Shown here in pieces: positions 1-64,000 of a stretch of DNA of 64,000 bases. Origin of the DNA: Acholeplasmatales bacterium (GTDB lineage Bacteria > Bacillota_I > Bacilli_A > Acholeplasmatales > Acholeplasmataceae); NCBI GenBank assembly GCA_031284585.1, contig JAITXT010000003.1:124001-188000 (forward strand), given 5' to 3'. How positions within the stretch are numbered: the first letter of the stretch is position 1; the number at the start of each line of letters is the position of its first letter. The notes below the pieces were generated by a model. It did not search any database and was not told the origin of the DNA. It saw only the letters and a program-made list of their open reading frames with translations. Made by a program: the position numbers and the translations under genes.

Positions 1-638
1 TAAAAGGCGAAAAAGAATTTATTTTATCAAGAAGCGAATCTTATATTGGTGTCATGATAGACGATCTAGTAACTAAAGGAACTAATGAACCCTACAGGTT
101 ATTTTCTTCTCGAGCAGAACATAGATTATTGCTACGAAACGATAATGCTGATTTCAGACTATCTAAATATGGTCATGAATTAGGTCTTATAAGTGATAAA
201 TATTACATCGAGGTTTTAGCAAGAAAAGAAAGAATTGAAAAAATAAAAGAGATTGCGAATACTACAAAGACTACTTTTAAAGATTTAGAGAAAAACTCAA
301 TATCCAATTTACTTAAAAGACCAGAGATTTCCATATTAATGTTTTCAACTTTTTTTGAAAATTACTCATACGAAGATTTATTGAATGCAGAAATCGAAAT
401 AAAGTATCAAGGATATATCGAAAAAGAGATAAACGAGATTGAAAAATTAAAAAAACTTGATAATCTTCTTCTTGATATAAATTTTGATTATTCAAAAATA
501 AAAACTTTATCTAATGAAGCAAAGGAGAAATTTAATAAAATTAAACCATATTCACTTATTCAAGCGAAAAATATCCCTGGAATTAACCCATCTGATATAG
601 TGTCTTTGTTAATTTACTTAAATTCAAATAAAATATGA
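1..638 (+). CDS. mnmG: MnmG (GidA) tRNA uridine-5-carboxymethylaminomethyl modification enzyme, C-terminal part
   Basis: The gene is cut by the left window edge; the frame is open from base 3, and the ATG at 54 is internal. MnmG with MnmE installs cmnm5 on U34 of certain tRNAs using FAD, methylene-THF and NADH. Visible are the family stretches SYIGVMIDDLVTKG and EPYRLFSSRAEHRLLLR, followed by the helical C-terminal domain that contacts MnmE, ending in the usual PGINPSDIVSLLIYL-type tail. It stops with TGA at 636-638, which overlaps the rsmG ATG (ATGA). This coupling is one of the places showing that TGA is a stop codon here. The mnmG-rsmG pair is conserved in Firmicutes, usually near jag/mnmE; here it lies far from jag (55 kb). 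Confidence 0.95.
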   Translation, partial: KGEKEFILSRSESYIGVMIDDLVTKGTNEPYRLFSSRAEHRLLLRNDNADFRLSKYGHELGLISDKYYIEVLARKERIEKIKEIANTTKTTFKDLEKNSISNLLKRPEISILMFSTFFENYSYEDLLNAEIEIKYQGYIEKEINEIEKLKKLDNLLLDINFDYSKIKTLSNEAKEKFNKIKPYSLIQAKNIPGINPSDIVSLLIYLNSNKI

Positions 639-1321
639 TTAAATACTTTGATAATTTTCCATCATTAAAAAAAGAATATTTCGATAAATTAGAGATATAT
701 TTTAATTTACTAGTAGAATATAATGAAAAATTTAATTTAACGTCTATAGTATCTAAAGAAGAGGTATATATAAAACATTTCGTTGATTCATTGAAAATTA
801 CAGAATTGTTAAATTTTAATGATTTTAAGACTTTTTTAGATATTGGAACAGGTGCTGGACTTCCTGGCGTAGTAATAGCCATTTTCTTTCCAAATTTGAA
901 AGTTACTTTAATTGAATCAAATTCTAAAAAATGTCTTTTTTTAGAAATAATTTCTAAAAAATTGGAACTTAATAATGTAATAATAATTAATAAAAGAGCG
1001 GAAGAATTTATAAAAGAAAATAGAAATAGTTACGATATAGTAACCGCAAGAGCAGTGGGTAGCTTACCACTACTTTTAGAAATAGCAGTTCCTTTCGTAA
1101 AATTGAGTCATTACTATATAGCAATGAGAGGAAAAACTTACGAGGATGATCTAAAAGAAGCAGAAAATGCTATAAAAGAACTAAAAATTAAACTTGTAAA
1201 TACAAAAACTTTTGATTTACCAGAAAATAGTGGCTCTAGAGCAAATATGCTATTTATTAAAAACAAAAACATAGATAAATATCCAAGAGAATATAAATTA
1301 ATTTTAAATAAACATCTTTAA
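635..1321 (+). CDS. rsmG: RsmG (GidB) 16S rRNA m7G methyltransferase
   Basis: 228 residues, normal length. RsmG methylates N7 of G527 (E. coli numbering) in 16S rRNA using S-adenosylmethionine. The Rossmann SAM-binding loop is DIGTGAGLPG at residues 69-78; the family N-terminal signature EKFNLTSI (31-38) and HFVDSL (48-53) are present, as is TARAVGSL further on. The ATG overlaps the mnmG stop (ATGA), so it is probably translationally coupled and cotranscribed with mnmG. It is followed after about 70 bases by the tRNA-Tyr gene, which has its own promoter. Confidence 0.95.
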   Translation: MIKYFDNFPSLKKEYFDKLEIYFNLLVEYNEKFNLTSIVSKEEVYIKHFVDSLKITELLNFNDFKTFLDIGTGAGLPGVVIAIFFPNLKVTLIESNSKKCLFLEIISKKLELNNVIIINKRAEEFIKENRNSYDIVTARAVGSLPLLLEIAVPFVKLSHYYIAMRGKTYEDDLKEAENAIKELKIKLVNTKTFDLPENSGSRANMLFIKNKNIDKYPREYKLILNKHL

Positions 1322-1352
1322 ATAATTTAAATGCTCCTTATTTTCTTTTTTC

Positions 1353-1381
1353 TTGTAAAATTTTTCGTTTTGTGGTAGAAT
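1353..1381 (+). promoter_or_regulatory. Promoter of tRNA-Tyr
   Basis: -35 TTGTAA (1353-1358), a 17-base spacer, and -10 TAGAAT (1376-1381) preceded by TG one base upstream (extended -10). The predicted start lies a few bases before the mature tRNA 5' end at 1391. Confidence 0.7.
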
Positions 1382-1390
1382 TAAAAGGCT

Positions 1391-1475
1391 GGAGGAGTAG
1401 CGAAGAGGCTAAACGCGGCAGACTGTAAATCTGTTCTCTTTGAGTTCGGTGGTTCGAATCCGCCTTCCTCCACCA
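1391..1475 (+). tRNA. tRNA-Tyr(GUA)
   Basis: Cloverleaf folded by eye: acceptor 1391-1397 pairs with 1465-1471 (one G-U), discriminator A1472, CCA encoded at 1473-1475. The anticodon loop CTGTAAA gives GTA (Tyr). A long variable arm (class II tRNA), as expected for bacterial tRNA-Tyr, precedes a T arm with TTCGAAT in the loop. Confidence 0.95.
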
Positions 1476-1488
1476 CTATATAAATTTT

Positions 1489-1517
1489 AAAAAGACAGTT
1501 TTAATTGTCTTTTTTTA
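1489..1517 (+). terminator. Intrinsic terminator after tRNA-Tyr
   Basis: AAAGACA (1491-1497) pairs with TGTCTTT (1506-1512) around a short loop, followed by a run of T. It ends the tRNA-Tyr transcript and probably any readthrough from rsmG. Confidence 0.8.
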
Positions 1518-1648
1518 TTATTAAAAATTTAAATATATATAAGAAATAAGTATAATATTAATAGAATAATTTAAAGTATACAAGAAAAAAATTAATAAAC
1601 TTTTGTAATTTTTTTCAAAATAATAAAATAACAATTAATAGCCATTTT

Positions 1649-1684
1649 AAGCCATTTATCGTAATAAAATAACCTGACTGAGAT
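1649..1684 (+). repeat. Possible degenerate fifth copy of the 36-nt intergenic element
   Basis: The stretch between tRNA-Tyr and manA (1518-1795) holds no gene. At 1649 there is AAGCC and exactly 24 bases later CCTGACTGAGA, which matches 6 of 11 positions of the core GCTTACTAAAG found in the four better copies (11224, 13460, 23138, 28558 minus). The spacing matches but the core is weak, so this may be chance. The 13-mer AATAGCCATTTTA just upstream also occurs beside the copy at 13.5 kb. Confidence 0.25.
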
Positions 1685-1757
1685 GAAAAAAATAACAGAA
1701 ATTAATTACTTAATTTCCCATAGAAAACCTAAATATTAATATTATTAAATTAATAAG

Positions 1758-1763
1758 TATAAT
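1758..1763 (+). promoter_or_regulatory. -10 element for the manA-gal operon
   Basis: Perfect TATAAT about 33 bases upstream of the manA ATG, leaving a leader of about 25 bases that holds the ribosome site AGAGG. No good -35 is visible. No operator or riboswitch could be recognised in the upstream region. Confidence 0.5.
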
Positions 1764-1795
1764 ATTATAGAAATTTGTATAAAGAGGAAATACTA

Positions 1796-2734
1796 ATGAA
1801 TAATCAAATTAAAGTACTATTCTTAAAACCTAAATTAATCGAAAGACCTTGGGGTGGTTCATTAATTAAGAGCAATTACTATCCGAATTGCAATTTAAAA
1901 AACGTTGGTGAGGCTTGGACTGTTTCTGGATTCCCTGGAATATCTTCTGTTATTGATGGTGGGTTCCTTGATGGTCGTGAGTTTGTCGATATAATAAAAG
2001 AATTCCCTGATTTATTTAACCAAAAATATCCTTTTTTTCCAATTTTGACTAAATTTTTAGATGCACGAGATAATCTTTCAATCCAAGTTCATCCAGAACC
2101 TATTTCTAATAATGTAGATAGATTTCTTGGTAAAAATGAATGTTGGTATGTAATTGATTGTCCGCAAAATGCACAAATAATCTATGGTCACTCTTTTGCT
2201 ACAAAAGAAGAGTTTCGTACTGCAATCGAAAACAATACTTTTTTAAATTATATTAAGCATAAAAAAATAACTCCTGGAATGTTAATTAGCATTCCTCATG
2301 GAACTCTACATGCTCTAACAGCTGGATGTTTTGTTTATGAAATTCAAAATACTGGTGATATTACTTACCGTTTATTTGATTATAATAGAAAAGATATTAA
2401 TGGAGTTGAGCGCGATCTTCATATAGAAGAAGGACTAAATAATTTATCATTTAATATTTTCAATGAAGACTATTTACCAGAAGTTGAAATTGAAGATACA
2501 TACATTGTAAAGTCATTATTAGATTCACAATCTTTTAATGTTAAGATTATTGAACTTAAAAAAGGTAAATATTCGATTACAAATAAACCATATTTTAATG
2601 GAACTGTTCTTGAAGGAAGTGGTTTTATTGAAGGTTATGAAACAAAAAAAGGCGATTCTTTTGTAATTACAAAGGATACTAAAACCATTAAATTTGAAGG
2701 AACTATGAAACTAATAGTTTCTTATATGATTTAA
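1796..2734 (+). CDS. manA: Class I mannose-6-phosphate isomerase
   Basis: 312 residues. It interconverts mannose-6-P and fructose-6-P in the cytosol using a zinc ion. Seen: ERPWGG near the N-terminus, the metal-site motifs DNLSIQVHP and GKNECWYV, and PHGTLHALTAG with QNTGDITYRLFDYNR, all typical of Firmicutes ManA. The ATG at 1796 is chosen over an upstream in-frame TTG (1775) because AGAGG (1783-1787) sits 8 bases before it. First gene of the galactose operon; 18 bases separate it from the GH2 gene. Its presence suggests the operon handles glycans containing both galactose and mannose, or that the isomerase has relaxed specificity; that is inference. Confidence 0.9.
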   Translation: MNNQIKVLFLKPKLIERPWGGSLIKSNYYPNCNLKNVGEAWTVSGFPGISSVIDGGFLDGREFVDIIKEFPDLFNQKYPFFPILTKFLDARDNLSIQVHPEPISNNVDRFLGKNECWYVIDCPQNAQIIYGHSFATKEEFRTAIENNTFLNYIKHKKITPGMLISIPHGTLHALTAGCFVYEIQNTGDITYRLFDYNRKDINGVERDLHIEEGLNNLSFNIFNEDYLPEVEIEDTYIVKSLLDSQSFNVKIIELKKGKYSITNKPYFNGTVLEGSGFIEGYETKKGDSFVITKDTKTIKFEGTMKLIVSYMI

Positions 2735-2752
2735 TGCAAATAAGGGGTAACA

Positions 2753-5071
2753 ATGCGAAATAGGGAAAGATTTGGATTAAATAATAATTGGAATTTTACG
2801 GTAAATGGGACAGCTTTTGAGAAAATAAACATTCCTCATAATATGGTTGATTTACCATTAAACTATTTCAATGAAAAAGAGACTTATGTTATTGGTACTT
2901 ATGAAAAAGAGTTTTCTTATAAGCAATCTGATAAACGAGTTTTCTTGATATTTGAAGGTGTTGCTCATGCGTGTAAAATATATCTTAATGGAATTTATGT
3001 AGGAAATCATCTTGGAGGATACACTCCTTTTGAGTTTGAAATTACTCAATTAATTAATAAAACAAATAAAATTAAAGTAATAGTAGATTCTAAACCTCAA
3101 AATTTTCCACCTTTTGGAAAAGAAATGGATTATTTAACTTATGGTGGAATTTATAGAGAAGTCTACATTGAAGAACGAGGAAAATCTTATATTAAGAATG
3201 CTTTCTTCAAAGGAATTGACTTATTAACAGATGAAAAGAAGATGGAAGTTGAAATAGCTATCGAAAATATCAATAAAAATTCAAAATTCTCTATTTATTT
3301 AAAGAAAGGTAGTGTTTATTCACTTTTAGCAACTGAAAACGTTTTTGTTAAGAATGTTGTTATTCCGCTAACAGATATTGAACTTTGGACACTTGATAAT
3401 CCAGTTCTCTATGAATTTGAAATTAGATTAATTGAAAAAGAAGTAATCGATATCTACAATCAATTAGTTGGATTTAGAACAATTCAAATGAGCAATAAAG
3501 GCTTTTTCATTAATGGTAAGAAAACAAAATTATTAGGTCTTAATAGACATCAAAGTTACCCATATATTGGATATGCAATGCCTTCAAATATTCAACAAGA
3601 AGATGCAAGAATTTTAAAGCAAGAATTAGGGATTAATATTGTAAGATGTAATTATTATCCTCAAAGTCAAGATTTTTTAAATGAATGTGACAAATTAGGT
3701 ATTTTAGTTATCGATGAAATACCAAGCTATAACTATATTGGCGATGAAATATGGCAAGAAGTATGTAAAGCAAATGTGTCAGATATGGTAATAGCAGATA
3801 GAAATCATCCAAGTGTAATTATGTATAATATAGGAATCAGAGATAATGAATCTAATCATCTTTTCTTCCAAAGAAATAAATGGTTAGCAAAGTCACTTGA
3901 TAAAACAAGACCTACGGGACTCATTAGAGAAAACACAAATAAAACAGTTGATCCTGATATTTATTCATACAATGATTATGAATATAGTAACACAAATAAA
4001 AACTCATCCGTAAAAAAAGAGACTGTTTCAAACGATGTTCCATTTTTGATCACTGAATTCAAGGGATTTACAAATCCTACTAAGATTTTTGATAATCCGT
4101 CAATTATACAAGATCAAGTAGAAAATCATTCAAAAGCTATCGAAAAATTTTTCGCTGATGAATCAATTTTAGGAGTAATAGGAAATTCATTTACTGACTA
4201 TAATACTTCTAGATTATTCGGATCTGGTGACAACATTTCCTATTATGGAATCTTAGATATGTTCCGAAATAAAAAAAGTGTAGCAAATCTTTATGCATCG
4301 CAACAGACAGTTAAACCTATACTAGAGGTAACCAATAATTTCAAACTAGGAGACTACAAAGAAAATAAATGTGCTACTACTTTAATTTTGACGAATTGTG
4401 ACAGAATTGATGTATTTAGAAATGATTTTCTAATTGGTGAAATAAGACCTAAAAAGAGTAGTTATTTTCGTCAAGCTTTTGTTTTCGATGATTGTTTACT
4501 TGATTATTTTATTAAAAAATATGGATTTTCAAAAATTAAAAACTCGAAAATTAAATCTATTTTGCAAATTACTAACTCATCAGTAAACAAAGACGCTGAA
4601 TTAAGTAAATATACGGAAAAGGAAATCGAAGAAGCAAAATCACTTTTTGAAACTCTTAAAAATGAAGAACGTGAAAAAGGTATTTCATTTAGATTCTATG
4701 GATACATAGGGCAAAAGAAAGTAATTGAACTCGAAAAGATTTATAACCAAAATACCATTTTAAAAGTAGATTATGATAGAGACCCAATAGAAATTAATTA
4801 TACCTATGAAACAAGAAGAATTGAAGTTAAAAATGTCAATGCATATGGATCACTAAATAGGTACATTGTTGATCATATCGAAATAGAAACAAATGAAAAT
4901 TTAGCAGTTATTGGACCTAAAATTGTAAATTTTGTCGGCGGTTATGCTACTTTTTATGTTAAAACTAAAAACATAGGAAAAGGAATAATAAAAATAAAAA
5001 ATGATAGAAATTCAACCATTGAAATAAATATTGATATAAATAAAGGTAAAAAATTTAAAAATAATTTTTAG
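2753..5071 (+). CDS. Glycoside hydrolase family 2 protein, probable beta-galactosidase
   Basis: 772 residues with the GH2 order: jelly-roll sugar-binding domain (about 1-140), Ig-like domain (about 145-245), TIM barrel (about 250-520), then C-terminal Ig-like domains. Catalytic residues are seen as the acid/base Glu366 in GIRDNESNH and the nucleophile Glu435 in ITEFKGF. The GIRDNES form of the acid/base motif resembles a GH2 subgroup with VRINES rather than the LacZ GNE form. There is no signal peptide, so it acts in the cytosol on imported sugar. The good ribosome site AAGGGG precedes the ATG. The surrounding galE-galM-galT-galK genes make beta-galactosidase the best guess; beta-glucuronidase or beta-mannosidase cannot be excluded. 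No sugar transporter is encoded in this window. Confidence 0.85.
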   Translation: MRNRERFGLNNNWNFTVNGTAFEKINIPHNMVDLPLNYFNEKETYVIGTYEKEFSYKQSDKRVFLIFEGVAHACKIYLNGIYVGNHLGGYTPFEFEITQLINKTNKIKVIVDSKPQNFPPFGKEMDYLTYGGIYREVYIEERGKSYIKNAFFKGIDLLTDEKKMEVEIAIENINKNSKFSIYLKKGSVYSLLATENVFVKNVVIPLTDIELWTLDNPVLYEFEIRLIEKEVIDIYNQLVGFRTIQMSNKGFFINGKKTKLLGLNRHQSYPYIGYAMPSNIQQEDARILKQELGINIVRCNYYPQSQDFLNECDKLGILVIDEIPSYNYIGDEIWQEVCKANVSDMVIADRNHPSVIMYNIGIRDNESNHLFFQRNKWLAKSLDKTRPTGLIRENTNKTVDPDIYSYNDYEYSNTNKNSSVKKETVSNDVPFLITEFKGFTNPTKIFDNPSIIQDQVENHSKAIEKFFADESILGVIGNSFTDYNTSRLFGSGDNISYYGILDMFRNKKSVANLYASQQTVKPILEVTNNFKLGDYKENKCATTLILTNCDRIDVFRNDFLIGEIRPKKSSYFRQAFVFDDCLLDYFIKKYGFSKIKNSKIKSILQITNSSVNKDAELSKYTEKEIEEAKSLFETLKNEEREKGISFRFYGYIGQKKVIELEKIYNQNTILKVDYDRDPIEINYTYETRRIEVKNVNAYGSLNRYIVDHIEIETNENLAVIGPKIVNFVGGYATFYVKTKNIGKGIIKIKNDRNSTIEINIDINKGKKFKNNF

Positions 5072-5082
5072 GAGGGGATTTT

Positions 5083-6060
5083 ATGAAAGTATTAGTTGTA
5101 GGTGGAGCAGGTTACATAGGAAGCCATACCGTATATGAGTTAATACGTGCTGGTCATGAATGTATAGTTTTTGATAATTTATCGACTGGGTATAAAGATT
5201 TTGTTCATCCAAATGCCAAGTTTTATTTTGGAGACGTTAGAAATTACAAAGACCTTGAAAATGTTTTAAAAAAAGAGGAAAATATTAGTTGTGTAATGCA
5301 TTTTGCTGCTAAAATAATTGTTCCAGAAAGTGTTTCAATCCCATTAGAATATTATTCAAATAACGTTGAAGGCGTAAGAGTCTTGTTAGAAATAGTAAGA
5401 GACTTTAAAATTAAACATTTTGTTTTTTCTTCAACCGCTGCTGTTTATGGAGAACCAGAGACTGGTATTTGTTTAGAAGACAATATCCTAAACCCTATAA
5501 ATCCTTATGGCGAAACAAAACTTGCTTGTGAAAAAATGATTAAATGGGCATCTGAGGCATATAATTTCACATATATTATTTTTAGATATTTCAATGTAGC
5601 TGGAGCAGATAGTTCCCTAAAAATTGGTTTATTTAAAGATCAAATAACCCATTTAATTCCAATTGCAGTGCAAGCGGCCATCGGAATAAGAGAAGAATTA
5701 TTAATTTATGGAAATGATTACCCTACTAAAGATGGAACTTGCATTAGAGACTATATTCATGTTTCTGATTTAGCAAAAGCACATGTTTCTGCAGCCATCT
5801 ATTTAGAAGAAAAAAATAAATCTGAAACCATGAATTTAGGTTCTAGTAATGGTTATAGTGTTTTAGAGGTTGCTGATACAGTTAATAATATTTCTTCTAT
5901 TAAATATAGATTTACTTCTAGAAGAGCAGGAGATCCAGCAATTTTGATGGCTGATTCATCTAAAGCTAGAAGACTTTTAAATTTTAAACCGCTATTTTCT
6001 TTAGAAGATATGATTAAGTCAGATATCGCATTTAGGAGAAATTATAAATGCAACAAATAG
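5083..6060 (+). CDS. galE: UDP-glucose 4-epimerase
   Basis: 325 residues, usual length for GalE. It interconverts UDP-galactose and UDP-glucose with bound NAD. Short-chain dehydrogenase features are complete: GGAGYIGSH (7-15) for NAD binding, the SST triad serine at 116-118, and YGETK with Tyr142 and Lys146. AGGAGG precedes the ATG by 7 bases. The 3' end overlaps galM by 13 bases, indicating one transcript. Confidence 0.96.
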   Translation: MKVLVVGGAGYIGSHTVYELIRAGHECIVFDNLSTGYKDFVHPNAKFYFGDVRNYKDLENVLKKEENISCVMHFAAKIIVPESVSIPLEYYSNNVEGVRVLLEIVRDFKIKHFVFSSTAAVYGEPETGICLEDNILNPINPYGETKLACEKMIKWASEAYNFTYIIFRYFNVAGADSSLKIGLFKDQITHLIPIAVQAAIGIREELLIYGNDYPTKDGTCIRDYIHVSDLAKAHVSAAIYLEEKNKSETMNLGSSNGYSVLEVADTVNNISSIKYRFTSRRAGDPAILMADSSKARRLLNFKPLFSLEDMIKSDIAFRRNYKCNK

Positions 6061-6986
6061 ATCTTGAAAATGAATTTCTAAAAGTAACTATTTTAGATGT
6101 TGGAGCAACCATTTATCAATTTATTGTAAAATCTTTAAATCGAAATATTGTTTTAAGTTATGAAGATTTAGAGTTATATAAAAGTAGAGATGATGGTTTC
6201 TTTGGTTCAACGATTGGAAGAGTAAGTGGTAGAATAAAAAATTCTACTGTTAAGATAGATAACAAAAAAATTATTTTAGATATAGACAATAGTATCTTCT
6301 TACATGGTGGTAAAGATGGATTTTCAACAAGAGAGTTTAAAGTTACCGAAAAAAATAGTACTAAAGTTAAATTACAATTAAATTCTTTTCAAGATTCAAA
6401 TTTTCCAGGTATTTTTTCTTTAACAGTCATATATAGTTTAAGTGGAAAAAACCTAAATTTAGAATATTTTGCTACCTGTACGGAAAAAACTCCTGTGAGT
6501 ATTACTAATCACTCATATTTCAATTTAAATGGTGATGAAACAATAAATAATCACATTTTAGACTTTGAATTTGAAAAAGTTCAGGAATGGGATAAGAATC
6601 TTATTCCAACTGGTAAAAATATTATTAAAAAAGATTCATATTTTGATACAAAAGGTGATAAAAAATTACAAACTTTATTAGAGCAGGTAAAAAATTTTAA
6701 TAATGTTGGTATTGATAACTATTTCTATACTAATTCAAAAGAAATCAAGTTGAAGGTATCTGATTTAGAACTAAAGATTAATTATAGTTTTCCTGGGACA
6801 GTTTTATACTCATCAAACTACCCAACTTTTAAAAAACTTACTGATAAAAGTTCTTATACATTGCATAAAGCTATTGCTATTGAACCATCGTATCCTGTTG
6901 ATTCACTCAATAATAATATTAAACCCTCTACTATAAATCCATTTGAAGTGTTTCATGAATCTATAAATTATGAGGTCATTTGTTAA
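6048..6986 (+). CDS. galM: Aldose 1-epimerase (galactose mutarotase)
   Basis: 312 residues. It converts beta-D-galactose, released by the GH2 enzyme, to the alpha form used by galactokinase. Family residues are visible: His86 in FLHGGKDGF, His155 in TNHSYFNL and the catalytic-type Glu279 in AIEPSYP. AGGAG precedes the ATG, which lies inside galE. The stop TAA abuts the galT ATG directly, so the two are probably translationally coupled. Confidence 0.93.
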   Translation: MQQIDLENEFLKVTILDVGATIYQFIVKSLNRNIVLSYEDLELYKSRDDGFFGSTIGRVSGRIKNSTVKIDNKKIILDIDNSIFLHGGKDGFSTREFKVTEKNSTKVKLQLNSFQDSNFPGIFSLTVIYSLSGKNLNLEYFATCTEKTPVSITNHSYFNLNGDETINNHILDFEFEKVQEWDKNLIPTGKNIIKKDSYFDTKGDKKLQTLLEQVKNFNNVGIDNYFYTNSKEIKLKVSDLELKINYSFPGTVLYSSNYPTFKKLTDKSSYTLHKAIAIEPSYPVDSLNNNIKPSTINPFEVFHESINYEVIC

Positions 6987-8435
6987 ATGATTTATAAATA
7001 CATTAATAGCTTAATTGATTATGAAATAAGAAAAAATATAATTCTTGAAAGAGATTATATTTATATTAAAAATCAATTATTTGAGTTATTGAGAATTGAA
7101 CCTAAAGACTCTATTGATTCTTTTGAAATAAATTATCTAAATTTAGCCTTAGATTACATTCTTAAATACTGCGATGATAATAAAACATTAGATTTTTATG
7201 ATATTTCTAGAGAAAAATTAACTGATAGAATTATGAATGTTTTTTCTAGTAAACCAAGTACTATAGAAGATAATTTTTATAAAATTTATAAAAAAAATAA
7301 AAATAAAGCTATCAAATATTTTTATAATTATTGTGTAGACACCTACTATGTAAAAAAAGATAGAATAGAAAAAAACTTAGTATTAAAATCTAATAAAAAT
7401 AATAATATTATTGTAACAATTAATCTTTCAAAACCTGAAAAAGATCCTAATGAAATTATCAAAGCAGCAAATCTTTCTCAAAACAATTATCCTCTTTGTT
7501 CTCTTTGCAAAGAAAATGAAGGATTTTCTGGTGATGCAAAAAAGGATTCTAGAGATAATCTTAGAATGATTGAATTCAAAATTAATGATTCTTCTTTTTA
7601 TTTTCAATATTCACCATATGGATATTTCAATGAACATTGTATTGTCTTAAGTAAAGCTCACAAGAATATGGAAATAAATGATTCTTGTTTTTTTAATTTA
7701 CTTGAATTAGTTGATATTTTTCCTCATTATTTTTTTGGTTCAAATGCTGATCTTCCAATTGTTGGTGGTTCTATTTTATCTCACGATCATTATCAAGGAG
7801 GAAGATTTTCTTTTCCTATCGAAAAAACAAAAATTATTAAAAGTTTCAATGTAGAAGATATAATTATAAGTATTATTGATTGGCCACTATCTACTATTAG
7901 ATTGACATCAAAAAACAAAAATAGTATTAAAAAATATTCTTCCCTTTTCTTAAATTATTGGATAAATTATGATCAAAATGGAATTATTCCATTTGAAAAT
8001 GGTGTTAGACATAACACTATAACTCCAATTTGCCGGAAAAAGAAAGAAAATTATGAGATGGATTTAGTCTTAAGAAATAATCAAACTAGTAGTAGTCATC
8101 CACTTGGAATATACCATTTTCATGAAGAAATATGGCATATCAAAAAAGAAAATATCGGATTAATTGAAGTCATGGGACTAGCCATTCTTCCTCCAAGATT
8201 AGTGAAAGAAATAGAGGAAATTAAAAAATTTATTAAGGAAAATAATAAATATCTTCCAGAAGACATTTTAAAACACGAAGATTGGATAAATGATATTAAA
8301 CTTAACAATCCTTTAAATCTTGACAAATATATTGAGGAAGATATTTCAAAAATATTTAAGAAAGGATTAAATCAATGCAAAGTTTTAAATGAAAATAATA
8401 TTGAACAATTAATTAAGGGAGTATTAAATGAATAA
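6987..8435 (+). CDS. galT: UDP-glucose--hexose-1-phosphate uridylyltransferase, Firmicutes (type 2) form
   Basis: 482 residues, the long form typical of Firmicutes rather than the roughly 350-residue E. coli form. It transfers UMP between UDP-glucose and galactose-1-phosphate through a uridylyl-histidine. The nucleophile motif is SHDHYQGG with His266 and His268; a second conserved block is HFHEEIWH. The N-terminal 180 residues are Lys/Asn-rich and helical as in this subfamily. It starts one base after the galM stop and overlaps galK by 8 bases. Confidence 0.93.
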   Translation: MIYKYINSLIDYEIRKNIILERDYIYIKNQLFELLRIEPKDSIDSFEINYLNLALDYILKYCDDNKTLDFYDISREKLTDRIMNVFSSKPSTIEDNFYKIYKKNKNKAIKYFYNYCVDTYYVKKDRIEKNLVLKSNKNNNIIVTINLSKPEKDPNEIIKAANLSQNNYPLCSLCKENEGFSGDAKKDSRDNLRMIEFKINDSSFYFQYSPYGYFNEHCIVLSKAHKNMEINDSCFFNLLELVDIFPHYFFGSNADLPIVGGSILSHDHYQGGRFSFPIEKTKIIKSFNVEDIIISIIDWPLSTIRLTSKNKNSIKKYSSLFLNYWINYDQNGIIPFENGVRHNTITPICRKKKENYEMDLVLRNNQTSSSHPLGIYHFHEEIWHIKKENIGLIEVMGLAILPPRLVKEIEEIKKFIKENNKYLPEDILKHEDWINDIKLNNPLNLDKYIEEDISKIFKKGLNQCKVLNENNIEQLIKGVLNE

Positions 8436-9582
8436 AACACAGTTAGAATTAGAATTTAGGGAAGTATTTAATAAGGACGGTAAAGTAATTTTTTCTCCTG
8501 GAAGAGTAAATTTAATCGGTGAGCATATAGATTATAATGGTGGTTATGTGTTTCCATTTGCAATCGATTTAGGAATTTGGGGATGTTATTCTAAAAATAA
8601 TAGCAACCATGTAAGAATCCTTTCGAAGAATTTTTCTTCTTTTGTATATGAATTTGATATTTTAAACTTTGAAAAAACTCCAGGACATTGGTCGAATTAT
8701 ATTAAAGGAATGATTGATACTTTCAATAATAATGGTTACAAAGTTAATGATGGTTTTGATTTAATAATGGAAAGTACTATGCCTGAAAAATCAGGTCTTT
8801 CTAGTAGTGCATCTCTTGAAATGTTAATTGGATTAATATTATCAGATGTTTTAGATGTTTATATTGATTCAACTAAACTTTCATTATTAGGTAAAGAAGC
8901 AGAAAACAAATACGTTGGCGTTTCTTCTGGAATAATGGACCAATTTGCGGTTGCTAATGGAAAGAAAGATAATGCAATTTTTTTAAATACTAAAACGCTT
9001 GATTTCCAACTATTCCCACTTGTTTTAAAAGAAGAACAAATATTAATTATTAATTCAAACGTGAAACGTGAACTAACAACATCTAAATATAATGAAAGAG
9101 TTTCAGAATGCATTGAGGGTTTAAAATACTTCAAAAAAATGTTTCCCTTTTTAGAAAACCTTTGTGAGTTATCAATTGAAACAGTTTTTGAGAATGAAAA
9201 TAAACTTCCAGATGTTATTTACCGAAGAGTAAAACATGTTGTATCGGAACAAAAAAGAACTATTGATATGAAAGAAGCATTAATAAAAAATGATATTAAA
9301 AAAGTTGAATTGCTTCTTCACGAATCACATTTGTCTCTAGCAAATGACTATGAAGTAAGTTGCAAGGAATTAAATGTCATCTGTAATATTGCAATGGAAA
9401 ATGGATATAATGGATTTAGAATGACTGGTGCTGGTTTTGGGGGATGTGTAATTGGTATAGTTCCTAAAGATAGAATAGAAGAAATGGAAAAGATAATTGA
9501 AAAAAATTATTTTGAACAAACTGGTCTACATTCATCTATCTACCGAGTTACTCCAGCTGATGGTACAAGAATTATTGAATAA
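8428..9582 (+). CDS. galK: Galactokinase
   Basis: 384 residues, standard GHMP kinase. It phosphorylates alpha-D-galactose at C1 with ATP. Seen: the galactokinase signature SPGRVNLIGEHIDYNGG (23-39), the ATP-binding motif EKSGLSSSAS (120-129), the catalytic Asp region SSGIMDQFAVANG, and motif 3 GFRMTGAGFGGC near the C-terminus. AAGGGAG precedes the ATG, which lies inside galT. Last gene of the Leloir set; the next gene is 63 bases on with its own TATAAT. Confidence 0.96.
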   Translation: MNKTQLELEFREVFNKDGKVIFSPGRVNLIGEHIDYNGGYVFPFAIDLGIWGCYSKNNSNHVRILSKNFSSFVYEFDILNFEKTPGHWSNYIKGMIDTFNNNGYKVNDGFDLIMESTMPEKSGLSSSASLEMLIGLILSDVLDVYIDSTKLSLLGKEAENKYVGVSSGIMDQFAVANGKKDNAIFLNTKTLDFQLFPLVLKEEQILIINSNVKRELTTSKYNERVSECIEGLKYFKKMFPFLENLCELSIETVFENENKLPDVIYRRVKHVVSEQKRTIDMKEALIKNDIKKVELLLHESHLSLANDYEVSCKELNVICNIAMENGYNGFRMTGAGFGGCVIGIVPKDRIEEMEKIIEKNYFEQTGLHSSIYRVTPADGTRIIE

Positions 9583-9645
9583 TTTTTTAATTTAAGGAAA
9601 AAATAAGTCTTCTTTACTAATATAATAGCAAGGAGGAATTTAATA

Positions 9646-11244
9646 ATGAAAAAAATTTTAATTTTAATCGCTGCACTATTTATTTGCTTTAAATTAACAG
9701 AATCTAATTTTTCAGCAGCAACAAATATCACTGGAAGTAACATCCTAAATTTAGAAAATTTGAAAGCTAGAACTTCTACGGTACCAAATGAAATGGTATT
9801 CTATACCGATAAAGGAATAAATGTTAAGACAAATACTACTTATACTTTGGTAGCAAAAAGATCATTTTTTGGAATAACTCAAATTCCTATAACAACTAAC
9901 TCTTTTTCCGTATATATTGAAAAAGGACATTTAAACGAATATTATTTTACTGAAAAAGAATTATCAGGATATACTTGCTACTATAGTGAAATTTTTTGTT
10001 ATGGAAACAAACTTGATCTAGATGATATTATTACTTCAAAAGTCACAGATTTTTCAATTATACTTTTCGAAGGAACTATTGATAATTTTAGCGGATTTAG
10101 TCATTACACAGAATACCCAAATAAGGTTATTTATAAGAACATATCATACTCAATTAGTAATACTCCAAATCTTGAGACTATTACATCAAGTATTGAAGTA
10201 AAAGATAACAAAGGAAATAATTTAGAATTTATAGTTCAATCTGATAACTATTCGTCTAATAAAAATAGCGTTGGAATTTATGAAGTAATATTATCTGCAT
10301 CAACTAGTAACGTAACTCATCGTTATGTTCTTACAATTCGGGTATTAGATGATGTATCACCAGAAATAACATCAAGTTATGGTAACGTCATTAAAACAAG
10401 TATGAATAATCCAATTACCACTCAAGATATCTTGGATAGTATAACGATTACAGATAACATAGATACTCTTACTTTACAAGATATATTTATAGAAAAAAAT
10501 ACATATGAGGGACACACCGAAGTTGGAACTTATGAGATAATTTTAAGAGTGAGAGATACAAGTGGAAATGTAGGTTCTATAACTATTCAAGTAGAAGTAG
10601 TAGATGATGTTCCACCAGTTATAACTGGTCCTAAGTACATAATATTATATACAAATGGGAAAAGAATAACAAGAGAAGAATTATTAACATACTACAGCGC
10701 TACTGATAACTATAGCACCTCAAGAGTAGAAATATCTCAATTTCAATATCCTGGAGAAAACATTGTAGGTCAATATTTCTTCCAAGTTGTAGCATATGAT
10801 GATGCTAGAAATTATACTTTACTTGATGGTTTAATTCATGTTTTAGATAATAATTATCCAATATTCAATGATTCAAATTTATTCATGAGTACGTCATCAA
10901 AAAAATATTTAACTGATTTTGATTTAATAGATTCATTTAAAAAACAAATGAAAGATCAAGCTAGAACTGTAAATGATATCGAAATATCATATAATGACTA
11001 CAAAGGTAATGAAGATAAAATTGGAAAATATTATGTATATTTTATATACACAGAAAACCAAGGTACATACGAAAGTAAGATGGTTATTGAAGTAACAAGG
11101 GAATTGAATAGTAATACAATTTATATTATTGCAGGAGTAATATTATTCACAGCATCTTTAACTTTAGTAATAATATTTAGGAAAAAAATATTTAAAATTA
11201 TCAAACACTCTCATAAAATTATTAAGCCTCAAATTAAAGTATAA
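9646..11244 (+). CDS. Membrane-anchored surface protein with bacterial Ig-like repeats
   Basis: 532 residues. An N-terminal hydrophobic signal (about 1-25) precedes a polar extracellular part and a single C-terminal membrane helix (about 496-515) followed by a basic cytoplasmic tail, so the bulk faces outside. At least two Ig-like modules of the DUF5011/HYR kind start at DDVSPEITS and DDVPPVITG, a third weaker one near LDNNYPIF. No catalytic motif or LPXTG is seen; a transmembrane anchor rather than sortase anchoring suits an organism without a cell wall. AAGGAGG precedes the ATG, and TATAAT at 9621 is so close to it that the leader would be very short. Position after galK suggests a role in sugar or host-surface binding, but this is only context. 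Confidence 0.75.
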   Translation: MKKILILIAALFICFKLTESNFSAATNITGSNILNLENLKARTSTVPNEMVFYTDKGINVKTNTTYTLVAKRSFFGITQIPITTNSFSVYIEKGHLNEYYFTEKELSGYTCYYSEIFCYGNKLDLDDIITSKVTDFSIILFEGTIDNFSGFSHYTEYPNKVIYKNISYSISNTPNLETITSSIEVKDNKGNNLEFIVQSDNYSSNKNSVGIYEVILSASTSNVTHRYVLTIRVLDDVSPEITSSYGNVIKTSMNNPITTQDILDSITITDNIDTLTLQDIFIEKNTYEGHTEVGTYEIILRVRDTSGNVGSITIQVEVVDDVPPVITGPKYIILYTNGKRITREELLTYYSATDNYSTSRVEISQFQYPGENIVGQYFFQVVAYDDARNYTLLDGLIHVLDNNYPIFNDSNLFMSTSSKKYLTDFDLIDSFKKQMKDQARTVNDIEISYNDYKGNEDKIGKYYVYFIYTENQGTYESKMVIEVTRELNSNTIYIIAGVILFTASLTLVIIFRKKIFKIIKHSHKIIKPQIKV

Positions 11245-11259
11245 ATTGCTTACTAAAGC
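11224..11259 (+). repeat. 36-nt intergenic element, copy 1
   Basis: AAGCC at 11224 followed 24 bases later by GCTTACTAAAGC (11248-11259). It overlaps the last codons and stop of the surface-protein gene. The same two blocks at the same spacing occur at 13460, 23138 and (minus strand) 28558. The core can fold as GCTT-acta-AAGC. Confidence 0.7.
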
Positions 11260-11402
11260 CCTAAATTGATATTTATTACTCAAATATACCAGTGTTTTAT
11301 TAGTTATTTTATACTACTATTTTTATAAATTATTTAAAATAATAATATAGATTTTTTAAAATTTTAATATTCTAAAAACATCTAATTTGATAGATAAAAT
11401 GA

Positions 11403-11440
11403 ACCTTGATTTATAAATCAATATTAGGTGTTTTTTATTT
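11403..11440 (+). terminator. Intrinsic terminator
   Basis: ACCTTGATTT (from 11403) pairs with AAATCAA...AGGT (to 11429) and is followed by TGTTTTTTATTTTTT. It lies about 160 bases after the surface-protein stop and before the next promoter. Confidence 0.65.
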
Positions 11441-11495
11441 TTTCGTTGTATAAATCTTTATTTTTTGTTTAAAAATAAGGAGAAAAAATTTAGTG

Positions 11496-11504
11496 TGATA
11501 TAAT
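11496..11504 (+). promoter_or_regulatory. Extended -10 promoter of the orphan membrane gene
   Basis: TGATATAAT, a perfect extended -10, ends 18 bases before the ATG at 11523, with AAAGGAG in the short leader. No clear -35. Confidence 0.55.
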
Positions 11505-11522
11505 ATTTAAAAAAGGAGAATA

Positions 11523-11963
11523 ATGATGAATGAAATTGTTTGGTGGTTATTAGGTGGTGCAGGAGTGTTATTAATTGAGTGGTTTTGTATTAGATTGTGG
11601 CGTATAAATAAGAAAAAGTATTTAATTTTTTTTCTAAGTGATATTAATATAGAGTGGCGAGATAAAATGGGAATATTTGAAAAAGGAGTCAGAAAGTTAG
11701 TAGTAGATGTACCAGATGACCCTACAACTGATTTTGGAGTTGAAGACATTACTGAAGGATTTTTAATTAAATATAATTTACTAGAACAATACAATGTAAT
11801 AAGAACAAAATTATATAATGATATGCTAGATGAATTAATTATTGTTAGAAAAGCGTTATTAGATCAAGAATATAAATCTGTACGTACAAGTTTATATGTT
11901 AAAAAATGGATAAGAAAAATAAATAAAATTTATGATTCGGAGAACAGAAAGATAAAGTTATAA
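11523..11963 (+). CDS. Hypothetical protein with one N-terminal membrane helix
   Basis: 146 residues; no family recognised. Residues about 5-25 (WWLLGGAGVLLIEWF region) form a hydrophobic helix, followed by basic residues, so the charged helical remainder is probably cytoplasmic. Residues 75-146 are rich in Leu, Lys, Arg and Glu and look helical. It has a strong ribosome site and its own extended -10 promoter, so it is likely expressed. It sits at the left edge of the accessory strip next to an IS3 remnant and could be a cargo or orphan gene. Confidence 0.6.
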   Translation: MMNEIVWWLLGGAGVLLIEWFCIRLWRINKKKYLIFFLSDINIEWRDKMGIFEKGVRKLVVDVPDDPTTDFGVEDITEGFLIKYNLLEQYNVIRTKLYNDMLDELIIVRKALLDQEYKSVRTSLYVKKWIRKINKIYDSENRKIKL

Positions 11964-12066
11964 ATGAATCCAAAGGTATATATCAAGCAAATATTATATT
12001 TAACTCTATATGGGTAACACTAACGAGTACCAATGTACATTTGTACACTGTTTAATAAAACAGGTA

Positions 12067-12107
12067 TTAACCCCCTAAGGGGGTTCGCGCGAACTTTAGG
12101 GGATTAA
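12067..12107 (+). repeat. GC-rich imperfect palindrome upstream of the IS3 remnant
   Basis: Arms TTAACCCCCTAA and TTAGGGGATTAA flank the perfect 12-base palindrome GTTCGCGCGAAC (12083-12094). The CGCGCG centre stands out in this AT-rich sequence. It lies 26 bases before the orfA start. It could be a terminator, a transposase-bound IS end, or a hairpin shielding the IS from outside transcription. Confidence 0.6.
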
Positions 12108-12116
12108 TGATATACT
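12108..12116 (+). promoter_or_regulatory. Possible extended -10 promoter of IS3 orfA
   Basis: TGATATACT follows the palindrome and lies about 16 bases before the orfA ATG. No ribosome site is evident between them. Confidence 0.35.
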
Positions 12117-12132
12117 ATTAAAGAAGATTTAT

Positions 12133-12405
12133 ATGAGAAAACATTATGAAACAAGTTTTAAAGAAATGATTATAGACTTATATAATCATCAAAAAAGTAT
12201 CACATTTCTTTGTAAGGAATATGACCTTCAGAGATCGTTAATCTACTCTTGGATACACTGTTCTAAAAAGAAAGAAGAACCAGAGGTAGCTCAATCTGAG
12301 TCAGAATTAAGGCAAGAAAATAAGAGACTTAAAAGAGAATTAGAGAATGCTTTATTAGATAACGAAATACTAAAAAAAGCAGCAATGATCCTAGGGAAAA
12401 AGTAA
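12133..12405 (+). CDS. IS3-family transposase OrfA
   Basis: 90 residues, normal for OrfA. Residues 1-45 form the helix-turn-helix of transposase_8 (YETSFKEMIIDLYNHQKS, then YDLQRSLIYSWI), and residues about 58-85 a leucine-zipper-like coiled coil (ELRQENKRLKRELENALLD), ending in ILKKAAMILGKK as in many IS3 OrfA proteins. A run A7G at 12372-12379 is the usual slippery site for the -1 frameshift that makes OrfAB. OrfA itself is intact, but its partner orfB is broken soon after, so the element is probably immobile. Confidence 0.9.
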   Translation: MRKHYETSFKEMIIDLYNHQKSITFLCKEYDLQRSLIYSWIHCSKKKEEPEVAQSESELRQENKRLKRELENALLDNEILKKAAMILGKK

Positions 12406-12515
12406 GTTGTGCGATTTCTCGATTTACACACGAAAAATACAGTCTAAAAAGAATTTGTATAGTACTTATAATTAGTAAAATCAGGTTTATTAAACAGATT
12501 TCATATTTAAAATAA
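12372..12515 (+). pseudogene. Truncated IS3 orfB (integrase part)
   Basis: In the -1 frame from the A7G site the reading runs through the orfA stop and gives FTHEKYSLKRICIVLIISK, matching the start of IS3 OrfB proteins (the EKYSLKRICxVLxIS region). The frame then stops at 12513-12515 and no DDE catalytic region follows anywhere in the next kilobase. The remaining orfB has been deleted or has decayed. Confidence 0.75.
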
Positions 12516-12650
12516 TATATATAAACTAATTTAATTTCGTGTTAATCATTTATTAGCTATAAAAAGTTTCAATATATATTAATTAATATGCCTTGTCTGT
12601 GAACCACACTCTTTAGCCCACGTTTTACTGTTATTATATTAAAATAAAAA

Positions 12651-12706
12651 GGGGATAAACTCTTATAAAATATTAGTGCCAATTAATATTTAAAGGAGTT
12701 TGTTCC
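12651..12706. repeat. Long imperfect hairpin
   Basis: GGGGATAAACTC (12651-12662) pairs imperfectly with GGAGTTTGTTCC (12695-12706), with a second nested pairing AAATATTA / TAATATTT inside. It lies inside the inverted-repeat-bounded element. Function unknown. Confidence 0.45.
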
Positions 12707-12872
12707 TTGTATAGTTATAACAAAAATCACTAGTTTTACAAAGAAATATGCATCAATAAGGAATCTTTAAATGTATAAATTCCATATATAAGGATTATAA
12801 AAATCTTGTACGTTTAAATGCATCAAGAGAAGTAAAGGTGATTATTCTAATATTTTACATAAGGGAATAAGT

Positions 12873-13025
12873 ATGAATCTCCAGCGGATTTATGAAAGAT
12901 TTTCCTCGGGGGATGTAATTAAAAGAGATGAATTGATAGCGGAAAATATATCTATCAAAATACTAACAATTTGTTATAATTTAAACAGATTTTATAATGA
13001 TGTTAATGATAAAAAGAATAAATAG
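12873..13025 (+). pseudogene. Short frame resembling the HTH start of a WYL/DeoR-type regulator
   Basis: 50 codons starting MNLQRIYERFSSGDVIKRDE, ending TAG 6 bases before the right inverted repeat. The pattern LQRI...L(S/N)xG..I...EL(A/I)...(V/I)S..T....L resembles the N-terminal helix-turn-helix of WYL-domain or DeoR regulators, of which only the start would remain. Its base composition is richer in G+C than the flanks, suggesting an imported piece. There is no good ribosome site. The match is by pattern memory only. Confidence 0.3.
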
Positions 13026-13054
13026 TTCATCCTTAAAGCAGTGGTTTACGGACA

Positions 13055-13568
13055 CATCCTATAGAAATTCTTACTATTATTTTCTAAATATTAACACAAA
13101 TAAAATATAAATTATCTTCATAAATCCTGTTTATTTTATATATAATTACATTTTTTTATTTATTAAGATCAAGTAGAAAATCAAACTAATTATCAAAATA
13201 TTACAATTAAAATCAAGAAAATAATCCCCTTATGAATAATATAAAATATCCGAAAAATGTCATATTGAAGGCATTCGCCCAAAGTAAATTTTATAAATAA
13301 CAAAGGAATAATAATATGTATGTTAAAAACTCACTATAAATTTATTGTTAACTTGTTTATTATTAATTTAACGTCAAATTTATAGATATATAATTTTAAT
13401 AATTTCTATTTATTCGACAAATTCATATGTTCAAAGCAAGAACAATATACAAAAACTATAAGCCTCATTTCAAGGGCTAGGCGGCTTACTAAAGCGATAA
13501 ATAGCCATTTTATTAATATTATTTACTATATTTATTTTGCAACTAGAATTTCAATTCCAGTAATTTCT
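13055..13568. other. Non-coding AT-rich stretch
   Basis: About 510 bases with no convincing gene on either strand; only very short frames occur (for example 22 codons from 13232). It contains copy 2 of the 36-nt element (13460-13495). Probably decayed accessory DNA between the inverted-repeat element and tRNA-Gln. Confidence 0.6.
13460..13495 (+). repeat. 36-nt intergenic element, copy 2
   Basis: AAGCC at 13460-13464 and GCTTACTAAAGC at 13484-13495, the same 24-base offset as the other copies. AAGCC can pair with GGCTT of the core. It lies about 75 bases beyond the 3' end of tRNA-Gln, on the opposite strand to it. Confidence 0.75.
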
Positions 13569-13643
13569 TGGCAAGCCTAGCACGATTCGAACGTGCGAAT
13601 AATGGAGTCAGAGTCCATTGCCTTACCGCTTGGCTATAGGCCT
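13569..13643 (-). tRNA. tRNA-Gln(CUG)
   Basis: On the minus strand the acceptor AGGCCTA pairs with TAGGCTT, discriminator G and encoded CCA follow, the D arm is GCCAAGCGGTAAGGC and the anticodon loop CTCTGAC gives CTG, reading CAG. The T loop TTCGAAT is intact. The U-A/A-U weak first pairs and overall arms match bacterial tRNA-Gln. The mature 5' end is only three bases after the hflX stop codon, so it is probably cut from the hflX transcript. A C34 glutamine tRNA is notable in an AT-rich genome, where UUG is normally sufficient. Confidence 0.92.
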
Positions 13644-13646
13644 AAA

Positions 13647-14717
13647 TTAGATAGAAAATTCAATTGCTTCGACCAATTGTTTTATCCCATCCATTGTAAC
13701 ATTAGATACATTGAAATGTTCTAATGAAGTAACATCACCTTTAAGATCACTTTTTGTCATGACTCTAATTCGAGGAATATTATCTGCGCCAATACGTTTA
13801 AGTATTTTCAAACATTCGTCATATTGACTAATACCTAAATCGCTAGGTGATTCTACAAGTACAATTAATTTTGAATCTGTTATATCTTTAATAGTTGTAT
13901 AAAATGAATCATACAATATTGTTGGCATATCATAAATGAAACCAACTGTATCAACCAAAATAAAAGGTTTAGAATTATTATTCAATTTAATTAGTTTAGA
14001 TTTTGTAGTTAAGGTAGTAAATAACATATCTTTACTTTCTACAGTATTTTCACCTACTTTATCAACTATTTTTATAATTGAATTCACCAATGACGATTTT
14101 CCAACATTTGTATATCCAACAAGAGAAACTACAGGAATCTCATTTTTCTGTCTTTCTTTATTGCTGGTATCTTTTTCTTTTTTTACACTTAAAATCTTTT
14201 TTTCTAAAGAAGCAATTTCCTCTTTTAATTTCCTGCGATTAAGTTCTAGTTTTGTCTCTCCAGCACCTCTCGCATTAAACGAACCTCCTCCCTGTCTTGA
14301 CAATCCACTATCAAATCCAATTAGTCTCGGATACATATATTTTTTCTGTGCAAGAGATATCTCCCAAATTGACTCCTTAGTCCTAGCTCTTTTAGCAAAT
14401 ATTTGCAAAATAATGAAGGTCCGATCTAATATTGTTACTTGTAAAATTTGTTCTATATTTGCAATTTGTTTAGGAGATAGTTCTTGATTAAAAATAACTA
14501 AATCAATTTCCCCATTCAAACTATCAATAATGCTTTTTATTTCTAATAATTTCCCATATCCACAACAAAACAGTGGATGAACCCTCTTTAAATTTTGAGT
14601 AATAACCATCTCACAGGAAACGTCTACTGTTATACATAAATTGACTAATTCATCAATCGAATTATTAAATTCAACACTCTTAACATTACCGACAGATACA
14701 ATTATACTTTTACTCAT
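13647..14717 (-). CDS. hflX: HflX-type ribosome-associated GTPase
   Basis: 356 residues, somewhat shorter than the usual 400 or more. HflX splits or rescues stalled/hibernating 70S ribosomes in Firmicutes. Hallmarks: GGGSFNARGAGETKLE (143-158), a coiled coil (160-190), the G1 loop GYTNVGKSS (201-209), G3 in VDTVGFIYDMP, and G4 near MTKSD. The N-terminal nucleotide-binding-like domain is reduced. No Shine-Dalgarno sequence precedes the ATG: TATAAT ends just 7 bases before it, so the mRNA could be leaderless. It diverges from cdaA, and tRNA-Gln follows its stop by three bases. Confidence 0.93.
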   Translation of the reverse strand: MSKSIIVSVGNVKSVEFNNSIDELVNLCITVDVSCEMVITQNLKRVHPLFCCGYGKLLEIKSIIDSLNGEIDLVIFNQELSPKQIANIEQILQVTILDRTFIILQIFAKRARTKESIWEISLAQKKYMYPRLIGFDSGLSRQGGGSFNARGAGETKLELNRRKLKEEIASLEKKILSVKKEKDTSNKERQKNEIPVVSLVGYTNVGKSSLVNSIIKIVDKVGENTVESKDMLFTTLTTKSKLIKLNNNSKPFILVDTVGFIYDMPTILYDSFYTTIKDITDSKLIVLVESPSDLGISQYDECLKILKRIGADNIPRIRVMTKSDLKGDVTSLEHFNVSNVTMDGIKQLVEAIEFSI

Positions 14718-14767
14718 GATTACAATTATACAAAATTTTCTATTAATTATTATTATTATACAAAAAA

Positions 14768-14776
14768 TGATATAAT
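14768..14776 (+). promoter_or_regulatory. Extended -10 promoter of the cdaA operon
   Basis: TGATATAAT, perfect extended -10, 18 bases before the cdaA ATG, with the ribosome site TAGGTGG between. The intergenic region (77 bases) also carries TATAAT sequences on the minus strand serving hflX. Confidence 0.6.
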
Positions 14777-14794
14777 TTTAAAATAGGTGGTTAT

Positions 14795-15559
14795 ATGATA
14801 ATATTGAGTAAATTGTTTGATACAAATGTGGAGTGGTGGAAAATATTATTAGATTTTTATGTCATTGGCTTAATATCTTCTTTTGTTTTAAGAATTGCGA
14901 TTAAATCAAAAAGAATTTTAATGGCCTTCTTCGTCATAGGATTTCTATTTTTATTACGCTATTTAGCGGCTTTACTTAATTTAAGTGGAACTTTAGTAAT
15001 TTTAGATTATGTTCTTAATTGGTTACCTATCGTTATATTTATTATTTTAGCTGCTGATATTAAATTTGCTCTAGAATCAGTAGGACGCTCAAAAAGTAAG
15101 TTTTTAGGAACAATTAGCGCTAGTGACAATACTAAAAATTCCGTTATTAAAGCAGTATTTAATTTATCTAGTTCAAATACTGGTGCCTTAATAACATTTG
15201 AAAAATATAACAACTTAGAAGAATACTCAGAAAAAGCAATTTCAATCAACGGAGAAGTGACTTCTGAATTACTAGAAAATATATTTGTACCTAATACTCC
15301 CCTACATGACGGTGCAGTAATAATTCGCAAAGATAAAATCGTTTGTGCGGGTGCATACTTTGTATTAAGTGATAATGCTGATGAAAAAACTATGGGTTCT
15401 AGACATAGAGCAGGTCTTGGTATAAGTGAAATAACTGATAGTGTAACTATTATCGTATCAGAAGAAACAGGACATATTCAATTAGCAGTTGAAGGAACTT
15501 TAATAACAGTAGAATCAAGAGAAAGATTAGAAGTTTTCTTAGATTCATTTATAAAGTAG
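14795..15559 (+). CDS. cdaA: Diadenylate cyclase CdaA
   Basis: 254 residues. It makes c-di-AMP from two ATP at the membrane. Three hydrophobic helices lie in residues about 20-88, followed by the DAC domain with the two signature motifs DGA (172-174) and RHR (203-205), and SNTGALITFE and NTPLHDGAVI around the active site. In Firmicutes cdaA is normally followed by cdaR (YbbR domains) and glmM. Here those are missing and a 60-residue membrane gene plus a PAS/degenerate-GGDEF gene follow, so regulation of this cyclase may differ. Confidence 0.95.
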   Translation: MIILSKLFDTNVEWWKILLDFYVIGLISSFVLRIAIKSKRILMAFFVIGFLFLLRYLAALLNLSGTLVILDYVLNWLPIVIFIILAADIKFALESVGRSKSKFLGTISASDNTKNSVIKAVFNLSSSNTGALITFEKYNNLEEYSEKAISINGEVTSELLENIFVPNTPLHDGAVIIRKDKIVCAGAYFVLSDNADEKTMGSRHRAGLGISEITDSVTIIVSEETGHIQLAVEGTLITVESRERLEVFLDSFIK

Positions 15560-15571
15560 AGGTACTCAAGT

Positions 15572-15754
15572 ATGAAAAAATTTATTTTTGGTTTGGTTGG
15601 ATTCATAATTGCTCCATATAGATACATTAATTTCAGAAAAATGTCTGATAAGATTTCATCAAGAGTTGATAGTCTTAATTTTCTTGCTTATATTATTGGA
15701 TTTTTTATATCTGCTTTAATAGTATTTTTCATCTATTTCGGACAAAATATTTAA
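15572..15754 (+). CDS. Small membrane protein downstream of cdaA
   Basis: 60 residues, unknown family. Two hydrophobic stretches (about 3-16 and 38-57) flank a basic linker with YRYINFRKMSDKISSR, so it is likely a two-helix membrane hairpin. GAGGTACTC precedes the ATG. It starts 12 bases after cdaA and its TAA overlaps the next ATG (TAATG), so it sits inside the operon. It occupies the position held by the membrane regulator CdaR in other Firmicutes but has no YbbR domain; a CdaA partner role is inference. Confidence 0.65.
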   Translation: MKKFIFGLVGFIIAPYRYINFRKMSDKISSRVDSLNFLAYIIGFFISALIVFFIYFGQNI

Positions 15755-17313
15755 TGATTTATACTTTACCAACCATTGTTTCAATAATAACTTTAACATT
15801 ACTAATTTTTTACATTCTTTATGAAAAAAAATCTTTACAAAAAATTTATTTATTTATAATTCAGTTTATCTTTTTTTTATCATCAATTTTAGTAAATACC
15901 TTACTTTTTGAAGAAATCGAAGTAAGAGATTTACTTCTATTTTTTATTTTAGGTTTTGATTTACTGTTTTTTCTAACATCAATTTATTTAACAAATCGAA
16001 GAAATGAATATATTTACAGTCTTTTTGTGAATTCAATAAAAAATAGCAAAACAAATATATATATACTAATTAATAAAAACAATAGAGTAAAGGATATTTC
16101 AGATTCTTTTGTTTCCGAATTTGGATTAAAAAAGAAGGAAATAGTTGGGAAAAAATATTTTGATATCATCAAGAAAACTATTCGTATAACAAAATATAAC
16201 GGAATCTCATCAGATAATGATGACTATCAAAAAATATTTTATTCTTTAGTTTCAGATTTAGAAAAAAATAAAGAAGTAAACGAAGAAATATCTTTTCAAA
16301 ATTATAACGGGGATACAATAATTCTCTCTCTACTTACACAACCAACATTTTTTCTAAAAAAATATTTCGGACGTTTAATAATTGGAGAAAAGCATGATAG
16401 TGTTTTTCTTTTAGATTTAGAGAGAAAGATTAAAGATCTAGAATTTGAAAATGAAGGTTTAAATGAAAAACTAATTGCTATATTTGAATCTAGTAATGAT
16501 GGTATTTATTCAAAAGACTTAACACAAAATACAATTTGGCTAAATAATAATTTAAAAAATACGTTAAAAATTAATGATGATATTATTAGCAATTCTGACT
16601 TCAAGAAAAGAATTTTCCCAGAAGACTACTCTACATTAGAACAAAAAATAAGCATAACTACTAAATCTGAGCCTTTTTTTAGTTCAAAATATAGATTTTT
16701 AGTGGATGGACAGTATATTTGGATGGTAGAAAAAGGTAAAGTTTTATATGAAGATCCAACTGGTTCATTTATAATAGGTAACATCAATATTATAAACTCT
16801 CAAGGCCACAATGAAAAAACTGATAATTCATTTTTAGATAATTTATCTAACAAAATAGATTTACACGTATTTATTAAAAAATTAATTGAAAATAACCGTT
16901 ATTTTAACTTACTTTTACTAGATATTAGTAGTATTAGTACGATAAACGAAAATAAAGGTCGTGAAATAGGTAATATTATTCTAGAGCAAACTATCAAGAA
17001 TTGTTGTACAATGTTAGTTGCAAACGAACAATTCATTTTTAGATACTATGGTCCCATATTTGCCTTAATAATGACAGATTCCCGTAAAACACAATTATTT
17101 GAAAGTACGTCAACCGAAAAGAAAAATTCACTTGATATGAATATAAGCATAGGATCTGAAAATATATTTGTTCCTATTTTTGCTGGTATTTGTGGAATCG
17201 ATAATGCATCTAATACTCCAGAGTTAATAATAAAGCATGCTCTTGAAGCACTAAAATTAGCCAAAACAGGAGATTACAATAATAAAATATGTTATTACAA
17301 GAACATCAAATAA
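15754..17313 (+). CDS. Membrane sensor with PAS domains and a degenerate GGDEF domain
   Basis: 519 residues. Three N-terminal membrane helices (about 4-80), then a PAS-like domain (about 95-215, including NIYILINKNNRVKDIS), a second PAS/PAC-like domain (about 240-345, SSNDGIYSKDL ... FLVDGQYIWM), and a C-terminal GGDEF-fold region (about 370-515) with the LLLLDISS strand. At the GGDEF position the sequence reads YYGPIF, so the substrate and metal residues for c-di-GMP synthesis are lost. There is no DHH phosphodiesterase domain, unlike GdpP, which also combines PAS with a degenerate GGDEF. It overlaps the preceding small gene by one base and the next gene by 25. Likely a non-enzymatic signal sensor connected to CdaA. 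Confidence 0.7.
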   Translation: MIYTLPTIVSIITLTLLIFYILYEKKSLQKIYLFIIQFIFFLSSILVNTLLFEEIEVRDLLLFFILGFDLLFFLTSIYLTNRRNEYIYSLFVNSIKNSKTNIYILINKNNRVKDISDSFVSEFGLKKKEIVGKKYFDIIKKTIRITKYNGISSDNDDYQKIFYSLVSDLEKNKEVNEEISFQNYNGDTIILSLLTQPTFFLKKYFGRLIIGEKHDSVFLLDLERKIKDLEFENEGLNEKLIAIFESSNDGIYSKDLTQNTIWLNNNLKNTLKINDDIISNSDFKKRIFPEDYSTLEQKISITTKSEPFFSSKYRFLVDGQYIWMVEKGKVLYEDPTGSFIIGNINIINSQGHNEKTDNSFLDNLSNKIDLHVFIKKLIENNRYFNLLLLDISSISTINENKGREIGNIILEQTIKNCCTMLVANEQFIFRYYGPIFALIMTDSRKTQLFESTSTEKKNSLDMNISIGSENIFVPIFAGICGIDNASNTPELIIKHALEALKLAKTGDYNNKICYYKNIK

Positions 17314-17831
17314 AAAGCGAAATTAGGCGCAAAATGCTTTCAATTCGTGATAATTTGAATATTTCAATCGTAAATGATTGTTCTAACAAACTTTATGAAA
17401 TAATTACCAAAGAGGATTATTATATTAATCACCAAATAATTGGAATTTATTATCCAATTCGCAATGAATTAAATCCCAGAGTTTTAGAAAGAGATCAAAA
17501 TAAAACTTTTTTATATCCAAAAATTATAGGGGATGAAATCAAATTTTTTGAAGCAAAAGATGATTTTGAAGAAAATAAATATAAGATCATGGAACCAAAA
17601 AACTCTGTCGAATCTATCCCAGAGATTATTCTAGTTCCATGTCTTGCTTTAGATGATGAATTAAATAGAATTGGATATGGAAAAGGGTTTTATGACAAAT
17701 ATCTTTCAAAACATAAAAAGGTAATTTCCATCGGAATTATATATAGTTTTCAATTGGTAACAAATATTAAAGTTTTTTCGAGTTTTGATGTAAAATTAGA
17801 TAAGAGGATAATTATAGATTATGATAAATAA
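17289..17831 (+). CDS. 5-formyltetrahydrofolate cyclo-ligase
   Basis: 180 residues, normal length. It converts 5-formyl-THF to 5,10-methenyl-THF with ATP. Family motifs: basic EIRRKML at the start, YYPIRNELNPR, LVPCLALDD and the ATP/folate loop RIGYGKGFYDKYL. It starts inside the PAS gene (25-base overlap) and overlaps ispDF by 11 bases, so it belongs to the same tightly packed operon. Confidence 0.92.
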   Translation: MLLQEHQIKSEIRRKMLSIRDNLNISIVNDCSNKLYEIITKEDYYINHQIIGIYYPIRNELNPRVLERDQNKTFLYPKIIGDEIKFFEAKDDFEENKYKIMEPKNSVESIPEIILVPCLALDDELNRIGYGKGFYDKYLSKHKKVISIGIIYSFQLVTNIKVFSSFDVKLDKRIIIDYDK

Positions 17832-18945
17832 TACAGTAGTAATTCTAGCTGCGGGAAAATCTGAGCGATTCAAAAAAAATAAAAATAAAGTATTGTACCC
17901 ATTGTTAGGAAAGCCTATTTACCAATATAGTTTAGACTTGTTTTTAAATATAGGTTTCAATGTTGTAATTGTTGCGAATCCAAACGATTTGCATTATTTT
18001 GAAAACCTTCCAGAAAATGTAATTGTAGTAGGTGGTGGAAATACGCGTACTCAAAGTGTTAAAAATGGTTTAGATTTTGTTAATAGTGAATTCGTATATA
18101 TTCATGATGCAGCAAGACCATTAATTAATATTGGATTAATTAATCAATTAATTAAAAAATTATCAAATTATGATGCTGCGTATATCTCATCTCCAATTAG
18201 AAATGCTATTAAAACTAAAGATACTTCCCAAACTATACTAAAGACTAATTTTCATTTTTCTGAAACTCCACAAGCTTTTAGAACTTCAAAATTAAAAAAT
18301 GCTTATTATCTTCTTCCAGAAAATATTTCTTATGATGATGATATCTCAGTATATAAAAATATATTTCCAGAAGAATCGATTGGAATAGTTGAAAATCTAG
18401 ATGAAAATCTAAAACTTACATACTCTCAAGATATTAAGACTTTAGAAAATTTATTATGCGAAAACGATTATAGAATTGGTCATAGTTTTGATTTACATCG
18501 CTTAGAAGAAAATCTTCCACTTTTAATAGGAGGTATCGTAATACCTTCAAATAAAGGAGAAGTTGCTCATAGCGATGGTGACTGTTTACTGCACGCCATG
18601 GCAGAAAGTTTACTTGGTTCACTTTCATTAGGAGACTTAGGAAAATACTTCCCTGATACAGATGAAACAACACGAGGAATTAGTTCCACAATTATTATTC
18701 AAAAATCTCTTAAATTAATCGAAGAAAAAGGATATGGAGTAATTAATTTTGATACGATGGTTTATTTAGAAAAACCGAAATTATCACGGTATATTGAAAA
18801 AATTATAGAAAATATTTCGCAAATTACTGGAATATCTACAGATAGGATATCTATCAAAGCAACTACTTACGAAGGTATTGAAGCAATAGGAAAAGGCGAA
18901 GCAATAGCATGTGAATCAACGGTGCTTATAAGGAGAATATATTAA
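17821..18945 (+). CDS. ispDF: Bifunctional IspD/IspF (MEP cytidylyltransferase / MEcPP synthase)
   Basis: 374 residues in two domains. Residues 1-210 are IspD: VVILAAGKSERFKKNKNK (CTP loop) and YIHDAARP. Residues about 216-374 are IspF: RIGHSFDLHRL with the metal Asp/His, SDGDCLLHAMAESLLG and GDLGKYFPDTD. It catalyses two non-adjacent steps of the MEP pathway to IPP/DMAPP; ispE, the step between, is at 61.3 kb. IspDF fusions are known in alpha- and epsilonproteobacteria and some other lineages. The MEP pathway argues for an Acholeplasma/Izemoplasma-like rather than Mycoplasma-like metabolism. Overlaps yutD by one base. Confidence 0.95.
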   Translation: MINNTVVILAAGKSERFKKNKNKVLYPLLGKPIYQYSLDLFLNIGFNVVIVANPNDLHYFENLPENVIVVGGGNTRTQSVKNGLDFVNSEFVYIHDAARPLINIGLINQLIKKLSNYDAAYISSPIRNAIKTKDTSQTILKTNFHFSETPQAFRTSKLKNAYYLLPENISYDDDISVYKNIFPEESIGIVENLDENLKLTYSQDIKTLENLLCENDYRIGHSFDLHRLEENLPLLIGGIVIPSNKGEVAHSDGDCLLHAMAESLLGSLSLGDLGKYFPDTDETTRGISSTIIIQKSLKLIEEKGYGVINFDTMVYLEKPKLSRYIEKIIENISQITGISTDRISIKATTYEGIEAIGKGEAIACESTVLIRRIY

Positions 18946-19259
18946 TGGAAAATTCAATTATCACTACAAAACACGGAATATTTGAGATAACTCAAAATTA
19001 TAGAGATGCATTTAATCAGGAATCATTTGAAGAAAGATATGTAGATGTATTGTTTGATAAATACACTTATATTTTAGGTGATTTATCAAGTGAAAAATTA
19101 CGACTTAAAGGTTTTAGTTCTGATCCAAAAAATCCAAATGGATTTAAAAGGATTCCGATCTATTTAGCAGAATCTTGTAATCAAAATTGTGCATATTATA
19201 TTTTAAAGAGAGTTAAGAAAATTGAAGAGGAAATAGAACAACCATTATTGGTGAACTAA
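18945..19259 (+). CDS. yutD: YutD-family (DUF1027) protein
   Basis: 104 residues, matching the small YutD proteins of Bacilli: an N-terminal ITQNYRDAFNQESFEERY block, YTYILGDLSSEKLRLKGF and a CNQNCAYYILKRVK tail. The function of the family is not established. TAATG overlap with ispDF and AAGGAG upstream. In B. subtilis yutD and the Nfu-type gene yutI are also near one another, which supports both calls. Confidence 0.8.
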   Translation: MENSIITTKHGIFEITQNYRDAFNQESFEERYVDVLFDKYTYILGDLSSEKLRLKGFSSDPKNPNGFKRIPIYLAESCNQNCAYYILKRVKKIEEEIEQPLLVN

Positions 19260-19271
19260 AGGTAAACTAAA

Positions 19272-19502
19272 TTGAAAATTGATGAACAATTAGTCAGTGA
19301 TTTGATTGACAAAGTAAGACCATACTTAAAAAGAGATGGTGGTGATTTAGAAATAGTAAAAATAGAAGATGGAATAGTTTATGTGAAAATGTTAGGTGCA
19401 TGCATCGATTGTATGTTACTTGATAACACAATTAAAGATGGTATCGAAAGTATGCTACTTGAACACGTTCCTGGCGTAATAGGCGTTACGGTAGTTGAAT
19501 AA
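19272..19502 (+). CDS. NfuA/NifU C-terminal-domain iron-sulfur scaffold (YutI-like)
   Basis: 76 residues, a single NifU C-terminal domain: VRPYLKRDGGDLEIV, GIVYVKMLGACIDCML with the paired cysteines of the CxxC cluster site, and EHVPGVIGV at the end. It carries Fe-S clusters to apoproteins. The start is TTG at 19272 (no in-frame ATG fits), with AAAGGT about 10 bases upstream. Iron-sulfur proteins of the MEP pathway (IspG, IspH) could be among its clients; they are not in this window. Confidence 0.9.
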   Translation: MKIDEQLVSDLIDKVRPYLKRDGGDLEIVKIEDGIVYVKMLGACIDCMLLDNTIKDGIESMLLEHVPGVIGVTVVE

Positions 19503-19516
19503 AGAAGGAGAATAAA

Positions 19517-20797
19517 ATGATAAATATAGAATACAAATATGACCCAACTATTAATGAAAAAATTGATTTATTAAAGAAAAGAATATCCGAAAATCATAGT
19601 AAAATAACAAATAAAAATGGATTAGGGAGCGAATTTTTAGGTTGGCTTGACTTACCTAAATATTATAAAGATTCCTCTGAATTTAACGAAATTATCAAAG
19701 CTGGAGATCAAATTAAAAAAGATTCACAAGTTCTAGTCGTTATAGGAATTGGTGGATCATATCTAGGTGCAAAAGCTGGATATGAAATGTTTAAAAATCC
19801 ATTTAAGACTAATGGAGTTGAAGTAATTTTTGCCGGTCATCAATTATCTTCTAAATATTTAAATAATCTAACTGAATACTTAATGACTAAAGATTTTTCT
19901 ATTAACGTAATTTCAAAATCTGGTACTACAACAGAACCAGCAATTTCATTTAGAATATTAAAAAACTTGCTTGAAGAAAAATATAAAGATAAAGCATATC
20001 AAAGAATATATGCCACAACCGATGAGAAAAAAGGCGCTTTACATAATTTATCAATCGAAAACAAATATAAAACATTTGTAGTTCCAGATAATATCGGTGG
20101 ACGTTTTTCAGTTCTAACTGCTGTAGGTCTTCTACCACTTTACGTAGGTGGAATAAATATTAATGATGTACTAGACGGAGCTTTAGAAGCTTTAAATGAT
20201 TTTTCCACTGATGATGTGTATAAAAATCCTGCTTATTATTATGCAGTAATTAGATATTTACTATATAAATCTGGGAAAAAAGTTGAAATACTAGCTAATT
20301 ATGAACCAGAGATGGCTTATTTCAGTGAATGGTGGAAACAATTATTTGGTGAATCAGAAGGAAAAGATTTACAAGGACTATTTGTTTCATCAGTTAATTT
20401 CACTACAGATTTACATTCAATGGGTCAATATATCCAAGAAGGTGAAAGAATATTATTTGAAACTGTAATTAAAGTAAAAGATCATAGTAGTGATCTCTTA
20501 ATACCAAAAGTTGAAAATGATATAGATGAATTAAATTATTTAGCTGGTAAAAAGTTAAGTTATATAAATAATACCGCTTTAGAAGCTACTTTAATTGCCC
20601 ATGAAGATGGTCAGGTTCCAAATATAAAAATCAACTTAGACGAAATCAGCCACAAATCCTTTGGGTACTTAGTCTATTTTTTTGAATTATCTTGCGCTAT
20701 GTCTGCATACTTATTAAATGTTAATCCATTTAATCAACCCGGTGTCGAAGCTTATAAGAAAAAAATGTTTAATTTACTTGGTAAAAAAGGGTATTAA
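19517..20797 (+). CDS. pgi: Glucose-6-phosphate isomerase
   Basis: 426 residues, the shorter Firmicutes form. It interconverts glucose-6-P and fructose-6-P. Seen: VVIGIGGSYLGAKA, the phosphate-binding ISKSGTTTEPA, the catalytic Glu in KQLFGESEGK, the ring-opening His in DLHSMGQYIQEG, and the C-terminal Lys in NQPGVEAYKKKM. GAAGGAG precedes the ATG. It connects the Leloir products and ManA to glycolysis. It is followed by tsaE after three bases. Confidence 0.96.
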   Translation: MINIEYKYDPTINEKIDLLKKRISENHSKITNKNGLGSEFLGWLDLPKYYKDSSEFNEIIKAGDQIKKDSQVLVVIGIGGSYLGAKAGYEMFKNPFKTNGVEVIFAGHQLSSKYLNNLTEYLMTKDFSINVISKSGTTTEPAISFRILKNLLEEKYKDKAYQRIYATTDEKKGALHNLSIENKYKTFVVPDNIGGRFSVLTAVGLLPLYVGGININDVLDGALEALNDFSTDDVYKNPAYYYAVIRYLLYKSGKKVEILANYEPEMAYFSEWWKQLFGESEGKDLQGLFVSSVNFTTDLHSMGQYIQEGERILFETVIKVKDHSSDLLIPKVENDIDELNYLAGKKLSYINNTALEATLIAHEDGQVPNIKINLDEISHKSFGYLVYFFELSCAMSAYLLNVNPFNQPGVEAYKKKMFNLLGKKGY

Positions 20798-20800
20798 TTA

Positions 20801-21214
20801 ATGCTTATTTCGAATTCTGCTCTGGAAACTATTCTTATTGGGGAAACTTTAGGGAAAAAAATCAAAGGAACTAAAACAAATATATTATTATACGGGGACC
20901 TTGGTAGTGGAAAAACACAAATAGTTAAAGGAATTGCAAAAGGATTAGGAATTCATGATATTGTCAATAGCCCTACTTTTACGGTTATGAAAAAATATGT
21001 TGGAGATGATATTTTATATCATTTAGATCTTTATCGATTAAACTCAGTTGGACAAGATTTCGATTTAGAAGAATTCATAGATTCTGAAGGTATATGTGCA
21101 ATTGAATGGCCTGATAATATAGAAGAAATTCTTCCTGATAAATACATTAAAATTGAAATAACGATTTTATCAGATGAAACTAGAATGATTGATATTACTA
21201 GTGTTGGTGAATAG
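20801..21214 (+). CDS. tsaE: TsaE, ATPase of the t6A37 tRNA modification complex
   Basis: 137 residues. Walker A LYGDLGSGKTQIVKGIA, SPTFTVMKKY and the conserved LDLYRL and GICAIEWPD blocks are typical of TsaE (YjeE). It works with TsaB and TsaD to place threonylcarbamoyl on A37 of ANN-decoding tRNAs. The three tsa genes are consecutive here; tsaC/ywlC is not in the window. Confidence 0.94.
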   Translation: MLISNSALETILIGETLGKKIKGTKTNILLYGDLGSGKTQIVKGIAKGLGIHDIVNSPTFTVMKKYVGDDILYHLDLYRLNSVGQDFDLEEFIDSEGICAIEWPDNIEEILPDKYIKIEITILSDETRMIDITSVGE

Positions 21215-21215
21215 A

Positions 21216-21815
21216 ATGAAAACTTTAATTTGTGATACATCAACTGAAACAATGTTCTTAGTCCTAGTTGACAATAAATCGATATATTCAAGCAAAGAAT
21301 ATATCAAATTAGAGCATGGAAAATTTTTAATTAACAAAATAGACAACTTATTGAGTTCAAAAGGAATTTCGATTAGTGAAATAGATAGGTTTATAATAGG
21401 AATAGGACCTGGTTCATATACTGGTCTTAGGATATCTCTCATGGCGTTTAAAATGTTTGTTTTTTCTTTAAATAAACCAATTTATCGAATTTCTAGTTTA
21501 ATTTTGCTTACTAGCGGATACACTAATTGTATTGCCGCAAACATCAATGCTAGAAGAAATTGTTGTTTTGCTATTATTAGAAATAAAGATAAAATTCTAT
21601 ATAATGAGACTTATTGCACCTATGATGAATTAGAAGATTTATCTAAAGAACACAAAGCAAAAATTATTACTATCAACAATGAAAATATCCGTTTTGATAT
21701 AAATATTGTTGAAAAGAATTTGTTTCTTATCGAAGATATTTCTCATGTAACACCAAATTATATGCGGAAAACGGAGGCTGAAGAAAAAAATGAATCTAAC
21801 AAAAAACTTTTCTGA
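21216..21815 (+). CDS. tsaB: TsaB, scaffold subunit of the t6A37 complex
   Basis: 199 residues from the ATG at 21216. This start is chosen because LICDTSTETM immediately after it is the family N-terminus; an upstream TTG at 21189 would run inside tsaE. Seen: RFIIGIGPGSYTGLRISLMAFK, the ASKHA-type loop of TsaB. It ends with TGA at 21813-21815, inside the next gene (26-base overlap). Confidence 0.92.
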   Translation: MKTLICDTSTETMFLVLVDNKSIYSSKEYIKLEHGKFLINKIDNLLSSKGISISEIDRFIIGIGPGSYTGLRISLMAFKMFVFSLNKPIYRISSLILLTSGYTNCIAANINARRNCCFAIIRNKDKILYNETYCTYDELEDLSKEHKAKIITINNENIRFDINIVEKNLFLIEDISHVTPNYMRKTEAEEKNESNKKLF

Positions 21816-23136
21816 AGACGGAAATTTTATTCTTTCAATTGAAATAGACAAAAAGATAGTTACAACTGCAAATGGTTTAATTACTTTTGAGAATGCTGAT
21901 TTACATCATATTGAAACAATAGAAGAATATAGAAATAATGGTTATGCTAAATTAATCTTAAATGAATTAATTACTGAATTAGAAATTAGGAAAATTAAAA
22001 ATCTTTTTTTAGAGGTTAATGTTAATAATATTAATGCAATTAAACTTTATAAAAATGCTCTCTTTGAACAAATATCTATAAGAAAAAAATATTATAATGA
22101 TACTTTTGATGCCTTGATAATGAGAAAAAAAATAAACGAAGTTATTTTAGCGGTGGAGAGTTCTTGTGATGAAACAAGTGTTTCAATCATGGAAAATGGT
22201 AAGATTATATCAAATGTAGTTTCATCACAAATAGATATTCACAAATTATATGGTGGTGTAGTTCCAGAAATTGCTTCAAGAAATCATATTTTTAATTGTT
22301 TAGATTGTTTCAAAGAGGCTTTGACTGTTGCCCAAAAGGAAACAAGTGATATTGATTATGTTGCTGTTACAAATGGTCCTGGACTTATTGGTTCTTTGTT
22401 AGTAGGAATTACAGCTGCTAATGCCTTTGCTTATGCTAATAAAATTCCTTTAATTCCAATAAACCACTTAATTGGTCATATATATGCAACTTTTTTAGAG
22501 CATAAAATAGATTTTCCACTAGTTGCTCTCCTTGTGTCTGGTGGACATACTGAACTCATCTACATGGAATCTCATTATAAATTTAAATTAATAGGTAAAA
22601 CTTTAGATGACGCAGTAGGAGAAGCTTATGACAAGGTTGCGAAAGTACTTAACCTCCCATATCCTGGAGGACCAGAAATTGATAAACTATCTTTAACTGG
22701 AAGTGATATTTATCATTTTCCAAGAGTAATGTTAGAAAAGGATTCCTTTAATTTTTCATTTTCAGGTTTAAAAAGTTCAGTAATAAATTTAATTAGGAAA
22801 TTCGAAACTAATTCAACGCCATTTAAAAAAGAAGATATCGCAAGAAGTTTTCAAGAAAGTGTTGTGGAAGTACTGGTTAAAAAAACAGTTAAATGTGCGG
22901 AATTATTTAATACTAAAAATATTATTGTCTCTGGAGGTGTCGCATGTAATAAGCGCCTTCGAGAAGCAATGAGATCATTAGATGAATATAATGTTTTTAT
23001 TCCCTCACCGAAATTCTGTACAGATAATGCAGCAATGATTGCTTCTGCGTGTTTTTATATGAGAGATAAACTTAGTAGGACCATAAAAGATAATATCATA
23101 ACACCCTTTACAAACGGTGAAGAAACCTATATTTAA
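21790..23136 (+). CDS. tsaD: Fused RimI-like acetyltransferase and TsaD
   Basis: 448 residues in one frame. Residues 1-113 form a GNAT acetyltransferase like RimI, with the acetyl-CoA loop EEYRNNGYAKLIL (45-57) and the LEVNVNNINAIKLYKNALF block. Residues about 117-448 are full TsaD: VESSCDETSVSI, VPEIASRNH, NHLIGHIYA with metal His226 and His230, SGGHTELIY, and VVSGGVACN-type C-terminus (IIVSGGVACNKRLR). RimI acetylates the N-terminus of ribosomal protein S18; TsaD transfers threonylcarbamoyl to A37 of tRNA. In most Firmicutes tsaB, rimI and tsaD are separate adjacent genes, so this looks like a fusion of neighbours. The junction MRKKINEVILAVESS has no linker. Confidence 0.93.
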   Translation: MNLTKNFSEDGNFILSIEIDKKIVTTANGLITFENADLHHIETIEEYRNNGYAKLILNELITELEIRKIKNLFLEVNVNNINAIKLYKNALFEQISIRKKYYNDTFDALIMRKKINEVILAVESSCDETSVSIMENGKIISNVVSSQIDIHKLYGGVVPEIASRNHIFNCLDCFKEALTVAQKETSDIDYVAVTNGPGLIGSLLVGITAANAFAYANKIPLIPINHLIGHIYATFLEHKIDFPLVALLVSGGHTELIYMESHYKFKLIGKTLDDAVGEAYDKVAKVLNLPYPGGPEIDKLSLTGSDIYHFPRVMLEKDSFNFSFSGLKSSVINLIRKFETNSTPFKKEDIARSFQESVVEVLVKKTVKCAELFNTKNIIVSGGVACNKRLREAMRSLDEYNVFIPSPKFCTDNAAMIASACFYMRDKLSRTIKDNIITPFTNGEETYI

Positions 23137-23137
23137 T

Positions 23138-23173
23138 AAGCCATATATTTCAACATGAGTGGCTTACTAAAGC
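23138..23173 (+). repeat. 36-nt intergenic element, copy 3
   Basis: AAGCC at 23138-23142 and GCTTACTAAAGC at 23162-23173, 24 bases apart. AAGCCA pairs with TGGCTT. The core with its flanks (AGTGGCTT / AAGCACT) can form a hairpin followed by TTTTT, so in this copy it may double as the tsaD terminator. It overlaps the tsaD stop region and shares the AACATGA-TGGCTTAC stretch with copy 4. Confidence 0.75.
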
Positions 23174-23444
23174 ACTTTTTAGGTTATTTATTTATAATTA
23201 TCATGAAAAATTTTCTTTAAAATTATAAGATTTTAAAGTTAATAAATTCGATCTATATAGTTTTTATAAACCAAAAATCTTTTGATTTATATAATTTCGA
23301 GAATACTTAATTATTATTTTTTTTACTTAATAAAGTATAATTATTAGAGTAGGAATATATTTTCGAAACTAACGTAAATAACTTATTTAATTAATTAAAT
23401 GGGTTTTCAAAAAGCTGGAAATATATCCAAAAAAGGAGATAAAT
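23174..23444 (+). promoter_or_regulatory. Non-coding stretch with the glnS promoter
   Basis: No gene between tsaD and glnS (about 300 bases). It holds a 9-bp hairpin CTTTAAAAT / ATTTTAAAG near 23214-23239 without a T tail, a perfect TATAAT at 23336-23341 without a clear -35, and the glnS ribosome site AAAGGAG. No T-box could be recognised: there is no GGTGG antiterminator bulge or AG bulge. Confidence 0.45.
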
Positions 23445-25079
23445 ATGGATTACCCATCTAATTTCATCAAAACAATAATCGAAGAAGATATAAAAAATAA
23501 AAAATATGAAACTATTGTTACAAGATTTCCGCCAGAACCAAATGGATTTTTGCATATTGGACACGCTAGAGCAATAATAACAAATTTTGAACTTGCAAAA
23601 TCATTCGGTGGATATACTTATTTAAGATATGACGACACAAACCCAAGTAAAGAAGACGAAATATACGTTAAAGCAATAGAACAAGATATTCGTTGGTTAG
23701 GTTATGAACCAAAATCTATTTTTTATGCTTCTAACTATTTTCAAATTATGTTTGAAAAAGCCATTTTATTGATTGAGAAAGGGCTTGCTTATGCCGATTT
23801 CTCTACTCAGGAGGAAATTTCAAGAAGTAGAGGTGATCTACATTTAAAAGGAATTGCTTCTAAATATAGGAGTAGTCTTTCAATCAAAGAAAATTTAGAA
23901 ATTTTTAATAAAATGAAAGATGGTCTCTATAATGAAGGAGAGGTAGTTCTTCGAGCAAAAATTGATTTAGAAAGTAATAATATTAACATGAGAGATCCAG
24001 TAATATATAGAATCGTAAAAGCTATTCATCATAACACAAAAGATAAATGGATAATATATCCAATGTATGATTTCGCTCATCCACTAGAAGATGCTATTGA
24101 AGGAATTACTCATTCACTTTGTAGTCTTGAGTTTGAGGACCATCGCCCACTTTATGATTGGGTAGTTCAAAACTGTGAAATGAAAAACGAACCTAGACAA
24201 ATTGAATTTGGAAGATTAACTTTAGAAAATACAGTTATGAGTAAAAGACATCTTAGAACTCTTGTAGAAAGCAAGAAAGTATCTGGATGGGATGATCCAA
24301 GAATGCCAACAATAGCTGGTTTACGAAGAAGAGGTTATACAAAAGAAGCAATTAAAGAATTTGTTTTTTCCTGTGGCCTTTCAAAAGTTAATGGAACTAT
24401 TTCAGTGGAAATGCTTGAATCTGCAATTAGAAATGATTTATCTATAAAAGCAAGAAGAGTTAATGGAATAATTAATCCTCTTAAAATTACAATTACAAAC
24501 TATCCAGACGATCAAAAAGAAGAATTCTTAGTCCCCTACCATCCAGATGACGAAGCATTAGGATCAAGGATTATAACATTTTCTAAGAATTTATTTATTG
24601 AAAGAAATGATTTCTCAGAAGTAATTCCTGATCCAAAATTCAAAAGATTATCTTTGGGATTAGAAGTTAGATTAATGCATGCATATTTTATTAAAGCAGA
24701 AAAAATAATTAAGGATATCAAAGGAAACATTTTAGAAGTATTATGCACTTATGACGTGGAAACAAAATCTGGTTCAGGATTTTCAAAAAGAAAACCAAAT
24801 GGAACTATCAATTTTTTATCAATTGACGATGCAATAAATCTTCGAACAAATATCTATTCTAAATTAGTTACAGGCGAAATAAAAGAAAATGTCTTAGATG
24901 CATTTAACGAAAATTCACTTCAAATCAAATATGGTTACTGCGAAAAATCTTTATTAAATTTCAAAAGCGAAGATAAATTTCAATTTATAAGAAATGGATA
25001 CTATGTTATTGACAGCACTTCTACAAAAGATTTGGTAACAGTTAACGAAATTGTTCAATTAAAATCTTCGATAAAGTAG
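23445..25079 (+). CDS. glnS: Glutaminyl-tRNA synthetase
   Basis: 544 residues. A class I synthetase charging tRNA-Gln directly. The GlnRS-specific form FPPEPNGFLHIGHARAI contains the HIGH box, with the GlnRS block YLRYDDTNPSKED, and the KMSKS loop appears as MSKRHL. The C-terminal two-barrel anticodon domain (about 345-544) distinguishes it from bacterial GluRS, which is helical there. Most Firmicutes and Mollicutes lack GlnRS and use GluRS plus GatCAB; GlnRS in such lineages is generally attributed to transfer. A tRNA-Gln(CUG) lies 10 kb upstream. Start supported by AAAGGAG 8 bases before ATG. Confidence 0.95.
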   Translation: MDYPSNFIKTIIEEDIKNKKYETIVTRFPPEPNGFLHIGHARAIITNFELAKSFGGYTYLRYDDTNPSKEDEIYVKAIEQDIRWLGYEPKSIFYASNYFQIMFEKAILLIEKGLAYADFSTQEEISRSRGDLHLKGIASKYRSSLSIKENLEIFNKMKDGLYNEGEVVLRAKIDLESNNINMRDPVIYRIVKAIHHNTKDKWIIYPMYDFAHPLEDAIEGITHSLCSLEFEDHRPLYDWVVQNCEMKNEPRQIEFGRLTLENTVMSKRHLRTLVESKKVSGWDDPRMPTIAGLRRRGYTKEAIKEFVFSCGLSKVNGTISVEMLESAIRNDLSIKARRVNGIINPLKITITNYPDDQKEEFLVPYHPDDEALGSRIITFSKNLFIERNDFSEVIPDPKFKRLSLGLEVRLMHAYFIKAEKIIKDIKGNILEVLCTYDVETKSGSGFSKRKPNGTINFLSIDDAINLRTNIYSKLVTGEIKENVLDAFNENSLQIKYGYCEKSLLNFKSEDKFQFIRNGYYVIDSTSTKDLVTVNEIVQLKSSIK

Positions 25080-25083
25080 CAAA

Positions 25084-27174
25084 ATGGATTGGCTTAGTAA
25101 CCTTAACGATGAGCAAAGAAAAGCCGTTCTAACAATAGATGTTCCTCTATATATAGTTGCAGGAGCAGGAACAGGTAAAACCCGCACACTAACCGTAAGA
25201 ATCGCAAACCTAATTAAAAATGGCGTACAACCTTTTCATATTTTGGCGCTAACTTTTACAAACAAGGCTGCTCGTGAAATGAGAGATAGAATTTCAGAAA
25301 TACTTGGTGAACCATTAAATGATTCATGGATTTTAACATTCCATTCCTTTGGAGCAAATATTCTTAGAAGACACATTACATCGCTAGAACTTGGATATAC
25401 TGTTAAATTTAAAATAATTGATAATAAAGAACAAGAACAAGTTATAAAAGAAGTATTAAAAAAATTGGAAATTGAACCAAAAAAAGTCTCAATTAAACTA
25501 TTACAAAAAAATATAGGTTCAATGAAAACTATGAAAAATACCCTAAATATACCAGAGGAAACACGTAGAATATTTGAAACATATCAAAATTATCTCATAA
25601 GTAATGATTTAGTAGATTTCGATGATTTACTTATATATACTGAAGAAATATTTAGACTTTTCCCTAATATTTTAGATATTTATCGAAAAAGATTTCTCCA
25701 TATTCTAGTAGATGAATTTCAAGATACTGATATAATTCAATATAACATTTTAAGGCTTTTAGGTCGAAATTGCAAAAACGTTTTTGTTGTAGGCGATCCT
25801 GACCAAAGTATTTATTCTTTCCGAGGAGCAAATTATAATAATTCAATCAACTTTTTAGATGAATTTAAGGCTAAAATCATAATTCTTAATGTAAATTACC
25901 GATCACCAAATAACATCCTAAATTTGGCTAATAAACTAATATCTAAAAATGTAACAAGAGTAGTTGATAAAGTGCTAAAAAGCAATATTGAGGATAAATT
26001 TACTCCTAAAATTAATTCTTTTGAATCTGATCAACAAGAAGTATATGCGGTTATTGATGAAATAAAAACTTTAGTAAATAGAAAAAAGTTATATTCTTAT
26101 AGCGATATAGCCATTTTATATAGAAACAATTCTTTATCCAAAAATTTTGAAGATGGATTAATAAATTCCTCTATACCATTTATTATTTATGGAGGGATCT
26201 CGTTTTATCAACGTAAGGAAATAAAAGATATTTTAGCTTATATTTATTTGATTATAGATACAGACGATGATTATCATTTAAAAAGAATTATTAATATTCC
26301 ATCTAGGAAAATTGGTGAGGTTACAATTTCAAAGCTAATTGACTATGCTTCTTCTCATGGACTTAGTATTTTCAATTCTATCGATAAAGTTGAATTACCA
26401 GCACAAGCAGATGCCTCCCTTCACAAATTCAAAAATTTGATTTTAAACTTGGGTCAAAGTTTTAGAGAAATGGCTGATTTAAGCGAAATAATACCTCTTT
26501 TACTAACAAGCTCAGGCTATGAACAAATGCTAAAAGATGACCTTGATGACATATCCAAAGAGAGACTTTCAAATATACAGGAACTCCAAGCTTCATTTTT
26601 AAAAGCTAATGAATCATATGAAGGAAACTTTTCAGAAAAACTAAATCAGTTACTTGATAATATATCTCTTTATACTTCTTTAGATACTAACGAAAACCAG
26701 GAAATTCAAAGTGTTAAACTTGCAACTATTCACCAGGTTAAGGGTCTTGAATTTAAAGTTGTTTTTCTTGTTTGTTTTGAAGATGGTATAATTCCAAGTT
26801 TAATGAATTCTGAAAGTACTTCTGATATTGAAGAAGAACGGCGTGTTGCATATGTAGCGATAACAAGAGCCAAAGAAATTTTAAACATAAGTTATTCAAA
26901 GTCTAGATGGCTTTATACAGGTAGAAATTATGCTGAAAAATCTAGATTTTTAAATGACATTGAAACTGTTAAGAAAAATACATATATAGAAACTAAAGAA
27001 ACTCACTCACAAAACACTACATTCTATAAAATAGGAGACCATATAGTCCATGATTTTTTTGGTGAAGGAGTAATTGTTTCTATTAACGAGAAAATATGCA
27101 CTATCGCATTTAATAAGAATTTTGGAATTAGAAAAATATCCATAGACCATCCATCTTTAAAATTATTAAAATGA
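25084..27174 (+). CDS. pcrA: UvrD/PcrA-type DNA helicase
   Basis: 696 residues, near the usual PcrA size. SF1A 3'-5' helicase for repair and replication. Motifs in order: LNDEQRKAV (Q), GAGTGKTR (Walker A), LTFTNKAAREMRDR, VDEFQDTD (DExQ, motif II), VVGDPDQSIYSFRGA (III), NYRS (IV), HQVKGLEFKVVFLV (V), VAITRAKE (VI). The C-terminal 45 residues (KIGDHIVHDFFGEGVIV) match the Tudor-like PcrA tail that binds RNA polymerase. It starts four bases after glnS, with only a weak ribosome site, and its TGA overlaps the next ATG (ATGA). Confidence 0.94.
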   Translation: MDWLSNLNDEQRKAVLTIDVPLYIVAGAGTGKTRTLTVRIANLIKNGVQPFHILALTFTNKAAREMRDRISEILGEPLNDSWILTFHSFGANILRRHITSLELGYTVKFKIIDNKEQEQVIKEVLKKLEIEPKKVSIKLLQKNIGSMKTMKNTLNIPEETRRIFETYQNYLISNDLVDFDDLLIYTEEIFRLFPNILDIYRKRFLHILVDEFQDTDIIQYNILRLLGRNCKNVFVVGDPDQSIYSFRGANYNNSINFLDEFKAKIIILNVNYRSPNNILNLANKLISKNVTRVVDKVLKSNIEDKFTPKINSFESDQQEVYAVIDEIKTLVNRKKLYSYSDIAILYRNNSLSKNFEDGLINSSIPFIIYGGISFYQRKEIKDILAYIYLIIDTDDDYHLKRIINIPSRKIGEVTISKLIDYASSHGLSIFNSIDKVELPAQADASLHKFKNLILNLGQSFREMADLSEIIPLLLTSSGYEQMLKDDLDDISKERLSNIQELQASFLKANESYEGNFSEKLNQLLDNISLYTSLDTNENQEIQSVKLATIHQVKGLEFKVVFLVCFEDGIIPSLMNSESTSDIEEERRVAYVAITRAKEILNISYSKSRWLYTGRNYAEKSRFLNDIETVKKNTYIETKETHSQNTTFYKIGDHIVHDFFGEGVIVSINEKICTIAFNKNFGIRKISIDHPSLKLLK

Positions 27175-28337
27175 ACCTAGCAGAAGAACAAGAAAAAATC
27201 GTAAATACCTCGGAAAAATATAGCTTTATTCTTGCGGGTGCTGGCAGTGGAAAAACAAGAGTAATTACCGAACGAATAAATAAATTATTAGAAACTAATG
27301 AAAATTATAAAATTTTAGCAATTACTTTTACCGTTAAAGCGTCAAAAGAATTAAAAGAAAGAGTCAATAATAAAAATATTCAAGCCTCAACCTTTCATTC
27401 TTTTTGTTACAAAGAACTCATTAAAAAAGAAAGAAACATCAAGATTGAAGAAGATTTACCATTCTCGGAAAAAGAATTACTGCAAGTATCCTTGTATAAA
27501 AATTCGTTATTTGCAAATAAAAAACCTTCTATTTATGGAAAATACGAAGACTTCTTAAAAAGTAGAAATTTAATGGATTATGATGATTTATTATTAAACT
27601 TCTTAAATAAAAATGAGAAAGAATACGAATTTGATTATATATTCATAGATGAATTTCAAGATACCAACGAATTACAATATAAAGTTTTAAAATCGATAAT
27701 AAGTAGTAAAACTATCCTAATGGCAGTAGGTGATCCTAATCAAAGCATCTATTCATTTAGAGGTGCAAATCCTAAAATTATTAATAGATATATTAAAGAC
27801 TTCAAGGCAAAAATTTTTACTTTGTTAAATAATTATCGTTCAACTAAAAAGATTATAACTGCATCAAATAATTTAATAGCACACAACAATCAAAGATTTA
27901 AATTTAATATGGTCTCTCAAAACAGTGAAATAGGAGATGTACGTGTATATGAAATATCAGATGAAATAGATGAAAATAAAATTTTAAATCTAATAATTGA
28001 GAAAGATAAAGAAAAAAGTATTGGTATCCTTTTTAGAAATAATTATCAATCAAGAAAATATGCAAAAAAATTTAAAGATTTAAAAAATGTTTTTGTCTTA
28101 ACAATCCATCAATCTAAAGGTCTAGAATTTGATACAGTTATAATTCTAGGAGTGACAAAAGAAAATCATTTTAACAAAATAGAAACATCTTTGGATATAG
28201 AAGAAGAAAGAAGAATTTTCTATGTTGCTGTTACAAGGGCGAAAGAAAACCTTTATATTTTCACTGATACAAAGCTAATTAAATTTTTGTTTGTAAGAGA
28301 AACACGGATTTTAAAATATTTTAATTTCTTTAATTGA
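27171..28337 (+). CDS. Compact UvrD-like SF1 helicase without a 2B domain
   Basis: 388 residues, about half of PcrA, yet all helicase motifs are present and in order: LAEEQEKIV, AGAGSGKTR, ITFTVKASKEL, FIDEFQDTNELQ, VGDPNQSIYSFRGA, NNYRSTKK, IHQSKGLEFDTVII, VAVTRAKEN. Domain 1B is shortened (about residues 75-130), and between motifs IV and V there are too few residues for a 2B domain. It is therefore a complete small helicase rather than a truncated pcrA copy. Its ATG overlaps the pcrA stop (ATGA), so the two are coupled. 2B is autoinhibitory in Rep/UvrD, so this enzyme may be constitutively active or use a partner such as PcrA; that is inference. Confidence 0.85.
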   Translation: MNLAEEQEKIVNTSEKYSFILAGAGSGKTRVITERINKLLETNENYKILAITFTVKASKELKERVNNKNIQASTFHSFCYKELIKKERNIKIEEDLPFSEKELLQVSLYKNSLFANKKPSIYGKYEDFLKSRNLMDYDDLLLNFLNKNEKEYEFDYIFIDEFQDTNELQYKVLKSIISSKTILMAVGDPNQSIYSFRGANPKIINRYIKDFKAKIFTLLNNYRSTKKIITASNNLIAHNNQRFKFNMVSQNSEIGDVRVYEISDEIDENKILNLIIEKDKEKSIGILFRNNYQSRKYAKKFKDLKNVFVLTIHQSKGLEFDTVIILGVTKENHFNKIETSLDIEEERRIFYVAVTRAKENLYIFTDTKLIKFLFVRETRILKYFNFFN

Positions 28338-28522
28338 AATTTACCTTGGTAACTTTTCTTAGCATATATGTAAATAATCATCTAGTAATTCAAAAAAATA
28401 TTAAATTTAAAATTACTAAATAGGCAATTATATATTAAAATTAGAATAAGAAAATTCATAATAAAAAACGATTATTAATTTTAAATTTAAAGACTATTTT
28501 ATCAAATAAATACGTAAAAATC

Positions 28523-28558
28523 CCTTTAGTAAGCCAATCATGTTAAAAAATAAGGCAT
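28523..28558 (-). repeat. 36-nt intergenic element, copy 4
   Basis: On the minus strand ATGCC (from 28558) is followed after 24 bases by GCTTACTAAAGG (28534-28523). It follows, and partly overlaps, the terminator of the hybrid kinase gene, again in the sense of the upstream gene. It shares AACATGA-TGGCTTAC with copy 3. Confidence 0.75.
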
Positions 28559-28584
28559 AACTATTATTATATAATTATGCCTTA
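28545..28584 (-). terminator. Intrinsic terminator of the hybrid histidine kinase gene
   Basis: A perfect 10-bp stem TAAGGCATAA (28551-28560) / TTATGCCTTA (28575-28584), followed on the minus strand by TTTTTT (28550-28545). The rest of 28338-28626 holds no gene. Confidence 0.85.
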
Positions 28585-28626
28585 AAAATACTAATTTTAA
28601 TTTATATTTTTTACTTTAATATCTAC

Positions 28627-31446
28627 TTACCTGAGTAAATAATCTTTAAGAATTCTAAGTAAATCGTTATAATCTATTGGCTTGCCAATGTGAGCATTCA
28701 TTCCTGCAGCAAGACACTTTTCAATATCCTCTTTAAAGACATTAGCTGTCATAGCAACAATAGGAATTTCTAAGGCTTCTTTAGAATTTAGTTTTCTTAT
28801 TTCCCTCGTTGATTCATACCCATTCATTTCTGGCATTTGGACATCCATGAATATTAGTTGATATTTCTTTGGATTTTCTTTAAATAAATTTAATGCCTCT
28901 AGACCATTTTCTGCACTAACAATATTTATATTTGTAGACTCTAATAGTGATATAACAATTTCTCTATTTATTTCTAAGTCCTCAGCTAATATAATGTGAT
29001 ACTTAGAGAAATCTAATTCTTCGATTCTTGAATTAAGTAATTCATTTTCAAGATGATACATTTCAAGAACACAATTATTTATCGTATCAATTATCGGACT
29101 AGTGAAAACAGGTTTTATCACAAAGTGTTTGACACCGTTGTCTACTGCTACTTTTTCAATACTACTTATTTCTTGAGTAGAAGATAGAATAGCAATTGAA
29201 TATGAAGTCCCTTTCTTAATGGTATTTATTCGATCTACAATTTCTAAAAACTCAATATTAACTTGGGTAGTATCTACAAAAAATATACTACTTTTATTAA
29301 TCGTTTCGATATCACCAATCAATGCTTCACTATTTTTATAAGTTACATGTAATTGATATTCTTTGACAATATTTTTAAAAACCTTTACAACAGAACTATT
29401 TGAGGTAACTACCAATATTTTTTCTTTACTCCAATCAAAAGATGGAATTAATTCTTTTTTATACTTAACTTCTCCAACTTCCAATAAGACATTAAATATA
29501 AATTGTGATCCAGAACCTGGAGTAGAAATTACTCTAAACTCTCCGCCCATCATATTTACTATTCTCTTTGAAATCGCAAGACCTAATCCAGTTCCACCGA
29601 ATTTCTTAGAAATACTCGAATTAGCTTGTTCAAACGAATTAAATAATTTATTCATTTGTTCCTTTGTTATACCTATTCCGTTATCTTCAACTTTAAATTC
29701 AATATCCGCAAAATTATTTTCAATCTTTAATAATTCAACCGTAACTTCAATTTTACCTTTCTCAGAAGTAAACTTAACTGAATTAGAAAGTAAATTTGTA
29801 ATTACTTGAGCAATTCGTTGATCATCTCCCATCAGAAACCTTGGAATATTATTATCAATATTTAGAGAGAAGAATTGCTTTTTCTCATCAATTTTAAATT
29901 GTATAACGTTAACAACTTTTTGTAACATCTCTTCAAAATTAAAGTTTTCAATTGATAACTCTAATTTATTTGCTTCAATTTTTGACATATCCAATACATC
30001 ATTAATAACTCCAAGTAAATGTTTAGATGCATCTTCAATTTTCTTTAAGCAATAATCTTTCCTTGTAATTTCATTACTATTTTCGCCTATCGTTGTCATA
30101 CCAATTATTGCATTCATTGGAGTTCTCATTTCATGACTCATATTTGCCAAGAATTCAGCTTTTGCTTGAGATGATCTATATGCATCTTCTAATGCCTTAT
30201 CTCTAACTATCATTGAGAATTCACGAGTTATAGAACCAGAAATCAAACTTACTAGAAGACTAAATAGTTGCATATTTGATTCGCTCCATTCTCTAATGTT
30301 AGAACAATCTTCAATACTAAGTACTCCCCAAAACTTTCCGCTAATATAAATTGGTCCCCAAATAAAAGAAGATATTGAAGCATTACGCAATAATTTATAA
30401 GTACTATCCAATGTAGTGTCAGAACAAACAATTAGCGGCAATGTACTCTCTGAAACTTGTTGTTCAGGGAATGAATTCTTGATCAAAAATCCAGAGCCTT
30501 TTAAATTCTCAAAATATTCAGTATCATTATTACGTGACCATAGAAACTCAACATTATTATCATAATTGTCATTTTGAGTAAGAATAGAAACTCTAGATAC
30601 ATTTAAGAACTCCCCTATTTTTTCCAAAGCAGAATTGAGTAATTCACTATTTTTTTGATTTTTAAGGAAAATTTGAGAGATTTCAGACATAAATTGTGAT
30701 TGACCAACTTGTAACTCGAGTTCAGAACTACGCTTACCATATAAGATAAAATTAATAAATAAACTTAAAATTATTATCGCAGAAGCAATAAAAAGGAAAA
30801 CAGAAAGAAACAAGATAGTGTTTTTATAGCTTACTAATTTATCGTCAGTTAAATCAATACCTACTACACCGATAATATTATCAAACTCATCATATACTGG
30901 AGCGAAGGCAGTCAAAATACTTTCATACCCAATTGAATAACTTCCAAAGTCAGTAGTAGTAACTTTTCCATCAAAAGATTCTTGTAATTTAGGTTCAATT
31001 TCAAGCGGATCTGTTAATAAATCATAAGATTCATTTGTAAAGTCATTATCAACAATTGGTTGAGCAAAATTTTTATCAGGAGTAAGCACATAAAAATACA
31101 CAAACATTAATTCATTATCAACTGCGAATTCATCTAATCTTAATTTTAAAGATAAATATTCACTTTTGTATTTTTGTTCTCCTAATAAATTTTCTCTTTG
31201 ACTGTCGGAAGCATTTAAATATTCTTCAGTAAAAACATCATCTAAAGATCTAAACTTTAATATCTCTTCTTCAGTGAGAATATATCTACCTAATTTTACC
31301 ACTGCTTCCATGCGTTGTTTGGTATTGTCTACCATTTGTTTAGACGTAACAGAAATAATTAGAATTGTAATTCCAGTTAGTAAAATTAAAATTACGGAAC
31401 CAATAACAAATAAATATAATAGAATATTTTTCTTAATTTTTTTCAT
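28627..31446 (-). CDS. Hybrid sensor histidine kinase
   Basis: 939 residues. Membrane helix about 10-32, an extracytoplasmic sensor of Cache type (about 35-205; ends with FGSYSIGYESILTAFAPVYDEFDNIIGVVGIDL), second helix about 213-235, a GAF domain (about 265-415), HisKA with His438 in NMSHEMRTPMNAIIG, HATPase with NLLSNSVKF and GTGLGLAIS, a receiver-like domain lacking clear acidic pocket residues (about 675-790), and a full C-terminal receiver with Asp868 in FMDVQMPEMNG. The signal is unknown. No cognate regulator or HPt gene is adjacent, so phosphotransfer may stay internal or go to a distant partner. RBS GAGGT. The gene is single, ending in a strong terminator. Confidence 0.9.
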   Translation of the reverse strand: MKKIKKNILLYLFVIGSVILILLTGITILIISVTSKQMVDNTKQRMEAVVKLGRYILTEEEILKFRSLDDVFTEEYLNASDSQRENLLGEQKYKSEYLSLKLRLDEFAVDNELMFVYFYVLTPDKNFAQPIVDNDFTNESYDLLTDPLEIEPKLQESFDGKVTTTDFGSYSIGYESILTAFAPVYDEFDNIIGVVGIDLTDDKLVSYKNTILFLSVFLFIASAIIILSLFINFILYGKRSSELELQVGQSQFMSEISQIFLKNQKNSELLNSALEKIGEFLNVSRVSILTQNDNYDNNVEFLWSRNNDTEYFENLKGSGFLIKNSFPEQQVSESTLPLIVCSDTTLDSTYKLLRNASISSFIWGPIYISGKFWGVLSIEDCSNIREWSESNMQLFSLLVSLISGSITREFSMIVRDKALEDAYRSSQAKAEFLANMSHEMRTPMNAIIGMTTIGENSNEITRKDYCLKKIEDASKHLLGVINDVLDMSKIEANKLELSIENFNFEEMLQKVVNVIQFKIDEKKQFFSLNIDNNIPRFLMGDDQRIAQVITNLLSNSVKFTSEKGKIEVTVELLKIENNFADIEFKVEDNGIGITKEQMNKLFNSFEQANSSISKKFGGTGLGLAISKRIVNMMGGEFRVISTPGSGSQFIFNVLLEVGEVKYKKELIPSFDWSKEKILVVTSNSSVVKVFKNIVKEYQLHVTYKNSEALIGDIETINKSSIFFVDTTQVNIEFLEIVDRINTIKKGTSYSIAILSSTQEISSIEKVAVDNGVKHFVIKPVFTSPIIDTINNCVLEMYHLENELLNSRIEELDFSKYHIILAEDLEINREIVISLLESTNINIVSAENGLEALNLFKENPKKYQLIFMDVQMPEMNGYESTREIRKLNSKEALEIPIVAMTANVFKEDIEKCLAAGMNAHIGKPIDYNDLLRILKDYLLR

Positions 31447-31608
31447 TTTTCAACCTCTTCTACTTTTCAGTGCTAAACATAAAACATCCAATATATTTCT
31501 ACATCAATATATACTATAGAAATAATCTAAAAATCCATTCACTAATACATTCATTGGCTTTTTAAGTAATTCACTATTTAATATAAAAAAAGCATGGATT
31601 AAAAATTA

Positions 31609-31683
31609 TGGTGACCCTACGGAGGTTCGAACTCCGGTTACCGCCGTGAGAGGGCGATGTCTTAACCACTTGACCATAGGGCC
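31609..31683 (-). tRNA. tRNA-Glu(CUC)
   Basis: Minus strand: acceptor GGCCCTA pairs with TAGGGTC, discriminator A, encoded CCA. The anticodon loop CTCTCAC gives CTC, reading GAG; the T loop TTCGAAC is intact and the variable region is short, as in tRNA-Glu. A C34 isoacceptor for Glu is unusual in AT-rich genomes, which commonly keep only UUC. It has its own promoter. Confidence 0.93.
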
Positions 31684-31694
31684 ACTTGCTTTTT

Positions 31695-31724
31695 ATTATA
31701 TAATAAATAAATTAAAAAAGTAAA
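31695..31724 (-). promoter_or_regulatory. Promoter of tRNA-Glu
   Basis: On the minus strand -35 TTTACT (31724-31719), 18-base spacer, -10 TATAAT (31700-31695), placing the start about five bases before the tRNA. Confidence 0.65.
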
Positions 31725-31747
31725 TTAACGTAATTATTATTAAAATT

Positions 31748-31787
31748 AAATATTAAAAAATGGACAAACGTCCATTTTTTAATATTT
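31748..31787 (-). terminator. Bidirectional intrinsic terminator of the SPFH cassette
   Basis: A perfect 18-bp inverted repeat, AAATATTAAAAAATGGAC (31748-31765) with its complement at 31770-31787, loop AAAC. The A/T-rich base gives T runs in both directions. It lies ten bases after the last gene of the cassette. Confidence 0.9.
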
Positions 31788-31796
31788 GTTCCTATT

Positions 31797-32249
31797 TTAA
31801 CCTTTATTGTTTTTTTCTTCTTCTGCTTTCCTTTGGCTATAAGTTTTATACCCAGCATTTTTATTATCGCCTTGATCCCACTTTTTTCCACCAACAGAAA
31901 TAACTCCAAAAATCCATGCCACTACAACTAGTGCTGCTATAAGTGCTACTCCATATTGACCCCAAAATTCATCTTCTTGCGCAAATATTGTTGGAACTAA
32001 AGCAACAAAACCAATAAATATTAAACCTAATCCAATGTAAACTTTAGTCTTCTTAATTACTCCGACATTCTTTTCAAATAATCCACCTAAAAATAAAACA
32101 AGACCTGCAGCAACAGATACAATTACAATACCCCAGTTTAAACTATACCATCCAAACTGTTCCTTTAAAGCAATTGATAAAATCCAAAGAACAACAGCTG
32201 CTAAAGCAGCAAAACCGATAACTAATTTTGATAATAAATTTTTACTCAT
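31797..32249 (-). CDS. Four-helix membrane protein of the SPFH cassette
   Basis: 150 residues from the ATG at 32249, preferred to the ATG at 32255 because AGGAGG is then 7 bases away instead of one. Four hydrophobic helices lie at about residues 6-25, 33-55, 68-88 and 98-118, followed by a charged tail rich in Lys, Gln and Glu ending EEEKNNKG, probably cytoplasmic. No family recognised. Last gene of the leftward four-gene cassette, 11 bases after the preceding gene. Confidence 0.7.
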   Translation of the reverse strand: MSKNLLSKLVIGFAALAAVVLWILSIALKEQFGWYSLNWGIVIVSVAAGLVLFLGGLFEKNVGVIKKTKVYIGLGLIFIGFVALVPTIFAQEDEFWGQYGVALIAALVVVAWIFGVISVGGKKWDQGDNKNAGYKTYSQRKAEEEKNNKG

Positions 32250-32260
32250 TTTCATTCCTC

Positions 32261-32644
32261 CTATCTTAATATAACTTGATTTGAAACTGCTGTCACAGTT
32301 TCACCAATAGATAATACTATCTGTTGGCCATGTTCAAATTCTTTAACTATTCCGGCAACTCTTACATTAAATTTAGTTGCTCCATCAGATGATAATATAA
32401 TATACTTACCTGGAATTAGGTAAGAATTCTTTTCAACTATATACTCTTTGTTTTTTTCAAGAATAACGTCTTTTTCGTAATACGTGACTTGATCATTAGT
32501 TTTTTTGTCTCCAGTAAATCTAACACCATCCTTAACTTTAACATTGCTGCTATTCTTTGCTTTACTAGCAACAATAATTAAAACGATAATTAGAACAAGA
32601 ACAACCAAAGCTAGTGCCAAAATAATATAATCTTTTGTATCCAT
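32261..32644 (-). CDS. Single-helix membrane protein of the SPFH cassette
   Basis: 127 residues. A strong N-terminal helix (about 7-27, ILALALVVLVLIIVLIIV) precedes a soluble beta-rich domain of about 95 residues (VILEKNKEYIVEKNSYLIPGKYIIL, IVLSIGETVTAVSN). No cysteine, no catalytic motif, no recognised family. RBS AGGAGG. Between the zinc-ribbon gene and the four-helix gene; likely part of one membrane complex with them. Confidence 0.65.
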   Translation of the reverse strand: MDTKDYIILALALVVLVLIIVLIIVASKAKNSSNVKVKDGVRFTGDKKTNDQVTYYEKDVILEKNKEYIVEKNSYLIPGKYIILSSDGATKFNVRVAGIVKEFEHGQQIVLSIGETVTAVSNQVILR

Positions 32645-32668
32645 AATTAAATTCCTCCTATGAAATTT

Positions 32669-33745
32669 TTATCTATTCAAAACCAAAATAATAACCGTTG
32701 CGGCAACCGCTGCAATACCAAGAACAACTGATAGAACTTTCCAGAAGGAAACTGGAGTTTTTCCGGTAATCTTTCCATTTTCACCATTTAAAAAGAAATT
32801 AAATATCTTTTCTTTATAAATGAAATGTCCAATCCAAAGAGGTAATAATAAATATTTAAACGTAACATTTGAATGCATGACGTTACAAGTAAATGAAGAA
32901 ATTACATCATAATCATATCTTTTCAAAATACTACTTCTAATATCTTTTTCCATCTTATCTTGGGCATCTTTCCAACATGATTTGCCATCTTTATCATATT
33001 GAGTTGATGCAAATCCAAAAAGGTAATCTTGTTTGAAAACACTAGCAGCATTTGTATTAAAAGGTTGGATCTTATCAATGACATTTGCCTTTAAAGAAAC
33101 TGACGCCTGAATAAGAACATCATCAAAGAATTTTGAATAAGAACCAGATATTTTAAAATATCTAATTTTACGTTCTTGAACGCTCTTTCCATTAACAACT
33201 TTTGTAACATAATAATACTTTCCCAAAGTACCATAATAAGTTGAAAAAGTGTTGGAATCAAAAGTAAATGCTGGCGAGAAAACACCATTTAACTCATCTG
33301 TGTTAGAAAGTGATTTTTTAAATCTACTTGGAGCAAAAAATCTTGAACCTCCCCATTTTACAGCTAAACTTCCAGCTTTTTCTTTTGAAATTTTAAATGG
33401 AACAACCGCATTAGGTTTATATCCAGATATTTCCTCAGTCTGAACAACATTTGGAGTTCCACAAAATATACAATTCTTTGAAACTTCTTTTTTAGATAAA
33501 ACTTGTTTTCCGCCACAATTTTGACATTGGAATACTAAAGTTTCATTAGACCAATCATTTTTAATTTTAAATAAATCATCAAAACTTTGCTCATCAGTCT
33601 TTTTAAAATCAATTTGAACTGTTGATCCACAAGCTTCACAATATAAACATTGTCTTTCTGGGTCAAATGACAAATTTGATCCACAAGATGCACATTTTTC
33701 TATATTTGTCCCTTTACTAGCGGCATTATAAATATCTTCTGACAT
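32669..33745 (-). CDS. Zinc-ribbon protein with C-terminal membrane helix (YdjG-like)
   Basis: 358 residues. Two N-terminal zinc ribbons: CASCGS...CEACGS (18-41) and CQNCGG...CIFCGT (73-98). A mid-domain of unknown fold carries KPNAVVPFKISKEKA and PSRFKKS, as in the TFIIB-type-zinc-ribbon proteins found with SPFH proteins (B. subtilis YdjG is the likely relative). A helix near the C-terminus (about 336-355) anchors it with the rest in the cytoplasm. It starts six bases after the SPFH gene. Function in the family is poorly defined; ydjG-ydjH-ydjI are associated with PspA and envelope stress. Confidence 0.7.
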   Translation of the reverse strand: MSEDIYNAASKGTNIEKCASCGSNLSFDPERQCLYCEACGSTVQIDFKKTDEQSFDDLFKIKNDWSNETLVFQCQNCGGKQVLSKKEVSKNCIFCGTPNVVQTEEISGYKPNAVVPFKISKEKAGSLAVKWGGSRFFAPSRFKKSLSNTDELNGVFSPAFTFDSNTFSTYYGTLGKYYYVTKVVNGKSVQERKIRYFKISGSYSKFFDDVLIQASVSLKANVIDKIQPFNTNAASVFKQDYLFGFASTQYDKDGKSCWKDAQDKMEKDIRSSILKRYDYDVISSFTCNVMHSNVTFKYLLLPLWIGHFIYKEKIFNFFLNGENGKITGKTPVSFWKVLSVVLGIAAVAATVIILVLNR

Positions 33746-33750
33746 ATAAA

Positions 33751-34821
33751 TTAAATTTTAGTTCCACAATCTGGACAGAATTTTGCTCCTGGAGCAAGTT
33801 TAGATCCACATTTAGGGCAAGTCGAAGCAATGCTCTTTCCACAATCTGGACAGAATTTTGCGCCAGAAGAAACTGGATGACCACATGATGGGCATACTTC
33901 ACTTTGAGGTTTGCCACAGACAGGACAAAATTTTAAATTTTGTTCAATTAAAGAAGAACAGTGTATACACTTTACTTTAGGAGTTTGTTGATTACCCATA
34001 TTTTGAGCCATTTGATTACCAAATCCCATACCAATACCAGCGCCCATAAATGTTCCAACAGATCCTGGATTCTTTGCTGCTTCTTTTAAAGCATCAACTT
34101 GTCCAACTTGAGTATATACATCCATAACTCCTCTTTTTAAATTTAGACCTGCTACTTCATCCAAAGTCTTTTCAAGTTCAGGAGGTAATGAAACATTTTC
34201 AAAATTAAATTTATTTAATTTTAATCCGTATTCAGCGAAAGTTACAGCTAATTTCTTTTCAACAAAAGTACTTAATTCATCAAGATTAGCGGCTAAATCT
34301 AAAACTGGAATTTTATTTTCTCCAAGTGCATCAGAAATTCCTTTAACCAAAATTGATTTTAACCATTCAACAATTGAAGTAGTTTCATAGGAACCAGTAC
34401 CTGAAATTTGAGTCATAAATACATAAGCATCAGAAACTTGGAATGAATATGTACCAAATCCACGGATTCTTACAGCTCCAAAATCCTTATCACGCAACAT
34501 TATAGGGTTAGAAGTACCCCATTTTTGATTAATAAATTGTGTTGTTTTAACAAAATAAATATCTGATTTAAAAGGTGACTCAAAACCATATTTCCAACTC
34601 ATCAATTTAGTCAAAAAAGGAACGTTATTTGTATCTAATGTATACATACCGGGTAAAAATACATCTGCCATTCTTCCTTTATCAGCAAAGATAGCGACTT
34701 GTCCGTCACGAACAGTAATTTTAGATCCCTTATTTATATAATCGCCACCAATAGGAAATTTATAAACAATTTTTGTTGAAGTTGCTACTTCTTTCCATTC
34801 AATTAATTTTAATAAACCCAT
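33751..34821 (-). CDS. SPFH-domain protein with C-terminal zinc ribbons (YdjI-like)
   Basis: 356 residues. Residues about 1-260 are the SPFH/virion-core-type domain of the B. subtilis YdjI family: LIEWKEVATSTKIVYKFP, SKITVRDGQVAIF, FLPGMYTLDTNNVPF, and a helical part ending EAAKNPG. A Gly/Met-rich linker (GAGIGMGFGNQMAQNMGN) follows, then three zinc ribbons with paired CxxC motifs (KCIHC/FCPVC, VCPSC/FCPDC, TCPKC/FCPDC); the last two are near repeats of each other. It has no membrane helix of its own, so it would assemble on the membrane through partners. First gene of the cassette, RBS GGAGG, TATAAT about 30 bases upstream. Confidence 0.8.
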   Translation of the reverse strand: MGLLKLIEWKEVATSTKIVYKFPIGGDYINKGSKITVRDGQVAIFADKGRMADVFLPGMYTLDTNNVPFLTKLMSWKYGFESPFKSDIYFVKTTQFINQKWGTSNPIMLRDKDFGAVRIRGFGTYSFQVSDAYVFMTQISGTGSYETTSIVEWLKSILVKGISDALGENKIPVLDLAANLDELSTFVEKKLAVTFAEYGLKLNKFNFENVSLPPELEKTLDEVAGLNLKRGVMDVYTQVGQVDALKEAAKNPGSVGTFMGAGIGMGFGNQMAQNMGNQQTPKVKCIHCSSLIEQNLKFCPVCGKPQSEVCPSCGHPVSSGAKFCPDCGKSIASTCPKCGSKLAPGAKFCPDCGTKI

Positions 34822-34853
34822 TTTAATTCCTCCAATAATAATTTAATACCATT

Positions 34854-34859
34854 ATTATA
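34854..34859 (-). promoter_or_regulatory. -10 element of the SPFH cassette
   Basis: TATAAT on the minus strand, followed by about 30 bases to the ATG at 34821. No clear -35 and no recognisable extracytoplasmic-sigma motif. The rest of the 203-base gap to mfd holds no gene. Confidence 0.4.
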
Positions 34860-35024
34860 CAATAAAATATATATTTTTTCTAAAATATATTAAAAATACA
34901 ATTATAAATATAATATGTAATTATCAATAATAAAAAAATGAAATAAATGGCTACCCTATGCATATTTTACCATATTAAAAATATTTAATTTTTTAAAGAA
35001 AATTATTACAATAAAATTTATTTA

Positions 35025-38000
35025 TTAATCATATTGAACATCTAGTAACGTAACTAAATCAACAAGCCAATAATTTTTGAAAATAATCCTTTTAATAAAT
35101 ATTTCAATTGAATTTTGAAATAACTTAATGTTTACGTTACTACCTAGAGGATTTAGCTTTTCTTCTATTATTTTTGTAATAAGATCTTTATTTCCAGTGC
35201 TCATTTCTATTTCTAAATATATATCATTATTTAATACATTAGTTTTCTTTATACCTAGATTATAAGAGAACCGTTGATAAAACTTATCATACATATATAA
35301 AATCAAATTTTCATCTAATTTGCCAAATCTATCGGTTAGCTCTTCAATTAAAATCTTAATTTCTTTCAAACTACTTAATAGAGCAATCCGACGGTGAATT
35401 TCAATTCTTACACTATCATCTTCGATATAAAGTTTGTTAATTGTTCTTTCCGAAAAAATTGAATCTGTATCATTAGTAGGAATTGAAATATTCTCAGGAT
35501 AGATTGTTTCTTTTAAAAGCTTTAAATACAAATCAATACCAATCGAATCAATGAATCCTGATTGCTCACTTCCTAGAATATCTCCTGCTCCCCTAATAGT
35601 TAAATCTCTTTTGGCAATTTTATATCCACTTCCAAGTGCAGTAAATTCAAGTATCGCTTTAAGTCTTTTTTTAGCATCATCAGTAAGAATTTTCTTCTTG
35701 TCATACATCAAGTAAGCATAAGCAATTTTATCACTTCGACCAATTCTACCTCTTATTTGATAAAGTTGGGCAAGCCCTAATTTATCAGCATCATGCACAA
35801 TCAAAGTATTAGTATTAGGAATATCAATTCCTGTTTCTATAATAGTTGTTGAAACAAGAACATCAAATTCATGATCAATAAATTTTTGAAGAACATCCTC
35901 CAAATCATCTTTATCTAATTTTCCATGCGCATAGCAAATTCTCGCATCAGGAACCAATTTTCCTAATAAATCACTAACCTTTTCGATCTCTTCTATTCGA
36001 TTAAATAAATAAAAAACTTGGCCACCACGTGATAATTCTTTGTAGAAGGCTTCTTTAATAATCATTTCGTTTCTTTCTAAAACATATGTTTGAATTGGAT
36101 ATCTATTCAAGGGAGGAGTTTCAATAATTGAAAGATCTTTAATACCTAGAACAGACATTTGCAATGTGCGGGGAATAGGAGTAGCAGATAGAGTTAAAGT
36201 ATCTACATTTGCTTTTATCTCTTTGATTCTTTCCTTTTGTTCGACACCAAAACGCTGTTCTTCATCAATAATTAAAAGACCAAGATTCCTAAAAATAATA
36301 TCTTTTGATAGTACTCTATGAGTACCAATCACGATATCTACATATCCTAGTTTTATTTTACCAATAGTTTCATTTTGATCCTTTTTAGAAACAAATCTTG
36401 AAAGTAATTTGACTACTCCTGAATATTTTTCAAATCTACTTTTAAAAGTATAAAAATGTTGTCTAGCAAGTATAGTAGTTGGAACAAGATATAAAACTTG
36501 TTTGCCACCCATGATAGCTTTCATAGCTGCCCGTAATGCTATTTCAGTTTTTCCGTAACCAACATCTCCACAAATTAATCTATCCATTGGAACTGCTCTT
36601 TCCATATCTTTTTTGGTATCAAAAATTGCTTGTTCTTGATCTTTAGTTAATGTATATTCAAAATCATTCTCAAAATCATGTTGAACATCTGTATCAACAG
36701 GAAATGAAAAACCAATTGAATTGTCTCTAATTTGATATATTTTTAGTAATTTCTCACTAATCTCTTTAATTTTAAGAGCAATTTGAGACCTAGTTTGACT
36801 CCAACTTTTTCCACCAATACTTGAAAGTTTAGGTTCTTGTTCCCCGCTACCAGTATATTTAAGTACTTTATCAATACTATCTACTGGAATATACATTATT
36901 TTATTATTTAAATATTGAAGTTGAAGAAAATCTCTTCTACCGGCTACCGAATCAATTTGTTTTATACCAAGATATCTTGCAATTCCATAATCAAAATGAA
37001 CTACGAAATCACCTATTGATAGCTCATCTTTATTTCTTACTTTCTGCGATTGACTGATAACAGATCTAAATTTAACGTAACTTCTTAATTTATGTTTAAA
37101 TATACAACTTTCATCAATCACTATTATAAAATTACATTTATCGATAAAAGAACCAAAAAAATATTCCTTTGAAATATGAATCCCTTTAGTTCCAGAAATA
37201 TTACTATCAAAAATAACTTTTTTATTTTCTAACTTTGAAACTAACTCACCATAATAAGTTGAAGTAGGCAAACTAATATATATATCATAAGAATTTAAAT
37301 AATCTAGTAAATCAGAAATAAGTAAATCTAAATTTCCATTATAACTATTTATCGGTAATACACCTAAAGATTTGTACTGATGAAATTCTAAAACGGAATT
37401 ATCAATATTAGCTTCAATCCTATTTTCAAAATATTTGTAATCAAGAAAAAAAGGAATTTTTAAAAAGTTATTACCTGATAAACTGCTTGAAAAAGCCATT
37501 AACTCATCATTAATATTTTCTAGTACATTCATTGATTTCTTATAATCAAGAAGAAATATTTTTGTATTATCTTGAAGGTCAACTATCGAAGTAGGATTAG
37601 AATTGAAAAAATATGTATATAAATTAAGTGATGATAAGTTAGTTCTATTATTCAAATTTTCTAAATCATTATGTAATTTATCTTTTTCAAAACTCGATAA
37701 TATTTTATTTTCAAAGAAAAACTCAATTTTATTTATCACTTCTTTTTTTTGTGTATCATTATAAAATAATTCATAAGCCCTAAATATTTCTATTTCCTCT
37801 ACTTCTATCGTTGAACGCTGAGTCTCGGGATCAAAAAATTTAATCTTTTCTAAAATATCTCCATTAAAGTCTAACCTTACTGGATTATCTAAATCAAAAG
37901 GGTAAATATCAATAATTTCTCCTCTTTGACTAAATTCAAGAGGCTTTTCAACAACGTAGTTCCTATTATATCCAGATTCAATTAAAAATTCCACAACTTT

Positions 38001-38438
38001 ATTCATTTTATATGAACTTTCTTTTTTTAAATAAAGTGAACTATTTAAAAACTCACTTTTCGGAAGAATTCTATTGATAAGACCAAAAATCGTAGTTACA
38101 ACAATATACTTTTTATCAGTTATTAGACATTTAATCGAAAAAAGTCTTTCACTTCTAAATTCTATACTACCAAGCGCCATTAATTGCGTTAATATTTGGT
38201 CTAGTGGATAAAATAGTACTTCATCTTCTCCAAGTGTTTGAACTAGTAAATTATAATATTTTTGAGCATCATAAATATTTGGTAGGACAACAAAAATTGA
38301 AGAACTACTTTTATTAAAAATAGAACCCAAGAGATAAACATTATATTCATTTGTCGAATCACAATAAAAAATATTTTTATTTCCTATTTTGCGGTCGATT
38401 TCTTTTTTATTTTGTAATAGGTCCAGTATCTTGTGCAT
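35025..38438 (-). CDS. mfd: Transcription-repair coupling factor
   Basis: 1137 residues, typical length. Mfd displaces stalled RNA polymerase and recruits UvrA. Seen: the UvrB-like N-terminal modules, the polymerase-interacting domain (QKVRNKDELSIGDFVVHFDYGIARYLGI, about 465-495), the translocase with GDVGYGKTEIALRAAMKA (about 622-640) and DEEQRFGV, the RIGRSDKIAYAYL block, and the C-terminal D7 domain. The ATG overlaps the pth 3' end by 32 bases. In Firmicutes pth-mfd adjacency is common. Confidence 0.96.
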   Translation of the reverse strand: MHKILDLLQNKKEIDRKIGNKNIFYCDSTNEYNVYLLGSIFNKSSSSIFVVLPNIYDAQKYYNLLVQTLGEDEVLFYPLDQILTQLMALGSIEFRSERLFSIKCLITDKKYIVVTTIFGLINRILPKSEFLNSSLYLKKESSYKMNKVVEFLIESGYNRNYVVEKPLEFSQRGEIIDIYPFDLDNPVRLDFNGDILEKIKFFDPETQRSTIEVEEIEIFRAYELFYNDTQKKEVINKIEFFFENKILSSFEKDKLHNDLENLNNRTNLSSLNLYTYFFNSNPTSIVDLQDNTKIFLLDYKKSMNVLENINDELMAFSSSLSGNNFLKIPFFLDYKYFENRIEANIDNSVLEFHQYKSLGVLPINSYNGNLDLLISDLLDYLNSYDIYISLPTSTYYGELVSKLENKKVIFDSNISGTKGIHISKEYFFGSFIDKCNFIIVIDESCIFKHKLRSYVKFRSVISQSQKVRNKDELSIGDFVVHFDYGIARYLGIKQIDSVAGRRDFLQLQYLNNKIMYIPVDSIDKVLKYTGSGEQEPKLSSIGGKSWSQTRSQIALKIKEISEKLLKIYQIRDNSIGFSFPVDTDVQHDFENDFEYTLTKDQEQAIFDTKKDMERAVPMDRLICGDVGYGKTEIALRAAMKAIMGGKQVLYLVPTTILARQHFYTFKSRFEKYSGVVKLLSRFVSKKDQNETIGKIKLGYVDIVIGTHRVLSKDIIFRNLGLLIIDEEQRFGVEQKERIKEIKANVDTLTLSATPIPRTLQMSVLGIKDLSIIETPPLNRYPIQTYVLERNEMIIKEAFYKELSRGGQVFYLFNRIEEIEKVSDLLGKLVPDARICYAHGKLDKDDLEDVLQKFIDHEFDVLVSTTIIETGIDIPNTNTLIVHDADKLGLAQLYQIRGRIGRSDKIAYAYLMYDKKKILTDDAKKRLKAILEFTALGSGYKIAKRDLTIRGAGDILGSEQSGFIDSIGIDLYLKLLKETIYPENISIPTNDTDSIFSERTINKLYIEDDSVRIEIHRRIALLSSLKEIKILIEELTDRFGKLDENLILYMYDKFYQRFSYNLGIKKTNVLNNDIYLEIEMSTGNKDLITKIIEEKLNPLGSNVNIKLFQNSIEIFIKRIIFKNYWLVDLVTLLDVQYD

Positions 38439-39015
38439 TATTTAAAGTGTTATATTTTGTCATTATATCTGAAAAAGGAATTTCTTTTAAGTAATCATTA
38501 ATAACATTATTAACCATCGGTGAAACCACGTTATTAATGATCTCTAAATCTACTTTTGAAAAATTTTCAAGTACGTAATCAGCTAGTACCTCTTTATTAG
38601 ATTGATTGATACCAATTCTAATTCGGTTAAATTTTGAACCTAAAACACTGATTACACTTTTAAGACCATTATGTCCCCCATCACTTCCTTGCTCTCTAAG
38701 TCTAATCTTTCCAACTGAGGTCATAGTGTCATCAACTATTACAAGGATATTTTCTTTCTCAACCTTATAATAACTTTTAGTAGCGTTAACTGCTAAACCT
38801 GAATTATTCATAAAAGTAGTGGGAAACAAAAAAAGAAAACAAGTATCATCAATTTTCAACTTGCCTAAAAAACCATTAAATTTAGCTTCTTTCTTAATCG
38901 ATATTTTCAAATTTTCAGTTACATAATTTAGAACAATAAATCCCGCATTGTGCCTTGTATTTTTATATTCTGGTGGATAATTGCCTAAGGCAACTATAAG
39001 TTTATAGACGATCAA
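38407..39015 (-). CDS. pth: Peptidyl-tRNA hydrolase
   Basis: 202 residues. It releases peptides from drop-off peptidyl-tRNA. Catalytic His in NTRHNAGF, Asn in TFMNNSG, and the DDTMTSVGKIRLREQGSDGGHNGLKS region are all present. The start is TTG at 39015: AGGTG lies 6 bases upstream and LIVALGN must be near the N-terminus. The usual GNPG is GNYPPEY here, a small loop change. It begins nine bases after prs and overlaps mfd. Confidence 0.95.
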   Translation of the reverse strand: MIVYKLIVALGNYPPEYKNTRHNAGFIVLNYVTENLKISIKKEAKFNGFLGKLKIDDTCFLFLFPTTFMNNSGLAVNATKSYYKVEKENILVIVDDTMTSVGKIRLREQGSDGGHNGLKSVISVLGSKFNRIRIGINQSNKEVLADYVLENFSKVDLEIINNVVSPMVNNVINDYLKEIPFSDIMTKYNTLNNAQDTGPITK

Positions 39016-39023
39016 AATAACAC

Positions 39024-39986
39024 CTATGAAATTACTTCGTCAAAAAGTGGAGATATTGGTTCATCTTTTAATATTCTAATAATGGCATTTGAAATTAAAT
39101 TGCCAATTGATATTCTGGTGATCTTTTTGCAATTACAAAGAGATTCTTTATAAATAGTATTTGTAACTACCATTTCTTTAATGACAGATTGGGTAACTTT
39201 CTCAACTGCATCCCTTGAAAAAATAGCATGGGTTGCTGCAACATAAACTTCAATAGCACCATTTTCAATCAATGCTTCTGCGGCCGCACAAATAGTTCCG
39301 GCAGTATCAATAATATCATCTACAATAATAGCTGTCTTTCCGCTTACTTGCCCTATGATATTCATTACTTCAGCTTTATTGTCTTCTGGTCTCACTTTAT
39401 CAATAATTGCAAGATCATTACTTATACGTTCTGCAAATTTACGTGCTCTAGTCACTCCTCCATGATCAGGAGATACAACTATGACATTTTCTAAATTCTT
39501 CTTTTTAAAATAATCAGCCAAAATTGGACCAGCAAGTAAATTGTCAATTGGAATATTGAAAAAGCCTTGAATCTGAGCAGCATGTAAATCAACACAAATA
39601 ACTCTCCCAACACCACAAGTTTCCAAAAAATCAGCTACTAACTTAGCAGTAATAGGTTGTCTCGATTTTGCTTTCCTATCTTGCCTTGAATATCCATAAT
39701 AAGGCATCACAACATTTATAGTTTTTGCACTTGCTCTTTTACAAGCATCACAAAAAATAAATAATTCCATTAAGTGTTCATTTACTGGTGTTGAAGTAGG
39801 TTGTACCACAAAAACATCATGACCTCTAACAGACTCAGAGATATTCATAGATATTTCTCCATCAGCAAATTTCTTAACATCGACTAATGACAAAGGTATT
39901 CCAGAAGATGTGGATATTTCCTTCGCCAATTCAATATTTGCATTTAATGAAAATAGTTTCACTTTTCGGTCGTTAATCTCGCTCAT
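39024..39986 (-). CDS. prs: Ribose-phosphate pyrophosphokinase
   Basis: 320 residues from the ATG at 39986 (MSEINDRKV). This start is preferred to an upstream ATG at 40004 because GAAGGGG falls 5-6 bases before it. It makes PRPP from ribose-5-P and ATP. Seen: FADGEISMNISESVRG, PYYGYSRQDRKAKSRQPITAK (catalytic flexible loop), DLHAAQIQGFF, the PRPP-binding VDDIIDTAGTI. A minus-strand TATAAT at 40029-40024 gives it its own promoter after gyrA. Confidence 0.96.
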   Translation of the reverse strand: MSEINDRKVKLFSLNANIELAKEISTSSGIPLSLVDVKKFADGEISMNISESVRGHDVFVVQPTSTPVNEHLMELFIFCDACKRASAKTINVVMPYYGYSRQDRKAKSRQPITAKLVADFLETCGVGRVICVDLHAAQIQGFFNIPIDNLLAGPILADYFKKKNLENVIVVSPDHGGVTRARKFAERISNDLAIIDKVRPEDNKAEVMNIIGQVSGKTAIIVDDIIDTAGTICAAAEALIENGAIEVYVAATHAIFSRDAVEKVTQSVIKEMVVTNTIYKESLCNCKKITRISIGNLISNAIIRILKDEPISPLFDEVIS

Positions 39987-40040
39987 ACATACCCCTTCAC
40001 TCATATAATAATACTAAAATTATATTATAATGCGCTTATA

Positions 40041-42551
40041 TTAATTTTCTAATACTTTTTCTAGGTCTATTTCACTATCTTCTATAAAAGGAACAACAGC
40101 CAAACTAGATACTTTTTGACCATCTTTTATATTAATAATTTTAAAACCTTTGGCATTTTTACTTAACAATGAAATATCTCTTGCATGTGTTCTTATAGTA
40201 ATTCCTTTATCAGTAGTTACTAAAATATCACTATCATCATCTGCTTGAACAACTGCACAAATATTTCCTTTCTTTTCATCACTTTTTTGTACATATACAC
40301 CTCTTGCGGTTCTATGAGTTCTTGTGATTTCTTCTGAAATTGTTCTCTTACCATATCCATTATCAGTAATAATAAATAATTCATCTGAATCAGAGGTAAC
40401 AGAAAGAGCACTCACAATAAATTCTCCTTCAATCAATTTCATTCCAAATACACCTTTTGCGCTTGTTCCAACTTCAGATACTTCACTTTCTAAGAATCTA
40501 CTTGCCTTTCCGTTTGATGCACAAAGAATAATCTCTTTATTTCCATCAGTAATTTGAACAGATAATATTTCATCACCTTCATGCAATTTAATTGCAATCT
40601 TACCAGTTTTACGAATAGAAACGAAATTATTTAAATTTACTTTTTTAACAATTCCTAACTTAGTAGTAAAGAAAGCATAACCATCTTGGATTATTTCTTT
40701 TCCTTTTTCTTTATCAACACTATATTTTACAACTGCAACTGAAGAAATTGAATCTCTTTCCAAAGTATATTCAGCAAACAAAATATTGTTAATATGCATT
40801 CCCCTACCAGTTTTATTAGACTCTCTTATGATATATCCTTTACAACTAAATACTTTGCCACCTTTTGTAAAGAATAAAAGATAATTATGAGTATGGGCGT
40901 GTAAAAGATGTTCGATATAGTCACCATCGTATAATGACATAAATTTCACTCCTCTACCGCCACGTTTTTGAGATTCAAATTCACTCTCATTAACTCTACA
41001 GATGTAACCATTATGACTTATTGCAATAACTATATTCTCGGGTTTAATTAAGGCATCCATATTATCACTAATATCTTCACTCAAATTAACTGTTGTTTTT
41101 CTTTCATCAGCAAAGTTTTCTTTAATAACTAAAAGTTCTGATTTAATAATATTATATTGTTCAACTGTACTTCCTAGAATTTTATTAAATTCAGAAATCC
41201 TATTATCTAAATCTCTATTTTCATCTTCTAATTTTGTAATTTCAAGACCAGTTAAAGCTCTTAACTGCATAGATAAAATTTCTCTTGCTTGAATATCTGA
41301 TAATTGATAGATTTCGATTAATTTAGTCTTAGCAGCCTCAACATTTCTTGCTGATTTAATAATTTGTATTACATTATCTATATCATGAACAGCGATTACT
41401 AAACCTTCAACAATATGTTTTCTTGCTAGAGCTTTTCCTAATAAAAATTTAGTTTTTCTTTGTACTACTACCAAACGATGTTCTAAATAATATGATAAAG
41501 CATCTTTTAAAGTAATTGTTAAAGGTACTCCAGCAACAAGACCAATCATATTAAAACTAAAAGAATCTTGAAGTTTAGTATGTTTATAAAGTAAATTTAC
41601 AGTTTGTTCTGGATCTGCATCTCTTTTTAATTCTAAGACAATTCTCATTCCTTTTAAACTTGATTCATCACGAATATCAGAAATTTGAACAATTCCTAGT
41701 TTAGTTAAAGAAGCTATTTTTTCAATTAAATCAGATTTATTAACCATATAAGGAATTTCTGTAACAACAATATTAGAACGATTTCTATCACGTTCTATTT
41801 CTGTTTTAGCACGAATCTTTATAGTTCCATTACCTGTATCATATGCTTGTCTTAAAGCTTCTAGACCTAAGATTTCAGCACCAGTTGGAAAATCTGGTCC
41901 TTTGATATACTGCATTAATTGATCAGTTGTAATTTCGCTATTTTCCATCAAAGCAATTAAACCATCAATTACTTCTCCTAGATTATGAGGAGGAATATTA
42001 GTTGCCATTCCAACTGCAATTCCTGTAGAACCATTTACAAGTAAATTAGGATATCCAGCTGGAAGAACTTCAGGTTCTTTTTCGGAAGCATCATAGTTAT
42101 CTATTACATCAACTGTATTTTTATCTAAATCCCTAACCATTTCATTGGCAAGTTTTGATAATCTAGCTTCCGTATAACGCATAGCTGCCGCACCATCACC
42201 ATCAATAGAACCAAAATTACCATGTCCATCAACTAGAGGATATCTATAACTAAAATCTTGTGCCATTCTAACCATGGCTTCATATACTGATGAGTCTCCA
42301 TGTGGATGATATTTACCAATTACATCACCTACAATTCTCGCACTTTTTTTATGCGGTTTTTCAGATGTCATTCCTAACTCAGACATAGAATAAAGAATTC
42401 TTCTTTGAACAGGTTTTAAACCATCTCTTACGTCTGGTAAGGCTCTCGCTACGATAACACTCATTGAGTAGTCTAAAAACGATTTACCAAGTTCTTCTGA
42501 AATTTTTACTACTTTTACACCATCATTTAAATCTCTTATTTCATCGCTCAT
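40041..42551 (-). CDS. gyrA: DNA gyrase subunit A
   Basis: 836 residues. Cleavage subunit of gyrase. The catalytic tyrosine is Tyr126 in [31 protein letters not shown] and [16 protein letters not shown] are in place. The GyrA-box [11 protein letters not shown] in the C-terminal wheel shows this is gyrA, not parC. It follows gyrB by 16 bases in the same orientation. Confidence 0.97.
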
Positions 42552-42567
42552 TAAATTAATCTCCTTA

Positions 42568-44619
42568 TTAAATATCTACAGTACCAAATTTAGCTCTTTC
42601 TTGAATATACTTTCTTCTTGGTTCTACATCTTCACCCATTAAATCAGAGAAAGTTCTATCAGCTAAAATTGCATCATCAATAGTAACTTTAAGAAGTATT
42701 CTTCTATCAGGATCCATTGTTGTTTCCCAAAGTTGAACAGGATCCATTTCTCCCAAACCTTTATATCTTTGAATAGAAGGTCGTCCGTTATTAGAAGAAA
42801 TAATTAAATCTTTTTCTTCATCAGAATAAGCATACTTAGAACTATTTCCAAATTGAATTTTATACAAAGGAGGTTGAGCAAAATAGATGAATCCTGACTC
42901 AATTAGACCTTTCATTCTACGATAGAAGAATGTCAATAAAAGAATTCTAATATGTGCTCCATCAACATCAGCATCCGTCATTATTACTATTTTATTGTAT
43001 CTTGCTTTCTGAATATCAAATAAAATATGTCCTATTGAATCTTCAGCAGTATCTTCAGGTCTTATATCATATCCAGTACCAATTGCTTTTATCAAAGAAA
43101 TTATTTCGTTATTTTCTAAAGCTCTACTTATTTTAACCTTTTCAACGTTAAGAACTTTACCTCTTAGGGGTAATATTGCTTGAATTTCAGAATTTCTTCC
43201 TTGTTTAGCTGAACCACCCGCACTATCTCCTTCGACAATAAATAACTCAGAAACTTCAGGATTTTTACTGCGACAATCCGCAAGTTTACTTGCAAATGAT
43301 AAATTATCTAGTGCAGATTTACGATCTACATTCCTAATTTTATCAGCAGCAATCCTATTGGCGCTTGCTTCGATTACTTTTTGAATAAGTTGAGACGCAA
43401 CTTCAGGATTTTCATCTAAGAATTTAGTGAAATTTTCTTCAAATATTGATGATACAGCTTTGAAAGCATCTACATTACCTAATTTAGTCTTTGTTTGTCC
43501 TTCAAATTGAGGTCTTGGATGTTTCATCGAAACTATCGCAAATAACCCATCTCTTGTATCTTCATATTTAAACGGTTCAATTGGCTTTTTAGTTCCTTTC
43601 TTTCCAAAAAATTCATTTTTTTCTGCGTAATCTAATAATATCTTACCAATTGCACTTTTAAAACCATCTATGTGTTTTCCACCTTCAATAGTTTTTATTC
43701 TATTTACAAAACCTAAAAAATTTTCGCTTGAATTTTTATGATAACGAGTATAACAAAACGCAATTTCAACACCTATAATATCATTATCCTTTGATTTTGC
43801 CTCTCCGTATAAATATTCTATAGGAATGATCATTCCATCATCCATTGCTTGACCTTTAACTCTTTTTTCTAAAAATTCCGCAATTCCACCTTCAGACATG
43901 TAAACATATTTGACAATAGGTTCAACTCTAGAATCAATTATTGTTATTGTCGTATGTCTATTTAAATAAGATAGTTCTTCAACTCTCTCCCTGATTATTT
44001 CAAAATCGAAAATATTTTCATTTTCATAAATTTCTTCGTCAAAAATAGTCTTATCAGGCAAAAAGGTTATACTTGTTCCTGTTTTTGAAGATACTCCAAC
44101 TTCTTTCAAACCAGAAGTAACAACCCCTCTTGAAAAAGACATCTCGTAGACTTTATTATCTCTAGATACTCTAGCTATTAATTCATCAGATAATGCGTTT
44201 ACAACTGAGGCTCCTACACCATGAAGACCACCAGCTACTTTATATGCATCATTATCAAATTTTCCACCTGCTCTTAAACTACATAAAACTGTTTCAAGAG
44301 TAGATACATGAGTTTCTTCATGTATTTCAGTGGGAATTCCTCTACCATCATCATCTACACGAATATAATTATCTTTCATTAATTCAACTGTTATATTCTT
44401 ACAATATCCAGCAAGAACTTCATCAATCGAATTATCAAGAATTTCCCAAACCAAATGATGTAAACCAGCAGAAGATGTTGAACCAATGTACATACTAGTT
44501 CTTTTTCTAACGTGTTCTATATCGTCTAGAACTTTAATTTTATCCTGTCCATATTCCTTTGACCCAGTTAAATTTGATGTTTCTTCATTCATTGAATTTA
44601 TTTTTTTTATTTCTTCCAT
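42568..44619 (-). CDS. gyrB: DNA gyrase subunit B
   Basis: 683 residues, slightly longer than usual because of an N-terminal extension of about 25 residues. ATPase subunit: [61 protein letters not shown] and [10 protein letters not shown]-terminal [16 protein letters not shown] precedes the ATG. recF lies directly upstream, the normal dnaA-dnaN-yaaA-recF-gyrB-gyrA order. Confidence 0.97.
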
Positions 44620-44634
44620 ATTCTTTCTCCTATT

Positions 44635-45636
44635 TTATAATTTAATCTTCTCATAATTACTGTCTTCTATATCAAACTGTCCATTCATAATAATATTATT
44701 CTCTTTTAAAGATTTTAAGACAATATTTCTTCTTTTTTCATCTAAGTCACTCATAATATCATCAGCTAATAATATTTTATTGTCATCAATAATCAACTTA
44801 AATAATGAAATTTTAAGAGCAAATAATAACATTTTTTGTTCTCCACTACTAAATACATACCTAATATCATTTTCATTTAAAGTAAATTTGAAATCATCGC
44901 GATGAGGTCCAAAATTAGTAAATCCACTTTGAACATCTTTACTTGGATCATCAACTAAATACATATTCAAAGTATTAATATCACAACTTGGGATATATAC
45001 AAGTTTAATCTTCTTCCCTTCAATTAAATACTCTTTTTCTAATAAAGTTTCAATATCTTTTAGAAACGAAATTCTTTTATCCACAATTATTTGAGCGTAT
45101 TTAAGTAATTCTTTTCCAATTACTTTCAAAGAAAAATAATCAGACTCTAAATTCAAATTTTTTAATAAATAATTTCGCTGAACTAATAATTTTTTATATA
45201 TAGATAATGTTTCTAAATACTCCCTATCGATTTGAGAAATTTCAATATTTAGAAAATCTCTTCTCTCTTTTGGTGTACCATTAATTATTAAAGAATCTTC
45301 TTTACAAAAAAGTACAGTCTTCAAGTGTCCAACAAACAAAGAAAATTTTTTTATTTCTTTGTTATCTATAAATAATCTTTTCGAATCTTTAGAGATTATA
45401 ATTTCTAATTTATTCTCACAATATATTACTATCCTGGCATAATTAGAGTTATGTTTAATTACTACTTCCAAATCACTTGTACGATTCGAATGTAATTTAG
45501 AAGCAATCGAAATAGCTTCTAAAATACTACTTTTGCCGGTTCCATTATCCCCATAAAAATAAATATTATTGGAATTGAAACTAAAAGAGACTTCATCAAA
45601 CAAACGAAAATTAATTAGTTCAATACTTTTGATCAT
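44635..45636 (-). CDS. recF: RecF recombination mediator
   Basis: 333 residues. SMC-like ATPase loading RecA at gaps with RecO/RecR. N-terminal IKSIELINFRLF, Walker A GDNGTGKSS, the ABC-type signature as FSSGEQKMLLF (a variant of the usual LSxGQQ), and Walker B LLADDIMSDLDEKR. The ATG overlaps the yaaA TGA stop (ATGA). Confidence 0.92.
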   Translation of the reverse strand: MIKSIELINFRLFDEVSFSFNSNNIYFYGDNGTGKSSILEAISIASKLHSNRTSDLEVVIKHNSNYARIVIYCENKLEIIISKDSKRLFIDNKEIKKFSLFVGHLKTVLFCKEDSLIINGTPKERRDFLNIEISQIDREYLETLSIYKKLLVQRNYLLKNLNLESDYFSLKVIGKELLKYAQIIVDKRISFLKDIETLLEKEYLIEGKKIKLVYIPSCDINTLNMYLVDDPSKDVQSGFTNFGPHRDDFKFTLNENDIRYVFSSGEQKMLLFALKISLFKLIIDDNKILLADDIMSDLDEKRRNIVLKSLKENNIIMNGQFDIEDSNYEKIKL

Positions 45637-45836
45637 TCTATTTCAATAATTTTTTTATCTACTTTAACAATAAATCCAGGATATATTTTACGACCTCTTT
45701 CCTTGCAAATTATATCATTAACCAAAATTGAATTTTTTATAATAAATTGTTTAGCGTAACCTCCAGTTTCGATAATAGCTGTCGCTTTCAAAAGTGAACC
45801 CAAAGTTATATATTCAGCATTTAATTTAAACTTCAT
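45633..45836 (-). CDS. yaaA: S4-domain RNA-binding protein YaaA/RlbA
   Basis: 67 residues, standard size. Small S4-like protein always found between dnaN and recF in Firmicutes: EYITLGSLLKATAIIETGGYAKQFI and NDIICKERGRKIYPG. RBS GGAGG. The 173-base gap to dnaN (45837-46009) contains A/T runs with several TATAAT-like sequences on the minus strand that could form its promoter, but no gene. Confidence 0.92.
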   Translation of the reverse strand: MKFKLNAEYITLGSLLKATAIIETGGYAKQFIIKNSILVNDIICKERGRKIYPGFIVKVDKKIIEIE

Positions 45837-46009
45837 TTAAATCCTCCTATATATAATTATATTATATATATATAATAAATGCTAAAAAATAGGCAAATAC
45901 AATAAATAAACACAATTATAGTCTTTTTTGTTTTTTCCTGCTTTTTATTTTAAATTTAGATATTTTATGCCTTATTGTAAATTAGTAACTAATAATTAAA
46001 TTATTTAAA

Positions 46010-47167
46010 TTAATAACTAAATCTAGTTGGAAGTAATAAGAAAATCAAAGTATCATTATCAACTTCTTTAATTATAAATGCACTTTGTTCTCCTCTGAAG
46101 TAAAGAGTAACTTCAGATTTTTCTAATATTTTTAGAACATCACTAACATTTTTAGATGGAACATAGATTGAAAGTCTCTGTCCCACTGGATCACTCACTG
46201 GAGTAATTGAAGTGTCAGAAGCACCAATCTCATTATTGTTAGAACTTATAGTAACTATTTGATTTTCCAAATAATTAATTTGAATTAGATTAGTTCCGCT
46301 TTTATCATCCTTAGATGCAACCATTGAAGCTAATCTTATTGCATTTAATAAATCAAAACGATTTAAAGTCAAAACTAATGAAAAATCAGTATAGGAAAGT
46401 GTTCTTTCCAAATCAGGAAATGAACCTTCTAATAATCTTGATTGAAAATTTATATTATCAATTACAAATAAAATTCGATTTGAAGAAATAAAAAATTGAA
46501 CATCACTTATTTTATTATTTTTAAAATCATCAGATTTCATTTCTAAAATCTTTAGTAGTTCATCTAATATTTTTCCAGGAATTATAATATTAAATTCACT
46601 TAATTTTTGTTTCAAGGTAACTGTTTTTCTTGATAATCTTATAGAATCAGTAGATGTACAAATTAATTTATTATCTGAAGAAACAAAATTAACACCAGTT
46701 ATACTTGGTCTTTTATCGTTAGTAGCTACAGAAAAAGAAGTTTCTTTTATAATTTGTTTAAGTAAATTTATGGAAATTACATTTGGTTTATCGCGTTCGA
46801 TAAATTCAACATTTGGATAATCTAGGATACTAGACATATTTAAACTAAACTCACTATAACTAGAATTAATTACTACTCTATTATCTTCTACGATAGAAAG
46901 TTCTATTATTTTGCAATCAAGTTCTCTTAAAATGTCAATTATTTTACTAGAAACAACAAAGTTACCTGGTTCAATAATTTTCAAGTCTTTTGAAGTTAAA
47001 AGGTATTCAATAGCAATATTATTACCACTAGATGTTAATTTAATTGAAGTTTCAAACATTTCAAATTTTATATTATTTAAAATAGGAGCATTTGTTTTTA
47101 TAGGTAGTCCTTTTTGAACTATTAGTAGTGCTTCTACCAAAGATTTTTTATCGATTGAAATTTTCAT
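46010..47167 (-). CDS. dnaN: DNA polymerase III beta subunit (sliding clamp)
   Basis: 385 residues with the three-fold clamp domain plan. Seen: LVEALLIVQKGLPIKTNAPILNNI, SVATNDKRPSITGVNF, TSTDSIRLSRK and the C-terminal LLPTRFSY, which corresponds to the usual LPMR end forming the peptide-binding pocket. RBS AAGGAG. Separated from dnaA by 158 bases that carry one perfect DnaA box. Confidence 0.96.
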   Translation of the reverse strand: MKISIDKKSLVEALLIVQKGLPIKTNAPILNNIKFEMFETSIKLTSSGNNIAIEYLLTSKDLKIIEPGNFVVSSKIIDILRELDCKIIELSIVEDNRVVINSSYSEFSLNMSSILDYPNVEFIERDKPNVISINLLKQIIKETSFSVATNDKRPSITGVNFVSSDNKLICTSTDSIRLSRKTVTLKQKLSEFNIIIPGKILDELLKILEMKSDDFKNNKISDVQFFISSNRILFVIDNINFQSRLLEGSFPDLERTLSYTDFSLVLTLNRFDLLNAIRLASMVASKDDKSGTNLIQINYLENQIVTISSNNNEIGASDTSITPVSDPVGQRLSIYVPSKNVSDVLKILEKSEVTLYFRGEQSAFIIKEVDNDTLIFLLLPTRFSY

Positions 47168-47218
47168 TAATTTTTCTCCTTTTTTCTTTTTTAAAGACTT
47201 ATTATAATTATTAGATGA

Positions 47219-47227
47219 TGTGGATAA
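47219..47227 (-). promoter_or_regulatory. DnaA box in the dnaA-dnaN gap
   Basis: TGTGGATAA, a perfect reverse complement of the consensus TTATCCACA. Many Firmicutes origins have a second box cluster between dnaA and dnaN; here only this one exact box was found. Confidence 0.7.
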
Positions 47228-47325
47228 GTGGACAACTACAATAAATCTCTTTATAATCAGTTAAATTATACCATTTTATTCAAAATTTACCATTTTATTG
47301 TCTTTTTTAATGTTGAAAACTATTT

Positions 47326-48693
47326 TTAATAATAGGCTGATATCTTCGCCAAAATAGTTGAAACAGCAATTCTTGTGTCTTCATATTGTTTATATTCGAA
47401 GGCTATCTTTTCAATTGCACTTTTTACAGTGGTGTGATCTTTTCCTAAAAATATATTTCCAATTTGATTTAAAGTAAGATTATACTTAGTTTTAATAATA
47501 TACATTGCAATATGTCTTGCTACAACGTATTCTTTATTTCTCTTAGTTCCAAGTATTTCTTCTACTCCAATATGATAATAATCAGCTACAACGGACAAAA
47601 CCCTATCATAATTATTCTCATTAAGAGTGTCAGTTATTTTTTTACTTGAGAGTTGTGGAGATAAAATTTCAGTTGCATTTTCTAGGTTTATTGAAAGATT
47701 CAGTAAATTACAACGTTGAATTACATTTCTAAGGGATCCTTCAAGTTCTCTAATATTTGAGTGAAAGTTCTTTGCTAAAAAAGTAATTACATCATCTGAT
47801 ACTTCTACATCTTCGTAATCACTTTTAATTTTTTTCCTTAAAATATTGATACGAAGTTCTAAATCTGGGGAACCAATTTCTATGATCATTCCTTGGGATA
47901 AGCGTGATTGCAATCTCTCCATAAGACCTTTTATCTTTTTAGTAGGACAATCAGAGGTGATAACAATTTGTTTATTATTTGAATAGAGATGTTCGTAAAT
48001 TAGAAGAAATTCTTTTTGAGTTCTTTCAGCACCAGAGATTAATTGAATATCATCTACCAAAAGGCAATCACATTCTAAATATTCGTTTAGAAATACATCG
48101 TTGTTATTATTTGTGATTGATTTAGTAAAATCTTTTAAAAAGGTACTTGAATTAACGTATTTAACTTTTGATTTACCATCTTTATCTAAAACATAATTAC
48201 CAATTGCATGCATCAAGTGGGTTTTACCAAGACCTGTTTCTCCAAAAATATATAGAGGATTTGCAAAAGTTCCTAATTGATCCGCAACTTTGCTTGAAAT
48301 CATAAATGCATGATTATTTGTTTTACCAACTACAAAATTTGAAAAAGTAAAATCAGCTTTGACATCGTGACGATATTTATTAAAGATAAAATCATTCTTT
48401 TTTTCAGGTGACTTTTCTTTCTTAATTTCGACAATTAAAGGATCATCTTCGGTAACAAATTTAAATCTTATTGGAATTTCTGAATATTTCTTTGCTAAAA
48501 TGTCTATTTGTGGAAGATATAGTTTGTTAATTTTCTTCTGGATAAAACTAGTAGCAACCTTAATAATAGCATTATCGTTTTGATAGAAGTCAATAGCATG
48601 AATTTTGTCGAATGTAGAATTAAAATCATCTTCAGTCATAATAAGTTTTAAATCTTTTTTTATTTGATTCCATAATACATCAAGTTCTACCAT
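47326..48693 (-). CDS. dnaA: Chromosomal replication initiator DnaA
   Basis: 455 residues. Domain I about 1-85, a short linker, AAA+ domain III with Walker A GETGLGKTHLMHAIG and Walker B CDCLLVDDIQLI, and domain IV with the DnaA signature GKDHTTVKSAI near the end. RBS GAAGGGAG. An extended -10 TGCTATAAT lies just upstream on the minus strand (48728-48720). It heads the leftward dnaA-dnaN-yaaA-recF-gyrB-gyrA group. Confidence 0.97.
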   Translation of the reverse strand: MVELDVLWNQIKKDLKLIMTEDDFNSTFDKIHAIDFYQNDNAIIKVATSFIQKKINKLYLPQIDILAKKYSEIPIRFKFVTEDDPLIVEIKKEKSPEKKNDFIFNKYRHDVKADFTFSNFVVGKTNNHAFMISSKVADQLGTFANPLYIFGETGLGKTHLMHAIGNYVLDKDGKSKVKYVNSSTFLKDFTKSITNNNNDVFLNEYLECDCLLVDDIQLISGAERTQKEFLLIYEHLYSNNKQIVITSDCPTKKIKGLMERLQSRLSQGMIIEIGSPDLELRINILRKKIKSDYEDVEVSDDVITFLAKNFHSNIRELEGSLRNVIQRCNLLNLSINLENATEILSPQLSSKKITDTLNENNYDRVLSVVADYYHIGVEEILGTKRNKEYVVARHIAMYIIKTKYNLTLNQIGNIFLGKDHTTVKSAIEKIAFEYKQYEDTRIAVSTILAKISAYY

Positions 48694-48870
48694 AAAATAC
48701 TCCCTTCAATTATTACTAAATTATAGCAATTTTAAAATATAATAGCCATAAATAAACTTTCTGAAATATCCCCTATAATTGTGGGAAACTTTTCAAAAGA
48801 TTTACTTTTTATATATAATTTTTGCTATTAACAAGTGAGAAAAACAAGGTGGTTAAGTGGTTTTTTGGAC

Positions 48871-48879
48871 TTATCCACA
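48871..48879 (+). promoter_or_regulatory. DnaA box
   Basis: Perfect TTATCCACA, 18 bases from an inverted perfect box at 48898. Confidence 0.85.
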
Positions 48880-48897
48880 TGATTTGCTAATATTAAA

Positions 48898-48906
48898 TGT
48901 GGATAA
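48898..48906 (-). promoter_or_regulatory. DnaA box
   Basis: TGTGGATAA, perfect box on the minus strand, convergent with the one at 48871. Confidence 0.85.
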
Positions 48907-49186
48907 GTATTAAACAGCAATTTAAGCATTTTGCTACTATTATTATATTTAGGTTTAATACGCGACTTTAATGTGTTTTGAGATTAAGATTTAAATAAAA
49001 AATAATTTTTTTTCAAAAAAAATATATTAATTTAAAATTTGGATACTTTTTTCGAAATTATGTATTAATTGACATTATATTCACTTTTTATTTTAGTATT
49101 CTTAATTCCAATTAATTTCCTGAAAAATGTTATTATGCACCATTTATTACCTTTTTTCAAGCAAATAAGAAATTTTTAGAGTTTTT

Positions 49187-49216
49187 TTGAGATTTTTTGC
49201 TATTTTATTTTATAAT
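49187..49216 (+). promoter_or_regulatory. serS promoter
   Basis: -35 TTGAGA (49187-49192), 18-base spacer, -10 TATAAT (49211-49216), about 25 bases before the serS ATG. Confidence 0.65.
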
Positions 49217-49240
49217 ATATTATGTAAAGAGGTATTAATT

Positions 49241-50524
49241 ATGTTAGACTTGAAGTTTGTAATAGAAAATTTAGAGGAAGTAAAGAAAAAATTATCTTCA
49301 AGAAATGGTGAATTTTCTTATCTAGATGATTTAGTTAGTTTATCTGCAGAGAGAAAGGAAGTAATTTTTGAAACAGAGACCAAAAAAGCACAAAAAAACG
49401 ATGTCTCTAAACAAATTGGAATTAATATTAAGAAAGGAGTTTCATCCGATGAACTAATTTTTTCTTCTCAGTCATTAAGTGATAGTATTAAATTATTAGA
49501 TTCTAAATTGTTAGAAATTGAACAAGCTATTAAAAAGATACTTGAAACTATTCCAAATATTCCTGATTCATCTATACCAATTGGAATAGATAGTAATTAT
49601 AACAGAGAGGAAAGAAAATATCTTGAACCTAAGAAATTCTCTTTCCCAATAAAAGATCATACGGAATTAGGTGAGAAGCTTGGCATTTTAGATTTTGAGC
49701 GGGCAGCAAAAATTACAGGAGCAAGATTTGTTGTTGATAAAGGCCTTGGTGCTAGATTAGAGAGATCGCTTATTCAATTTATGATGGACCTACATTCTAA
49801 CGAATTCGGCTTTACAGAGATAATACCACCATATATTATTAATGGAGATTCACTTTATGGAACTGGACAATTCCCTAAATTTAAAGATGATGTATATAAA
49901 CTTTCTGGAGGAGATGATAATTTTGATTTATATTTGAATCCTACTGCCGAAGTTCCAACGATTAATCTTTATAGAGATGAAATTATTCCATTTGAAAATT
50001 TGCCTATAAAACATGTAGCTTATACAGCCGCATTTAGAGTTGAAGCAGGATCAGCTGGAAGAGATACTAGAGGAATACTAAGGCAACATCAATTCAACAA
50101 AGTAGAGTTAATCAAATTAACTACACCAGAGTCATCGTACACTGAGTTAGAACATATGCTCTCTTGCAGTGAGGAAGTTCTAAAAAGGCTCAATCTTCCA
50201 TATAGAGTAGTTACTCTTTGCACAGGAGATCTTGGATTCGCAGCAGCTAAAACCTACGACATTGAAGTTTGGATTCCTTCGCAAAATACTTACCGTGAAA
50301 TTGGATCTATTTCAAATGATGTTGATTTTCAAGCAAGACGTGCGAATATTAGATTTAAAAGAACTAAAGATGCAAAAACAGAATATGTTCACACATTAAA
50401 TGGCAGTGGACTTGCTGTTGGACGTACAATGATTGCTATTATTGAAAATTATCAGAATGAAGATGGTTCGATCACGATACCAGATGTACTTGTACCATAT
50501 ATGAAAGTTAATAAAATTTGTTAA
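49241..50524 (+). CDS. serS: Seryl-tRNA synthetase
   Basis: 427 residues from the ATG at 49241 (MLDLKFVIENLEEVK), with AGAGG 8 bases upstream; a longer reading from 49187 would overlap the promoter. N-terminal coiled-coil arm (about 30-105) that contacts the long variable arm of tRNA-Ser, then the class II core with motif 2 FRVEAGSAGRDTRGILRQHQFNKVE and motif 3 NGSGLAVGRTMIAI. serS next to dnaA is common in Firmicutes. It is followed by a two-component pair after 13 bases. Confidence 0.96.
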   Translation: MLDLKFVIENLEEVKKKLSSRNGEFSYLDDLVSLSAERKEVIFETETKKAQKNDVSKQIGINIKKGVSSDELIFSSQSLSDSIKLLDSKLLEIEQAIKKILETIPNIPDSSIPIGIDSNYNREERKYLEPKKFSFPIKDHTELGEKLGILDFERAAKITGARFVVDKGLGARLERSLIQFMMDLHSNEFGFTEIIPPYIINGDSLYGTGQFPKFKDDVYKLSGGDDNFDLYLNPTAEVPTINLYRDEIIPFENLPIKHVAYTAAFRVEAGSAGRDTRGILRQHQFNKVELIKLTTPESSYTELEHMLSCSEEVLKRLNLPYRVVTLCTGDLGFAAAKTYDIEVWIPSQNTYREIGSISNDVDFQARRANIRFKRTKDAKTEYVHTLNGSGLAVGRTMIAIIENYQNEDGSITIPDVLVPYMKVNKIC

Positions 50525-50537
50525 AGGAGGTTTAAAA

Positions 50538-51200
50538 ATGAATCAAGTTATTTATTACGTTGAAGATGAAGAAGATTTAAGAAATATTATTGAAAAATAT
50601 TTAATCAAAGAAGGGTATAGAGTTAAAACCTTTTCTAATGGTGAGGAAGCAATTAGTCATTTAGATGATACTGTTGATTTATGGCTATTAGATATTATGT
50701 TACCAGGGGATGTTTCTGGTTACGAAATAATTCAAAAATTAAAAGAGAAAGAAAGTAAAGCCTCAGTAATTTTTACTAGTGCTAGAGATCAAGCTCTTGA
50801 TAAAATTGTTGGATTAGAATACGGTGCAGATGATTATATTGCTAAACCAGTAACTCCTAAGGAATTACTTTTAAGAGTTAAGTCTGTTTTAAGAAGAAAT
50901 GATAATACAAAAACTGATATCATGAACTATGTGGGATATTCGATTAATTTTGCAACCAGAGAAGTAAAAGATGCAGAAAGTAAAATAATTGAATTGACAA
51001 ATAAAGAGTATGAGATGCTAATATTTTTCCTTAAAAATAGAAATGTCCAAATATCAAGAGAAAAAATTCTTAAGACAATTTGGGGAGACAATTATGATGG
51101 TTCTGAAAGAGTTGTAGATGATTTATTAAGAAGGTTACGTAATAAAATGCCTAACATAAATATAGTTACTATTTATGGATATGGTTACACAATTTCTTAA
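50538..51200 (+). CDS. OmpR-family response regulator
   Basis: 220 residues. Receiver domain 1-120 with the acidic pocket EDEED (9-13), phosphoacceptor Asp52 in LLDIMLPG and Lys in YIAKPVTPKE; C-terminal winged-helix DNA-binding domain (about 130-218) ending RLRNKMPNINIVTIYGYGYT. RBS AAAGGAGG. Cotranscribed with serS (13 bases) and the following kinase (10 bases). Target genes are unknown. Confidence 0.93.
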   Translation: MNQVIYYVEDEEDLRNIIEKYLIKEGYRVKTFSNGEEAISHLDDTVDLWLLDIMLPGDVSGYEIIQKLKEKESKASVIFTSARDQALDKIVGLEYGADDYIAKPVTPKELLLRVKSVLRRNDNTKTDIMNYVGYSINFATREVKDAESKIIELTNKEYEMLIFFLKNRNVQISREKILKTIWGDNYDGSERVVDDLLRRLRNKMPNINIVTIYGYGYTIS

Positions 51201-51209
51201 AAATTATTC

Positions 51210-52499
51210 ATGCAAAGCTTCAAATTAACTACTCAATTTAATTTGCTATTTATTATAGTTATTCTTTTTACTAGTTTTATTTTTACGTTTGTTTTAGATA
51301 AAGTTTTGTTAACGTATAGGGAAAGATTAATTGATGTTGCGTTAACTTCTTATGTTAATACTGTTCCTAATTATGAACATAAAGAAGATTGGGAGCGAAT
51401 TCCTAAAAGCGATAGTTTTGGATATTTTATTTATGATAATGATCTTAATATAATATTTGAAACTGATTCAGAAGATTTTATTGATACAATTGGTCTTTTA
51501 GATATTAATAAACTAGTTATTGAAAAAAAGGATTCCTTCATTTCGGTTAAAAAAGGAGCATCTACGTATTACATGAGATCAATTAAATCCTCGGATGATC
51601 AAGTTACATATGTGATATTTACTGATAATAGTTATTTAAATGAGAGAGGAAGAACATTTACATGGGCGATTCAGCTAAGCTTCGTGGCTTTAATTTTGCT
51701 TGGAAATGTTTTTGTGTTATTTTGGAGTTATTTAACTGTTGAAAGAATAAAAAAATTAACTATTCAAATAGTTGAAATGAAACAATCGAATTACAAAAAA
51801 AGTTTAGTTTTCACAGGAGCTGATGAGTTATCTAATCTTATTAGAACAATTGAGAATATGAGACAAGAAATTGAAAAAAGCAATCGAGAAAAAGAAGAGA
51901 TGCTTCAAAACATTTCTCATGATTTGAAAACTCCTATTTCAGTTATTAAGTCTTATGCTGAAGCCATTCAAGATGGAGTAGAAGGTATGGAAGCTTTCTC
52001 AAAAATAACAACAGCAGCTGATAATTTACAAATTAAAGTTAAGCAATTAATTGAATATACTAAACTAGAACATTTTGTTGATATAAAAGAGTTTGAAAAT
52101 GTTAATATTTCTGAAGTATTGATAAATGTCATAAATAATCAAAAATTTCAAAGAAAAATTAAAATAAGTACTGATCTAGATGATTCAACTTATTTTGGTA
52201 TTAAAGATAATTTCGAAATTGTATTCAATAATATTATTGATAATGCTTTAAGATATTCGAAAAGTAAAATTGAAATTTCGTTAAAAAATAAAGTTTTAAC
52301 GTTCTATAATGATGGGGAAAAAATTAGTAATAATATGATAGATTTCCTTTTTCAACCTTATGCCAAAGGCAATAAAGGTCAATTTGGATTAGGACTTGCC
52401 ATTGTTCATAGAACATTACAACATTTTAATTTGTCTATTACCGCTAAAAATGGCGTAGGGAAAGACGGCGGTGTAACTTTTACAATTAAACCGTATTAA
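51210..52499 (+). CDS. Sensor histidine kinase
   Basis: 429 residues. Helices at about 10-32 and 152-174 enclose an extracytoplasmic sensor of about 115 residues; then HAMP (175-225), HisKA with His237 in NISHDLKTPISVIKSYAEAI, and HATPase with NNIIDNALRYS and GLGLAIV. It pairs with the upstream OmpR-type regulator. No ribosome site is obvious, so translation is probably coupled. Its stop is only three bases from the converging HIT gene, leaving no room for a terminator. Confidence 0.93.
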   Translation: MQSFKLTTQFNLLFIIVILFTSFIFTFVLDKVLLTYRERLIDVALTSYVNTVPNYEHKEDWERIPKSDSFGYFIYDNDLNIIFETDSEDFIDTIGLLDINKLVIEKKDSFISVKKGASTYYMRSIKSSDDQVTYVIFTDNSYLNERGRTFTWAIQLSFVALILLGNVFVLFWSYLTVERIKKLTIQIVEMKQSNYKKSLVFTGADELSNLIRTIENMRQEIEKSNREKEEMLQNISHDLKTPISVIKSYAEAIQDGVEGMEAFSKITTAADNLQIKVKQLIEYTKLEHFVDIKEFENVNISEVLINVINNQKFQRKIKISTDLDDSTYFGIKDNFEIVFNNIIDNALRYSKSKIEISLKNKVLTFYNDGEKISNNMIDFLFQPYAKGNKGQFGLGLAIVHRTLQHFNLSITAKNGVGKDGGVTFTIKPY

Positions 52500-52502
52500 T
52501 AT

Positions 52503-52913
52503 TTATTCTATATTTTTTTGAATTTCTTTTTGAATTTTTATAAATTCAGTTTCACTCAATTTATTAGTTGGAAAAGAAAAACTAATATTATCATTTTCAT
52601 ATCTTGGAATCAAATGTAAATGAAAGTGAAATACTGTTTGACCAGCACTTAATTTATTATTGTTAAGAATATTTAAACCAGTAGGTTTTAAACTTAAAAA
52701 AATTGATTTTGCTATTTTGGTAGCTACCATAAATAATTCAGATGCAACTTCTTCAGGAAGTTCAGTTATATCTTTATAGCATTTTTTGGGAATAACTAAA
52801 GTATGACCAATTGATATTTGGGAGATATCTAAAAAAGAGATTATATTATCTGTTTCATAAATTACATAAGAACTTATTTCCTTGTTTGCTATTTTTTCAA
52901 AAATTGTAGACAT
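52503..52913 (-). CDS. HIT-family nucleotide hydrolase/transferase
   Basis: 136 residues from the ATG at 52913 (MSTIFEKIANKEI), which has AAGAGG 6 bases upstream; a longer reading to 52943 would run into asnS. FEKIANKEISSYVIYET and LVIPKKC are typical of Hit/HinT proteins, and the histidine triad is HFHLHLIPR. Likely a cytosolic AMP-lysine or dinucleotide hydrolase. Seventeen bases downstream of asnS in the same orientation. Confidence 0.92.
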   Translation of the reverse strand: MSTIFEKIANKEISSYVIYETDNIISFLDISQISIGHTLVIPKKCYKDITELPEEVASELFMVATKIAKSIFLSLKPTGLNILNNNKLSAGQTVFHFHLHLIPRYENDNISFSFPTNKLSETEFIKIQKEIQKNIE

Positions 52914-52930
52914 TTTTTCCTCTTTTGCAA

Positions 52931-54331
52931 TTAATATTCGCAATTCTTAGGAGTTCTTGCAAATGGAATAACATCCCTTATATTATCAACTCCTGTAAGG
53001 TACATAATTAATCTTTCGAAACCTAGTCCAAATCCTGAATGAATACATCCACCATATTTTCTTAAATTAATATACCATTCCAAACCTTCTGTTTTCATCT
53101 GTAGTTCTTTAATTCTTTTTTCTAAGTAGTCAATTCTTTCTTCTCTTTGAGAACCACCAATTAATTCTCCGCTACCAGGAACAAGTAAATCTGCAGCTCT
53201 TACAGTTTTGTTATCATCATTTAGTCTCATATAAAATGCTTTGATATCTTTGGGCCAATCAGTTATAAATACTGGTTTTTTGAAATGTACTTCGGTTAAA
53301 AATTTTTCATGTTCAGAGAAGATATCCTTACCATATTCAGGTCTATTTTCAAATTTATTTTTAGAATTTAGAAGAATAGATATGGCTTCTTCATGCGTTA
53401 TTTTAGCAAAATCACTATTTAAAACATTATTTAATCTTGCTAACAAACCTGGTTCAACAAATTGATTAAAGAACTCTAATTCATCAGGTAATTTTTTTAG
53501 AAGATTACTTATTATGTATTTAACTAATTTTTCTTGTATTTCCATGCTTTTATCCATATCACAAAAAGACATTTCTGGTTCAATCATCCAAAATTCAGCT
53601 GCATGTTTAACAGTATTAGAATTTTCTGCCCTAAAAGTTGGACCAAATGTATAGACATTTTTAAAACTCAAAGCATAACTCTCTGCTTCTAATTGACCAG
53701 TAACAGTAAGACTTACTTTTTTACCAAAAAAATCTTGTTTATAATCCACTTCATTGGTTTCAGTTTTTGGTAAATTATTTAAATCTAATGTGGTAACATT
53801 AAACATTTGTCCAGCACCTTCACCATCATTAGATGTGATTATTGGAGTATTTACATAGACAAAACCTTCGTTTTGGAAAAATTCATGAATCAAAAACGCA
53901 GAAACACTTCTTACTCTAAATACTGCTTGAAATAAATTAGTTCTAGTTCTTAGATATGCTTGTTCTCTTAAAAATTCACGAGAATGTCTTTTTGGTTGGA
54001 TGGGGTAATCATCACTAGAATCTCCGTTTAGAGTAACAGTTAAAGCGTTGATTTCAAATGGTTGTTTTGCGGTAGGCGTTAAAATTAACTTGCCAGTAAT
54101 AGTTACGGAAGAACCTACTCTTATTTTTTGAATATTTTTAAAATTATCAAGTGAATTTTCGTATACTATTTGAATACTCTTGAAAAAAGTACCATCATGA
54201 AAATCGATAAAACCAAATTCTTTTTGATCTCTGTTATTTCTTACCCAACCTTCAATTTTAACTAAAGTATTTTCTTGTAAAGAATTATCGCGTAATGCTT
54301 GATATATTTGTTTAACTGTGAAATTTTTCAT
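52931..54331 (-). CDS. asnS: Asparaginyl-tRNA synthetase
   Basis: 466 residues, class IIb. N-terminal OB-fold anticodon domain (VKIEGWVRNNRDQKEFGFIDFHDG), motif 2 TFRAENSNTVKHAAEFWMIEPEM and motif 3 GFGLGFERLIMYLTG. The EPEM and DHxRAE-like context with Asn-specific residues favours AsnRS over AspRS. RBS AAGGAG. Together with glnS it shows direct charging of both amide amino acids. Confidence 0.94.
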   Translation of the reverse strand: MKNFTVKQIYQALRDNSLQENTLVKIEGWVRNNRDQKEFGFIDFHDGTFFKSIQIVYENSLDNFKNIQKIRVGSSVTITGKLILTPTAKQPFEINALTVTLNGDSSDDYPIQPKRHSREFLREQAYLRTRTNLFQAVFRVRSVSAFLIHEFFQNEGFVYVNTPIITSNDGEGAGQMFNVTTLDLNNLPKTETNEVDYKQDFFGKKVSLTVTGQLEAESYALSFKNVYTFGPTFRAENSNTVKHAAEFWMIEPEMSFCDMDKSMEIQEKLVKYIISNLLKKLPDELEFFNQFVEPGLLARLNNVLNSDFAKITHEEAISILLNSKNKFENRPEYGKDIFSEHEKFLTEVHFKKPVFITDWPKDIKAFYMRLNDDNKTVRAADLLVPGSGELIGGSQREERIDYLEKRIKELQMKTEGLEWYINLRKYGGCIHSGFGLGFERLIMYLTGVDNIRDVIPFARTPKNCEY

Positions 54332-54340
54332 ATTTTCTCC

Positions 54341-55321
54341 TTAATTAATATCCTCTAAAAAATAAATATTAGAAACCATTTCTTCTTTTCCATCTATAAG
54401 TTCTTTGTGAGCCTTAAAATAAATAGTTAAGTACGAATCTTTTGACAATAATAAATCGTATACTGAAGTGATAAATTTATCATCATTTAAAACTCTAGGA
54501 AACTCTTTTTGATTTTGTGAATCTAATAATGCACTTTGGTATGCTCTACTTATTAAATCCGAGCAATAATATCTGTCTTTTGTATTAACGAAAAAAGCCA
54601 AATTATAAAATCCTTTTGTTTCGGATTGACTTAAATCTTCAAGAAACGATTTTGTTTTTTCTAAAACTGCCTCGTTATAATCTTTTTTCCTTAAGGTCAT
54701 TACTTCATCTCGGTAGTAATATCCATATTTTGACGAAGGACCATCTCCAAATCCATATTGCATGTGATAAGATGTTTTATTTTTCGTCATTTTTGGATAT
54801 GATTTTTTTTCATCTAAATTATTAAATATTAGTTCTGTAGCACTATTAAAATCATCTACCATTCCCACTGATTCATAAATATATCCATCAAAGTACATTG
54901 CTGCATGACCTCCAAAATAAAAAGACATAAGAGAATTAGCTAGTGCGTTTTCATAAAATGGACTTTCTAATGTAATTGGGAAATCACCATTTTGGTAGGG
55001 AATTAGATATTTGTAATTTTGAATAACTTCACTGTAGGGATATAAAAATGCATTTCTAGTGTCATTTATTTCATAGGAATAGGTTCTTTTTATTTTGTAG
55101 AAATTTATTCTTTGAATGTGCTCTTTTCCATCAACACTTACTTTATAGTCGATTGTATCTTGTAATTCTCCCCGACTAATAAAATCATTTATTATCATAG
55201 TTGATCGAATATTCTCATAGGTAGATACCCCGAAAGAATAAAAAATACCCCCAACTATGACCATTAAAATAGTTATTATAATTTTCTTTGTAATTTTAAT
55301 AATTATTAATTGAATTTTCAT
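54341..55321 (-). CDS. Membrane-anchored YiiX-like permuted NlpC/P60 (papain-like) protein
   Basis: 326 residues. A single N-terminal helix (about 12-34) places the rest outside the cytoplasm. A permuted papain-like core is suggested by His139 in FGGHAAMYFDGYIYES and Cys253 in RYYCSDLISRAYQSA, the order His before Cys being typical of YaeF/YiiX-type amidases and peptidases. The substrate is unknown; peptidoglycan is not assured in this lineage, so lipoprotein or peptide cleavage is equally possible. No ribosome site is visible. It lies between jag and asnS, 11 bases after jag. Confidence 0.65.
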   Translation of the reverse strand: MKIQLIIIKITKKIIITILMVIVGGIFYSFGVSTYENIRSTMIINDFISRGELQDTIDYKVSVDGKEHIQRINFYKIKRTYSYEINDTRNAFLYPYSEVIQNYKYLIPYQNGDFPITLESPFYENALANSLMSFYFGGHAAMYFDGYIYESVGMVDDFNSATELIFNNLDEKKSYPKMTKNKTSYHMQYGFGDGPSSKYGYYYRDEVMTLRKKDYNEAVLEKTKSFLEDLSQSETKGFYNLAFFVNTKDRYYCSDLISRAYQSALLDSQNQKEFPRVLNDDKFITSVYDLLLSKDSYLTIYFKAHKELIDGKEEMVSNIYFLEDIN

Positions 55322-55332
55322 GGAAAATGAAT

Positions 55333-55959
55333 TTAGGAACTTTTTCTTGGTTTGATAACTATGTGTCTTGCGTTTTCCTCGCCTTCTGATTCTGTGTATA
55401 CATCTTTACTATTTGATAGTCTTGTATGAATTATTAATCTATCATATGGACTCATTGGATCAAAACTTGCTGGTATTTTTGTTTGTGCTACTTCTTTAGC
55501 AGTTCTTACAGCCATAATTTCAAGTTGTTTTTTTCTTGTTTGAAAATATGATCCAATATCAACTGTAACTTGTATTTTTTCATCAGTAAAACTTGTAATA
55601 TAATTTCTAACTAATGATTGAATAGCAATTAATGTTCTTCCTTCTCTTCCAATTAGGAGAGAGTTTTCTTCTGATTCAATATTATAAGATATATCCTTTC
55701 CATCATCTAAATTTCTCATTTCCATTTTGTAAGTAACACCAAGGTTATTCAAAATAGTTTCTAAGTATCTTTTTCCTTCAACGGCAAGATTTATTTCAAA
55801 AGTAACATCGGCAGTCATTTTTGTTTCTCCCGAAAATAAAGCTTTTGTTTCTTTGATATTTTCAAAACGAAGTCTATTTTCTGAAACTCCAAAAAATAAG
55901 ACTGCTTGTTTTTTTAGTTCTTCTATATTTTTTCCTTCAACTGTTATATTTTTAATCAT
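55333..55959 (-). CDS. jag: Jag/KhpB RNA-binding protein
   Basis: 208 residues. Jag_N domain (1-55), KH domain with LLIGREGRTLIAIQ (about 101-114), and R3H domain with RLIIHTRLSNSKDVYTESEGE and RHIVIKP at the end. RNA-binding partner of KhpA in Gram-positives, encoded after yidC. RBS GAGG. Nine bases after the yidC stop. Confidence 0.94.
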   Translation of the reverse strand: MIKNITVEGKNIEELKKQAVLFFGVSENRLRFENIKETKALFSGETKMTADVTFEINLAVEGKRYLETILNNLGVTYKMEMRNLDDGKDISYNIESEENSLLIGREGRTLIAIQSLVRNYITSFTDEKIQVTVDIGSYFQTRKKQLEIMAVRTAKEVAQTKIPASFDPMSPYDRLIIHTRLSNSKDVYTESEGEENARHIVIKPRKSS

Positions 55960-55968
55960 ATTTATCCT

Positions 55969-57504
55969 CTATTTGTTCTTTCTAATTTTTGCATCAACAA
56001 TATTATCTTCTTTAAGAAATTTGTTTTCCATTTTGAAATGTTTTGCTTCATTAATTTTTTTATTTATTACAGTTTGTCCTAGAGAATACAAATTTCCAAT
56101 TATCCAATAAAAAGCAAGTTCTTTTGATTGATAAGAAAAGAAAACCATCATTATTACCATCATATAACTTACCATCTTCATTGTTTTTTCTGTTTGAGCA
56201 GCTTGAGAAGTTTTTGTATCATTTGAATAAGTATTCTTTGCATATTTTGGTTTCTTTTGAGAAATATAATTTAATAGGAACATTGTTACTCCAACTATAC
56301 CTGCGAAAATATAGTTAAATACATTTATAGGACTCGCTAAATCAATTCCTAAAAAAGATCTGTTAGAAACCTTATCAGCATACATACCACCTTCAAGTGC
56401 AATACGACGAACTACTTGATACATAGCTAAGAAAATTGGCATTTGAAGTATAGGCATAAGACAACCGAAAAAGTTAATTTTATATTTCTTATAAACCTGC
56501 ATCATTTCCATCTGCATTTGCTGTTGCCCTTGAGGATCTTTTCTATTTTTAAATTTTTCTTGAACTCTATCCATTTCAGGTTTTGCTATATTCATTTTCA
56601 AAGTCATATCATTGCTTTTTGCATAAATAGGCCATGCTAGTGAACGTACAATAATTGTAGTAATAATAATACCAATTGCTAAACTTCCGAAAGCAACAAA
56701 TTGTAATATCCAAGAAATAGGTAAAACTAATATATAATCAATAAAAGGCATATCCTTTGTTGTGATAGGTAATTCTCCGCCACTAACATAACCATTAAAA
56801 TCAATGGAATAGTTGCTAGGATTATATGTTATAGTAGTTTTAAATAAACTAAAATTTAAAAACTTATTTTCTTCATTAAAAATATCATGTTCATCTTTAA
56901 AAGTAAATACTTTATTGTCAAATGCTTCTTTTAGAGAATCGCCAGAATAACTCGAAATTGTTCCATTTGTTTTTACTAAAACCAATTCAATAGTATTATA
57001 TAAATCAGATTGTTTAATTGTTTGTCCAAGAAGAACTTTAAAAGATTCTAAATCTTTAATTCTATAAGTAAACAAAACTACTGTTTCATCAGATTTATCA
57101 ACAACTTCTGGTATAACATAGAAACTATAAGTAAATTCAGGATTACTATTGGAATCTATATTGCCAGAAACTCCAGGAAATAACAAAGAAATGCTTCCTG
57201 ATACAGTGTGAACATTTCCGTCAATTGAGTGTTTTGTATCAACTACATCAAAATGACCTTGATGAATAACAGGTGTAGTAGTAATTTCTTTTGCTGTATT
57301 GACAATATTGCCTAAATCAGTGAGAAAATAAAAAGAAGGACCCTTATTTTCAAAATTTGGATTTTTAATGTATTCACTTTCTTCGATAACAATGGTCTCA
57401 GGAGCTGATGATATTACGTTATTAATCTTTCCAGGATCGCTTTTGCATGAAACAAGGACAAGAAATAATAAACAAACAAGAAATACAGATATTATTTTTT
57501 TCAT
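55969..57504 (-). CDS. yidC: YidC/Oxa1 membrane insertase, lipoprotein form with large outer domain
   Basis: 511 residues, nearly twice the usual Gram-positive YidC. A lipoprotein signal LFLVLVSC puts Cys20 as the lipid site. Residues about 21-250 form an outer domain (beta-rich), then the five-helix insertase core begins around 255 (VLPISWILQFVAFGSLAIGI, RSLAWPIYAKS with the conserved hydrophilic-groove Arg, FGCLMPILQMPIFLAMYQVVRR, FYWIIGNLYSLGQ). A Lys-rich tail follows that may contact ribosomes. RBS GAGGT. It inserts membrane proteins with SecYEG or alone. Confidence 0.93.
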   Translation of the reverse strand: MKKIISVFLVCLLFLVLVSCKSDPGKINNVISSAPETIVIEESEYIKNPNFENKGPSFYFLTDLGNIVNTAKEITTTPVIHQGHFDVVDTKHSIDGNVHTVSGSISLLFPGVSGNIDSNSNPEFTYSFYVIPEVVDKSDETVVLFTYRIKDLESFKVLLGQTIKQSDLYNTIELVLVKTNGTISSYSGDSLKEAFDNKVFTFKDEHDIFNEENKFLNFSLFKTTITYNPSNYSIDFNGYVSGGELPITTKDMPFIDYILVLPISWILQFVAFGSLAIGIIITTIIVRSLAWPIYAKSNDMTLKMNIAKPEMDRVQEKFKNRKDPQGQQQMQMEMMQVYKKYKINFFGCLMPILQMPIFLAMYQVVRRIALEGGMYADKVSNRSFLGIDLASPINVFNYIFAGIVGVTMFLLNYISQKKPKYAKNTYSNDTKTSQAAQTEKTMKMVSYMMVIMMVFFSYQSKELAFYWIIGNLYSLGQTVINKKINEAKHFKMENKFLKEDNIVDAKIRKNK

Positions 57505-57508
57505 TTAA

Positions 57509-57844
57509 TTACCTCGTAAAAATTTTTTTTAATAAATCAGATACATTTTTTTCAATTTCTTCGAAGAATAGAATGTTAGAACTAGGTTTAATAATAATTA
57601 CAAAATCGACATTACTAATAATAAAGTTCATGTTTTTCCTAATTATTTCTCGTAACCTTCTTTTCATTTTATTACGTAGAACTGAATTTCCGTACTTTTT
57701 ACCTATTGATAAAACAAATCTAAAATGGATATTTTCGCTATTAATACTGTAATATATTGTAAAATAAGAATTACTAGTATTTTTTTTATTCTTAAAGAGT
57801 GCATCGATCTCGCTTTGTTTTTTAATACTATAACTTCTATCCAT
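57509..57844 (-). CDS. rnpA: Ribonuclease P protein component
   Basis: 111 residues. Protein subunit of RNase P, which trims 5' ends of tRNAs. Seen: SYSIKKQSEIDALF at the start, FRFVLSIGKKYGNSVLRNKMKRRLREIIR containing the RNR-type RNA-binding motif, and VIIIKPSS. No ribosome site precedes the ATG: the T tract of an intrinsic terminator ends only a few bases upstream, so expression probably depends on readthrough from rpmH. The next gene, yidC, begins four bases after it. Confidence 0.94.
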   Translation of the reverse strand: MDRSYSIKKQSEIDALFKNKKNTSNSYFTIYYSINSENIHFRFVLSIGKKYGNSVLRNKMKRRLREIIRKNMNFIISNVDFVIIIKPSSNILFFEEIEKNVSDLLKKIFTR

Positions 57845-57849
57845 TTTTT

Positions 57850-57902
57850 AATAAATAAAAAGACCACTAACAATATTTTGCATATTTCAATCTAGTAGTC
57901 CT
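57850..57902 (-). terminator. Intrinsic terminator/attenuator between rpmH and rnpA
   Basis: On the minus strand GACTACTA (57900-57893) pairs with TAGTGGTC (57869-57862), one G-U, then TTTTTATTTATT leads straight to the rnpA ATG. It would let rpmH be made in excess over rnpA-yidC-jag. Confidence 0.7.
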
Positions 57903-57923
57903 TGTTGTTATTGAAACATTTAT

Positions 57924-58058
57924 TTAAACTGTTAATTTGGCTCTGCCTTTAGCTCTACGCCTAGCAAGAACATTCCTTCCGCCTGGAGTTGCCATTCTAG
58001 CTCTAAATCCGTGCGTTCTTTGTCTTTTGATTTTACTTGGTTGATACGTTCTTTTCAT
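57924..58058 (-). CDS. rpmH: Ribosomal protein L34
   Basis: 44 residues: [20 protein letters not shown] at the start, then [20 protein letters not shown], essentially canonical L34. RBS GAAGGTG 7 bases before the ATG, and a strong promoter upstream. In most Firmicutes rpmH lies next to dnaA facing away from it; here it is 9 kb from dnaA and faces toward it. Confidence 0.97.
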
Positions 58059-58097
58059 AAATTTCACCTTCCTCATTTAGCAAGTGATGCGAATTTA

Positions 58098-58126
58098 ATT
58101 ATATTACATTTCCTTATAAAAGTCAA
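58098..58126 (-). promoter_or_regulatory. rpmH promoter
   Basis: On the minus strand TTGACT (58126-58121), a 17-base spacer, and TATAAT (58103-58098): the best consensus promoter in the window, matching a highly expressed ribosomal protein gene. Confidence 0.85.
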
Positions 58127-58181
58127 TTAAAATGTATTTATATTAACATAAATAATTTAATTTCTTGATTATTTTTTTTTG

Positions 58182-60464
58182 TTATTCAATTGCTTTGAGT
58201 GAATGGCTCATTTTTATTTTCCTTAATGATGGTTTAGTTAACAAATATATTAGTAATAAAAAGATTAAATTTGCAAAAACAGTTATCAAATAAGTGTAAT
58301 AATAAATTTCTCTTCCAAAAAACAAATTGTAAGAATCCATTAAGTTAGTGATTACAAAATTTAGTAAAATACCGAAGAATATACCTAAAATAGTACTTAT
58401 CATTACATAAATAAGCATTTCCCTGAAAATATATCCATCCACTTCTATTTCCTTATAGCCGAGAACTTTTAAAGTTGCAATTTCGGTATGTCGTTCACTT
58501 ATATTTGTAATTGTAAGGTTATGCATAATTACGATTCCAAACATTATCGCAAGACAAATAATTAAGATAATGATATAAGATATCTGTTTTTGTAGATTTT
58601 GATAAATTGTAGAATCATTTTTTTCAATTTTAAGAATTTCACTGGAGTTTTTTAAATTATTGATATAGATTTCATCATTAGTTTTTAGAAAAATATTATT
58701 TGTTTGTACTGAATTGTCAATTCTATATATATAAGAACCGATGTAATTTAAAGTTATGGCTTTAACTATATAATCAACTTTTTCAACTAAAATCGTATCG
58801 TTTTCTTTAATGTGTAAGGTTTTGGCTAGACTTTCTGTTATTATAACCTCATTAGTATTATTAAGAACTAATTTATTTTTATTTACTCTGTTTACTAGAT
58901 TAATGTATTTATTAATGTTAGCTTTATCATCAATATTGAAAGTCATTACCGAAATATCCATTTTTTCTTTTTTAAATGTAATGCGTGAATAAGTTAAATT
59001 ATATGCTAAAAATTCACTATTTTCTCCCAAAAATGAAAAACCATCTACATTATTTTCAATTTTTAAATTATGAGAATATAAGAAAATATCATTGTTTCCT
59101 GTACTTATTTTATCAACTGAGTTATTAAGCGATAAAGCAACAAATATGAGGCTTGTACTAAGTGTAAGACCCATTACAATCATGAGAAAATGCTTCTTAT
59201 TTCTAAAAATATTTCTAAAAGTTGATTTATATTTGAAAGATAGTTTTTTCCAAATAAATTTGATATGTTCTAAAAATATTTTCTTTCCCGGTAGAGGAGG
59301 TTTTTTTAATAGTAAGCTATATGGAGAATTTTTTAGTAAACCTAGCATTGATATGAATGTAGATAATATTGATATTATAATTATTAAAACTGAGCTAACT
59401 AAACCGATTGTTAGATAGAAGCCGTTTACAAATTTAGGTAAATAAAAAGTAGATTTAAATGCGTTATATATAAGAATTGGTAGTAATCTGAAACCTATCA
59501 ATATACCTATTAAGCATCCGATAATTGATGAGAAAGTGGCTAAAAGAAGAAAATTTTCCCTGATTTTAAAGTTACTAAATCCTAGTGATTTAAGTGTTCC
59601 AATCGAAAATCTTTCCTCCTCAATTATTCTAGTCATTGTAGAAGTTATTACTAAAAGAGAAACAATAAGAAATAAGACTGGGAAAATAATTGCTATTTTT
59701 TCTATTTTTTCTGAATTACTTTTGATTAGTTTAAAACTTTGAGTGTCAATGATCGAAATAATATTAAAATCAAAGTCGATATCTTTTTCCAATTTAGTTA
59801 TATTTTCATCTAGAAGAATACTATATTTATTAGAAAATTTATTTAGTTTTTCTAGATTTTTGAAGTATAGAAAAACTCCAGAGTAGATAGGAATATCGAT
59901 GAAGTTTGTATTAATATAAAAAATTTGTTCTATGCTTGAGTTTGTGGAAAATGCGATATCAATCCCATTATCAAAATAATATGGGTCTTGAACTACTCCG
60001 ACAATTGTGTAAGTATCATCTAAAAAATTGACAACTTTATTTAGATAGTATTCATCGGTAACATATTTAATATTCATTAGAACTTCATTAGGATTTTCTA
60101 TTTTTCTTCCTTCCAAGATGGAAACTTTGGGATAGGTATCATCATCAAAATTATAAGCTATTATTCTTGATAGATAATTATTAATATCAATTTCAAAGAA
60201 AAAGAATGGAATAATTTTATCTATATAATTTAAGTTATCTAGTTTTTCTAGATTTTCTTCAGTAATTTGATCACTTATACTTATAGCATCACTTGTATTA
60301 TTAGAGGAATACATATTGTTAATGGAATCGTTTAAATTATCTGAAAAAGCATTGATACCAGAAATGAATGCGACGCTAATTATAGATATAATAACAATTG
60401 AAATTAGTTTTTTCGCATGTTTCACTATTAATTTTCGAAGTAAAATTTCAGGTTTTTTTACCAT
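58182..60464 (-). CDS. ABC transporter permease of the MacB/FtsX type
   Basis: 760 residues. Helix near the N-terminus (about 17-37), an outer domain (about 40-255), three helices (about 258-385), a cytoplasmic link, a further helix at about 428-448, a second outer domain (about 450-625) and three C-terminal helices (about 630-740): two FtsX repeats in one chain. Seen: FSIGTLKSLGFSNFKIRENF and HTEIATLKVLGYKEIEVDGYIFREML, the paired coupling segments. It overlaps the ATPase gene by seven bases. Such pairs act as mechanotransmitters or export lipoproteins/peptides; the substrate is not predictable. Confidence 0.88.
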   Translation of the reverse strand: MVKKPEILLRKLIVKHAKKLISIVIISIISVAFISGINAFSDNLNDSINNMYSSNNTSDAISISDQITEENLEKLDNLNYIDKIIPFFFFEIDINNYLSRIIAYNFDDDTYPKVSILEGRKIENPNEVLMNIKYVTDEYYLNKVVNFLDDTYTIVGVVQDPYYFDNGIDIAFSTNSSIEQIFYINTNFIDIPIYSGVFLYFKNLEKLNKFSNKYSILLDENITKLEKDIDFDFNIISIIDTQSFKLIKSNSEKIEKIAIIFPVLFLIVSLLVITSTMTRIIEEERFSIGTLKSLGFSNFKIRENFLLLATFSSIIGCLIGILIGFRLLPILIYNAFKSTFYLPKFVNGFYLTIGLVSSVLIIIISILSTFISMLGLLKNSPYSLLLKKPPLPGKKIFLEHIKFIWKKLSFKYKSTFRNIFRNKKHFLMIVMGLTLSTSLIFVALSLNNSVDKISTGNNDIFLYSHNLKIENNVDGFSFLGENSEFLAYNLTYSRITFKKEKMDISVMTFNIDDKANINKYINLVNRVNKNKLVLNNTNEVIITESLAKTLHIKENDTILVEKVDYIVKAITLNYIGSYIYRIDNSVQTNNIFLKTNDEIYINNLKNSSEILKIEKNDSTIYQNLQKQISYIIILIICLAIMFGIVIMHNLTITNISERHTEIATLKVLGYKEIEVDGYIFREMLIYVMISTILGIFFGILLNFVITNLMDSYNLFFGREIYYYTYLITVFANLIFLLLIYLLTKPSLRKIKMSHSLKAIE

Positions 60465-61171
60465 ATCAAGTTATCTACGTCTTCAATTTTTGAATTATAT
60501 ACTAATTTATCAATTGTTCCGTTTTTTATATGAATTACCTTTTCGCATACTAAAGATATTAATTGGTTATGTGTTACAATGATTAAAGTTTTATTAAATT
60601 TTTTTCCAAAATCAATCAATAATTTAATTACTAATTTTGCAGTATCAAAATCAAGTGCTCCAGTAGGTTCGTCGCAAAGTATAATATCCGGGTTTTTTGC
60701 AATAGCCCTAGCAATTGATACTCGTTGTTGTTCACCTCCAGAAAGTTGAGCAGGGAAATTATTTAATTTATCCTTTAGCCCAACGCTTTCTAAAATTTCT
60801 TTTGGATCAAGTGCATCTTTACAAATTTCGGTTGCTAATTCAATATTTTCTATAGCAGTTAAGTTTTGCATTAAATTATAAAATTGAAAAATGAACCCTA
60901 CTTTATTCCTTCTATATTTCATTAATTCAATTTCTGTATATTGAGAAATATTTTCTCCAAAAAAGGATATTTCGCCTTGTGTTGCTTTTTCCATCCCTCC
61001 GAGTATATTTAAAAGAGTTGTTTTACCAGCTCCACTTTGACCTAAAATACACACTGTTTCGCCTCTTTTAATTTCTAGTGAAATATTTTTTAATGCAAAA
61101 GTTTTTATATCCCCAACAGTATATTCTTTTGAAACATTATTCAATTTAATAACATCTCTATCTTCTTCCAT
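60458..61171 (-). CDS. ABC transporter ATPase (MacB/LolD family)
   Basis: 237 residues. Walker A GQSGAGKTTLLNILGG, Q-loop in IFQFYNLMQNLTAIEN, signature LSGGEQQRVSIARAI, Walker B IILCDEPTGALD and H-loop THNQ. FQFYNLxxxLTAxEN and DEPTGALD are typical of LolD/MacB ATPases. RBS AAGAGG. It is translationally coupled with the permease. The upstream gap to ispE (61172-61317) has no gene; an A/T-rich promoter is likely but not clear. Confidence 0.94.
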   Translation of the reverse strand: MEEDRDVIKLNNVSKEYTVGDIKTFALKNISLEIKRGETVCILGQSGAGKTTLLNILGGMEKATQGEISFFGENISQYTEIELMKYRRNKVGFIFQFYNLMQNLTAIENIELATEICKDALDPKEILESVGLKDKLNNFPAQLSGGEQQRVSIARAIAKNPDIILCDEPTGALDFDTAKLVIKLLIDFGKKFNKTLIIVTHNQLISLVCEKVIHIKNGTIDKLVYNSKIEDVDNLIW

Positions 61172-61317
61172 ATTTATTTTTCCTCTTGAATAATTTATAA
61201 ATTTAAATCAATTCAGTTATATTTTACATTGTTTTTTTAAATACTTACGGTTAATGAAATAATGTGAAATTTGAGGAAAGAAAATATTTATAAAGATAAA
61301 ATTATGTCGAAATTTTG

Positions 61318-62097
61318 TTAAAAATTATTTAATTTAGACTTTATTGTTGTCTTAAGTGACTGACATAAAGGTATGTCTAGAGGTTCTCCGTTGCTAAAAA
61401 CAAAAAAAGCAGACCCAGAACCTGAAAAATAAACCTTTAAGTAGTGATCTTTTAGGGCGCAATATATTTCATTAAGTTCACTATATTTATCTAATGCGTA
61501 GCTTAGAAAAGAATTAAATCCTAATTTCTCATCTGGTGAGTTTAATCTATTAGTATCTTCGTCAAAAGAAAGGAACATATTTTTAGTATTTAATTTTAAT
61601 TTAGGTACATATAAAATAATATTTTCTTCTGGATAGTCAAATGGTATTAAAATATCTCCTCTTCCTCTAACAATAGAAGGTCTATTATAAAGACAAAATA
61701 AAGTATCAGACCCTAATGATAGAGCGATTGATTCCATTTCATCAACGGATAAATTTAAATCCCATAATTTATTAAGACCACGGATGGTTGCGGAAGCATC
61801 TGCAGATTCTCCACCTAAACCTGCTCCAATTGGAATGTTCTTAATCAATTTTATTAAGACACCGCAATTAACGTTGTATTTTTCTTTAATCAAAAAAGCA
61901 GCTTTTAGGACTATATTATTAGGAATATTAACATTTGACCTCAATGAAATACTATTTTCATTTTCATAAAAATACAAAGTATCGTATAAGTTTATTGGCA
62001 CAATAATACTATCAATATTATGAAAGCCATCATCTCTTTTATCTAGAACAACTAACGATAAATTTATTTTTGCATATGCTTTTTCAACTATGTTCAT
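61318..62097 (-). CDS. ispE: 4-diphosphocytidyl-2-C-methyl-D-erythritol kinase
   Basis: 259 residues from the ATG at 62097 (MNIVEKAYAKINLSL); the ATG at 62127 would add ten hydrophobic residues inside rsmA, and neither has a clear ribosome site. GHMP kinase: AYAKINLSLVV, PIGAGLGGESADASATIRGL (ATP loop), and YFSGSGSAFFVF near the end. It phosphorylates CDP-ME, the MEP step between IspD and IspF (encoded at 17.8 kb). It overlaps rsmA by 14 bases; the ksgA-ispE neighbourhood is common in Firmicutes. Confidence 0.93.
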   Translation of the reverse strand: MNIVEKAYAKINLSLVVLDKRDDGFHNIDSIIVPINLYDTLYFYENENSISLRSNVNIPNNIVLKAAFLIKEKYNVNCGVLIKLIKNIPIGAGLGGESADASATIRGLNKLWDLNLSVDEMESIALSLGSDTLFCLYNRPSIVRGRGDILIPFDYPEENIILYVPKLKLNTKNMFLSFDEDTNRLNSPDEKLGFNSFLSYALDKYSELNEIYCALKDHYLKVYFSGSGSAFFVFSNGEPLDIPLCQSLKTTIKSKLNNF

Positions 62098-62848
62098 ATA
62101 ATAAATTATAGAGATTAATATAGTCATTTATGCTTAAGGATTCTGCTCTTATGGTTGTCGTAATATTTGCATTATTGAAAATATTAATTATCTTTTCTTT
62201 GTCATTGTAAATTAAATTAATATTACTTATTAAAAATTTTCGCTTTTGAGAAAAACAAGTTTTCAAAAAAAGTAGGAAATGCTCGTCTTTTTCTGTGTAA
62301 ACACGTGATCGCTCAAATTTAATTAGTGTGCTATCAACTGAAGGCACAGGGTAAAAATTAATATTTTTTACATTCATCATCTTTTTACACTTACCATAAT
62401 AGCTAATTAATGCTGTGAAAGATGAATTATTTTTTGTTCCAGGTTGACCGCATATTCTATCTGCGTATTCACTTTGAACAAGCAAGGTAAAGTCTTCAAT
62501 TTTCGAGGTAACTAATTTTATGATAATAGGAGAGGAAATATTATATGGAATATTTCCGACTACAACATAATTTTGATAAGGTTCTAGATCTAATTTCAAA
62601 AAATCACAGTAAATTAAGTTGAAATTAGGATAATTTTCTTTTATAGGGAATAAAAATGGATCAAGGCTCTCATCTATCTCTACGCTTACAACTTTTTTAG
62701 CAACTTTACAGAGTTGAACAGTTAAATCTCCCTGACCTGGACCAATTTCTAAAACATTTTTATCTTGGCACGAAGCAAAATTAACAATTTTAGAAAGTAT
62801 TTGAGGATGCTTTAGAAAATTTTGCCCATATCTTTTTTTAGGTTTCAT
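62084..62848 (-). CDS. rsmA: 16S rRNA dimethyladenosine transferase RsmA (KsgA)
   Basis: 254 residues. It dimethylates A1518 and A1519 of 16S rRNA. KKRYGQNFLKHP at the start, SAM-binding VLEIGPGQGDLTVQL, and the catalytic NIPYNISSPII (N-I/L-P-Y). It ends in TGA, which lies inside the ispE start, and overlaps the HD gene by 11 bases. Confidence 0.96.
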   Translation of the reverse strand: MKPKKRYGQNFLKHPQILSKIVNFASCQDKNVLEIGPGQGDLTVQLCKVAKKVVSVEIDESLDPFLFPIKENYPNFNLIYCDFLKLDLEPYQNYVVVGNIPYNISSPIIIKLVTSKIEDFTLLVQSEYADRICGQPGTKNNSSFTALISYYGKCKKMMNVKNINFYPVPSVDSTLIKFERSRVYTEKDEHFLLFLKTCFSQKRKFLISNINLIYNDKEKIINIFNNANITTTIRAESLSINDYINLYNLLYEHS

Positions 62849-64000
62849 TTTTTTTCCTATAAAAAAACTTAGGATCAGATTTTACTCCTGAATACATAAG
62901 ACTTTCGATAATTTTTGATTCTTTTCTTATTGTAGATATAGTTCCGTCTTCTAAAAGTATGTAAATATTTTCTCCGAGTTTTTCTCCTTCATCTCGATAT
63001 GTGCCCTGAGAAACTGTACGTGTACAAGTAAAATAACGTTTTTCTTCGTCATCTAATGTATTTAAAATTTCGTTTATTTTTTCTTTGTTTTCTTCTACGT
63101 TGTCAATTCTCTTCCAAATATTTCTATTTAAAAAATCTAATGAAAGGGTCTTTAAGTAGTAGTCGTCAGATTTAATAAAATATCTAATTAATCCATTAAT
63201 GTAATAATCATCTATTTCTGTATATGCACAAATATCATTTGGATTAATTATTATTTTTTTAAGTGCATCAATATCACAGTCAAAGTGAAAATTAAGAGCT
63301 ATTAAATCTTTGACTCTTAAATATATTTTTTCTAGAACTGCTTCATATGCTCTAGCTACTGGGTGGTAGTAAACTTGCCAATACATATGATATCTACTTA
63401 TAAGATAATTTTCTATAGCATGGATACCATTACTTTTAAAAACCACTTTAGATTCTTTAATAAACAAAACTCTAATAATTCTATCGATATCTATATGTCC
63501 GTATGCAGTACCTGTAAAGTAAGCATCACGTTCCAAATAATCCATTCTATCAACATCTAGTTGTGAAGAAATGAATTGTTCAATAATAGGAAACTTATGC
63601 GTTTTTAGAATAATTGATTTAATATCTGAAGCAAAATCTTCATCTATAGTATCTAATATATCAACGATTTCTTTGTTTGAAACAATGATTTCAGCGCCTA
63701 TATGTTCATGATTTACTCCGAAGACATCCTCGAATGCATGAGAATATGCTCCATGACCAATGTCATGTAAAAGGGCAGAGGTTATAAAAAGAAGAGATTC
63801 TCGAAAAGTAAAGGTATTTTTTACATCAATAATTTCCAAAAATCTATTTGCTAATTCATATGCACCTAAAGAATGTGAAAATCTAGAGTGTTCAGCTCCA
63901 TGAAAAACCATTACTACTCCTGACAATTGTCGTATTCTTCGTAATCTTTGAAATAAAGGTGTATCTATTAATTTTTTTATGAATTCATAATTAACGTGAA
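62838..64000 (-). CDS. HD-domain phosphohydrolase (YwfO/dGTPase-like), 5' end beyond the window
   Basis: The frame runs to the right edge: upstream of the apparent TTG start at 63926 it continues as YEFIKKLIDTPLFQRLRRIRQL, the normal start region of these proteins, so the true start is outside. HD metal motifs are HSRFSHSLGAYELA and SALLHDIGHGAYSHAFED, with DQLDVDRMDYLERDAY-type block (QLDVDRMDYLERDA). The family includes dNTP triphosphohydrolases; members of the YwfO branch hydrolyse nucleoside triphosphates. At least 387 residues. It overlaps rsmA. Confidence 0.88.
   Translation of the reverse strand, partial: HVNYEFIKKLIDTPLFQRLRRIRQLSGVVMVFHGAEHSRFSHSLGAYELANRFLEIIDVKNTFTFRESLLFITSALLHDIGHGAYSHAFEDVFGVNHEHIGAEIIVSNKEIVDILDTIDEDFASDIKSIILKTHKFPIIEQFISSQLDVDRMDYLERDAYFTGTAYGHIDIDRIIRVLFIKESKVVFKSNGIHAIENYLISRYHMYWQVYYHPVARAYEAVLEKIYLRVKDLIALNFHFDCDIDALKKIIINPNDICAYTEIDDYYINGLIRYFIKSDDYYLKTLSLDFLNRNIWKRIDNVEENKEKINEILNTLDDEEKRYFTCTRTVSQGTYRDEGEKLGENIYILLEDGTISTIRKESKIIESLMYSGVKSDPKFFYRKKNET

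Follow-up and report, generated by a model that had tools for sequence, protein, structure and literature searches.

How is c-di-AMP synthesis controlled at a locus where the diadenylate cyclase gene has lost its usual partners? In the cdaA-cdaR(ybbR)-glmM operon of Bacillota such as B. subtilis, S. aureus and L. lactis, the gene of a CdaA-type cyclase comes first, a one-span membrane protein is encoded right downstream, and the partner or partners are thought to tune the cyclase. The locus described here, located in a 64,000-nucleotide stretch of an Acholeplasmatales genome (the window), begins in the same way, but YbbR domains are missing, glmM is not adjacent, and a gene encoding a PAS-PAS-GGDEF-like protein (PASG) is found instead. 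No description of the order cdaA-mini-PASG, in which mini denotes the small membrane protein, was found in the open literature searched.

Organization and conservation of the cdaA locus

An ORF check of the window confirmed three reading frames on the forward strand, cdaA (14795–15559), mini (15572–15754) and PASG (15754–17313). The one-base overlaps reported in the preliminary description apply to mini and PASG (TAATG, 15752–15756), whereas cdaA and mini are separated by a gap of 12 bases. On the reverse strand, a GTPase gene that is presumably hflX (13647–14717; PF13167/PF16360/PF01926) is oriented divergently from cdaA, as in most relatives. PASG overlaps by 25 bases with the gene of a 5-formyltetrahydrofolate cyclo-ligase (5-FTHF ligase; 17289–17831, forward strand; PF01812, 81.9 bits), the usual gene after PASG in relatives. 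The next gene on the same strand (17821–18945), which we take to encode an ispD-ispF fusion, was a conserved neighbour of PASG in the neighbourhoods compared. The RNA search of the window gave three tRNAs only and no riboswitch, and a search for AGGAGG was uninformative.

Judged by its sequence, the product of 14795–15559 is a CdaA-type diadenylate cyclase, predicted to make c-di-AMP. An N-terminal membrane part precedes the DAC domain (residues 119–235), which scores well above the curated cut-off (PF02457, 134.2 bits versus 27), and the motifs PLHDGAVII and GSRHRAG can be read in the sequence. The NCBIfam equivalog model TIGR00159 matched residues 20–245 with 183.1 bits, narrowly below its cut-off of 188.8. 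The protein was named CdaA-type because this model outscores the other DAC classes by a wide margin and because a membrane part is combined with the DAC domain.

Homologues of cdaA were detected in 57 of the 61 Acholeplasmatales genomes, the genome of the window included. In 54 of them mini directly follows cdaA, and in 50, again including the genome of the window, the complete order cdaA-mini-PASG is present; three contain cdaA with neither mini nor PASG. Conservation of the gene order in relatives, which the preliminary description had proposed to check, is thus high, and a chance arrangement is not compatible with such recurrence. The locus is a new variant form of the known CdaA-CdaR module and suggests that c-di-AMP control has been rewired in this mostly wall-less group.

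The small membrane protein and the membrane anchor of CdaR

CdaR and GlmM had both been described as absent. A profile search for the YbbR domain gave no match in any of the 61 Acholeplasmatales genomes, so that no cdaR with YbbR domains was found elsewhere in them either; the same search was positive in 87 of the 296 genomes of the class, all outside the order, and in 4 of 14 named genomes used as a control. The mini-protein has no room for YbbR domains. The absence of CdaR therefore holds for the YbbR domain but probably not for the gene as a whole, of which mini is probably an anchor remnant (see below). For GlmM, no match was obtained in the genome of the window (77% complete) and glmM is not located beside cdaA; however, GlmM-type proteins are encoded away from cdaA in 34 of the 61 genomes (259–442 bits, all under the TIGR01455 cut-off).

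The mini-protein comprises 60 residues with an invariant Pro15. It had been called a two-helix protein, but the structural model displays helices at residues 2–13, 15–19, 22–34 and 36–57. According to the hydropathy, only the last helix is sufficiently hydrophobic to cross the membrane as a regular span (19-residue mean 2.53 versus 1.1 for the first), and the protein is best described as having a single span and an interfacial helix at its N-terminus. A mini-profile search of the class yielded strong matches (E < 1e-6) in members of the order only. The best match outside the order (2e-5) covered part of the profile and lay inside a 344-residue frame, and CdaR was not retrieved in this class-wide search.

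A possible intermediate is found in the sister family f12. The CdaA tree joins f12 to Acholeplasmatales and the remaining PASG families and separates it from the families with CdaR (85/95, not starred). In all eight f12 genomes, a membrane protein of 75–80 residues is encoded exactly between cdaA and glmM, the position otherwise occupied by cdaR, and no YbbR match was obtained (0/8). Comparison of the f12 profile with CdaR N-termini resulted in an hhalign probability of 93.5% (E 2.3e-7), and the profile placed CdaR at ranks 1–11 among 371 membrane windows, 334 of which were controls (AUC 0.962). These profile comparisons identify the f12 protein convincingly as a relative of the CdaR membrane anchor.

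For mini, the comparisons were less uniform. Direct hhalign probabilities against CdaR were weak (2–19%) and varied with the CdaR set. Of 200 column shuffles per set, one reached the score for f14 and one that for f15. With f22, f17 or the pooled CdaR set, the score did not fall when shuffling was restricted to the part preceding the span. In a rank test among neighbourhood ORFs, seven control membrane windows, one of them a CdaR window, reached AUC values of 0.57–0.84, near those of CdaR (0.76–0.88); the test is weakened because unrelated membrane windows also reached 0.84. Ranking among the 371 membrane windows was the better-controlled test of ancestry. Here, the CdaR anchors of f15 and f14 ranked minis at positions 1–3, above all 334 control windows (best mini scores 11.9 and 13.5 versus best controls 8.1 and 8.4, respectively). 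The mini profile in turn ranked CdaR at positions 1–3 of 371 (AUC 0.819; f15 alone 0.990), but did not single out the f12 proteins (AUC 0.629, p 0.11).

The low hhalign probabilities and the failure of the mini profile to single out the f12 proteins would be expected if mini had no ancestry in CdaR, but had originated within Acholeplasmatales as a small partner of CdaA and had come to resemble CdaR anchors because short membrane helices converge in this position. We consider this doubtful, because mini occupies the seat of the CdaR-like f12 protein and because minis head the lists of the f14 and f15 CdaR anchors over every control window. From these profile comparisons, mini is probably a CdaR reduced to its membrane anchor, and the partner of CdaA is therefore probably not wholly new. 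An anchor-only CdaR makes sense, since CdaR is reported to bind CdaA via the transmembrane domains in the review PMC10243994, where the function of CdaR is described as not known. The CdaA-CdaR fusions of some streptococci mentioned in the same review indicate that both proteins can be joined in a single polypeptide, consistent with a CdaR anchor that works together with the membrane part of CdaA; there, however, one large protein is formed, whereas here an anchor-like part alone is encoded by a separate gene. The sign of CdaR action appears to depend on the species: in Chlamydia, YbbR is reported to be required for full DacA output (PMC12422730), whereas c-di-AMP is reported to be raised in an S. 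aureus ybbR mutant (PMC11520302). If mini is indeed a natural anchor-only CdaR, the CdaA-binding part would be separated from the outer domains and available as a 60-residue tool, and the locus would point to the functional core within CdaR.

Domain structure of PASG and degeneration of its GGDEF domain

PASG is a membrane protein of 519 residues. The membrane region (residues 1–82; 15754–15999) contains about three spans according to the hydropathy, and the low-confidence model displays helices at residues 5–23, 28–50 and 57–96. The first PAS domain (residues 102–195; 16057–16338) matched PF13426 under the curated cut-off of 27 (E = 8.6e-5, 23.2 bits), but its counterpart in a relative (L037) exceeded it with 38.1 bits. 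The second PAS domain (residues 242–334; 16477–16755) matched PF00989 (E = 1.1e-5, 25.9 bits versus a cut-off of 22.6) and the C-terminal domain (residues 363–506; 16840–17271) matched the GGDEF family PF00990 (E = 7e-11, 42.6 bits). Because of the low mean pLDDT (65) and pTM (0.36) of the model, only its GGDEF part was used for structure comparison, in which the fold was recovered against GGDEF domains of diguanylate cyclases (Z 16.6, rmsd 2.7, 148 aligned).

The motif YYGPIF noted before was confirmed as part of the signature RYYGPIF (residues 430–436; 17041–17061), which replaces R-x-G-G-[DE]-E-F. In an alignment of 38 PASG sequences, R430, G433 and F436 are invariant and the acidic signature positions are not maintained as a motif; neither the GG[DE]EF signature nor the metal-binding Asp is kept, in this alignment or in alignments to solved cyclases. 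Based on these substitutions, the domain cannot be a normal cyclase. Catalytically dead GGDEF domains can serve as nucleotide or protein binding modules. PASG resembles them in that Asn398 of the I-N-D position is kept while the signature and metal ligands are lost, but differs in that the Asp of the G-D motif is replaced by Asn (Asn407) in the PASG family. A nucleotide is a possible ligand of this domain. Heme, another ligand considered initially, is not supported, as both PAS domains lack a conserved His or Cys column in the alignment of 38 sequences. An active diguanylate cyclase, by which the operon would join c-di-GMP and c-di-AMP, is very improbable: the fold is right, and Acholeplasma laidlawii is listed with 14 GGDEF/EAL proteins in PMC2408644, but the 38 sequences have preserved neither the GG[DE]EF signature nor the acidic positions for metal binding, and the f9 protein checked has no GGDEF domain.

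The c-di-AMP phosphodiesterase GdpP (TM-PAS-degenerate GGDEF-DHH-DHHA1) likewise combines a membrane PAS protein with a GGDEF-like domain that lacks the cyclase signature. PASG differs from it by two PAS domains, another type of GGDEF domain and, as stated in the preliminary description, the absence of DHH and DHHA1, for which no Pfam match was obtained. The Pfam search of PASG, read up to an E value of 1, gave no match to the GdpP-type families PF24898 (GGDEF) and PF21370 (PAS), and a separate GdpP of 811 residues with DHH and DHHA1 is encoded in the same genome. The view that PASG is a truncated GdpP devoid of hydrolase domains was therefore rejected.

Distribution of PASG and a proposed input to CdaA

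PASG was found in 53 of the 61 Acholeplasmatales genomes. Beside f1, f3 and f5, it also lies within two genes of cdaA in the families f7, f9, f16, f19 and f24, with up to two genes between both in f7, f16, f19 and f24. In f2 and f4, PASG is accompanied by 5-FTHF ligase, ispDF and nifU genes, while cdaA is located elsewhere or was not found; the tie of PASG to CdaA is therefore not exclusive. In all nine neighbourhoods read from f7, f9, f16 and f24, ispD or ispDF follows PASG directly or after one gene, and the same applies to two of the three f19 neighbourhoods with a significant PASG match, the third reaching the end of its stretch. These neighbours would be explained if PASG were unrelated to CdaA, either as part of a 5-FTHF ligase/ispDF/nifU housekeeping cluster or as a free-standing sensor, and stood beside cdaA within an old block. 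We regard this as rather unlikely in view of the proximity to cdaA in so many families and since strong PASG matches never occur together with YbbR. Moreover, we know of no need of these housekeeping enzymes for a membrane sensor. A role of PASG as a CdaA regulator is plausible and is put no higher here, because the tie to folate and isoprenoid genes is equally tight.

We favour, with a probability of about 0.5, a cdaA operon of Acholeplasmatales in which CdaR and GlmM were exchanged for an anchor-only CdaR, the mini-protein, followed by PASG as an input to CdaA. Mini would consist of a short cytoplasmic segment and the membrane anchor of CdaR without the outer YbbR domains, and would set the basal state of CdaA while attached to its membrane part. 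PASG may be part of the same membrane complex and convey a cytoplasmic signal to CdaA via helix contacts, its GGDEF domain serving as a nucleotide-binding or docking domain rather than for normal c-di-GMP synthesis. Control of c-di-AMP would thereby have shifted from cell-wall input, with YbbR domains outside and GlmM inside, towards a signal from within the cell, and c-di-AMP removal would proceed as usual by the GdpP encoded elsewhere. A replacement input to CdaA would be of physiological interest, because osmotic control is critical in wall-less cells.

Among the 296 genomes of the class, 73 contain a PASG match with an E value of 1e-50 or better and 87 contain YbbR, but none contains both, with 21 expected if both were independent. 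This exclusion may represent one event, because it largely tracks a deep split of the tree. Tentatively, the exchange might be extended to a large branch of the class, in which the c-di-AMP synthase module was rewired: CdaR would have been shortened to its anchor at a stage when the cells still built a wall (f12, part of f3), a PAS sensor of the inner membrane with a dead GGDEF domain would have taken over the input from YbbR and GlmM, and PASG would act alone in branches without the anchor. Penicillin-binding transpeptidase domains were detected in all 87 YbbR genomes of the class but in 8 of the 73 genomes with strong PASG matches, in agreement with a wall-reporting role of YbbR domains. Wall loss as the simple cause of YbbR loss was not supported, since transpeptidase domains are present without YbbR in f12 (8/8) and part of f3.

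Gene order at the cdaA locus

The diadenylate cyclase gene cdaA, an ORF of 60 residues (mini) and an ORF of 519 residues (PASG) are located on the same strand at window positions 14795-17313. The cdaA product matched the DAC domain with 134 bits, and two PAS regions and a GGDEF domain were matched in PASG. The one-base overlaps of the preliminary description apply to the mini/PASG junction, but not to that of cdaA and mini. Directly 3' of PASG, with a 25-base overlap, lies a 5-FTHF cyclo-ligase gene, followed by ispDF, a 104-residue ORF and two genes that we take from their sequences to be nifU and pgi. Close to the locus, positions 12133-12402 encode the N-terminal part of an HTH_Tnp_1 transposase (90 residues), a possible insertion-sequence remnant.

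The genome harboring the locus (1.23 Mb, 77% complete) was searched for cdaA together with 36 genomes of its family and 24 of the order; cdaA was present in 57 of these 61 and PASG in 53. According to the CdaA neighborhood and named PASG matches, the relatives are Acholeplasmataceae/Acholeplasmatales, including Peloplasma aerotolerans and Tenericutes bacterium (30 named loci). In 53 of the 56 relatives' cdaA loci (54/57 with the window), cdaA is followed by the mini ORF at a distance of −4 to +15 bases, and PASG is the next gene in 49 (50/57 with the window). The three genes of the preliminary description are real and their order is kept in relatives. PASG was not in place at seven loci. One (L058) is located at a contig end, and three (L083, L084, L086) belong to a genus with small genomes (0.7-0.9 Mb), probably phytoplasmas, which kept cdaA and GdpP without mini and PASG. 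The others (L066, L069, L070) belong to family f2, in which mini remains with cdaA and PASG is located on a different contig in two of three genomes; in f2 genome G037, it adjoins its usual downstream genes. PASG also has these neighbors in genome G039 (family f4), in which the genome search did not find cdaA. In f2, an ORF of 1488-1680 residues follows mini in the place of PASG (L066:1160-5626, minus strand; L069:6316-11358).

Usual partners of CdaA

The YbbR domain of CdaR was found in none of the 61 genomes searched; a control search was positive in 4 of 14 named genomes. Across the class, it occurred in 87 of 296 genomes, none of them within the order. GlmM had no match in the incomplete genome of the window. 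GlmM-type proteins of 259-442 bits, all below the curated 447.55, were present in 34/61 genomes, none of them inside the cdaA neighborhoods examined. A GdpP-type GGDEF domain scored above the cut-off in 58/61 genomes. The GdpP of the window's genome (contig C20, L213:502-2937) comprises 811 residues with PAS_GdpP, GGDEF_GdpP, DHH and DHHA1, followed by ribosomal protein L9 (Pfam L9_N, L9_C) at the C-terminus; c-di-AMP turnover is therefore otherwise normal. Because the GdpP frames of relatives mostly cover 808-863 residues, the L9 fusion, domain-checked in this copy only, may be general in the order.

In family f11 (L170, L182), a glmM-like gene directly follows and overlaps cdaA, without CdaR or mini. 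Genome G319 (L138) is labelled f9, yet contains YbbR, and its CdaA clusters with family f14, likely due to contamination of the assembly.

Probable relationship of the mini protein to CdaR

The mini protein has a single clear span close to the C-terminus and an invariant proline in its N-terminal part. For comparison, 40 YbbR-bearing loci of sister families were used; cdaA was present in all, and the adjoining gene of at least 200 codons found in 37 was assigned as CdaR. Alignments of mini with CdaR by hhalign were weak (2-17% depending on the set; at most 19% after trimming). For family f14 as well as f15, a single column shuffle out of 200 matched the score, and two out of 200 did so when only the pre-span part was shuffled; f22, f17 and the pooled CdaR set failed this latter test. 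When compared with 334 control windows, taken from 121 membrane proteins of 20 other genome stretches, CdaR windows came at ranks 1, 2, 3, 5 and 8 for the mini profile, with an AUC of 0.819 over 37 windows and 0.990 for the five f15 windows. In the reverse test, f14 and f15 CdaR profiles placed minis at ranks 1-3, the best scores exceeding every control. An earlier, poorer control set had been less favorable.

A search of 31 genomes, mainly of families in which no YbbR had turned up, revealed in G067 (family f12) the order cdaA, a gene for a 79-residue membrane protein, and glmM, the latter presumed from its sequence start. All eight f12 genomes searched share this arrangement; YbbR was detected in none and transpeptidase domains in all of them. 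The f12 profile matched the pooled CdaR N-termini (hhalign 93.5%, E 2.3e-7, 29 columns) and placed CdaR at ranks 1-11 of 371 windows (AUC 0.962). On the strength of this match, the f12 protein is in our view an anchor-only CdaR in CdaR's own position. The same profile placed minis at ranks 1-4 of 371 (AUC 0.885); the mini profile did not single out f12 proteins (AUC 0.629, p 0.11). In the midpoint-rooted CdaA tree (108 rows), the YbbR families are separate from a group in which f12 joins Acholeplasmatales, f7, f9, f16, f19 and f24 (support 85/95, which falls short of the starred level). Overall, these results favor descent of mini from CdaR, with a probability of about 0.6-0.7. The reported absence of CdaR holds for the YbbR domain; the locus is a variant of a known module in which CdaR has probably been stripped to its anchor.

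The PAS/GGDEF protein as a candidate regulator

Outside the order, an ORF profile search detected PASG relatives near cdaA in families f7 (1e-67, 1e-106), f16 (1e-79) and f24 (1e-70, 1e-67), and weaker ones in f9 (1e-15 to 1e-30) and three of four f19 loci (1e-16 to 1e-27; the fourth, E 3.4, was not significant). The loci of f21 (three), f12 (three) and f13 (one) yielded no such relative near cdaA. The f7 relatives have PAS and GGDEF, those examined of f16 and f24 are without the first PAS, and the one examined of f9 that gave clear matches has two PAS domains without GGDEF. Across families, the membrane part and PAS domain 2 vary least, which makes an enzyme activity of GGDEF an unlikely shared output. 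PASG matches at 1e-50 or better occurred in 73/296 class genomes, none shared with the YbbR genomes. Each of the two sets tracks deep branches, so that the exclusion represents complementary lineages rather than numerous independent swaps. Matches of 1e-12 to 1e-50 in CdaR families lie mostly over GGDEF and may be ordinary cyclases.

The GGDEF part of PASG retains the fold (Z 16.6). Asn398, Gly406, Arg430, Gly433 and Phe436 are invariant in 38 sequences; the remaining signature positions are not conserved. Judged from the sequence, the loss of the metal ligands argues against PASG being a normal cyclase. Aligned to solved cyclases, Asn398 and Asn407 occupy the I-N-D and G-D positions, which contact the guanine base in PleD. 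The kept asparagine and changed aspartate would fit a putative site for another nucleotide.

Binding of CdaR to CdaA via membrane domains has been reported, the same source giving the function of CdaR as not known (PMC10243994). Staphylococcus aureus DacA is inhibited by GlmM, and a clear YbbR effect was absent in the same study (PMC6368335). The anchor, mini, would be retained for the membrane-domain contact with CdaA, and PASG would bring an internal sensor to the cyclase. The equally tight linkage of PASG to the folate and isoprenoid genes counts against this reading; PASG, with its PAS and dead GGDEF domains, is a good, unproven candidate regulator. In f7 and f19, an ORF of 117-127 residues, which we take to be methylglyoxal synthase (mgsA), lies between cdaA and either PASG or the gene in PASG's place (L193:3129-3488, L194, L199, L200, L202).
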